31,164 nt of DNA from a virus: positions 1 to 31,164 of IMG/VR virus record IMGVR_UViG_3300011115_000651; one strand, given 5' to 3'. The position numbers and the translations under genes were made by a program. Of the stretch, positions 1 to 31,164 are shown piece after piece. The notes beneath the pieces were generated by a model. The model was not told the origin of the DNA. It saw only the letters and a program-made list of their open reading frames with translations, and ran no database searches. How positions within the stretch are numbered: the first letter of the stretch is position 1; every line of letters starts with the position of its first letter.

Positions 1-127
1 CTGTGCAGAAGCAGTAAAGGATTGTAATGATGCAGTTGCCTGATTTAAATTACTGATATCAACTACACTACCTGTTGCAACTGTTACATTAAAAGTAGTG
101 TTATTACCCTTTGTAAAAGTAATTACA
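1..127. repeat. Terminal overlap, left copy (circular contig)
   Basis: Bases 1-127 are identical to bases 31038-31164. The repeat lies inside the tail-fibre gene, which stays in one frame across the join. An odd length of exactly 127 matches a common maximum assembly k-mer, so I read it as assembly overlap of a circular or circularly permuted genome rather than a biological terminal repeat. Confidence 0.93.
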
Positions 128-381
128 TTACCTGCAGCAGATGCGGTAACCAATAGAGAGCCTGTTGATAATCCAGTTGCCGATGCAGTGAATACATTTA
201 ATGCATTCAACGATGTGTTAACTGATTGTGTATATGCTCCAAATGGTATTTCATCAACCATAGAGTCAATCATATTTACATTGAATGCTCTTAGTATTGC
301 GGGTGTAATTAAACCACCATTATTATTGGGGAAGGAATTATTGTTATCAACCTTCAGTGCTACTTTGGTTATTTCAGCCAT
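1..381 (-). CDS. Tail fibre, N-terminal part (continues at 31037)
   Basis: This is the first 127 codons of the tail-fibre gene whose remainder lies at 28995-31037. It starts with ATG at 381 (MAEITKVALKVDNNN). The first 50 or so residues are non-repetitive and contain NNNGGLITPAILRAFN and NMIDSMVDE, probably the anchor that joins the fibre to the tail. Residue 50 onward enters the repeats (YTQSVNTSLNALNVFTAS), then a module ending ITFTKGNNTTFNVTV. Frame check: 381 plus 2043 bases gives 808 codons including the stop, so the two halves are one gene. Confidence 0.88.
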   Translation of the reverse strand, partial: MAEITKVALKVDNNNSFPNNNGGLITPAILRAFNVNMIDSMVDEIPFGAYTQSVNTSLNALNVFTASATGLSTGSLLVTASAAGNVITFTKGNNTTFNVTVATGSVVDISNLNQATASLQSFTASAQ

Positions 382-395
382 ATCTTTATTTTTAT

Positions 396-674
396 TTAAT
401 CTAATATTATGTCAAAACCATCGCTGTAACCATCTGAGAAACCACCACCTTTAGTTCTATTAGCAGATTGAGTTTGTCCTATTCCTTGGTTCATAAGAAA
501 ACCCTTACAACATTTTACATCGTAAGTGTTACTATCCAAGCAAATACACCCTTGTCTGCTATTCTTTGGTGATGATAATCCTTTAGTTGGCCCAATATAG
601 ATACCCGATTGGTTCTCGCGATTAACTGAGTATCTTAAATTACCATTTCTACTATTGCTCCATTTTCCAGCCAT
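396..674 (-). CDS. Small Cys-rich protein, probable virion accessory
   Basis: A 92-residue protein starting with ATG at 674, 14 bases upstream of the fibre gene. It has a compact cysteine cluster at about residues 43-56: CIC, then a TYDVKCC segment, followed by GFLMNQGIGQTQ. I recall similar small proteins next to fibre genes in phages of Bacteroidota but know no function. There is no signal peptide or membrane segment. The cysteines could bind metal or form disulfides in the particle. It follows a gap carrying the TTGTTATTATATT upstream motif, so it may begin a late sub-unit that also expresses the fibre. Confidence 0.7.
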   Translation of the reverse strand: MAGKWSNSRNGNLRYSVNRENQSGIYIGPTKGLSSPKNSRQGCICLDSNTYDVKCCKGFLMNQGIGQTQSANRTKGGGFSDGYSDGFDIILD

Positions 675-676
675 TG

Positions 677-701
677 GTATCGTTTAATATAATAACAACT
701 A
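677..701 (-). promoter_or_regulatory. Upstream motif of the TTGTTATTATATT class
   Basis: On the minus strand it reads TAGTTGTTATTATATT then AAACGATAC, 12-14 bases before the ATG at 674. Near-identical elements precede the genes at 18961, 25579 and 28049. A late promoter or a translation element is inferred. Confidence 0.45.
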
Positions 702-716
702 AATTGGAATAAATCG

Positions 717-1486
717 TTATGAACCTTGTTGCTTCTTTAATGCTTCTCTATGTAATAAGTTCTTTAGAGTAGCTTCATCTGATTTGAATGCAAGATATAA
801 CAAACACTTTTCTAATGCCTGTTCTGTTACCCAATCTATACGACCATATTGCCCGTCTGCAAGTTCAATAAGCGTTTGGTAATTTCCCCACTTTTTTCCA
901 AAATTAATTTGATGTTGGGTGGCAGTTCCTCCACCTTCAAAGACTTCAGGGTAGCGCTCAACAAGTCCATTAACAAATTTACAAAAAAAAAGAGTGCTCC
1001 AAATTGCACATCCATTGTAACTTGTAAAAATAACTTATCATCTATCTCTCCTTTGTATGCTTCAATAGAATACATATCTCCTTTCTTATCTGTAATAGGT
1101 CGGTATAGTATTGACATTATCTTAGACCAATTATCATCAATAGTTAATTGTCCAAACTTACTTATATCTACATACGCACCATATGCCATCTGTGATAGGT
1201 TAGGTTCAAATCCATACTCCTTGCCGTCTATCTTAATTATTTTCTGCAAGGGATATTCAGTATCATTTATAAATCCTTCCAATGCAATACGAACTGAATT
1301 ATAATCTTCAATGGATAGTGAGTTAATGTACTCTGCATTCAATCCACATAGATGCGATAACATTAAAGCAGTTTGTGCTTCTTCGTCATCTGCATAGTTA
1401 CTCATATCCTTTTGTAAAGTTAGATACTTCTTTAAACTTACACTACTCCAATCAGTTGGAATTGTAAGGGTTATTTCCTTGACCAT
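717..1486 (-). CDS. Tail assembly chaperone-like protein with -1 frameshift
   Basis: Begins with ATG at 1486 (MVKEITLTIPTDWSSVSL). In frame 0 it would stop at 836 (216 residues). A run of nine T on the coding strand (983-991) allows a slip to the -1 frame, which stays open to a TAA at 717 and gives 256 residues. The -1 product after the slip contains CKFVNGLVERYPEVFE, NFGKKWGNYQTLIELADG and LEKCLLYLAFKSDE. It has AT-ending codons (6 of the first 25 end in G/C, against 17 of 25 in frame 0), so it is the real coding frame. The N-terminal part resembles the chaperone-like tail proteins of Bacteroidota phages, and lambda gpG/gpGT-type proteins also use such slips. An assembly or sequencing error in the homopolymer is the alternative. 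It overlaps the gene before it by 35 bases. Confidence 0.72.
983..991 (-). other. Candidate slippery site (nine T on coding strand)
   Basis: Coding-strand reading is CTC TTT TTT TTT GTA in frame 0. Slipping back one base gives TTT TGT AAA and opens the longer frame ending at 717. The heptamer T TTT TTT fits the X XXY YYZ rule. I did not identify a clear stimulatory stem downstream. Confidence 0.6.
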
Positions 1487-1682
1487 ATATTAGTTTTATT
1501 ATGTTATTTAGTTTCTTTGTCTTTGCTTCTTCGTTATTTAACTTAGCTTGCATCATTATCATTTTTGCCTGTAAATCCTCATTTTGTCTCTGTAAATCCT
1601 TAGCGTATAGTATTAGCTCTTTGATTTCCTGCTCATTCCAGAGGTTTTGATTAGTATTTGTATTGTCCAATTGAGATTGCAT
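1452..1682 (-). CDS. Small coiled-coil protein
   Basis: A 76-residue hydrophilic protein starting with ATG at 1682. Residues 17-66 are predicted by eye to be helical and coiled-coil (ELILYAKDLQRQNEDLQAKM), with a Q/N-rich start and end. It overlaps the end of the large terminase gene by 32 bases and the start of the chaperone-like gene by 35 bases, so the three are probably translationally coupled. No family recognised; an assembly or scaffolding role is only a guess from position. Confidence 0.65.
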   Translation of the reverse strand: MQSQLDNTNTNQNLWNEQEIKELILYAKDLQRQNEDLQAKMIMMQAKLNNEEAKTKKLNNIIKLIYGQGNNPYNSN

Positions 1683-2817
1683 AACTTCCTTTCTTTTGTG
1701 CTTTTTGTGATAGAGACATCATGCATCCGTACCTTGCTGCGTCAATAGCATGGTCTAATCCTCCTTCAGGTCTATCAGTAACATAACCATATTTGTCACT
1801 TTCGTATTGGTAGGCATACATCTCATTAATTAAATTCTGTGAGGTTTTAAGTATCTTTATCTTATAGTTCTTCATTACTGATATACCAAAGTTAATACTA
1901 TCTTTACCTTTCACTACTGGCTTCGTATTGAATCCACTACGATACAACTCTTCTATTAATCTCGGTTCACTACTATCGCACCATATAGTTTGGTTCTTAT
2001 CTATTTCCAATTTCTGAAATCTATTGATGATGTCATTCGTAACCATACCCGTTTCATAAATGAGCTCCTCCAAATATAATGTGTCACTATTTTTATAGAT
2101 TGCCACAAGACTAGCGGGGTCATTAGAATAACCAACATCAAACCCAAAGCAGATAAAGTCACCTTCAATATCATCACATAAATCAAATCCAAACACTGCT
2201 TTATCATTTGCAGCGTACTCACCTTTACCATATATCTTCCATTTCTTTTCGTTAGTGTATTGTAAGTCCTCAATTGCTTTAATCATTTCTTTAGGTAAGT
2301 AAGGATTATCTTTGTAGTTAGTTGTATATCTTTCACACTCTTGCATCTTCCTTAACCAATGATACGGAGATATAGTAGGATTATAAGCTAAAATAATTTT
2401 ACCTGATGTTCTAATGCTTAATTGGAAATAACTTTCTTCATCCACTTCACTTGCCTCATCAACAAATAGCATGCTAGACTTAATACCACGCAACTTATCT
2501 CCATCATCAGTATTAAGAAACTGTATAGTAGAATTAGGAAAGTTATAAAGCCTATCAGTAGTATTCCAATTATCATCATTGTATATGTTTAATCCTTTAA
2601 GTATATCTATGAAATCTTTTATCACAGTTCTCTTTAATGATGGTATAGTCTTTCTTACAACTGTAATCGTTTCATTACCTTCTAATGCTTTAACTATTAA
2701 AAACTGAATTACTGCATATGTCTTACCACTTCTCGTTCCTCCTATATGGTGTGTAACTCTATGGTTTGCTTCTAATAGATGTTCAAATGTTATGGTTGTA
2801 TTGATATTAACTTCCAC
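1651..2817 (-). CDS. terL: Terminase large subunit
   Basis: A 388-residue packaging motor that cuts and pumps DNA into the prohead. Walker A is GGTRSGKT at residues 26-33 and Walker B MLFVDEA at 116-122; AYNPT near 144-148 is the coupling motif. The C-terminal RNase H-like nuclease shows D227 (GFDVGYSND), D281 (WCDSSEP) and D355/D359 (GGLDHAIDAARY). Its length is near the usual 400-450 of the Terminase_3/6 group. The start is a GTG at 2817; there is no ATG before the Walker A motif. It overlaps the small subunit gene by 11 bases, so coupling is likely. Confidence 0.95.
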   Translation of the reverse strand: MEVNINTTITFEHLLEANHRVTHHIGGTRSGKTYAVIQFLIVKALEGNETITVVRKTIPSLKRTVIKDFIDILKGLNIYNDDNWNTTDRLYNFPNSTIQFLNTDDGDKLRGIKSSMLFVDEASEVDEESYFQLSIRTSGKIILAYNPTISPYHWLRKMQECERYTTNYKDNPYLPKEMIKAIEDLQYTNEKKWKIYGKGEYAANDKAVFGFDLCDDIEGDFICFGFDVGYSNDPASLVAIYKNSDTLYLEELIYETGMVTNDIINRFQKLEIDKNQTIWCDSSEPRLIEELYRSGFNTKPVVKGKDSINFGISVMKNYKIKILKTSQNLINEMYAYQYESDKYGYVTDRPEGGLDHAIDAARYGCMMSLSQKAQKKGSYAISIGQYKY

Positions 2818-3112
2818 TGCCTGATTTAGTTATGTTAATATTAATTGATTGTATTCTTTGGTCTACCTCTATACTACCTTTCAAATCTATACTTCTCATC
2901 TTAGGCATTGCATACTCCATAAGTTTCATTGATAACTCTAATGCTTTAACAGGGTCAGTCTTTTTTAATTCTTCTAAATCCGATTGTATTGTATTCAATG
3001 TATTGTTTACTGCACGATTTATAGTTAACCTCATTTGCTCTGTTGTTCTATTCAGTGCACCTTTTGGTCTACCATTTGCATTTATTCTTGTATCTCCTTT
3101 TACGAACGCCAT
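2807..3112 (-). CDS. terS: Terminase small subunit, probable
   Basis: A 101-residue protein starting with ATG at 3112 (MAFVKGDTRINANGRPKGALN). The GRPKGALNR segment followed by TTEQMRLTINRAV is typical of small terminase DNA-binding N-termini, and the middle (ELKKTDPVKALELSMKLMEYAMPKMR) is helical. Starting further upstream would need a TTG at 3214 and would overlap a small membrane-protein frame, so the ATG is preferred. It recognises DNA for packaging together with the large subunit, whose gene overlaps its end by 11 bases. Confidence 0.85.
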   Translation of the reverse strand: MAFVKGDTRINANGRPKGALNRTTEQMRLTINRAVNNTLNTIQSDLEELKKTDPVKALELSMKLMEYAMPKMRSIDLKGSIEVDQRIQSININITKSGSGS

Positions 3113-3155
3113 TGTATTTTCATTGTATTTTACTACTGTAATAACACCACTTACT

Positions 3156-3257
3156 TTATTTTGTAGTATATACCTCCCATGCAATACATAATCCAATGGT
3201 GAGGATGTATGCAATCAATAGGGGTATTATAGGGTCTATGTCTTTAATCTTCTTCAT
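3156..3257 (-). CDS. Small membrane peptide (33 residues)
   Basis: Begins with ATG at 3257 and ends with TAA at 3156. It has a basic start (MKKIKDID), then one hydrophobic segment of about 18 residues (PIIPLLIAYILTIGLCIA) and a short tail WEVYTTK. It overlaps the end of the preceding gene by 14 bases in the -1 frame, as coupled phage genes often do, and sits just before the small terminase. It could be a holin-like or other membrane peptide; no family recognised. Its small size makes it less certain. Confidence 0.5.
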   Translation of the reverse strand: MKKIKDIDPIIPLLIAYILTIGLCIAWEVYTTK

Positions 3258-3432
3258 ACATGTCTATTAAATCGTATCCATATCCTTTTACTAATCTGCC
3301 TTCACTATCTAAAATAAAAAGTGCTCCTCCTTTCCAATCTCCTTTATGTACTATTTGCTTATCCTTTATCCAGTTCCAATCAAAGTTAAAGTAAACAAAC
3401 TTATAATCTATATTAGTATTCGTAGTAGTCAT
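3244..3432 (-). CDS. Hypothetical small acidic protein
   Basis: A 62-residue protein, ATG at 3432, rich in aromatic residues (YKFVYFNFDWNW) with a GRLVKGYGYDLIDMYEED end. It overlaps the preceding zinc-ribbon-like gene by 20 bases. No domain recognised, no signal peptide. Its place in the tight block before the terminase genes suggests co-expression with packaging genes, but says nothing more about its job. Confidence 0.6.
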   Translation of the reverse strand: MTTTNTNIDYKFVYFNFDWNWIKDKQIVHKGDWKGGALFILDSEGRLVKGYGYDLIDMYEED

Positions 3433-3853
3433 GATGGTTTGGATAATCCTTTTGAATAGTTTTTCTACTCTTTGATTGTTTAGCTTCTAATGTTTCTCTA
3501 TCTCGTCTGTCTAAAATCCACTTTAATATTCCGTTCGCCTCTATCTCTTTTAGTTGTTTCTCATAGTGTTGAGTTATAATATTTCTATCACCTGTCTTTT
3601 GAAAATCAATCCATGCTTTCCTTAAGTCTCTTTGTATTCTATGAAATCTTGCACCTGCTTCATTAGTTTTTGTGTCAAATGGATAGTTATCTTTCTTTTT
3701 GTATAAAGCTCTCTTCTTTCTTTCAACTATCTTTTGCTTAGCATTCAAACACGCATTACAACTATATCTTGGTTTAAATGTGTGGAATGATACACCACAT
3801 AACTTACATACTCTTTCCTCTCCTATTGTTCTATTGAATGGTTTCTTAAACAT
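3413..3853 (-). CDS. Zinc-ribbon-like protein of unknown function
   Basis: A 146-residue very basic protein starting with ATG at 3853. Two cysteine pairs, CKLC at residues 16-19 and CNAC at about 32-35, form a probable four-Cys zinc knuckle; a Lys/Arg-rich helical region and a C-terminal HHDYYEY follow. DNA binding is likely from charge and zinc motif. The His near the end is not arranged as an HNH nuclease that I can confirm. It overlaps the sigma-like gene by 8 bases, so a regulatory or packaging-associated DNA-binding role is plausible. Confidence 0.6.
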   Translation of the reverse strand: MFKKPFNRTIGEERVCKLCGVSFHTFKPRYSCNACLNAKQKIVERKKRALYKKKDNYPFDTKTNEAGARFHRIQRDLRKAWIDFQKTGDRNIITQHYEKQLKEIEANGILKWILDRRDRETLEAKQSKSRKTIQKDYPNHHDYYEY

Positions 3854-4391
3854 TGAATGGGTTTTCTAATGTGTTTTCTAAATACTTTCTTATCTTCTTA
3901 ACTGATATAAAGGTTGTACTCTTACTTATACCTATCTTCTTACTTACTTCATCAAGTGTGTCCGATGACATCCAATACAATTCAAATATCTTTGCTTGAG
4001 GCCACATTCTTGTTACTTTAAGTTTACCCAATTCATGCATCACTTCTTCGTGTGCAGTTTGCAATCTTAAATCCCATTCTTCATTATAAGGTACATCTTC
4101 TTCTTCATCTGGCATTTCTTCTACCAATATAGTCTTATTAAGTTTCTTTACCTTATTCATAAACCTACTATGTAAAAACTTATTACAATAAAATAGGTTG
4201 TAGCTATCTCCCCAAAATATCTTTGGATTGCATTTTAAGTGCAAATATTCGTAGAGTTCAGAAACTAAGCATTCGGACTCTTCTCTTTGCTTAGTAATCT
4301 TCTTTGCTTCATTAAGTAACCAACCATTAGATTGATTAAATAGATTAGTTAGTCTTTTATTACATTCTAGTTGTAAACTACCTGTAATCAT
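3846..4391 (-). CDS. Sigma-70-like transcription factor, probable
   Basis: A 181-residue protein, ATG at 4391. The N-terminal half (LLNEAKKITKQREESECLVSEL) resembles sigma region 2 in spacing and helices. The C-terminal TLDEVSKKIGISKSTTFISV at residues 145-164 is a helix-turn-helix of the region 4 type, continuing into IRKYLENTL. Length fits small ECF-like sigma factors, which are common in Bacteroidota phages. An acidic linker (EEMPDEEEDV) lies between. It may direct host RNA polymerase to phage genes; the intergenic motif before several structural genes is a candidate target. The gene sits ahead of the morphogenesis genes, as expected for a late regulator. Confidence 0.62.
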   Translation of the reverse strand: MITGSLQLECNKRLTNLFNQSNGWLLNEAKKITKQREESECLVSELYEYLHLKCNPKIFWGDSYNLFYCNKFLHSRFMNKVKKLNKTILVEEMPDEEEDVPYNEEWDLRLQTAHEEVMHELGKLKVTRMWPQAKIFELYWMSSDTLDEVSKKIGISKSTTFISVKKIRKYLENTLENPFNV

Positions 4392-4601
4392 TTACTTATT
4401 CTTTATGTAATCATTAAGAAATTCCACTGCTCTTTTCCAATGTGCTCCACTACTTCCACATAAACAAGGACGAGGCTCATTTTCACCTCTTATATGATTG
4501 AATGTATTCCAAATGTAATGTGCTTTATCCTCTGGCAATCTAGTAGTAATTTGTTTTAGAGTTCCTTTTAGTTCCTCTAATTGTACTTCTGTTAATTCCA
4601 T
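4392..4601 (-). CDS. Small protein with CLCGSSGAHWKRA motif
   Basis: A 69-residue protein starting with ATG at 4601 and ending directly before the sigma-like gene. The C-terminal third carries RPCLCGSSGAHWKRAVEFL, a CxC plus His arrangement I have seen in other Bacteroidota phage proteins without known function. The N-terminal part is a helical acidic segment. A metal-binding role is possible from Cys and His placement. Tight spacing (no gap) indicates operon membership. Confidence 0.65.
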   Translation of the reverse strand: MELTEVQLEELKGTLKQITTRLPEDKAHYIWNTFNHIRGENEPRPCLCGSSGAHWKRAVEFLNDYIKNK

Positions 4602-4602
4602 A

Positions 4603-4863
4603 TTACTTTAGAGATTTTAATTTAGGTAATGCAACTTCTTTTGATTGAGGTTGTCCTTGTTGTTTAATAGGATTTTGTAGATTTAAGAATGGTTTTAATG
4701 CTTGAATGTTAGGATGGTTGCCTGGAAATCCAATCGCCATACTTGCTAAGATTAAAATCATATCGTTTACCGATGTCATTTTTGACCAGTCTACCATATA
4801 TACTGATGTCTCATCTATTACTAATTCTTGTTCCTTTGGTACGTCTGCGTAGCTAATTGCCAT
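4603..4863 (-). CDS. Hypothetical protein
   Basis: An 86-residue protein, ATG at 4863, one base before the next gene and three after the previous one. It contains a hydrophobic stretch (MILILASMAIGF at about 36-47) that is short for a membrane span and may be a buried helix. The C-terminus is Pro/Gln/Lys-rich. No family recognised. Confidence 0.6.
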   Translation of the reverse strand: MAISYADVPKEQELVIDETSVYMVDWSKMTSVNDMILILASMAIGFPGNHPNIQALKPFLNLQNPIKQQGQPQSKEVALPKLKSLK

Positions 4864-4866
4864 ATT

Positions 4867-5664
4867 TTATTTATTTATTGTTTTATAATGTTCGTATAAA
4901 GAATTAAGTTTATCACTTCTATCGTATTGATGTACTATTGGAAATGCTTCATCACCATTCATTACTTTATTATCTTTTATTTCAAAATCATCTCCTCTTG
5001 TTCCAACTTGCAAACATACATCCTTTGATATCTTAATCTTATCCTTTACTAATTCGTTATGTATAATTAAATTCAAACTTGATTGGTCTGTAAAGTGTTG
5101 AGTGTTGCCTGCCTGTGATACTAAGTAATTCAATTGTAATAGGTTTTTAACTCCTTCTGCCTTACCTAATATAATTCCCACATTACCTATCTCTTTTGGT
5201 TTTATCCATTCCCAATAAGTATCTCCATACCCTTCATGTATATTTTTCTTTCCCCAAGCTTCTTCACCATATGTTAAACATTCTGATGCAACTACAACTT
5301 TAATCTTATCATTATTTATTTTGCCTGTAAAAAAGAAATCATAAAGCCAATCAGATGGATTGGTTTGAAATATTACATCTCTAACATCAGTCGTAATTAC
5401 AAAACGATAATCTTCATTGAATGGATTTTTTTCTAATACATACCACATATCAATTAACCTTTTCATATGTGGGTGTCCTTGTAGTGTTGATGTGACACAT
5501 CCCCATCCCATTGACTTTAAATACATATGAGTTTCATCTGATAAGTTATAACATATCATTATCTTATCTCCTGTAAATCCACTTTCATGTATTGAGTTTA
5601 CATATTGTTCTATCTTATCAGGTGTGTAATTTGCACATGCTGATATAATTAAATCTTTTTTCAT
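4867..5664 (-). CDS. Glycosyltransferase-like protein
   Basis: A 265-residue protein, ATG at 5664. An N-terminal Rossmann-like start (KKDLIISACANYTPDKIEQYV) leads to VITTDVRDVIF at residues 89-99, a DxxD variant of the GT-A metal and sugar-nucleotide motif (D93, D96). Further conserved-looking segments are GNVGIILGKAEGV and HFTDQSSLNLII, typical of nucleotide-sugar transferases in which an acidic or Gln residue is near the acceptor site. It may glycosylate phage DNA bases, a virion protein or host surface sugars; nothing in the sequence decides. It lies among small genes upstream of the sigma-like gene, so expression before or with the late phase is likely. Confidence 0.62.
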   Translation of the reverse strand: MKKDLIISACANYTPDKIEQYVNSIHESGFTGDKIMICYNLSDETHMYLKSMGWGCVTSTLQGHPHMKRLIDMWYVLEKNPFNEDYRFVITTDVRDVIFQTNPSDWLYDFFFTGKINNDKIKVVVASECLTYGEEAWGKKNIHEGYGDTYWEWIKPKEIGNVGIILGKAEGVKNLLQLNYLVSQAGNTQHFTDQSSLNLIIHNELVKDKIKISKDVCLQVGTRGDDFEIKDNKVMNGDEAFPIVHQYDRSDKLNSLYEHYKTINK

Positions 5665-5665
5665 A

Positions 5666-5875
5666 CTATAATTTTATCATTCCACATTCCCCATCATAAT
5701 CAGGGTTAGTTAATCTATTTAACCACTGCTTGCGTTCGCAGCAATAACATTTATCATATCCTAATAATTTTGCTATGGCCATTGATATTTTCTCACCATA
5801 ACCAAATAGAAAAAAATGTATTCCTGCTTCAACCCAATCACCAATCTTAATTGTTTTTAACCATTCTGTATTCAT
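5666..5875 (-). CDS. Small protein with CYCCERKQWLNRL motif
   Basis: A 69-residue protein, ATG at 5875. The middle is hydrophobic (VEAGIHFFLFGYGEKISMAIAKLLG), followed by CYCCERKQWLNRL and a last Cys near the end. This Cys/Arg/Trp-Leu-Asn pattern is common in small phage proteins of unknown role. The upstream HNH endonuclease gene runs 29 bases into its start, which suggests the endonuclease gene was inserted directly before it. Confidence 0.65.
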   Translation of the reverse strand: MNTEWLKTIKIGDWVEAGIHFFLFGYGEKISMAIAKLLGYDKCYCCERKQWLNRLTNPDYDGECGMIKL

Positions 5876-6515
5876 ATTCTTGTTGTTTTGTCATTCCTTT
5901 ATTCCAAGGTGTTTTACCTTTATTTGCATTACTAATTTTAAGTTTAGCTTCTGTTGTCAAATATTTACCTAGTTTGTTTTGCCTTAATTTTTCTTTTGTT
6001 ATTTCAGATACAATTCTTCCTTTTCCTGCTATTGATAATTTTAATTTAGTTTCATCAGTCAAAATTCTGCCAATGGCTTTTTGTCTTATCTTTTCTTTTG
6101 TTTCTTCTGAAACATTTCTACCAATATTACATTTCATTGCCTCTCTCCATTTATCTGAAATTTTACTTAAACCTGTATCCCATGCATGCTGTGAGTTTTC
6201 TTTAGGTGTTGCCCATTCTAAATTTTCAACTCTGTCATCTGATTTTATACCATTCAAATGATTTACTTCTGGCTTATTGTTTACATTTGGTATAAATGTT
6301 ATTGCAATCAATCTAGCTCTTCTAAATGATTTAACTTTACCATCTTTACATAAAGAAACTCTAGCATAATCATTTTCTTTTTTAGTTCTAGGTTTTAATA
6401 TTTTTTCAGATTTACTTCCGTATCTATGGTCTTTTGGTAATGATTTTATTTCACCATTGGTTGATGCCTGATATAATCCTTTGTATCCTTCTATGTCTTT
6501 CCAAACTTCTTTCAT
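5847..6515 (-). CDS. HNH homing endonuclease (NUMOD4-HNH-NUMOD3)
   Basis: A 222-residue freestanding homing nuclease, ATG at 6515. Residues 4-30 (VWKDIEGYKGLYQASTNG) are a NUMOD4 motif. Residues 84-110 hold the HNH core, with H86 in VNHLNGIKSDDR, N98 in ENLEWAT and H110 in ENSQHAW. From about 130 to 210 lie repeated NUMOD3 helices (SEETKEKIRQKAIG, TDETKLKLSIAGKG, TEAKLKISNANKGK), which wrap DNA. It follows one base after a GIY-YIG gene and shares its promoter. It overlaps the next gene by 29 bases. All core residues are present, so it is probably active. Confidence 0.92.
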   Translation of the reverse strand: MKEVWKDIEGYKGLYQASTNGEIKSLPKDHRYGSKSEKILKPRTKKENDYARVSLCKDGKVKSFRRARLIAITFIPNVNNKPEVNHLNGIKSDDRVENLEWATPKENSQHAWDTGLSKISDKWREAMKCNIGRNVSEETKEKIRQKAIGRILTDETKLKLSIAGKGRIVSEITKEKLRQNKLGKYLTTEAKLKISNANKGKTPWNKGMTKQQEYEYRMVKNN

Positions 6516-6516
6516 T

Positions 6517-7032
6517 TTATCTTTTTATGTTTAATGATTTACCTGTTTCTTTTACTGCTTGAATAAAACTACTTTCTATATATTCTAATTGTTTTCTATC
6601 AATGCCTTCTAATTCTAAAATGGTTTCAAACTTATGATTTTCAATACCATGAATATCAAAACTCTTATGTAATAATGGAAGTGGTTTTCTTTTACCTTGT
6701 TTGAATTTTCTATAATGGCCTTTATGTTCAGTTATTCTAGCTTTCAAATACATTTCTGACATTCCAATATATGTTTCACCATTAGGGTTTGTTATTGCAT
6801 AGATAATACCATTCTTATCAGCTGTTCTATACTTTCTCACATAACCAAGAAGTTTATCCCAATTGTTATTTTGCCACTTCTCATGATGTGTAGGATTGAT
6901 TTCTGTTCTAAACTTATGATTATCTTTTGAGTTGCAGTTTTTACACTTAGGTTGTAGTTTGTCTTTACTTGAACTAGATTTAGAGAATTGTGTGGTCTCT
7001 TTTACTTCACCACATTGTTTACATTGTTTCAT
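6517..7032 (-). CDS. GIY-YIG homing endonuclease with N-terminal zinc ribbon
   Basis: A 171-residue protein. I take ATG at 7032 (MKQCKQCGEVKETTQF); a GTG at 7077 would add 15 residues ahead of the zinc ribbon. Residues 4-7 (CKQC) and 30-33 (CKNC) form a four-Cys zinc ribbon. The GIY-YIG nuclease follows: GIIYAI at 75-80, TYIG at 87-90, R99 and a Glu near 150-153 (LEYIESSFI). It is freestanding and paired with the HNH gene downstream. A phage promoter copy (7104-7132) and a terminator lie just upstream, so the pair forms a separately controlled unit. Confidence 0.85.
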   Translation of the reverse strand: MKQCKQCGEVKETTQFSKSSSSKDKLQPKCKNCNSKDNHKFRTEINPTHHEKWQNNNWDKLLGYVRKYRTADKNGIIYAITNPNGETYIGMSEMYLKARITEHKGHYRKFKQGKRKPLPLLHKSFDIHGIENHKFETILELEGIDRKQLEYIESSFIQAVKETGKSLNIKR

Positions 7033-7103
7033 AATTGCTATTTTGTTTCTTATATATATTATTTTTCTTTTGCTCACGCAAGATTTTCATCAACTATTTT
7101 AGT

Positions 7104-7134
7104 AATATACGATATTTTTTTGATATTACCAAAT
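7104..7134 (-). promoter_or_regulatory. Phage promoter copy upstream of homing endonuclease pair
   Basis: The minus strand reads ATTTGGTA (7134-7127), 14 bases, TCG, then TATATT (7109-7104). This gives a -35 TTGGTA, 17-base spacer and -10 TATATT. The -35 overlaps the end of the terminator tail. Predicted start is near 7097, about 65 bases before the ATG at 7032. Confidence 0.75.
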
Positions 7135-7171
7135 AAAAAACCCAGCACGAATAGCAAAAAACGGCTGGGTT
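7133..7171 (-). terminator. Intrinsic terminator, leftward
   Basis: For leftward transcripts the stem is AACCCAGC (7171-7164) with GCTGGGTT (7146-7139), followed by a run of T from 7140 to 7135. It ends the early leftward unit of the replication-like gene and the gene at 7279-7563. Confidence 0.85.
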
Positions 7172-7180
7172 ATATATGTT

Positions 7181-7237
7181 AGATAGAACTTCATAGAATT
7201 AATGCTTAAAGCGAATGAAGTATTTTTTAATCTATCT
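7181..7237 (-). other. Nested inverted repeat, possible structured RNA
   Basis: AGATAGA (7181-7187) pairs with TCTATCT (7231-7237), and inside it ACTTCAT (7188-7194) with ATGAAGT (7215-7221), leaving a one-sided bulge of nine A/T bases. The inner loop is 20 bases and includes GCTTTAAGC. It sits between the gene at 7279 and the terminator at 7171, so it is probably part of that transcript's 3' end. Confidence 0.5.
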
Positions 7238-7278
7238 TTTGTAATAACACATATTAATTGAAATATAGTTAAATTATT

Positions 7279-7563
7279 TTACTTTTCCAAATTATTAATT
7301 ACATCTGCTAACATATCTGCTCTTTCTGATTTATCCATAGATTTTCTTAATTCTTCTTTAGTTATATTATTTGCTGCAGCCTCTGCAAATAATTCTAACT
7401 CTTCTATCATAACTTCTATATCATATGGTGTAAAAGTTAATGAACTTAAATAAGTTCCATCTTCCTGATTAATATCAAAATGTATTTGATTTTTACTCCA
7501 ACTTAATTGTAAAGTTGATTTATCTTCTTTTGTTTCATTTGTGTAAACTCTTGCGTTTGCCAT
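7279..7563 (-). CDS. Hypothetical early protein
   Basis: A 94-residue acidic protein. I take ATG at 7563 (MANARVYTNETKED); a TTG at 7659 would read through an intergenic hairpin. Residues 15-50 look like beta strands (STLQLSWSKNQIHFDI), then a helical C-terminus (TPYDIEVMIEELELFAEAAANN). No family recognised. It follows the DnaD-like gene in the early leftward unit, so a role in replication or host takeover is possible. Confidence 0.68.
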   Translation of the reverse strand: MANARVYTNETKEDKSTLQLSWSKNQIHFDINQEDGTYLSSLTFTPYDIEVMIEELELFAEAAANNITKEELRKSMDKSERADMLADVINNLEK

Positions 7564-7605
7564 AACTGTTTTGTTTTTATTGTTTATAATTATTTTATCA
7601 CTAAT

Positions 7606-7630
7606 AATAATCTCTCCCAAAGAGATTATT
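7606..7630 (-). other. Perfect 10-bp inverted repeat after the replication gene
   Basis: AATAATCTCT and AGAGATTATT are separated by five bases (CCCAA on the plus strand). It starts right after the stop codon at 7631 and lies about 43 bases before the ATG at 7563. There is no T-run on either side long enough for a terminator, so an RNA-processing, stability or protein-binding site is more likely. Confidence 0.55.
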
Positions 7631-8239
7631 TTATTTACATGTATAACCAATCTCAGCAAATACTTCTTCTATTGTTTGTGATTGTGTTTTTACTTGTGAA
7701 CATTCTTGGGAATGTTCTTGAGTTTCTTCTTGTTCTTGTTCTTGTTCTTGTTGTTTTCCTGTGTATATACTATGTGTACAGTCTGTATCTACACTATGTA
7801 TAGTCATTAGATACTCTATCAATGGAGTATATTGTTTGTCTTTGGGAACTCCTAATAGAGTATTAATGTATTTTTTATCATACAAAGTTTTAATTAATTC
7901 TTTATCTTTCACTTCATATAAATCAGTTTCAATACATTTCAACACACTATGTGAAAATGAAAAGTTATGCTTAACCCAATTTACAATTGCAATTTCGTTA
8001 GTTCTTTCAGAATATAATATCTTACCATCATTTACAAAGTGAGTAATCAATTCAGTAATTTCTTTAATACTAAATCCGGTTTCAAACGCCATATACTTTT
8101 TAGTAATTTCGTAAATGCCTGATTGCTTGGTTTTAGTATTAGTAATCAAATACAGGTAAAACAATTTTTGTTCCTGTGTTAAGTTTTCAACAAATGGGTC
8201 AGTCCAAAATGTTGTGTGTAATTTTCTATATGTTGCCAT
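7631..8239 (-). CDS. DnaD-like replication initiator or replisome organiser
   Basis: A 202-residue protein, ATG at 8239 (MATYRKLHTTFWTDPFVENL). Residues 1-100 match the N-terminal winged-helix region of phage replisome organisers: FWTDPF, then LFYLYLITNTKTKQSGIYEI and FSIKEITELITHF, then KILYSERTNEIAIVNWVKHN. The C-terminal 60 residues are low complexity (QEQEQEQEE), so a full DnaD C-terminal domain is not visible. It is the first gene leftward from the control region, where iteron-like repeats suggest an origin it could act on. No helicase or polymerase gene is present, so host replication proteins must be recruited. Confidence 0.7.
   Translation of the reverse strand: MATYRKLHTTFWTDPFVENLTQEQKLFYLYLITNTKTKQSGIYEITKKYMAFETGFSIKEITELITHFVNDGKILYSERTNEIAIVNWVKHNFSFSHSVLKCIETDLYEVKDKELIKTLYDKKYINTLLGVPKDKQYTPLIEYLMTIHSVDTDCTHSIYTGKQQEQEQEQEETQEHSQECSQVKTQSQTIEEVFAEIGYTCK
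7724..7756 (-). repeat. Hexanucleotide microsatellite in the replication gene
   Basis: About four tandem copies of a hexamer (TGTTCT on the plus strand) encode an alternating Glu-Gln tract. Such tracts can change length by slippage in multiples of two residues without breaking the frame. Confidence 0.8.
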
Positions 8240-8252
8240 AGCTTATTTAATT

Positions 8253-8298
8253 AAAAACCCCGTTGAACTATGAAGTTGGATTTCATAATTCTCAGGGG
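8253..8298 (-). terminator. Terminator-like hairpin in leader of replication gene
   Basis: In leftward RNA, GGGG would be CCCC/GGGG-paired (8258-8261 with 8295-8298), then GAA/TTC and TATGAA/TTCATA (8269-8274 with 8282-8287), with a 3x3 internal loop, one mismatch and a 7-base loop. Five U follow (8257-8253). It lies 14 bases before the ATG at 8239, so it could attenuate the gene or end a short leader RNA. Confidence 0.55.
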
Positions 8299-8371
8299 CC
8301 TGTTTTGGAATTTCTTCCGTTATCTTTAATATAGTATCCAACACTATATGCTTTTTTGTTTGATATAATGT

Positions 8372-8402
8372 AATATACGACAAATATATTAAACTACCAA
8401 AT
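8372..8402 (-). promoter_or_regulatory. Leftward early promoter
   Basis: ATTTGGTA (8402-8395), 14 bases, TCG, then TATATT (8377-8372): -35 TTGGTA, 17-base spacer, -10 TATATT. The TATATTAC after TCG is identical to the copy at 7104-7134. Predicted start near 8365, giving a leader of about 125 bases before the gene at 8239. Confidence 0.75.
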
Positions 8403-8559
8403 TATTCAGTATTTTAATTTTACCTACACATATAGTTATCATTATTTCTCAAAAACATAATACAAAAAAATGTAATATGTCAAAGTGAAAAAAGGGTGTT
8501 TTTATACATAGTAAAAAATCATAATATAAGGTCAAAATACCCTAAAATCATAAGTTGTT

Positions 8560-8578
8560 GGTTATCAACGAGTTATGC
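8560..8578. repeat. Iteron-like repeat, copy 1
   Basis: TTGGTTATCAACGAGTTAT. It is repeated 47 bases on with one change (CTTAT). The 14-base core TTGGTTATCAACGA is an imperfect palindrome and contains a DnaA-box-like TTATCAAC (two changes from TTATCCACA). Operator or origin iteron. Confidence 0.65.
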
Positions 8579-8606
8579 ATAATACCTTTTTTACATACAT
8601 AATCTA

Positions 8607-8625
8607 TTGGTTATCAACGACTTAT
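8607..8625. repeat. Iteron-like repeat, copy 2
   Basis: TTGGTTATCAACGACTTAT, second copy. Its core overlaps the -10 region of the weaker leftward promoter at 8612-8642, so a protein bound here would block that promoter. Confidence 0.65.
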
Positions 8626-8642
8626 ATATTAAACTAACAAAT
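8612..8642 (-). promoter_or_regulatory. Weaker leftward promoter copy
   Basis: ATTTGTTA, 14 bases, TCG, then TTGATA: the same geometry as the other promoters (17 bases between TTGTTA and TTGATA) but with changes in both boxes. It overlaps iteron copy 2. A transcript from here would cross about 300 non-coding bases before the hairpin at 8298-8253. Confidence 0.5.
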
Positions 8643-8663
8643 ATGTGATTTTGTTAGTAAAAT

Positions 8664-8694
8664 ATTTGGTAATTCGGGAAATTTGTCGTAACTA
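8664..8694 (+). promoter_or_regulatory. Rightward early promoter
   Basis: ATTTGGTA (8664-8671), 14 bases, TCG (8686-8688), then TAACTA (8689-8694). The -35 TTGGTA and -10 are 17 bases apart. It drives the five rightward genes from 8743; predicted start near 8701. Confidence 0.72.
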
Positions 8695-8704
8695 TGTATA
8701 TACA

Positions 8705-8722
8705 CCACCCAATAAAGGGAGG
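8705..8722 (+). other. Hairpin in leader of the rightward unit
   Basis: CCACCC and GGGAGG flank an AATAAA loop, pairing with one A-A mismatch, at the very start of the predicted transcript. GGGAGG looks like a Shine-Dalgarno but lies 20 bases before the ATG at 8743, too far to act as one. A 5' stabilising hairpin is more likely. Confidence 0.5.
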
Positions 8723-8742
8723 ATATATATAAAAATTATAAT

Positions 8743-8982
8743 ATGACAAAGTTAAGAAAGTGGGAAAAATCCCCAAAGTATGTAGGTAATTATTCAACCG
8801 GCGAATTACTAATACATTTAGGTATGGATATAAAAAAGTATGAAAACTTAGATTTATTGTGTTTACCTGATAGATTTGTAGATTTTATTGAAATGACTAA
8901 TGATTTTCAAAAGGATAAAATTAGTGTAAAAGAATATAATGAGTTTATTGTAGAAACGATTAAATGGTATAAAAATAAATAA
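8743..8982 (+). CDS. Hypothetical early protein
   Basis: A 79-residue protein, first gene of the rightward unit, ATG at 8743. Basic N-terminus (MTKLRKWEKSPKYVG), an amphipathic C-terminal helix (VKEYNEFIVETIKWYKNK). No domain, signal or membrane segment recognised. Being first after the early promoter, it is a candidate host-takeover or regulatory protein, but that is inference from position only. Confidence 0.65.
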   Translation: MTKLRKWEKSPKYVGNYSTGELLIHLGMDIKKYENLDLLCLPDRFVDFIEMTNDFQKDKISVKEYNEFIVETIKWYKNK

Positions 8983-8998
8983 TATAAAAACAAAAGTT

Positions 8999-9319
8999 AT
9001 GACAAACAAACAAAAACATTACGCAATTAGATTTAGTGGATTTTTAAGATATGGTGGTGGAGTATTATGGGAAATATTTAGGCAATTAGAAATTATCAAA
9101 GAACAAAACGATATAGGTTTATTCATTCATTCAGTCTATACTGTAGGTGATAATGATAATGATAAAGATGTTGTATTACATTTAATGAATGCAACCGAAG
9201 ATGATTTGGATATTATAATAAATTATCTTACAAATGATAGTGATGACCATTACAAAAAGTATGGTGATTGCACACCCTTTTTAGTAATTGACAAAGTGAA
9301 AGTAACACAAATTAAATAA
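8999..9319 (+). CDS. Hypothetical early protein
   Basis: A 106-residue acidic protein, ATG at 8999, 16 bases after the previous stop. Alternating strands and helices (KHYAIRFSGFLRYGGG, DVVLHLMNATEDDLDIIINYL) suggest a compact alpha/beta fold, with an acidic loop (GDNDNDKD). No family recognised. No Shine-Dalgarno; A-rich leader. Confidence 0.65.
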   Translation: MTNKQKHYAIRFSGFLRYGGGVLWEIFRQLEIIKEQNDIGLFIHSVYTVGDNDNDKDVVLHLMNATEDDLDIIINYLTNDSDDHYKKYGDCTPFLVIDKVKVTQIK

Positions 9320-9326
9320 TAATAAT

Positions 9327-9545
9327 ATGACACAAAACAAAGTAAAAGAAATCATTAAAAATGAGTTTATTAAAAGACAACGTGACCCTGCTAAAATAAA
9401 AGCAGTAGCAAAAGCAGCATCAAAATTTATGAACAAAAATAAAAATGCCCACTCAATTTTAGTAATTGACGCATGTTTACAAATGTGGCATCCTGACCAA
9501 GATTTAGATGCATACTTAAAAAGAAATCATTGTCTTTTTTTATAA
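9327..9545 (+). CDS. Hypothetical small basic protein
   Basis: A 72-residue protein, ATG at 9327, seven bases after the previous gene. The first 40 residues are basic and helical (KVKEIIKNEFIKRQRDPAKIKAVAKAASKFMNK), which would suit nucleic-acid binding. The end (HPDQDLDAYLKRNHCLFL) is less charged. No family recognised. Confidence 0.6.
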   Translation: MTQNKVKEIIKNEFIKRQRDPAKIKAVAKAASKFMNKNKNAHSILVIDACLQMWHPDQDLDAYLKRNHCLFL

Positions 9546-9556
9546 AAAAATAATAT

Positions 9557-9727
9557 ATGAGTAAAGATTTAACATTGGAAAGATTGGCAGAAGCAATCAT
9601 TAAAACCAAAAAAGAAGTAATGTATCTTAAAACTGAATTAGAGAAAGTTCAGGCGTATTTAAGAGAACAACACAAATTAAAGAAACAATTAAACAACAAA
9701 CAAACATGGCAACAAAGTATCAAGTAA
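9557..9727 (+). CDS. Small coiled-coil protein
   Basis: A 56-residue protein from ATG at 9557 to TAA at 9725-9727, sharing its last 22 bases with the next gene. Nearly all of it is a charged helix with heptad-like spacing (LTLERLAEAIIKTKKEVMYL, TELEKVQAYLREQHKLKKQL). The position between two genes of the same unit with 11-base spacing supports it as real. Function unknown; it may pair with the coiled coil of the next protein. Confidence 0.6.
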   Translation: MSKDLTLERLAEAIIKTKKEVMYLKTELEKVQAYLREQHKLKKQLNNKQTWQQSIK

Positions 9728-10146
9728 CAGAATTAGACAAAGCGTTACAACAATTCAAAGGACAATCCGAATGGACTGATGAACAACAAAAGGATTGGGA
9801 ATTAAGAAGAAAAGTAGAAAGTCTTGAAAAACAATTACAAAGAGTAAATAAGAAAAAAGTAGAACTTTATACGGATAATATTTTACTTAAAAGACAAATT
9901 GCAGAATTAAAAATCAAAGTGTCAGCTGAATCTATGGCACATATTTGTATGCAAGATGACGCTGATACATACTACATTCAATTAGAAGAGTATCGTAAAT
10001 TGCAAAGTGAAGTTCATGGTGATATAGAAAAGGTGTGGATGTATGATGCAACCTTAACAAAAGATTTATCTGCATATGAAAAAAGAAAAAGAAGTGAAGC
10101 AATAGAAAGAGTATTCTATAAGATTGCAAATCAATGGATAGATTAA
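9706..10146 (+). CDS. Hypothetical coiled-coil protein
   Basis: A 146-residue protein, ATG at 9706, last gene of the rightward unit. Residues 30-78 form a long coiled coil (RRKVESLEKQLQRVNKKKVE, then LKRQIAELKIKV). The C-terminal half is mixed (DADTYYIQLEEYRKL, KRKRSEAIERVFYKIANQWI). No family recognised. A strong terminator follows 59 bases after the stop. Confidence 0.65.
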   Translation: MATKYQVTELDKALQQFKGQSEWTDEQQKDWELRRKVESLEKQLQRVNKKKVELYTDNILLKRQIAELKIKVSAESMAHICMQDDADTYYIQLEEYRKLQSEVHGDIEKVWMYDATLTKDLSAYEKRKRSEAIERVFYKIANQWID

Positions 10147-10204
10147 AATAGCTTGTGTTTAATAAACACGTTGTTATGATTCGTCATTGTGTCTGCAACA
10201 ACAA

Positions 10205-10236
10205 ACCCCAGCCGTAAATGGTTGGGGTCTTTTTTT
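10205..10236 (+). terminator. Intrinsic terminator ending the rightward unit
   Basis: ACCCCAGCC (10205-10213) pairs with GGTTGGGGT (10220-10228) around a 6-base loop GTAAAT, followed by C and seven T. Rightward and leftward units converge here; the leftward-facing side has only a broken TTTGTTGTTG tail, so it may end that unit less efficiently. Confidence 0.88.
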
Positions 10237-10335
10237 GCGTTTAAGAGACGCTTGGTTACTTTCCGTATACTTTACTCACTTTCTAATTTGAGTGTCTGGA
10301 AATAGGTTATACATGGTAAGAACCTAATCCTGATA

Positions 10336-10458
10336 CTAACCTTGTCCTCTACTTGGTTTTGTATCTTTCATTTTAGGGCCTTTACCTTTTATGCCTTTAG
10401 CATTACCTTTCTTTTTACTCTTTAGTACCTTTACTTGTGCATTCATTCCTTTTGCCAT
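10336..10458 (-). CDS. Small Lys/Gly-rich protein
   Basis: A 40-residue very basic protein, ATG at 10458 overlapping the preceding stop by one base (TAATG), ending with TAG at 10336. It is almost wholly Lys, Gly, Met and Asn (KSKKKGNAKGIKGKGPKMK). Such peptides may bind DNA or be packaged. It is the last gene of the long leftward unit. No family assigned. Confidence 0.58.
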   Translation of the reverse strand: MAKGMNAQVKVLKSKKKGNAKGIKGKGPKMKDTKPSRGQG

Positions 10459-10733
10459 TATACCTTATTACTCTTTTGTTCTAAATATTTTATCTCTACT
10501 CTCAAAGCAGAGACCTCCTCTACTAACTTTAAGATTTGAGCTCTCATTTCGTCCTTTTCATCGGATGCTTGTTGTAGTAATAATTCTAATTTAGTAATTC
10601 TACTTTGACAATCATTACGAATAAATCTTTCGTCATCTTCTTTGTGTGATGCTCTTTTTTCAAAGTATCTCCATGCATTCACTCCACCTAATGTAGTTAT
10701 TGCAGTTATAATGACTGTGTATATGTTTTCCAC
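10458..10733 (-). CDS. Membrane-anchored coiled-coil protein, candidate i-spanin
   Basis: A 91-residue protein with a GTG start at 10733 that overlaps the preceding TAG by one base (TAGTG). It has one N-terminal membrane segment (YTVIITAITTLGGVNAWRYF, residues 5-24) and then a long charged coiled coil to the end (RITKLELLLQQASDEKDEMR, ALRVEIKYLEQK). N-terminal anchor plus periplasmic coiled coil is the i-spanin design. The lipoprotein-like gene just upstream fits as its partner. A holin or other membrane protein is the alternative. Assignment is structural, not by recognised family. Confidence 0.6.
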   Translation of the reverse strand: MENIYTVIITAITTLGGVNAWRYFEKRASHKEDDERFIRNDCQSRITKLELLLQQASDEKDEMRAQILKLVEEVSALRVEIKYLEQKSNKV

Positions 10734-10894
10734 TATTTTAGTGTATCTACTTTTAATGTATCTACTTTCATTTCAGTTGAGTCAGTTTTCACTTCACTTT
10801 TTGGTGTAGTTCCACATCCCCATATACAAAATGCAAGTAATGTTATTGTTGCAAATAATGTAAATATCTTTTGTGTTGTAGTTAATTTTTTCAT
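10733..10894 (-). CDS. Small lipoprotein-like protein, candidate o-spanin
   Basis: A 53-residue protein, ATG at 10894 overlapping the preceding TGA (ATGA). MKKLTTTQKIFTLFATITLL is a signal-like segment, and IWGC with the Cys at residue 27 is a possible lipobox (Gly at -1). The mature part is a hydrophilic tail with KVDTLKVDTLK at the end. Short outer-membrane lipoproteins next to an anchored coiled-coil protein suggest a two-component spanin that fuses the membranes during lysis. The Trp at -2 is unusual for a lipobox, so lipidation is uncertain. Confidence 0.6.
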   Translation of the reverse strand: MKKLTTTQKIFTLFATITLLAFCIWGCGTTPKSEVKTDSTEMKVDTLKVDTLK

Positions 10895-11076
10895 ATTGAT
10901 TTTCCGTATTTTTCGTTTGATAAATAATTCAACTCAATGGTGAGTGAATTGATTTCTTTTGATAATTGTAAAACTAATTCTCTTAGTTCGTTAATTTGTT
11001 TTTGTTGTGCCTCTACTTTCAACTCAATATCATAAAGAGTTGAATTGAATTTATCCTTTCGGAATAAGTGCATCAT
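10891..11076 (-). CDS. Small coiled-coil protein
   Basis: A 61-residue protein, ATG at 11076 (a second ATG follows directly). Residues 15-52 are a coiled coil (YDIELKVEAQQKQINELREL, LQLSKEINSLTIEL). No signal or membrane segment. It overlaps the next gene by four bases (ATGA) and belongs to the terminal small-gene cassette. Function unknown. Confidence 0.62.
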   Translation of the reverse strand: MMHLFRKDKFNSTLYDIELKVEAQQKQINELRELVLQLSKEINSLTIELNYLSNEKYGKSI

Positions 11077-11082
11077 GTTATT

Positions 11083-11406
11083 TTATTTTGGTTCTGAAAT
11101 AGGAACACAGTTAGGGACTTCTCTACCATCCATATCTTTTGTTCCAATTGCTTCGTAACCTGGCCAACAAGCATCTTCTAAACCTGCTGCTTGTAAGTTT
11201 ATTCCTCTAAACTTTGTATCGTATGCTACTTTTGCCATTACTTTGGCAGTTGTATCTTTTATCTTTGACATCTTATCTTTATCGTATGTGCTTTTACAAA
11301 CTGCATAAGCCTGTCCTTCTACATCGTATTCACTTGCTATTTCTGAAATACATCTACTGATATACTTCTCTTCTAATTCTGCACCTTCTGGTTTTGGTAT
11401 TGGCAT
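11083..11406 (-). CDS. Protease-associated small protein
   Basis: A 107-residue protein, ATG at 11406, starting MPIPKPEGAELEEKYISRCI and containing YAVCKSTYDK. The C-terminus has CWPGYEAIGTKDMDGREVPN before a final Cys. Proteins of the MPIPKP type, with a Cys-containing acidic helix, occur near prohead proteases in many phages, and this lies two genes from one here. Role unknown; perhaps a capsid assembly accessory. Confidence 0.68.
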   Translation of the reverse strand: MPIPKPEGAELEEKYISRCISEIASEYDVEGQAYAVCKSTYDKDKMSKIKDTTAKVMAKVAYDTKFRGINLQAAGLEDACWPGYEAIGTKDMDGREVPNCVPISEPK

Positions 11407-11411
11407 AATCT

Positions 11412-11735
11412 TTAATTTATTGTGTAAGTTTTTCCTTCAAACTTAAATGATGAAATATTATCGTATGTTAAAGTTCTCCACCCTTCTATTGTAGTAGGTG
11501 CAACTAAATTAACCATACCTTCTTCTGCTTTAGTTTCACTTTGGTCAGAATTACTATAAAACTTTCCCCAATACATTTCATAAGATGCTCTATGTGTTGG
11601 TGATATTGCAGTTCTCCATTTTACAAACATAGGATTACCTGCGGTACTTTGTTTAAGCATATTCTTAAACTTAACCATTGATACCGATGGTAAAGCAAAT
11701 TTTTCAATATTCTTTATGTAAGTATTTTGGTTCAT
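11412..11735 (-). CDS. Hypothetical protein next to protease
   Basis: A 107-residue protein, ATG at 11735, one base after the protease gene. It has a basic, Met-rich N-terminal half (FALPSVSMVKFKNMLKQSTA) and a C-terminal beta-like end (WRTLTYDNISSFKFEGKTYT). No family recognised. I looked for lysozyme or amidase residues because no endolysin was found, but saw none. Confidence 0.62.
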   Translation of the reverse strand: MNQNTYIKNIEKFALPSVSMVKFKNMLKQSTAGNPMFVKWRTAISPTHRASYEMYWGKFYSNSDQSETKAEEGMVNLVAPTTIEGWRTLTYDNISSFKFEGKTYTIN

Positions 11736-11736
11736 A

Positions 11737-12789
11737 TTACTTTAATGCTGGTGCAACAATTAAATCTTTTTTATCTTTCTTCTTTGCTACTTCACCTGGA
11801 TAAGATGATGTGATAGATGGTTGTGCTTCGGTTTCAGTTAATAAACCTAATGTTCTTAATTTGTTTCTACTCCAACCCAATGCTGATTTACCACCCCATG
11901 CCATATACATAAGATATCCACAACCATCGGTAAATGATTTTGATGTTTCTAAATCACCTTCGTGTCTACTTAAAAATGAATACATTCTCTTTATAGTATC
12001 TATTGAGATAGGTTCACCTTTTGCTAATTGGTTAGCTCGTTGCTTCCCAACCGGAGTTCCACAACTACCCCAACCATTATCATTAGCATATTTCAATGCT
12101 GCTTTAGCATTTGATTTAACACCATCTGGATAGTCTGAATAACTTTCCATTTCTATTCTTTGACCTTTACCATATCTTTTATCTTTCTTTATAATTGCTT
12201 TCAATGTAGATAAAAATACTTCTGCTTCTTGCTCAGTCATATCTTCAATATCTTTTAATAGAATATCTTCTTTAGATGCGTGAATTAAATTATGAGTAAA
12301 TAATCCTTCTATACTAAATCCTTTTACCTTTCCTGTTTTTACATAGTCTTTCCAAATATTTGGGTCACTAATCTTAAACATTCCCATCCATGTACCTTCT
12401 GGTACCGATAATCCATAATTATTTGACTTATCCAACTTACCTTCTTTAATCCAAGACTCAACGAGATGGACACCTTTAATACTCATGTCATGTTCTAATG
12501 TTGCTTTATCAGTATACTTTTTCATTAAGTAATTCTGTGCAATCTTCTTAACCGTCTCTTTGGTAAAATACACATGGTATGGTTGTCCCTCTCCGTCTAC
12601 TCTTAATATTTTCTTTTCAGGTAATAATATTGGCCCTATTAACATTTGTTGCTCGTTATCCGTTGCAGCAAACATTACTTCTTCTTTATCAAAGAAAATA
12701 AAATCAGACTCAATTGCAGGACTCTCTACTAAAGAGATTGCAAATACTTCATCTTCATTATCTTCAATTTTTAATTCATACAATTTCAT
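11737..12789 (-). CDS. Prohead protease, XkdF-like, with extra C-terminal domain
   Basis: A 350-residue protein, ATG at 12789. Residues 12-32 (DEVFAISLVESPAIESDF) and 70-165 match the XkdF-type serine protease fold of HK97-like heads. Candidate catalytic residues are H100 (TLEHD) and S159 (GFSIEG), in strands close to ESWIKEG and TWMGMFKISD. Residues 215-315 form a second domain (YSDYPDGVKSNAKAALKY, NGWGSCGTP, RANQLAKGEPIS, SFLSRHEGD, CGYLMYMAWGG), which I know from other phages attached to head genes without a clear function. It cleaves scaffold and capsid proteins during maturation. Unusually it lies after the tape measure, about 14 kb from the capsid gene. Confidence 0.82.
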   Translation of the reverse strand: MKLYELKIEDNEDEVFAISLVESPAIESDFIFFDKEEVMFAATDNEQQMLIGPILLPEKKILRVDGEGQPYHVYFTKETVKKIAQNYLMKKYTDKATLEHDMSIKGVHLVESWIKEGKLDKSNNYGLSVPEGTWMGMFKISDPNIWKDYVKTGKVKGFSIEGLFTHNLIHASKEDILLKDIEDMTEQEAEVFLSTLKAIIKKDKRYGKGQRIEMESYSDYPDGVKSNAKAALKYANDNGWGSCGTPVGKQRANQLAKGEPISIDTIKRMYSFLSRHEGDLETSKSFTDGCGYLMYMAWGGKSALGWSRNKLRTLGLLTETEAQPSITSSYPGEVAKKKDKKDLIVAPALK

Positions 12790-12790
12790 A

Positions 12791-12806
12791 CTGTAATAAC
12801 AATAAA
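12791..12806 (-). promoter_or_regulatory. Weak member of the TTGTTATTAYA motif
   Basis: Minus strand TTTATTGTTATTACAG abuts the ATG at 12789. The core matches but spacing to the start differs from the other copies, so its role is uncertain. A similar abutting copy (ATGTTATTATAAT) lies at 14713-14732. Confidence 0.35.
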
Positions 12807-12820
12807 ATTATTAAAAATGG

Positions 12821-14581
12821 TTATCCTGCACTAAATGTTGCAGCTCTGGAAGTTCTTCTATCTAAAGCTTGAGCAGAAGATATGTCACCTGAAATAACAT
12901 ATGCACGAATAGGTTTTTGTGATGCAGATATAGTTTCTCCTATTTGTTGTGTTGGATTCATACCACCACTAGTTTGTATTTGTGGTGCTGCAGTAGGTGC
13001 AACTGTTGGTAATGCCGGTGGTGGTGTTAATGCACCTTCCGCACTTCCACCCGTTCCACCACTTACTTTACTACCTTTACCTGCTGAAAGTATTGCTGCA
13101 ATTTGTGCTGCAGATGTTACACCGACAGTTGCAATTTGTGCAATACTATTTACCTTTGATGAAATTTTACCTGCAGTTGCTAAACCTACTGCAGCTTTAC
13201 CTGATGCGATTTGAGCAGCTGCGATACCTTGCATACCTGGTATGAATGCACTTGATATACCCAATGCAATTGTAGCATTACCGGCAGCAATTGCTTTATT
13301 ATATTCTGCCTGTGCTTGCTTATTATTTAATATTATACTTCCGATAGTTGCAGCTGCGTTGATTGCAACTTGTGCAACACCAAATGCTTTTGCTGCATCT
13401 GACCCTTGACCAAATACACTTACCAAAGAACCAAATACATTTGAAATATTAGTACCTAAATCTACCCAAGATTGTGCAATTGCTTGATTTGCTTTGAATG
13501 TAAAATCTTGTCTGTCTTCATCTAATTTCTTAATCTGTTCGTATTGCTCGTATTGGTATTTAGCTAAATCATCTGCTTTCTTTTTTGCCTCCTCTGCTTC
13601 TTTATCTGCTTTCTCTTTTTCTTTATCTTTATACTTTGTATCAATTTCATCCAATGCATTTTGTTGTGCAAGTTTTAATTGAGTAGTATCATCACCATAT
13701 TTAGTTGCAAGGAATAATAGATTTGAATAATGTTCTCTTACCTTATATTCTTCAGCTTCTCTTTCAGAAAGTAATTCCATCATTGCTTCTTTCTGACCAT
13801 CCATCAATTCTTTTAACTCAGCCTCTCTTTGTTCTTTTGCTTTTTGAGCTGCTGCATCTCTATCTTTCTGTTGTTTGTCTAAATTCTCTTTTTGAGTTTT
13901 AGTCATTACTTTCTGACCTTTCTCAAATCTTATTACCGCTTCATCGTAGTTATCACTAAAACTGGTTACTGATGATTTAGCATCTTCCCATGCACCTTTG
14001 AAATCTCCTTTGAATAATTTTACAACTGCACCACCTAATTTACCTAATGATTGGAATACTGCCGTTACTGCAGAATAAACTACCTTAAATGCTTTTGTTA
14101 CATAAGGCATTATATTAATTGCCAATTCTATAAATCCATCTATTAAAGGTTCTAATGCACCTAATATACCATTTAATGCCTGTTCAAACATAATAAGGAT
14201 AGGTTCAAACTTTTTCATTGTCCCTTCAGACTTTGATAAAGCTGCAACCAATCCTCCTAATAAAGAAACGATTAAACCAATACCTGTTGCTTTTAATGCA
14301 GCACCGAATGATTGTGTTGAAAGTTTTAGTTTATTTAACCCAGCACCCACTGCACCAATCGGCCCACCTGCACTTTCTAATGCATCAATCCAATCTCCAG
14401 CTGCAGTTTTTGCTGCTTTAAGTTTATCTTCCAAATCATCAATCTCTCCTACCAATCTTTTGAAATCGGCGGAACCGGCAGCAGTTTCTTTTAATTGCTT
14501 CTTTAATGCTTTCAAATCTGCAATGGAATTAGCAGCGTTGGTTTCTACATCAACTTTTACTTTGATTTTCTTTTCTGCCAT
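12821..14581 (-). CDS. Tail tape measure protein
   Basis: A 586-residue protein, ATG at 14581. The N-terminal 60 residues are helical with Lys/Asp (SIADLKALKKQLKETAAGSA). Hydrophobic stretches lie at about 95-115 (GIGLIVSLLGGLVAAL) and 150-180. A long charged coiled coil spans about 215-360, then Ala/Gly-rich helices (AAATIGSIIL, IASGKAAVGLATAGK), a Pro/Thr linker and a C-terminus PIRAYVISGDISSAQALDRR typical of this family. At about 0.15 nm per residue it predicts a tail near 88 nm. It is preceded by a small overlapping gene and followed by the protease. Confidence 0.9.
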   Translation of the reverse strand: MAEKKIKVKVDVETNAANSIADLKALKKQLKETAAGSADFKRLVGEIDDLEDKLKAAKTAAGDWIDALESAGGPIGAVGAGLNKLKLSTQSFGAALKATGIGLIVSLLGGLVAALSKSEGTMKKFEPILIMFEQALNGILGALEPLIDGFIELAINIMPYVTKAFKVVYSAVTAVFQSLGKLGGAVVKLFKGDFKGAWEDAKSSVTSFSDNYDEAVIRFEKGQKVMTKTQKENLDKQQKDRDAAAQKAKEQREAELKELMDGQKEAMMELLSEREAEEYKVREHYSNLLFLATKYGDDTTQLKLAQQNALDEIDTKYKDKEKEKADKEAEEAKKKADDLAKYQYEQYEQIKKLDEDRQDFTFKANQAIAQSWVDLGTNISNVFGSLVSVFGQGSDAAKAFGVAQVAINAAATIGSIILNNKQAQAEYNKAIAAGNATIALGISSAFIPGMQGIAAAQIASGKAAVGLATAGKISSKVNSIAQIATVGVTSAAQIAAILSAGKGSKVSGGTGGSAEGALTPPPALPTVAPTAAPQIQTSGGMNPTQQIGETISASQKPIRAYVISGDISSAQALDRRTSRAATFSAG

Positions 14582-14715
14582 AATCTGCGTTTAATGTTTT
14601 TACCTATATCTCTAAATGTGTAAGGTATTGCATATTTGCCTTTTGCTATATCTGCGTTTTCACTTACTCCGTAAAATTGATTTGTTTGTAATAAATCTAT
14701 TATAGTCTTTATCAT
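14557..14715 (-). CDS. Small hypothetical protein overlapping tape measure start
   Basis: A 52-residue frame with ATG at 14715 and TAA at 14557, overlapping the tape measure start by 25 bases. It reads MIKTIIDLLQTNQFYGVSEN, then KYAIPYTFRDIGKNIKRRLW and a Lys-rich end. The intergenic motif ATGTTATTATAAT abuts its ATG. It fills an otherwise empty gap and reads like a protein. No family recognised. Confidence 0.5.
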   Translation of the reverse strand: MIKTIIDLLQTNQFYGVSENADIAKGKYAIPYTFRDIGKNIKRRLWQKRKSK

Positions 14716-14764
14716 ATTATAATAACATTAAAACCTTTATAAATAAGTGATGGATTATAAATAC

Positions 14765-15283
14765 CTAATCAAGTGCATCAGGTAAAATAGGCCCTAACAA
14801 TTGTAAAGTACATTCACCTGTTTTTAATGAATAATCGTTTATTGCTCTTAGATGATAATAGTTACCTCTAAAGTTTACAATATCATTCAATTCCATAGTG
14901 AAATAATCTTTTAATGGAATGATTGCAGAACAATTTAATAATCTTGTTTTAGGATTATAAAGTAAAGAAATATACTTTTCCCAATAAGTTGTATAAAGAC
15001 TATCAGTTGGTACTTCTCCATATGATGCTGCTTCATTATTAAAAAGTAATGATAAACTATCTGTTGTAGGAAAACTACCTGATACTACATTATAATTGTC
15101 AAAATATGGAAATGAGGTTTGTGCATATGTTACACCACCAAAAGCTGCTGACCCACTTTCAATCCAATATTCTTCACAATCTATCACTCCATTATAAAAA
15201 TAGATATGTGGTAAAACTCTACTTGGATTATAGTTTTGGTCACTAATAAATGTTGGTATGTATATTGGTATAATTTGGCTCAT
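14765..15283 (-). CDS. Baseplate or hub C-terminal-like protein
   Basis: A 172-residue protein, ATG at 15283, 13 bases after the large baseplate gene and in another frame. The last 60 residues (YNPKTRLLNCSAIIPL, FTMELNDIVNFRGNYYHLRA, TGECTLQLLGPI) match what I recall as the C-terminal end of the large baseplate proteins of Bacteroidota phages. The first half (PSRVLPHIYFYNGV) fits the region just before. So it may be one half of a hub that is split into two genes here. Confidence 0.62.
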   Translation of the reverse strand: MSQIIPIYIPTFISDQNYNPSRVLPHIYFYNGVIDCEEYWIESGSAAFGGVTYAQTSFPYFDNYNVVSGSFPTTDSLSLLFNNEAASYGEVPTDSLYTTYWEKYISLLYNPKTRLLNCSAIIPLKDYFTMELNDIVNFRGNYYHLRAINDYSLKTGECTLQLLGPILPDALD

Positions 15284-15296
15284 AATCTATTTTATT

Positions 15297-17300
15297 TTAT
15301 CTACTACATAATGCAACTACTACTCCTAATACTCCTGTTGATGAATTTATTTGATATATTAAAGTACCATTACTAAAATAAGTGTATCCAGTTAAAGGTG
15401 TAGTTCCGTATTGGTCTCTATATGCAACTTGACCTGATGTTAAACTACCATTAGCAGTAAAGATTTGTATTTGTATTGGTGAACTACAAGCTGATTGTGC
15501 CCCACTTGTTGTAAAACGCCAAGTCCCTGCACTATATTGTGTAATAGGAGCAGTAATTCCACCAACACTACCTGATAAACCAGTTCCTGCAATTCTAATT
15601 AAAGGGTCAGATGCAAATGTAGTTTTCACATCAAAACTTCCTTGTGAATAGAAATTAGTTGTATCTACATAATATGTTTTACCATATTCTCTATTTGCTC
15701 CTTTACTAAATTGTTGTGAAATATAATCTTGGTCTAAAGTATCACCAAAGTTTAATTTATTAACTGCTAAGTTATTTGCAGGTATTACTTCTATTTTATC
15801 ATCTAAATTTATGTATTTATTAAAATCTTTTACCTCACCTCTTCTATACCAATCATTAAATGTTTCAATTATAAATTCACTTTGATTTGTATTATTAGGA
15901 TAAATTACTAAATTAAATTTCTTTTGTAATCCCAATATAAAATCAATCTGCTTAATACCTGTTGTACCATACGGCATATTAGAAGGAATATCCATTACCC
16001 TACCATCTGCTGCCTGTTTAACTTCTTTAATTTCTATAAAAGATTTAGTTGTTCCTTGTGGGTCTAATGTGACAAGTGGCAAACTACCTGTTGCTGCATT
16101 TGGTGATTGTCTCAATTGAAAATAATAATTACCTGCTGGTATACTATTAAGCTTAAACTCACTTGCTAACTCATATGTTGTATTGATACCACCCGTTCTA
16201 CTTTGTTGTAATTGGTCAAAGAAAAATATATAAGATTGAATTGCTTGAGTTGAATAAGGAGTTGAACTACCTGTTTCTAATAAACGAATTTGCCATGTTC
16301 CATTTGCAGAAAGTGTACCTGGCATATTATTTACCGAGCAACTTACATTTATATTTATGTTTAATGCACCTTTTAAGTTAGTCATGTTATCTACCCTATA
16401 TGCACCATTTGTATAAAAGTTTTGTGGGTCAGAAAATTCATTATACCAAGGTAAAGTTGTCCAACTACCAGATGCTAAATTTATGTCTGTCATACCACTA
16501 CCTGATATTGCACCTACTTTTATTTTACCATAAGTTTCCAAATCAATACCACTATATTCAGGATATTTTAATGAATTATTACAAACCATATAAACATCAT
16601 CTATAAACGCTTGGTTCATAAAAGAAGAAGTATATGTATAACCTGCTTCTGAAAAGATTGCATCTAATACAGGTTTAATTCTAATTGCAGGTTTGAAGTT
16701 TTGAACACACAATGCACCATCTTGGTCATCTAGTCCAAATAATTCATATTGACCTTGTGTAAATTGGTATCCACTACCATAATCTGCAAGTGGATAAACT
16801 ATATCTCCACTAAATAAATTACCACTCCAACTTGCTGAAATATTATCAAGTGAAGATGTGTGGTTGTATATAGATAAAGATGATAAATCTGTTAAGTATA
16901 ATCTATTTGTATCTCTAGCAAAAGATGATAGAGTACCATATAAAGTAATCTCATAACTCTCAATAAATTTGTTTGCAATTACATTTACTTTATTCAATTG
17001 TATATAACCATCAATAAGATATACTGAGTCAAAATCAATATATGCAGGAACCTTTATATTGGTTGCAAACAAAAATGGATTATCAACACTAATATCGTAT
17101 ACATGTTCAAAGAATGCATTATTAACCTTTGTTCCAGGTACGGATATTTGACGAGTGAATGTTGCAGGTAAAACTCCTATATCAAATAGCCCTGTTACAT
17201 TATTAGATAGTTTTATATCCTCATCATCAAATATGTCTAACTGCGTTCCATCTGCTATTAGCCTGAATGTGAACGCTTGCGTGCTAATTATACCGGCCAT
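15297..17300 (-). CDS. Large baseplate or tail-tip protein
   Basis: A 667-residue structural protein, ATG at 17300. Its N-terminus (LDIFDDEDIKLSNNVTGLFD, then FTRQISVPGTKVNNAFFEHV) is a hallmark of the large tail-tip proteins of Bacteroidota phages. Residues 200-260 contain GYTYTSSFMNQAFIDDVYMV and 440-560 the segment LGLQKKFNLVIYPNN, WYRRGEV and NLAVNKLNFGDTLDQDY. The last 100 residues are beta-rich and seem extra. It probably forms the distal tail or hub together with the 172-residue protein. A homing endonuclease gene lies one base upstream. Confidence 0.78.
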   Translation of the reverse strand: MAGIISTQAFTFRLIADGTQLDIFDDEDIKLSNNVTGLFDIGVLPATFTRQISVPGTKVNNAFFEHVYDISVDNPFLFATNIKVPAYIDFDSVYLIDGYIQLNKVNVIANKFIESYEITLYGTLSSFARDTNRLYLTDLSSLSIYNHTSSLDNISASWSGNLFSGDIVYPLADYGSGYQFTQGQYELFGLDDQDGALCVQNFKPAIRIKPVLDAIFSEAGYTYTSSFMNQAFIDDVYMVCNNSLKYPEYSGIDLETYGKIKVGAISGSGMTDINLASGSWTTLPWYNEFSDPQNFYTNGAYRVDNMTNLKGALNININVSCSVNNMPGTLSANGTWQIRLLETGSSTPYSTQAIQSYIFFFDQLQQSRTGGINTTYELASEFKLNSIPAGNYYFQLRQSPNAATGSLPLVTLDPQGTTKSFIEIKEVKQAADGRVMDIPSNMPYGTTGIKQIDFILGLQKKFNLVIYPNNTNQSEFIIETFNDWYRRGEVKDFNKYINLDDKIEVIPANNLAVNKLNFGDTLDQDYISQQFSKGANREYGKTYYVDTTNFYSQGSFDVKTTFASDPLIRIAGTGLSGSVGGITAPITQYSAGTWRFTTSGAQSACSSPIQIQIFTANGSLTSGQVAYRDQYGTTPLTGYTYFSNGTLIYQINSSTGVLGVVVALCSR

Positions 17301-17301
17301 A

Positions 17302-17748
17302 CTAAATTAAATTTAATTTTCTTAATCTCCACCATTCTTTTATTCGTTCACTTTGTTCTTTTCTATATTCATCACTTTTATTACCTGCTGCAGACAATCT
17401 TCTTTTTTCCTTTTCTTCATCACTTTGTTTTCTTCCAGAATTTGCTAAAGATATCTTTTCTTTAGTTAATTGTGAATGTTGTATTCCATCATTCCAAGGT
17501 ATACTTCCTTTTTTCCATCTACTATGACTTTTAGATGCATTTATAACTGATTGCTTATATTCTATTTTACTAAATTTTTCAATTAAACCATATTCTTCTT
17601 GTAATTCAATTTCTCTTTTAGATGCTATATCAATATCCGTATGAGTTTCAAGTATTTCATATTGTGTAAAGCCTTGTTCTCTCATTCTTCTTGTCAAATT
17701 CTTTGTACATCCTATTTTAACTCCTGGTATGTGATATAGTGTAAACAT
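17302..17748 (-). CDS. GIY-YIG-type homing endonuclease with NUMOD3 motifs
   Basis: A 148-residue protein, ATG at 17748; a TTG at 17787 would include the promoter and is rejected. The start MFTLYHIPGVKIGCTKNLTR matches a short GIY-YIG core (LYHI, KIGCT, Arg at 20-21) with Glu in SKREIELQEEYGLIEKF. The C-terminal half has NUMOD3-like DNA-binding helices (LTKEKISLANSGRKQSDEEK, KRRLSAAGNK) and WKKGSIPWNDG. It is freestanding, inserted between two tail genes with a one-base gap to the next, and carries its own promoter with almost no leader. Confidence 0.82.
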   Translation of the reverse strand: MFTLYHIPGVKIGCTKNLTRRMREQGFTQYEILETHTDIDIASKREIELQEEYGLIEKFSKIEYKQSVINASKSHSRWKKGSIPWNDGIQHSQLTKEKISLANSGRKQSDEEKEKRRLSAAGNKSDEYRKEQSERIKEWWRLRKLNLI

Positions 17749-17758
17749 TTTTATTTTT

Positions 17759-17789
17759 AAGATACGAATAATTTTTTGATTTACCAAAT
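17759..17789 (-). promoter_or_regulatory. Phage promoter copy upstream of homing endonuclease
   Basis: ATTTGGTA (17789-17782), 14 bases, TCG, then TATCTT (17764-17759): -35 TTGGTA, 17 bases, -10 TATCTT. Predicted start is about four bases before the ATG at 17748, so the message may be almost leaderless. Confidence 0.72.
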
Positions 17790-17794
17790 TAGTC

Positions 17795-18961
17795 CTACAT
17801 GATTAACTTGTAGGGCTGACCATATTGGAACTCAAATTGATATTGAATTAGTTTATCTACTGCTCCCGTTTTAAATAAAATGTTATTAGATACAATAGTC
17901 ATAGGTCTTAATGCACCTGTACTTTCATTATAAATCCAATAAATCTCATCACTTACTAATAATTGTTTTAAGATATCATTATAACTTTCAGGCAACCAAA
18001 ATGTATTTACTGATAAACCTTGTTTACTATCTACAATATATGCAGAATTTCCAGTATCATAATTTTGATATGATAATGTGGAAGCTTCCCAAGTACCTAA
18101 TTGTGGTTGATAAGTTTTTCTTTCAGTTTGGAATGTTTGTCTACTAACCATATAAAAGTTTAACCAATCAAATTGTCCAAAACGATTTTTCCACTTTATT
18201 CTTACATTTGGATACTTTTGTTCACAATCAATATTATATCTTATTGGTAATCCTAAAGCAGATGCACCATTAAAAGGTTGTACTGTAAAATAAGTTAATC
18301 CTGTTGTTGAAATAGGGAAACCACTTTGTGATGGCCCTATTGGATATTGTTGTACTTGTCCAGAAGAACTAACATTTGCTGTTAATGTATAATCTGCAGT
18401 ACCTGTATTACCTGTATAAACTATTTTAGTTGGTGTTGTTGCACCAATATTTCCACCATATACTCCACTTACACCTCTATTATCTAAAAATGCTGATTGT
18501 GTTGCAGGCCCATCAGTTAATAATGGCCAGTAAGTAGTAGTAGTTTGTATTTGTTGTCCAATACTTTCAGGAAATATTCCATATCCATCTACTGCTTTAT
18601 ATGTTGCAGATTTTAAGTGTGAGCCAGTTACATATGTTGTTCCACTATAATATTGCCAATAGAAATCTACTGCAAAGTAAACTACATTTGAAGTATTAGC
18701 TTGTGCGTAATCTGTAAGTGTTGAATTGATTATTCTATTCAAATCAAATAAACCTACACCTGTTGTATTTGGGAATTTTGTGATTGTATAATCTGCTGCT
18801 GACGAAGATGCATTCGGGCCACCTTGCCAATAATATAAATCACCTACATATTGAAATGAAGATGATGTTAGTGTAGCAGTATTACTCTCACTAAGAGAAA
18901 ATATAATTGGTGATTGTGCAAATGAACAACTTGCTGGAGTCTGTAATAATGATAAAGCCAT
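17795..18961 (-). CDS. Tail structural protein
   Basis: A 388-residue protein, ATG at 18961. The first half is Ser/Thr-rich beta sequence (PIIFSLSESNTATLTSSSFQ, then YWQYYSGTTY). The last third (IKWKNRFGQFDWLNFYMVSR, then LLVSDEIYWIYNESTGALRP) matches a virion protein I know from Bacteroidota phages that precedes the large baseplate gene, so a distal tail or minor tail role is likely. The gene follows a gap with the upstream motif GGTTATTATATT. Confidence 0.7.
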   Translation of the reverse strand: MALSLLQTPASCSFAQSPIIFSLSESNTATLTSSSFQYVGDLYYWQGGPNASSSAADYTITKFPNTTGVGLFDLNRIINSTLTDYAQANTSNVVYFAVDFYWQYYSGTTYVTGSHLKSATYKAVDGYGIFPESIGQQIQTTTTYWPLLTDGPATQSAFLDNRGVSGVYGGNIGATTPTKIVYTGNTGTADYTLTANVSSSGQVQQYPIGPSQSGFPISTTGLTYFTVQPFNGASALGLPIRYNIDCEQKYPNVRIKWKNRFGQFDWLNFYMVSRQTFQTERKTYQPQLGTWEASTLSYQNYDTGNSAYIVDSKQGLSVNTFWLPESYNDILKQLLVSDEIYWIYNESTGALRPMTIVSNNILFKTGAVDKLIQYQFEFQYGQPYKLIM

Positions 18962-18967
18962 TATGTA

Positions 18968-18990
18968 TATCGTTTAATATAATAACCACC
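18968..18990 (-). promoter_or_regulatory. Upstream motif of the TTGTTATTATATT class
   Basis: Minus strand GGTGGTTATTATATT then AAACGATA, ending about 14 bases before the ATG at 18961. Same core and distance as before 674, 25579 and 28049. Confidence 0.45.
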
Positions 18991-19012
18991 TTTTCAATAA
19001 AAGTATGTGATA

Positions 19013-19396
19013 CTAATACTCAGCTTCCATTTTGTCCAACTCTGCTGCTATGTTTCCAATTACCATTTTATCAACCATATCCTCATAGTATTGGTTTAAC
19101 ATTGACTCAACGGTTGGGTCATTTAATGCATTATCTGCAAATGGTCTTGCTGCCATTTTAGATGTACCATCGTTTACAAATTGTCCGTATTCGGCTCCTG
19201 CAGGTGCATAGTCTAATTCAATTTCAAAAGAATAACTATCCTTTGTCTTTATCTCCTTTACCATTTTGTTAGGAGTATTTGCAGACTTAACTTTACGAAG
19301 TAAATTACCTGTATCAATTGCACGGGTAGGTTGTCTTTGTAAGTTTAGTTGTGCTAAAGAACTAATCTGTTTTGCTATGTCTTGTAATGATGGCAT
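19013..19396 (-). CDS. HK97 gp10-like neck or tail completion protein
   Basis: A 127-residue protein, ATG at 19396. It has the order of the gp10-like family: N-terminal helix, basic GNLLRKVKSANTPNK, strand YSFEIELDYAPAGAEYGQFV, then the conserved NDGTSKMAARPF and a C-terminal helix. In related phages this protein joins head and tail. It sits five bases after the glycine-rich adhesin gene, away from the other connector genes at 22538-23929. Confidence 0.82.
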   Translation of the reverse strand: MPSLQDIAKQISSLAQLNLQRQPTRAIDTGNLLRKVKSANTPNKMVKEIKTKDSYSFEIELDYAPAGAEYGQFVNDGTSKMAARPFADNALNDPTVESMLNQYYEDMVDKMVIGNIAAELDKMEAEY

Positions 19397-19401
19397 ATTA
19401 T

Positions 19402-21039
19402 TTATCCAAATGAAAATGTACCGGATGTTGTGAATGAATGGTATACATATGAGCCTGATACTGTAATTGTACCACCAGTTGCGTTGATAATAGAACCGCT
19501 AGTGTATCTTAACTTAACAATACCAGAACCACCTGCACTAGCAGAGAATTCGGTTGTATTTACACCTCCACCTCCACCACCACCTGTGTTAACTGCTCCG
19601 GTTATTGCATTCCTTGATAACTCCTGTGCGCCATCACCTCCACCACCGCGGCCGCCACGGCCGCCACGATATTCAAATGTGATACCAGCATAAGAACCAC
19701 CACCACCTCCGGCGTAATAATTTCCATCAACCCATTGCGAACCAGACCCACCATCTCCAGCAAAATTTGCAGAAGAAGTTGTAAATATACTTTCACCATT
19801 TTGAGATGCTCCACCACCACCGCCGGCTGAAAGATTACTTCCTTGAGTTGTTAAACCAGACCCACCATCATTTCCTTGACCAAATGTTCCTATTGAGCCT
19901 GAAATACTGAAAGTATTTGAATAAGAGCTTCCACCACCACCAGAACCACCAACACTACCTGTTGCAAAGGAGCCTGAACCATATCCACCAAATCCACCAC
20001 CCAAAGCAGTAAAATTAAATATAGAAGAACTTTGACCATTAGTATCAACAGCTCCACCACTTCCAACTGAAACTGAATAAGAACCACTAGATTTGATTAT
20101 AGACCCGGATAATAATCCTCCAGCTCCACCACCTGCACCAGTTGTACTTCCACCTCCACCCCCACCACCTACAATTAAGTAGTTAAAAGTTCCAATTTTC
20201 CCCAGACAAGTATCACAATCTATAAATGTAGATGATGTTACAACATTTGTATATGTAGGAGTAATTAGTGTATTTTGAAAAGAATTAAGAACACTCCAAC
20301 AACTACCGGTTAATCCAGCACCAACTGCTTTAAACACAGTTCCTTGTGCTATTGTTGTAGTTCCTGGCAATGACATACTTGCAGTTACACTTGATGAACA
20401 ATTCTGTATAGTATAATATGTTGGAGTAATATCTGTTCTACTTATAATATAATATGTAGCTGCAGTATTACCACCGGTTTGTCTTTGCCAAATAGGGCCA
20501 AAACCTTCAATACTTGATGAAACTCCTGCACAAAAATTAAAAGTTCCTTTTGTATAAGCAGCATCTGATGTTATAGACCCGTTAGGAGTTGTTAATACTG
20601 CGAGTGTTAATGGTGTAGCTGCCGATGGCCACGGTGCATCTTGGCATGCTTGAGAACCAATTGTATATCTCCATTTTTTTGTACAATCATAACAATAATA
20701 CAATTGTTCACCAGCTGAACTAGTTATATAATAATTTCTTGTTTGGTTTTGACCCTCAGTACCCCAAAAAGCAGTTGCTGGATTTGATATACCAGATGGT
20801 GGTTCTATACCATTTGCATTATAACCTTGACCATTATTTAATGTTATATTTGTAATAAAAGTACCTAAGCCTTGATAGTTTTCACCTACAACATCATTAG
20901 TAAATTGATTTAAAGTTACAGTTATTCTACCTCTTCCACCTGTATTTATATTGGTTGTGCCGAAGCTAGCCATTTTATAAGCATTATAACCAGAAGGACA
21001 TCCATTTGGACTTGTACTAAAAAGAGATGGTATATACAT
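19402..21039 (-). CDS. Glycine-rich adhesin or tail-tip protein
   Basis: A 545-residue protein, ATG at 21039. Residues 1-280 are a Cys/Thr-rich N-terminal region with repeated YYI and SSSxTA segments. From about 285 it starts the phage glycine-rich domain at NYLIVGGGGGGG, with many polyglycine runs and a RGGRGGRGGGG stretch near 460, ending GGSGIVKLRY and YHSFTTSGTFSFG. In T-even-like gp38 adhesins such runs pack as polyglycine II helices at the receptor-binding tip; this supports the call by architecture. It probably binds the host and lies between a fibre gene and the gp10-like gene. Confidence 0.75.
   Translation of the reverse strand: MYIPSLFSTSPNGCPSGYNAYKMASFGTTNINTGGRGRITVTLNQFTNDVVGENYQGLGTFITNITLNNGQGYNANGIEPPSGISNPATAFWGTEGQNQTRNYYITSSAGEQLYYCYDCTKKWRYTIGSQACQDAPWPSAATPLTLAVLTTPNGSITSDAAYTKGTFNFCAGVSSSIEGFGPIWQRQTGGNTAATYYIISRTDITPTYYTIQNCSSSVTASMSLPGTTTIAQGTVFKAVGAGLTGSCWSVLNSFQNTLITPTYTNVVTSSTFIDCDTCLGKIGTFNYLIVGGGGGGGSTTGAGGGAGGLLSGSIIKSSGSYSVSVGSGGAVDTNGQSSSIFNFTALGGGFGGYGSGSFATGSVGGSGGGGSSYSNTFSISGSIGTFGQGNDGGSGLTTQGSNLSAGGGGGASQNGESIFTTSSANFAGDGGSGSQWVDGNYYAGGGGGSYAGITFEYRGGRGGRGGGGDGAQELSRNAITGAVNTGGGGGGGVNTTEFSASAGGSGIVKLRYTSGSIINATGGTITVSGSYVYHSFTTSGTFSFG
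19641..19669 (-). other. GC-rich island in the adhesin gene
   Basis: The plus strand reads CACCGCGGCCGCCACGGCCG and on, far richer in G/C than the surrounding AT-rich genome. It codes for the RGGRGGRGGGG tract. It points to a foreign or recombining module or codon constraint of polyglycine. Confidence 0.7.
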
Positions 21040-21041
21040 AA

Positions 21042-22520
21042 TTAAACAAATTGATTTGCTCTACTATAATATAAACTTGCAGTATCAAATGATAAAAAAG
21101 TTAAAATATCAACTGCATTTGCAGATGGTGTAGCATTATATTGAAATCCAGTTGGGTATTTAACATTAGATGGGAATTGTATAGTTCCTCCTCCACCTGA
21201 AGCTTGTGTTACTCTTAATGTGACAGTTTCACCTGGTTGAATATTTGTTGGTTCAATTCTACATGGACTACTTGCACTTAAAGCGACAGTAAAGAAATTA
21301 CCTAAACTTAAATCCATACTTGAAGTCGTTGTAATAATTGTTAATGGAACAACTTGTCCTCTGACAGAGCCACTAAATATTGAATTACCAATTACACTTA
21401 ATTCAGTTGCAGCAGATGATGAAATTATTAAACTACCTGTTATAATTTGATTACCTACAAATGTAGTTGAACCACTAACATTTACCGAACCGGTTATAGT
21501 TTGATTTCCTATAAAGTTATTACTTCCAGTCGTTGCATAACTTCCTGTAAATGATGAAAGTGTATTTATTCTATCAGTTAAACCTGTTGTTGTTGTTGCA
21601 ACACTTTGGCTATAAGATTGTGTATATGCATTAAATGAAGAAGTAAATAACTTTTGATTTATTTGATTTTGTAAGAACGATGCAGTTTGTGTTAATTGTA
21701 TTTCAGTTACAAATGTAGTTTGCAAAGAAGAACTCCAATTCTCTAATTCATCTAATCTTAAATCAACAGATGTACTAAAAGGCCCTTCTAAGAAATCCAA
21801 TCTACTATCTACTGATGCTGAATATATAGTTACATTTCCAACTCCAGCTAATGTAGATGAACTCATCTCACCAGTTGCTTTTAAGCTACCAATAAAACTA
21901 CCAGTTCCACCAAATGCTCCACTACCCAATACATTTAAGTTGCCTGTAATACCCATAGAACCGGTCAAAGAACTGCTTCCTGACATTATAATTGTTCCGT
22001 TGAGTGTTTGTGTATCTGAAGTGCTATCTCCCAAAATATTAGACCCTGATGAGAATATGACAGAACTACTTTCTATGGTAGTTATTATCTCATATGCATT
22101 AATTGTTCCACTAACTACTAAATTATTTGTTAGGAACATATTAGATGCAGTAATATTGTTTGATACATTTAAACTTCCAGTCAATCTTGTGCTACCACTT
22201 ACTTCCAAATTACCATTAACTCTAACATTATCATTTACAGTTACTTTACCTTCAATGTCAAAAGTACCACTAATAATTAAGTTTCCATCAACATCTAAAT
22301 TTTGATTAACACTTAAATTTTTATCTACTATTACAGATTGGGAGAAAAACATATCTCCTGATGATGATATTGCAAATCCTGCATTATATCCTAAACCATC
22401 TTGTACAGTCACATACCCTGTTGTTGCAGGTGCACCTACTGGAAAAAATGAAGTATCAGTCCCTAAGTGTAATATGGATTGATACGATTGAGAAACATAT
22501 AAATTACTTAAACTACCCAT
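21042..22520 (-). CDS. Second tail fibre or trimeric spike protein
   Basis: A 492-residue protein, ATG at 22520. Residues of about 65-230 are repeats of a short beta motif (VDGNLIISGT, VNGNLEVSGSTRLTGSLNVS) expected to form a triple-stranded beta helix. A helical part follows (VDSRLDFLEG, LRLDELENWSSSL). The C-terminal 130 residues contain SFNAYTQS, ATTGSNNFIGNQTITGS, SMDLSLGNFFTV and QPGETVTLRV, matching the end of the large fibre, so the two share a module. It is three bases from the glycine-rich adhesin gene, so the pair may act as shaft and tip. Confidence 0.78.
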   Translation of the reverse strand: MGSLSNLYVSQSYQSILHLGTDTSFFPVGAPATTGYVTVQDGLGYNAGFAISSSGDMFFSQSVIVDKNLSVNQNLDVDGNLIISGTFDIEGKVTVNDNVRVNGNLEVSGSTRLTGSLNVSNNITASNMFLTNNLVVSGTINAYEIITTIESSSVIFSSGSNILGDSTSDTQTLNGTIIMSGSSSLTGSMGITGNLNVLGSGAFGGTGSFIGSLKATGEMSSSTLAGVGNVTIYSASVDSRLDFLEGPFSTSVDLRLDELENWSSSLQTTFVTEIQLTQTASFLQNQINQKLFTSSFNAYTQSYSQSVATTTTGLTDRINTLSSFTGSYATTGSNNFIGNQTITGSVNVSGSTTFVGNQIITGSLIISSSAATELSVIGNSIFSGSVRGQVVPLTIITTTSSMDLSLGNFFTVALSASSPCRIEPTNIQPGETVTLRVTQASGGGGTIQFPSNVKYPTGFQYNATPSANAVDILTFLSFDTASLYYSRANQFV

Positions 22521-22537
22521 TTTATTATTATTTTATT

Positions 22538-23404
22538 TTATTCAAATTGCCACTTTCTAAATGCAACATCAGTTCCTTGTCCCCATTTCTCCGGTGTTGT
22601 TGACCATACTTTAGGATTTATCCATAAAATACAATTAGCACAATTAACATAATTTTCGTATGGTAATGGTAAAACTTGTAAGTTTACAAAATCAAAATCA
22701 TCCTCACCTTCAAATGTTCCATCTACTGTGAAACATCTTAATCCTGTATAATTTTCCGTTGATGGTGTCCAAACTGGAAAAGTTTTTGTTGAGAAAACTT
22801 GTCCTTGTATTACAGGCTGTTGTATTACTGCTTTATATTCACCACCTATTACACACTCATCAATTATATACCCACTACCCGACGGATTAATTAAAAAAAA
22901 AAGACAACGATTTTTATCATTGTGGGTCGTTAACTCAAAGGTTGCAACCCATCCGGCCAATCCATTATTAAATTGGTCAGAGAATGCAGAACAATTTATG
23001 TCTCCGTTTATCTCAAACCCAGCAACTCCTCTTTGTGTATATGAAGTTAAATCATTTAAGATACCTAATGTGTTTGCATGAATATCTACTACATCATCTA
23101 CTCCATAAAACGGAACAGTCTGTGCATTAGTTCTATCATCACTTTCGTTATTCTTATTTTTAATCTTATCAGCAACCGTCAATTGAATTGTATAGTTGGT
23201 AATGTTACTACCAAAATTACTTTCAGTTATTAAAATATTTCCTAATGGATATGATGGAAACTGGTCTACATCTATTTTTGTGATATCACCTTGTGTTACC
23301 GCATTGATAGATGGATGGTTACTCATTATTGTTTTGAAATAATTCAAAGCATTGTAATAGAGAGTATAGTTTACACCTGTATTATGAACGATTTGTTGAG
23401 CCAT
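22538..23404 (-). CDS. Tail terminator or neck-like protein
   Basis: A 288-residue protein, ATG at 23404. Residues 1-145 (YYNALNYFKTIMSNHPSINA, then QFPSYPLGNILITE, YTIQLTVADKIKNKN, TLGILNDLTSY) follow the pattern of a family I associate with tail terminator or neck proteins of Bacteroidota phages. The remaining 140 residues are beta-rich (GYIIDECVIGGEY, RCFTVDGTFEGEDDFDF) and an addition. It comes right after the connector gene, in line with a neck role. Confidence 0.62.
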   Translation of the reverse strand: MAQQIVHNTGVNYTLYYNALNYFKTIMSNHPSINAVTQGDITKIDVDQFPSYPLGNILITESNFGSNITNYTIQLTVADKIKNKNNESDDRTNAQTVPFYGVDDVVDIHANTLGILNDLTSYTQRGVAGFEINGDINCSAFSDQFNNGLAGWVATFELTTHNDKNRCLFFLINPSGSGYIIDECVIGGEYKAVIQQPVIQGQVFSTKTFPVWTPSTENYTGLRCFTVDGTFEGEDDFDFVNLQVLPLPYENYVNCANCILWINPKVWSTTPEKWGQGTDVAFRKWQFE

Positions 23405-23410
23405 AGTTTA

Positions 23411-23929
23411 TTATAATTGTATACCGCCGAAGTATTGATTACTTTGGTCAGGATATATTTGAGTTTGGTTACCAACTGTTTGTAAGTATTGAGGTATATT
23501 TTGAGAATATGAAATTAAGTAATTCTGTAATCTCAATGCGTAATAATCTGCGTTGTTTAGAGCTTTGTTTAAAAGATAATCAATTTCAGATTTAGCAGGT
23601 GCTATACCTTGTTCACTTTGTTGTTTAACTGCTCCATTTGATTTAAATTGAACTGAACTAAATGGAATGTATTCAACACATGCATACCACAATAAAGTAT
23701 ATTTAATATGGTCATCCATCAAGTCCTGATAATAAGAACTAAGTGAACCAAATGTGTTTGCAGTGATTTGTGCTTGTAAGTAATCAAATAGGACAGTTCC
23801 TAATAAATTCTTTAAGTATTTATCTTGTGCAGTTCTTACAAACGGTAATAAAGCATCTGCATCTATTGCACCTTGCAATGGAGAGTTCTTTATAATATCG
23901 TTTCTATTTATGAATAATGCGTATGACAT
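23411..23929 (-). CDS. Head-tail connector, DUF6712-like
   Basis: A 172-residue protein, ATG at 23929. MSYALFINRNDIIKNSPLQG, then FVRTAQDKYLKNLLGTVLFD and YQDLMDDHIKYTLLWYACVE are typical of the helical connector proteins found after the portal in Bacteroidota phages. A Tyr/Gln-rich end follows (YLQTVGNQTQIYPDQSNQYF). It is two bases downstream of the portal gene. The family name is from memory of the pattern. Confidence 0.78.
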   Translation of the reverse strand: MSYALFINRNDIIKNSPLQGAIDADALLPFVRTAQDKYLKNLLGTVLFDYLQAQITANTFGSLSSYYQDLMDDHIKYTLLWYACVEYIPFSSVQFKSNGAVKQQSEQGIAPAKSEIDYLLNKALNNADYYALRLQNYLISYSQNIPQYLQTVGNQTQIYPDQSNQYFGGIQL

Positions 23930-23931
23930 AA

Positions 23932-25212
23932 TTATTTTTTATATATTTCGTATTGTGAGTTATTTACTTCCAACATTGAAAACTTTTCGTTTGGTATTGG
24001 TTCTAATGGAGTTTCATCCTTTGTATCTTCTGTTGTTGCAGGATTTTCCATACTATCATTAGTTTCATCTTCTACTTGTCCTATTGTTTTACCAGTTTCT
24101 TCTGCTGTTTGAGAAAGAATTACCAATGGAGTTAATTGTTCAAAGTATAATTCAGCTTCAGAATATCCACCACAAGTTAATGCGTAATCTAAACTATTTA
24201 AGATAATGTTTTGGAAAGGTGCAATAGTCATTGTTTGTAAAATACTAAATGCAGTTTTCATTTCCTCTGATTGTGAACTAAAACCATTGTTCTTTGTTCT
24301 GATACCAAATAATAAAGGACTAGTTACTCTATGTGCAACTAATATTCTATCTTGTGTGTATTCTGCAACATAGTCGTATTTCTCATGTAAGTTTGTGATA
24401 TCAATTACATCAATTGTTGGTTTAGTAGCAGGGTCATCGTTAAATGATAACATAAATCTACCTGCGTTATCCGTACCTGTGAATTTAGCTTGTACTAAAT
24501 CTTCAATAGTTTGTCTTTCTTCAGGTGCAGGAACTCCATTATTAAAGTTTAACATTACTGCCGGTAAGAAACCATTAACAATATTATTAAAATGTAAATT
24601 ACTTATCTCACCTTCAGCCATTGCTAATTGTAAAGCAGAAACCCAATCTGGTAAAGAGTAGTAATACAAACCTGGACAATAATGTTTAATGTAAAGTATT
24701 TCCATTTTCTCATTAGAAGTCTCAAATGCAGGTATTTTCTTTTTATCTCTTACCTTTCTCATATCATTCCAATCAGTACAATAGTAATAATTTTCAATCA
24801 TTGGTGATGAACCTAACTTCTCTGCTCTTAATAATTGAACAGGTACATGGTACATCTTTTTAATCTTAGTATGTGTTTCATCCCAATAAACTTGGAATGC
24901 AGCATTACCATATAATTTCAAATCAAATGATACTCTCTTAACTTCCTCTTGTGGAATTATTTTCTGTAAAGTTTCATTGAATATTTCATTCTTAGAATAT
25001 AATCCTTTACCAAATATTAAATCAGCAATACCCTCAATAGATGCTGCATTAGTTGTACTAACATTGAAAGCAGTAGTAACTGCATCAAAGAAATCATCAT
25101 TACCATACACACCAAATGGAACGAATGGATAACGAGTTTTAGTATCTTCCTGTATAATTGGAAGAGAATTATTATTTACATTTACAATTGAGAATTTTTG
25201 TTGTCCTTTCAT
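23932..25212 (-). CDS. Portal protein
   Basis: A 426-residue protein, ATG at 25212. The core (FGVYGNDDFFDAVTTAF, ASIEGIADLIFGKGLYS, VSFDLKLYGNAAFQVYWDET, CPGLYYYSLPDWVSALQLAM, RFMLSFNDDPA, YTQDRILVAHRVTSPLLFGI, GFSSQSEEMKTAF) is that of phage portals in Bacteroidota viruses: a dodecameric ring at one capsid vertex through which DNA passes. The last 70 residues are acidic and may be disordered (ETGKTIGQVEDETNDSMENP). It is placed after the capsid and tail-tube genes rather than next to terminase. Confidence 0.88.
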   Translation of the reverse strand: MKGQQKFSIVNVNNNSLPIIQEDTKTRYPFVPFGVYGNDDFFDAVTTAFNVSTTNAASIEGIADLIFGKGLYSKNEIFNETLQKIIPQEEVKRVSFDLKLYGNAAFQVYWDETHTKIKKMYHVPVQLLRAEKLGSSPMIENYYYCTDWNDMRKVRDKKKIPAFETSNEKMEILYIKHYCPGLYYYSLPDWVSALQLAMAEGEISNLHFNNIVNGFLPAVMLNFNNGVPAPEERQTIEDLVQAKFTGTDNAGRFMLSFNDDPATKPTIDVIDITNLHEKYDYVAEYTQDRILVAHRVTSPLLFGIRTKNNGFSSQSEEMKTAFSILQTMTIAPFQNIILNSLDYALTCGGYSEAELYFEQLTPLVILSQTAEETGKTIGQVEDETNDSMENPATTEDTKDETPLEPIPNEKFSMLEVNNSQYEIYKK

Positions 25213-25213
25213 A

Positions 25214-25579
25214 TTAATCCATTATAATATATTTGTTCTCACTATCGTGGGAAACATATTGTGTGATTTGATTTTCGTATACTGATTTGTCTATTGATTG
25301 AGATGCATATACTTGCCAACTACCATTCCAAATGTCAATTGAAGCACTACCTGATTGGTTGTATAAAGTTGCACGATACTCACTTCCTACACTTGCACTT
25401 TGTATACTTGCAGTGAATGCAAGAATACTTTCGTATGCAGAATAACTTACATTACTCATAGATGCAGTAAATGTATTTAATCCCATCATATCTTGCAAAC
25501 TCATTGTAAACTGATTACTACCAGTTACCTGTGTTCTTATTGTGTATGAGTTAGATTGAGATATGTAATAGCTTAGCAT
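25214..25579 (-). CDS. Small virion protein, beta-rich
   Basis: A 121-residue protein. I choose ATG at 25579 (MLSYYISQSNSYTIRTQVTG); a TTG at 25606 lies inside the upstream motif. It is Ser/Thr/Tyr-rich beta sequence (NQFTMSLQDMMGLNTFTASM, SVGSEYRATLYNQ, WNGSWQVYASQS) with an acidic end HDSENKYIIMD. A head fibre, decoration or connector role is plausible from position between tail tube and portal; no family recognised. One base before the portal gene. Confidence 0.6.
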   Translation of the reverse strand: MLSYYISQSNSYTIRTQVTGSNQFTMSLQDMMGLNTFTASMSNVSYSAYESILAFTASIQSASVGSEYRATLYNQSGSASIDIWNGSWQVYASQSIDKSVYENQITQYVSHDSENKYIIMD

Positions 25580-25588
25580 TATCTTGTG

Positions 25589-25609
25589 TTTATAATATAA
25601 TAACAACTA
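25589..25609 (-). promoter_or_regulatory. Upstream motif of the TTGTTATTATATT class
   Basis: Minus strand TTAGTTGTTATTATATT then ATAAA, ending about 14 bases before the ATG at 25579. It follows directly after a terminator (25631-25659), so a fresh promoter here would make sense. Confidence 0.5.
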
Positions 25610-25630
25610 ATTTTGTAATAATAGTTAAAT

Positions 25631-25659
25631 AAAAAAACCCCACTCCAAAGAGTAGGGTT
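25631..25659 (-). terminator. Intrinsic terminator after tail-tube gene
   Basis: AACCCCACTC (25636-25645) pairs with GAGTAGGGTT (25650-25659), one mismatch, 4-base loop CAAA, with seven T on the leftward transcript (25637-25631). Confidence 0.85.
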
Positions 25660-25689
25660 AATATTTTTTAGTGTTTATACCGAATGATG

Positions 25690-26253
25690 TTATGCAGATG
25701 CTCCGTAAACTACTGTGTAGTTTGCAGTTAATCCACCTAATGCATTTGTAGTTGTACTTCCAGATAAGAATTGAGCAGGGAATTGTTCCATAGCTGTGAA
25801 AGTCAAAGAGTATCCGTAAAGGTCTCCTAAAGCTCCACCAGTTTGAATTGTTCCACCAGTCATGTCTGCACCTTCTTTTTTACCTACTAAGAATGCATCA
25901 CCATTGTTAGTCCAAACGATGATTTGAGGTCTACCATAAGCCATAAGCTTTAATTGAGTAGTCATTTCGTTTGTTAACTTCTTTAAGTTTAGAGTTAATT
26001 CTTGTGAAAAGAATGTAGTTCCGTTCTCTCTTGAAGTATTGACAGTTTCAGTATATGCACTAGTTCCTTTCAATTCGTAGTAATACAAAATTGAGCCAGA
26101 TGGAACACCTGTCAACAATCCCATTGGAGTTGATGTTTGAGCTGATGTTTCTGCGAAAGAACCGGTCGCGTAATTGATAAAGTAAACACCCTGTAAACCA
26201 CCGATGCTTTCTTTACATACTTCGTTTCTTCCTAGAGTTAATGAACAAGGCAT
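25690..26253 (-). CDS. Major tail tube protein, probable
   Basis: A 187-residue protein, ATG at 26253. Beta-rich with central conserved-looking TSRENGTTFFSQELTLNLKK, then ARMTTQLKLMAYGRP-like spacing (TTQLKLMAYGRPQIIVWTNN) and GDLYGYSLTFTAMEQFPAQF, as in tail-tube-like structural proteins of Bacteroidota phages. Its own promoter-like spacing and terminators on both sides suggest high, separate expression, as expected for a protein made in hundreds of copies. A capsid decoration protein is the alternative. No sheath gene is seen, so the tail is probably not contractile. Confidence 0.65.
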   Translation of the reverse strand: MPCSLTLGRNEVCKESIGGLQGVYFINYATGSFAETSAQTSTPMGLLTGVPSGSILYYYELKGTSAYTETVNTSRENGTTFFSQELTLNLKKLTNEMTTQLKLMAYGRPQIIVWTNNGDAFLVGKKEGADMTGGTIQTGGALGDLYGYSLTFTAMEQFPAQFLSGSTTTNALGGLTANYTVVYGASA

Positions 26254-26278
26254 ATATTAATTTTTTAGTTTTGTTATT

Positions 26279-26304
26279 AAAAAAGGTGGGTGTTGAGACC
26301 CACC
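26279..26304 (-). terminator. Intrinsic terminator after capsid gene
   Basis: GGTGGGT (26285-26291) pairs with ACCCACC (26298-26304) around GTTGAG, with six T on the leftward transcript (26284-26279). It partly separates capsid from tail-tube expression. Confidence 0.85.
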
Positions 26305-26320
26305 CTTTAATTAGTTTTTA

Positions 26321-27289
26321 TTAGTAAGCTCCGTAGTATACGATGTCTTGACCAATACCGAATTGAGTACCACCTGTGTATCTCATTACAATTCTGTAAT
26401 TTTGAGAACCATCAATGTTAGCCATATCCAATACTTTTACTTCATTGTAGTCAGATAATAAACCTGTTCCGAAGAATAAGTTTGATTTTTGAGCTGCAAC
26501 AATCTTAGAAGAAGTCATACCTGGACACCATACGATTTCAATACCATTGAAGTTGAAAGGTTTTTCACCCACGTTCATTTGGTTGTTCCATCCGTTTGCA
26601 CCGATAGCACCACCTGCTAAAGCTTGTTGGTATGCTTTAGCTACATCAGTAGCAACATATAACAATACATCAGGCTTACCATAAACTGTATCAGGGATAG
26701 TGTTTACAACTGAATTTAATTTGTCAATTACATTTGCAGAAGTTACACTTCCAGAAATTACGATTGAACCACTCTTAGCTGCTAATACTGCTGTTGCACC
26801 ACCTGCTGCAATAGATGCAGAGAATGCTGTTTGGAAACCACCGAATTGTCCGTTAGTTGAGTTAACACCTTTCCAGATTGACTCTTCAGTTGCTTCTGCT
26901 ACTTTACCACCTACATAAGAGATTAAGAAATCGTTGAAGTTCTTTGGAATTTCATCAAATGCAGAGAAACCTAATTGTAAAGCTTCCCAGCTATCTACGA
27001 ATTCTTGCTTACATAATAGTAAGTTAACTTGTAACTCTTTTGGAGTTAAAACTTGTTCAGTAATAGCAACGCTACCTGAAGTTACGAAATCACATGATGC
27101 ATCTTGTGTGATACCACTCACGTCTAATTTTTGGATTACAGATTTGAACTTCACGTTTGGCATGATAGTTACAAGTTTCTTATCCAAAGTGTTTGCACTT
27201 AACAACGCTGCTGCGATGTATCCTGCTGCTGCTTCACCTGCGTAGGTAGAAGTGATAGTAGGCAATGCGAAATTTTGTCTTGCTTTCAT
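26321..27289 (-). CDS. Major capsid protein
   Basis: A 322-residue HK97-fold capsid protein, ATG at 27289. Segments such as KLVTIMPNVKFKSVIQKLDV, TPKELQVNLLLCKQEFVDSW, FNDFLISYVGG, PDVLLYVATDVAKAYQQAL, FNFNGIEIVWCPGM and the C-terminus FFGTGLLSDYNEVKVLDM then YTGGTQFGIGQDIVYY are those of Bacteroidota phage capsids. It lies right after a scaffold-like gene and is followed by a terminator. No separate decoration gene was recognised. Confidence 0.9.
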   Translation of the reverse strand: MKARQNFALPTITSTYAGEAAAGYIAAALLSANTLDKKLVTIMPNVKFKSVIQKLDVSGITQDASCDFVTSGSVAITEQVLTPKELQVNLLLCKQEFVDSWEALQLGFSAFDEIPKNFNDFLISYVGGKVAEATEESIWKGVNSTNGQFGGFQTAFSASIAAGGATAVLAAKSGSIVISGSVTSANVIDKLNSVVNTIPDTVYGKPDVLLYVATDVAKAYQQALAGGAIGANGWNNQMNVGEKPFNFNGIEIVWCPGMTSSKIVAAQKSNLFFGTGLLSDYNEVKVLDMANIDGSQNYRIVMRYTGGTQFGIGQDIVYYGAY

Positions 27290-27317
27290 TTTTTTAATTT
27301 AAATGATTGTTATTAAT

Positions 27318-28049
27318 TTATTTATAAAGTTTAGATAAGAAAGAAGATTGTGCATCTTTTGATTTCTTACCATAATTTTTTCTATTTGTTTCAGATGCGA
27401 ATTTTAAAGCTTCTTCTGTTGGAGCACCATCTAATTTAGGTAACTCTTCTTCATCTTCACTAGCCATTGCAACTTCCTCATCAACTGTTTGGTCAACTGG
27501 AGGCATCATAGCTTCTTCCATTTTCATCATCTTTTTTTCCATCTCTTCAATTCTGTAAGCCATTTCTTCTAATTTCTTACCTAATTCAATTTCAATTTCA
27601 GGTTTCTCATCTTCAGGCTTTAATTCAGCTTCAGCATCTTCTGGTAGAGTATCTACACTATCAGTTTCTTCTGCTGCTTTCAAAGTTCCTTTTTCAATTT
27701 GACCTGGTACTTCTGGCATCTTGTCATCTTCAGTATAAGTTCCTGCTTGAGGAATATCTTTTACTTTTTCATCAGACATTTCTACATTCTCTCTTTCAAC
27801 AATTTTACCTGCTTCAGATTTTACTTTTAATAAAGTTTCATTACCTTCTGTATCTTTCAACATTAAGTCGTGCATACCGTCTGGTGCTGGAGTTTTAGTT
27901 CCATCTTCTGAAACTACGAATAGGTCTTCGCCTACATCAAATGTTGCAGACTCAACTATTGTTCCATCTGCTAATTTTGCATAAGTTAATTCAACTTCAT
28001 TTGCTGATAAAAACTCAACAATCTTATTTAATACTTTTTTTGCGTTCAT
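27318..28049 (-). CDS. Capsid scaffold-like protein
   Basis: A 243-residue acidic protein, ATG at 28049. Residues 1-95 form an ordered start (VLNKIVEFLSANEVELTYAK, GEDLFVVSEDGTKTPAPDGM), 95-150 are Glu/Pro-rich and disordered, and 155-185 a coiled coil with Met (LEEMAYRIEEMEKKMMKMEE). The end is basic (NRKNYGKKSKDAQSSF). Acidic, disordered plus coiled coil, directly upstream of the capsid gene, is the classic scaffold layout. It is a likely substrate of the protease at 11737-12789. The TTGTTATTACAAT motif lies upstream. Confidence 0.75.
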   Translation of the reverse strand: MNAKKVLNKIVEFLSANEVELTYAKLADGTIVESATFDVGEDLFVVSEDGTKTPAPDGMHDLMLKDTEGNETLLKVKSEAGKIVERENVEMSDEKVKDIPQAGTYTEDDKMPEVPGQIEKGTLKAAEETDSVDTLPEDAEAELKPEDEKPEIEIELGKKLEEMAYRIEEMEKKMMKMEEAMMPPVDQTVDEEVAMASEDEEELPKLDGAPTEEALKFASETNRKNYGKKSKDAQSSFLSKLYK

Positions 28050-28058
28050 ATATTTTTA

Positions 28059-28080
28059 GTTTATATTGTAATAACAACTA
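28059..28080 (-). promoter_or_regulatory. Upstream motif of the TTGTTATTAYA class
   Basis: Minus strand TAGTTGTTATTACAAT then ATAAAC, about 14 bases before the ATG at 28049. It would be positioned to express scaffold and capsid. Confidence 0.45.
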
Positions 28081-28101
28081 TTTTTTGATTTATAGTTATT
28101 T

Positions 28102-28272
28102 TTATTGATTGATTATTATTTCGTTTAAAGAAGCACCCATAAATTCTTCTATGGTATGTGTTGGTTCTACATTTACTTCTACATATTCCCAATTTCTATT
28201 TTGGATATGTCCTAAATATTCTTGTGAGATTATCATCTCTATTCCGTTTGCTGTTAGTTTATAGTTGTTCAT
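28102..28272 (-). CDS. Small hypothetical protein
   Basis: A 56-residue frame, ATG at 28272 overlapping the previous stop by one base (TAATG), ending with TAA at 28102. It reads MNNYKLTANGIEMIISQEYL, WEYVEVNVEPTHTIEEF, GASLNEIIINQ: strand and helix pattern of a small folded protein. Translational coupling to the lectin-like gene supports it. No family recognised. Confidence 0.6.
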   Translation of the reverse strand: MNNYKLTANGIEMIISQEYLGHIQNRNWEYVEVNVEPTHTIEEFMGASLNEIIINQ

Positions 28273-28994
28273 TATCTTGCATTAAAGATATTATAATTTT
28301 GAGTAATATTAGCACCACTCAATACAGATGGATATACCAACCATGCTACTAATTGACCACTACCTTCATATCCAATCTTTACAGTTTGATTTGTTGGAGT
28401 AAATAAAGTTCTATTTATTCCATTATTTTGTGAATTAACAGATGTTGTATTTACATAATATTGAGAGTTGTTTGTACCATCATTAGTTCCTGAAAAGAAT
28501 GTAAATATATTTTGAATATTAGTTCCTGCATTAGCATCATTATAAGCTCCACCACCAGAAGTACCAGCTGCACCACCCCAATATTGTTGATACACACCAC
28601 TAGATAACGGCCATCCTGTATCAATTGCTAATATCATACCATTATTATTTGCTTGTCCACCAATTGCAGGATATGGAGGAGTTGTGCCTGATGTTATTTT
28701 ATAATATGCTTGAACAGTATATGCTGATGGGAATTTACCACTATATGAAATATAATTAGATGAATTAGTAGTTAAAATACCACCCTTTGTTGCAGAACTA
28801 TATGTAGGTGAACCTACAAATGTTGCAGTTGGGCCACTATTTCCACTTACATCATAAACTGATGTTCCACTACCTGGATAAGAAGCTGCATTACCAAAAT
28901 CATATATTACATATGCACCTGCAACATAGTTTATTGTCGGTGCAGCTGCAGTGGTTACTATCTTTCTATTAAATCCAAAGTTTTGAAATATCAT
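28272..28994 (-). CDS. LamG or ConA-like lectin domain protein
   Basis: A 240-residue protein, ATG at 28994 directly after the fibre stop. After a short N-terminal part the sequence follows a jelly-roll lectin pattern: YVIYDFGNAASYPGSGTSVY and DVSGNSGPTATFVGSPTYSS, then GGILTTNSSNYISYSGKFPS, AYTVQAYYKI, later TVKIGYEGSGQLVAWLVYPS and the end LSGANITQNYNIFNAR. Domains of this kind bind sugars and occur at phage tail tips, so a receptor-binding partner of the fibre is likely. No signal peptide. Carbohydrate specificity cannot be told. Confidence 0.72.
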   Translation of the reverse strand: MIFQNFGFNRKIVTTAAAPTINYVAGAYVIYDFGNAASYPGSGTSVYDVSGNSGPTATFVGSPTYSSATKGGILTTNSSNYISYSGKFPSAYTVQAYYKITSGTTPPYPAIGGQANNNGMILAIDTGWPLSSGVYQQYWGGAAGTSGGGAYNDANAGTNIQNIFTFFSGTNDGTNNSQYYVNTTSVNSQNNGINRTLFTPTNQTVKIGYEGSGQLVAWLVYPSVLSGANITQNYNIFNAR

Positions 28995-31164
28995 TTATAT
29001 CATGTTTAATGTTGATACTACGAATGGAACTCCAGTTGATACTGCTACAATAGATAAAACATCTTTCTTACCACTTCCTGCAGTTGCTGAATATGCACTA
29101 CCTGATGGTTGTAACATAGTCGGTGCTAAAGAAGCAGATGAGTTTGTACCTGTTGTAATAACCAATGTTGCACTTACTCCTGGTTGAACATTTGATGCTG
29201 ATATATGTGTTGTTGCAGTACCCGCTAATGTCAAAGTAAAATAGTTACCTAATGATAAATCCATAGATGCAGTATTAGATGTAATAGACATTGATACTAC
29301 ATTTCCAAATGCACTACCCGTTAAGGTTAAACTACCTGAAATATTTTGATTACCTCTAAATGTATTACTACCCGTTGTTGCGAAACTTCCAGTTGCTGAT
29401 ATTAAACTATTTACTTTTGCATCATTAGATGATGTATATGCGTTAAATGATGCAGTAGTTAGTAATTTTTCTATTCCTAATACATTTATTTCATTACCCA
29501 TACCACTATGGTTTGTACAATAATAATATAAAGGTGTAGTTGTATCGTATCCTACTTCTATTTGTATAAAGTTTGAACCACTTGTTACACATGTTGTGTA
29601 TTCCGTTGGCCCGTTTGCTGTTGTTGAAAACTTAAATGGATGACTACCTACAATACCTGATAAATCAAATCTATATTTTGGACCTGGTACGAAAGATAAT
29701 TTAGGTTGATTAACACCATCTATTATATAATAATTTGAACCATTATTAGTTACTATTGCAGTTACTACACTTTCAGTAGCCGATGCAGTAAATTGATTAA
29801 GATTAGTTACTGAAGTATTTAAACTCGCAGTAGTAGTATTTAAATTACTTATAGATACCAATGCCGATGCACTAAATGTATTTAAGTTACTTACTGATGT
29901 GTTTAAACTTGCAGTAGTTGTTTCTATATTGTTTAATCTACTATTTGTAGAAGATGTATATGCGTTAAAAGATGCAGTTGTTACTAAACTACCAGTATCT
30001 ATTGGTGTTGCTGTTACACTTACACTAAATGTAGATGTGTCACCCTTTGTAAAAGTAATTGTATTTCCAACCGCAGATGCAGTATATAAAGATAAACTAG
30101 CACTTCCAAAAAGAGAAGCAGTAGCTGAATTTAAATTAGTTACTGATGTATTTAAACTTTGAGTAGTCGTATTCAAATTACTTATTGATACTAATGCAGA
30201 TGCTGAAAAAGTATTTAAGTTATTTATTGAAGTTACTAACGATGCAGTTGATTGAGATGCAGTGAATGTATTTAAAGCACTTACTGATGTATTTAAACTT
30301 GCAGTAGTCGTATTGATATTTGCAATAGATGTGTTTACACTTGCACTATTTACTTCTAATGCAGTAACTCTCTGGTCATTACTTTGTGTGTATGCGTTGA
30401 ATGATGATGTAGTTACGAAAGTACCTGCTGAACCACTCACATCAGGAATGTTTACACTAAATTGAGTTGTATTACCTTTTGTAAATGTTAAGTTTCTAGT
30501 ACCCGTATCAAATGATGCAGTTACTAATGCTAAACTTGCAGATGTAAATAAACTTGCAGTAGCTGAATTTATATTAGTTACACTTGTATTCAACGATGCA
30601 GTAGTAGAATTAATATTACTTATAGACACTAATGCAGATGCAGAAAATGTATTTAAGTTAGTTATTGATGTTACTAAACTTGCAGTTGATTGAGATGCAG
30701 TGAATGTGTTTAATGCAGATATAGATGTATTAACCGATGCACTATTTGTATTAAGAGCATCTATACTAACTTGTTGAGATGCAGAACTTGCATTCAAATT
30801 ACTTATAGACACTAATGCAGATGCACTAAATGTATTTAAGTTAGTTATTGATGTTACTAATGATGCAGTTGATTGTGATGCAGTATATGTGTTTAATGCA
30901 TTTATACTAACTTGTTGTGATGCAGAACTTGCATTCAAATTAGTTATAGAGATTGCAGTTGATGCAGTGAAAGTATTTATATTACTTACCGATATATTCA
31001 ACGATGCAGTCGTAGTATTTAAATTATTAATTGATACCTGTGCAGAAGCAGTAAAGGATTGTAATGATGCAGTTGCCTGATTTAAATTACTGATATCAAC
31101 TACACTACCTGTTGCAACTGTTACATTAAAAGTAGTGTTATTACCCTTTGTAAAAGTAATTACA
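28995..31164 (-). CDS. Repetitive tail fibre with cupredoxin-like domain
   Basis: Main part of an 807-residue fibre that starts at 381 and crosses the circle join; bases 31038-31164 repeat its 1-127 segment. Residues of roughly 50-545 are short tandem repeats of 13-15 residues (LNTFTAS, VSISNLN, TASLNTSV), interrupted by three copies of a beta-type module ending ITFTKGxxTxFxVxV and by SFNAYTxS motifs, as in trimeric fibres. Residues 547-648 form a cupredoxin-like domain with H593, C634, H637 and M640 (motif CTNHSGM). The C-terminal 130 residues (GNQNISGSLTLTGS, SMDLSLGNYF, QPG) resemble the end of the fibre at 21042-22520. The stop touches the ATG of the downstream lectin gene. The role in host binding is inferred from position and architecture. 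Confidence 0.85.
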   Translation of the reverse strand, partial: VITFTKGNNTTFNVTVATGSVVDISNLNQATASLQSFTASAQVSINNLNTTTASLNISVSNINTFTASTAISITNLNASSASQQVSINALNTYTASQSTASLVTSITNLNTFSASALVSISNLNASSASQQVSIDALNTNSASVNTSISALNTFTASQSTASLVTSITNLNTFSASALVSISNINSTTASLNTSVTNINSATASLFTSASLALVTASFDTGTRNLTFTKGNTTQFSVNIPDVSGSAGTFVTTSSFNAYTQSNDQRVTALEVNSASVNTSIANINTTTASLNTSVSALNTFTASQSTASLVTSINNLNTFSASALVSISNLNTTTQSLNTSVTNLNSATASLFGSASLSLYTASAVGNTITFTKGDTSTFSVSVTATPIDTGSLVTTASFNAYTSSTNSRLNNIETTTASLNTSVSNLNTFSASALVSISNLNTTTASLNTSVTNLNQFTASATESVVTAIVTNNGSNYYIIDGVNQPKLSFVPGPKYRFDLSGIVGSHPFKFSTTANGPTEYTTCVTSGSNFIQIEVGYDTTTPLYYYCTNHSGMGNEINVLGIEKLLTTASFNAYTSSNDAKVNSLISATGSFATTGSNTFRGNQNISGSLTLTGSAFGNVVSMSITSNTASMDLSLGNYFTLTLAGTATTHISASNVQPGVSATLVITTGTNSSASLAPTMLQPSGSAYSATAGSGKKDVLSIVAVSTGVPFVVSTLNMI
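29478..29780 (-). other. Cupredoxin-like domain within the tail fibre
   Basis: This covers about residues 547-648 of the fibre. The motif PGPKYRFDLS is followed by GSHPFKFS (H593), and later by LYYYCTNHSGMGN (C634, H637, M640). A distant His followed about 40 residues later by C-x2-H-x2-M is the type-1 copper ligand pattern; the short loop spacing is that of amicyanin. Related domains occur in some marine phage virion proteins. Metal binding itself is inferred. Confidence 0.7.
29800..31037 (-). repeat. Degenerate tandem repeats coding for fibre shaft
   Basis: This stretch, continuing into 130-240, consists of degenerate 39-45 base units that encode xVSIxNLNxxTAS-type segments. On the plus strand they show as recurring gatgcagt...gtatttaa words. 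The close copies could recombine or be collapsed in assembly, so the repeat number may not be exact. Confidence 0.8.
31038..31164. repeat. Terminal overlap, right copy (circular contig)
   Basis: Exact second copy of bases 1-127. Removing one copy leaves 31,037 bases. Genes near either edge should be read across the join. Confidence 0.93.

Follow-up and report, generated by a model that had tools for sequence, protein, structure and literature searches.

The locus analysed here raises the question whether a domain embedded in a fibre-like protein of a marine-type phage is a cupredoxin with a usable type-1 metal site and, if so, what a metal ion would do in the virus particle. The window (the whole stretch of DNA that was analysed, i.e. 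the 31,164 nt of IMG/VR record IMGVR_UViG_3300011115_000651) carries a minus-strand frame (31163-28995) which stays open for 722 residues and passes beyond the right end. The relevant features are listed below, with residues counted from the window edge.

28995..31164, minus strand: fibre-like protein, 722 readable residues (repeat shaft, cupredoxin domain, then about 150 residues)
29782..31164, minus strand: Ser/Thr/Asn-rich repeat shaft; 8 copies, 63-100% identical, of a 104-nt unit; Pfam DUF16 match
29478..29771, minus strand: predicted cupredoxin domain, residues ~465-562 of the readable frame (AlphaFold2 and Foldseek)
29640..29642, minus strand: putative ligand 1, His508 (in GSHPF), just before a strand (translation and AlphaFold2 model)
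29589..29591, minus strand: Cys525, an extra cysteine; the column is Gly in 101 of 113 relatives
29517..29519, minus strand: putative ligand 2, Cys549, which closes a strand (translation and AlphaFold2 model)
29508..29510, minus strand: putative ligand 3, His552, in a loop (translation and AlphaFold2 model)
29499..29501, minus strand: putative ligand 4, Met555, in the loop directly ahead of the last strand (translation and AlphaFold2 model)

The fibre-like protein and its surroundings

The repeats, together with the DUF16 match, suggest that the first part of the protein is a fibre shaft. The fibre label is based on these repeats and on relatives of the protein; the matches to PHROG tail-fibre families are carried mainly by the cupredoxin domain. 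The domain is placed between the shaft and about 150 further residues, i.e. it is internal and not at the very tip. Only three histidines are found among the 722 readable residues, and the HxH motif is absent. The protein encoded just downstream of the fibre (28272-28994, 240 residues) gave no significant match in Pfam, PHROGs or the phage records.

The translation of the domain reads ...GSHPFKFSTT...PLYYYCTNHSGMGNEI..., with 41 residues from His to Cys followed by C-x2-H-x2-M (steps of 3 and 3). The initial annotation, which had proposed an intact type-1 copper ligand set in a tail fibre, placed it correctly on the DNA: 29478-29780 encodes the His, Cys, His and Met on the minus strand, and both the spacing and the amicyanin-type loop length that it gave are exact in the translation. 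Its residue numbers (H593, C634, H637 and M640) are 85 too high, since counting from the window edge gives 508, 549, 552 and 555, and the window lends no support to the offset. As judged from the alignments, Cys525 is not a family feature; the closest relative, contig L001, also has Gly at this position. The domain of that contig is 93% identical to ours while its preceding shaft is only about 31% identical, a contrast which is as expected for an exchangeable module.

Elsewhere in the window are genes for several tail-type proteins, for a terminase and a portal, and for proteins that resemble a head protease and a DnaD replication protein. The portal shares 35% identity with its counterpart in P12024S/L, two phages of the flavobacterium Nonlabens, and the terminase is nearest to those of Bacteroides phages, relationships from which we infer that the host is probably a member of the Bacteroidota. 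The cupredoxin domain itself was not found in P12024S/L when phage records were searched by tblastn with the window query.

Conservation of the four putative ligands

A first set of homologues had been chosen partly with the YCTNHSGM pattern and was biased toward the ligands, so that the case for conservation is based on two other sets, chosen with patterns confined to the sequence that separates the first His from the Cys and hence blind to the ligands. In the first ligand-blind set, the four residues were kept in 81 of 82 evaluable domains, the exception (L132) having lost two of them together (His to Asp and Met to Leu). The second and more divergent set gave 60 out of 61, a count in which four late-starting rows were read by eye and one row cut by a contig end was left out; its exception, L291, has lost three ligands. 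Everything that was fetched amounts to 252 distinct complete domains, of which 246 have all four residues. The initial annotation had named free variation of His, Cys and Met among homologues as an outcome that would speak against it; the residues do not vary in this way.

The exceptions follow a pattern of their own. All six lack two, three or four ligands, and loss of a single ligand was never seen. Among 110 non-redundant complete domains, the His, Cys, His and Met are complete in 105; the five affected rows compare with 16 expected if losses were independent, and none of 20,000 permutations reproduced the observed grouping, although the test overstates independence because the members of the family are related. 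At the sequence level, ligands are kept whole or dropped whole, the pattern to be expected of a functional metal site. Degenerate copies were seen in long repetitive proteins from Verrucomicrobia MAG contigs (L182/L197 and L181), where none of the four ligands is left.

Seven columns are invariant in an alignment of 14 members that are 25-69% identical to the window domain: F42, H51, P52, Y90, C92, H95 and M98 (domain numbering). Four of the seven are the ligands. The proline directly after the first His is found in 108 of 115 domains, a position where the plastocyanin-type set has an invariant Asn. Multicopper oxidases are known to have a Pro at this place, in their HPFH motif. A nearly invariant Pro instead of Asn means that the second shell of the putative site will differ from that of plastocyanin.

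Predicted fold and relation to copper proteins

The domain was modelled with AlphaFold2 from a 28-sequence alignment (A1), with a mean pLDDT of 84.7 and a pTM of 0.78. A second model was made for a divergent branch of the family (branch 2) found on viral contigs, from alignment A7, and reached a pLDDT of 95.4 and a pTM of 0.87. In both cases the prediction is a Greek-key beta-sandwich of the cupredoxin type, and in both Foldseek ranked cupredoxins first with a probability of 1.00. The best matches of the window model in the PDB were all cupredoxins (rusticyanin, nitrite reductase, AcoP, plastocyanin, amicyanin and pseudoazurin), rusticyanin being the best for the window model (E 5e-4) and for branch 2 (E 1e-4). 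With VIA-align, the window model gave Z values up to 8.6, which is modest taken alone; the best match of the branch-2 model was the N-terminal domain of 2dv6 (Z 11.4, 2.0 Å over 93 residues, 23% identity).

The four residues sit where type-1 copper ligands would be expected. In the window model, H51 precedes the strand 53-56, C92 ends the strand 88-92, and H95 and M98 come ahead of the strand 99-104; ligands and strands are arranged in the same way in the branch-2 model. This is the strand order of type-1 sites, with a His before a middle strand and the Cys, His and Met around the end of the next-to-last one. The models thus agree with the initial annotation both on the cupredoxin fold and on the completeness of the ligand set. 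The pattern goes beyond chance because the ligands are among the most conserved columns of 115 non-redundant domains and because AlphaFold2 and Foldseek assign the domain to the cupredoxins. As far as predicted structures go, the structural reading is right, and it is far better backed than one sequence allows.

Relationship to copper proteins was harder to detect by sequence. Direct searches of the PDB and Pfam with the single domain returned no match, and only family profiles succeeded. Compared by hhalign, the broad family profile (A6) and a plastocyanin-type set (A5) matched with an E of 5e-6 and a probability of 86, the His, Cys, His and Met being aligned. Copper proteins made up 16 of the 20 PDB sequence matches of the family profile (best E 0.031); these matches are weak one by one but mutually consistent. 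Pfam PF00127 (Copper-bind, gathering cut-off 21.2 bits) matched neither the window domain nor any part of the whole record, and the best relative had an E of 0.017. The phage domain is therefore like the plastocyanin, amicyanin and pseudoazurin of PF00127 in its predicted fold, in the order of the four residues and in their alignment by hhalign and HMMER, and it has in common with amicyanin the length of the C-x2-H-x2-M loop; it departs from them by a score under the cut-off, by Pro in place of Asn, and by being embedded in a virion protein whereas PF00127 proteins are free electron carriers. The best structural matches of the models, rusticyanin and the N-terminal domain of the three-domain copper nitrite reductase 2dv6, belong to a respiratory or enzymatic context and are only about 14-24% identical to the phage domain in sequence.

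One oddity was revealed by the narrow A1 profile, which weakly matched antibody heavy chains in the PDB (best E 0.07) and raised the possibility that the domain is Ig-like, with its YYC motif of the immunoglobulin type. We judged these matches to be due to chance and find this reading barely credible: plastocyanins are the first matches of the broader profiles, cupredoxins come first for the two models with Foldseek as well as VIA, and the second conserved Cys that an Ig disulphide needs is absent from the family alignments.

Spread of the domain and possible roles of the site

Searching by tblastn, the domain was found in 173 phage records with the window query and in 359 with the branch-2 query. 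Nearly all carriers are Synechococcus or Prochlorococcus phages, to which pelagiphages and methylophages are added. Where the matches fall on annotated proteins, these are tail fibres, proximal fibre subunits or gp9 (the baseplate wedge tail fibre connector), which bears out the remark in the initial annotation that similar domains exist in other marine phage virion proteins. BFVD gave 58 structural matches at E < 0.001 in similar kinds of proteins. Also matching the model there were two giant-virus 'beta-sandwich proteins' (A0A481YVH3 and A0A481Z7Q7, from Marseillevirus LCMAC201 and Pithovirus LCPAC304) and two cyanophage proteins annotated with a peptidase S8/S53 domain (V5URI3 and A0A0E3F583). 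The position of the domain varies among 84 non-redundant phage copies: it is C-terminal in 33, internal in 28 and N-terminal in 9, the remaining 14 being cut by a contig end. Some proteins have two or three copies. PHROG 677 (gp9), 30742, 693 and others are families of phage virion proteins that contain the domain by sequence, but they are named for the tail or virion alone and none is annotated as cupredoxin or metal-binding. No description of a cupredoxin, plastocyanin-like or copper-binding domain in phage tails was found in the open-licence literature, a scope which leaves novelty unproven. The superfamily is a known one whose presence here had gone unrecognised: no curated family or paper was found that names the domain a phage-tail cupredoxin.

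Secreted-looking bacterial proteins carry the domain as well, for instance with laminin-G (L189) or fasciclin (L191) domains, and mostly keep the four ligands. In genomes of the Verrucomicrobia phylum set, short proteins (L193 and L194) combine a copy having intact ligands with a PEP-CTERM-like tail, and proteins of about 430 residues in genomes from the class of a Pelagibacteraceae assembly (L205, L206 and L207) have two tandem copies, likewise intact. Across 101 genomes from the phylum of one Epulopiscium single-cell assembly, the domain was found in that assembly alone; this match and several on short marine MAG contigs are probably phage sequence.

We favour, with a probability of about 0.6, the view that a cupredoxin serves here as a beta-barrel module of a phage fibre, that its type-1 site (His-Cys-His-Met) is complete, and that the site takes up a metal which stabilises the module. 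The fibre would be produced and would fold in the cytoplasm of the host, and its four residues would take up a metal ion mostly after release into seawater. The metal would most likely be copper, which is preferred on account of the ligand set, with zinc from the host cytoplasm as a possibility. Bacterial cytoplasm controls copper tightly, and for this reason loading probably comes after release. Once bound, the ion would link the Cys/His/Met loop with the His that precedes a strand at the same end of the sandwich, and this link would stabilise a virion module that is exposed at the surface and serves in adhesion or docking; electron transfer is not part of the proposal. To judge by the ligand pattern, a metal ion is probably bound in these virions. 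Stabilising an adhesion module appears the likeliest role, as it is the most economical one for a module that serves fibres, baseplate connectors and bacterial adhesin-like proteins. Against this proposal, the Pro which follows the first His in place of plastocyanin's Asn indicates that the site is a non-standard one.

That the fold occurs in virions is known from cyanophage PSS2. Its ORF080 (gp080; L299:2992-3330), the one copy for which presence in particles is established here, is a stand-alone copy of 113 residues which has lost the His, Cys and His, and the product was detected by mass spectrometry in purified particles (PMC2784084). The fold can thus serve in a virion without the site. 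It may be asked, then, whether the domain works metal-free in virions as a plain beta-sandwich, its ligands persisting merely as parts of the folding core. The family profile does find copies without ligands (PSS2 gp080, L291 and three bacterial ones); yet, although the domain can exist in this form, retention of all four in the great majority of copies and the grouping of losses argue against the metal-free view, which we regard as possible but rather doubtful.

Other roles for a metal ion were considered. Iron has been reported in the tip of the T4 gp37 fibre, and a Trojan-horse role has been proposed for marine phages (PMC11705849). By analogy with this hypothesis for HxH tail fibres, fibre-bound copper, or mimicry of a copper carrier, might dock the phage on a metal-uptake receptor of the host, and the presence of the domain in fibre and gp9-type proteins is in line with such a function. 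A metal site in a tail fibre is proposed in both cases, but the T4 gp37-type sites of the 'Ferrojan horse' hypothesis use HxH ligands whereas the ligands of the window fibre are others. In addition, the domain is also found in baseplate connectors and is often internal (28 copies, against 33 at the C-terminus), about 150 residues follow it in the window fibre, and nothing links it to a receptor; docking of this kind seems unlikely. A redox-active site, either for electron transfer or for protecting the surface of the particle from reactive oxygen or copper stress, must also be weighed. Blue copper proteins transfer electrons through the full type-1 ligand set, which is present here. Type-1 centres alone are not known to be catalysts, and no gene for a redox partner was recognised among the window proteins searched, so that we hold a redox role to be more improbable still.

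If the stabilised module that we favour does hold copper, then a second and tight metal site would be present in the particles of a large set of marine phages, which takes in pelagiphages and, in the collection that was searched, several hundred records of T4-like cyanophages. A hypothesis on phages and the trace metals of the ocean has already grown out of the presence of iron in tail fibres. The domain occurs in cultured phages such as P-SSM2 and S-CAM8, with PSS2 gp080 as a natural ligand-loss control. A bolder extension, for which we would give long odds, is that the fibres and baseplates of abundant marine phages are copper-loaded, each domain holding one ion and each particle many, and that this copper is used in adsorption and forms part of the strongly complexed copper of seawater.
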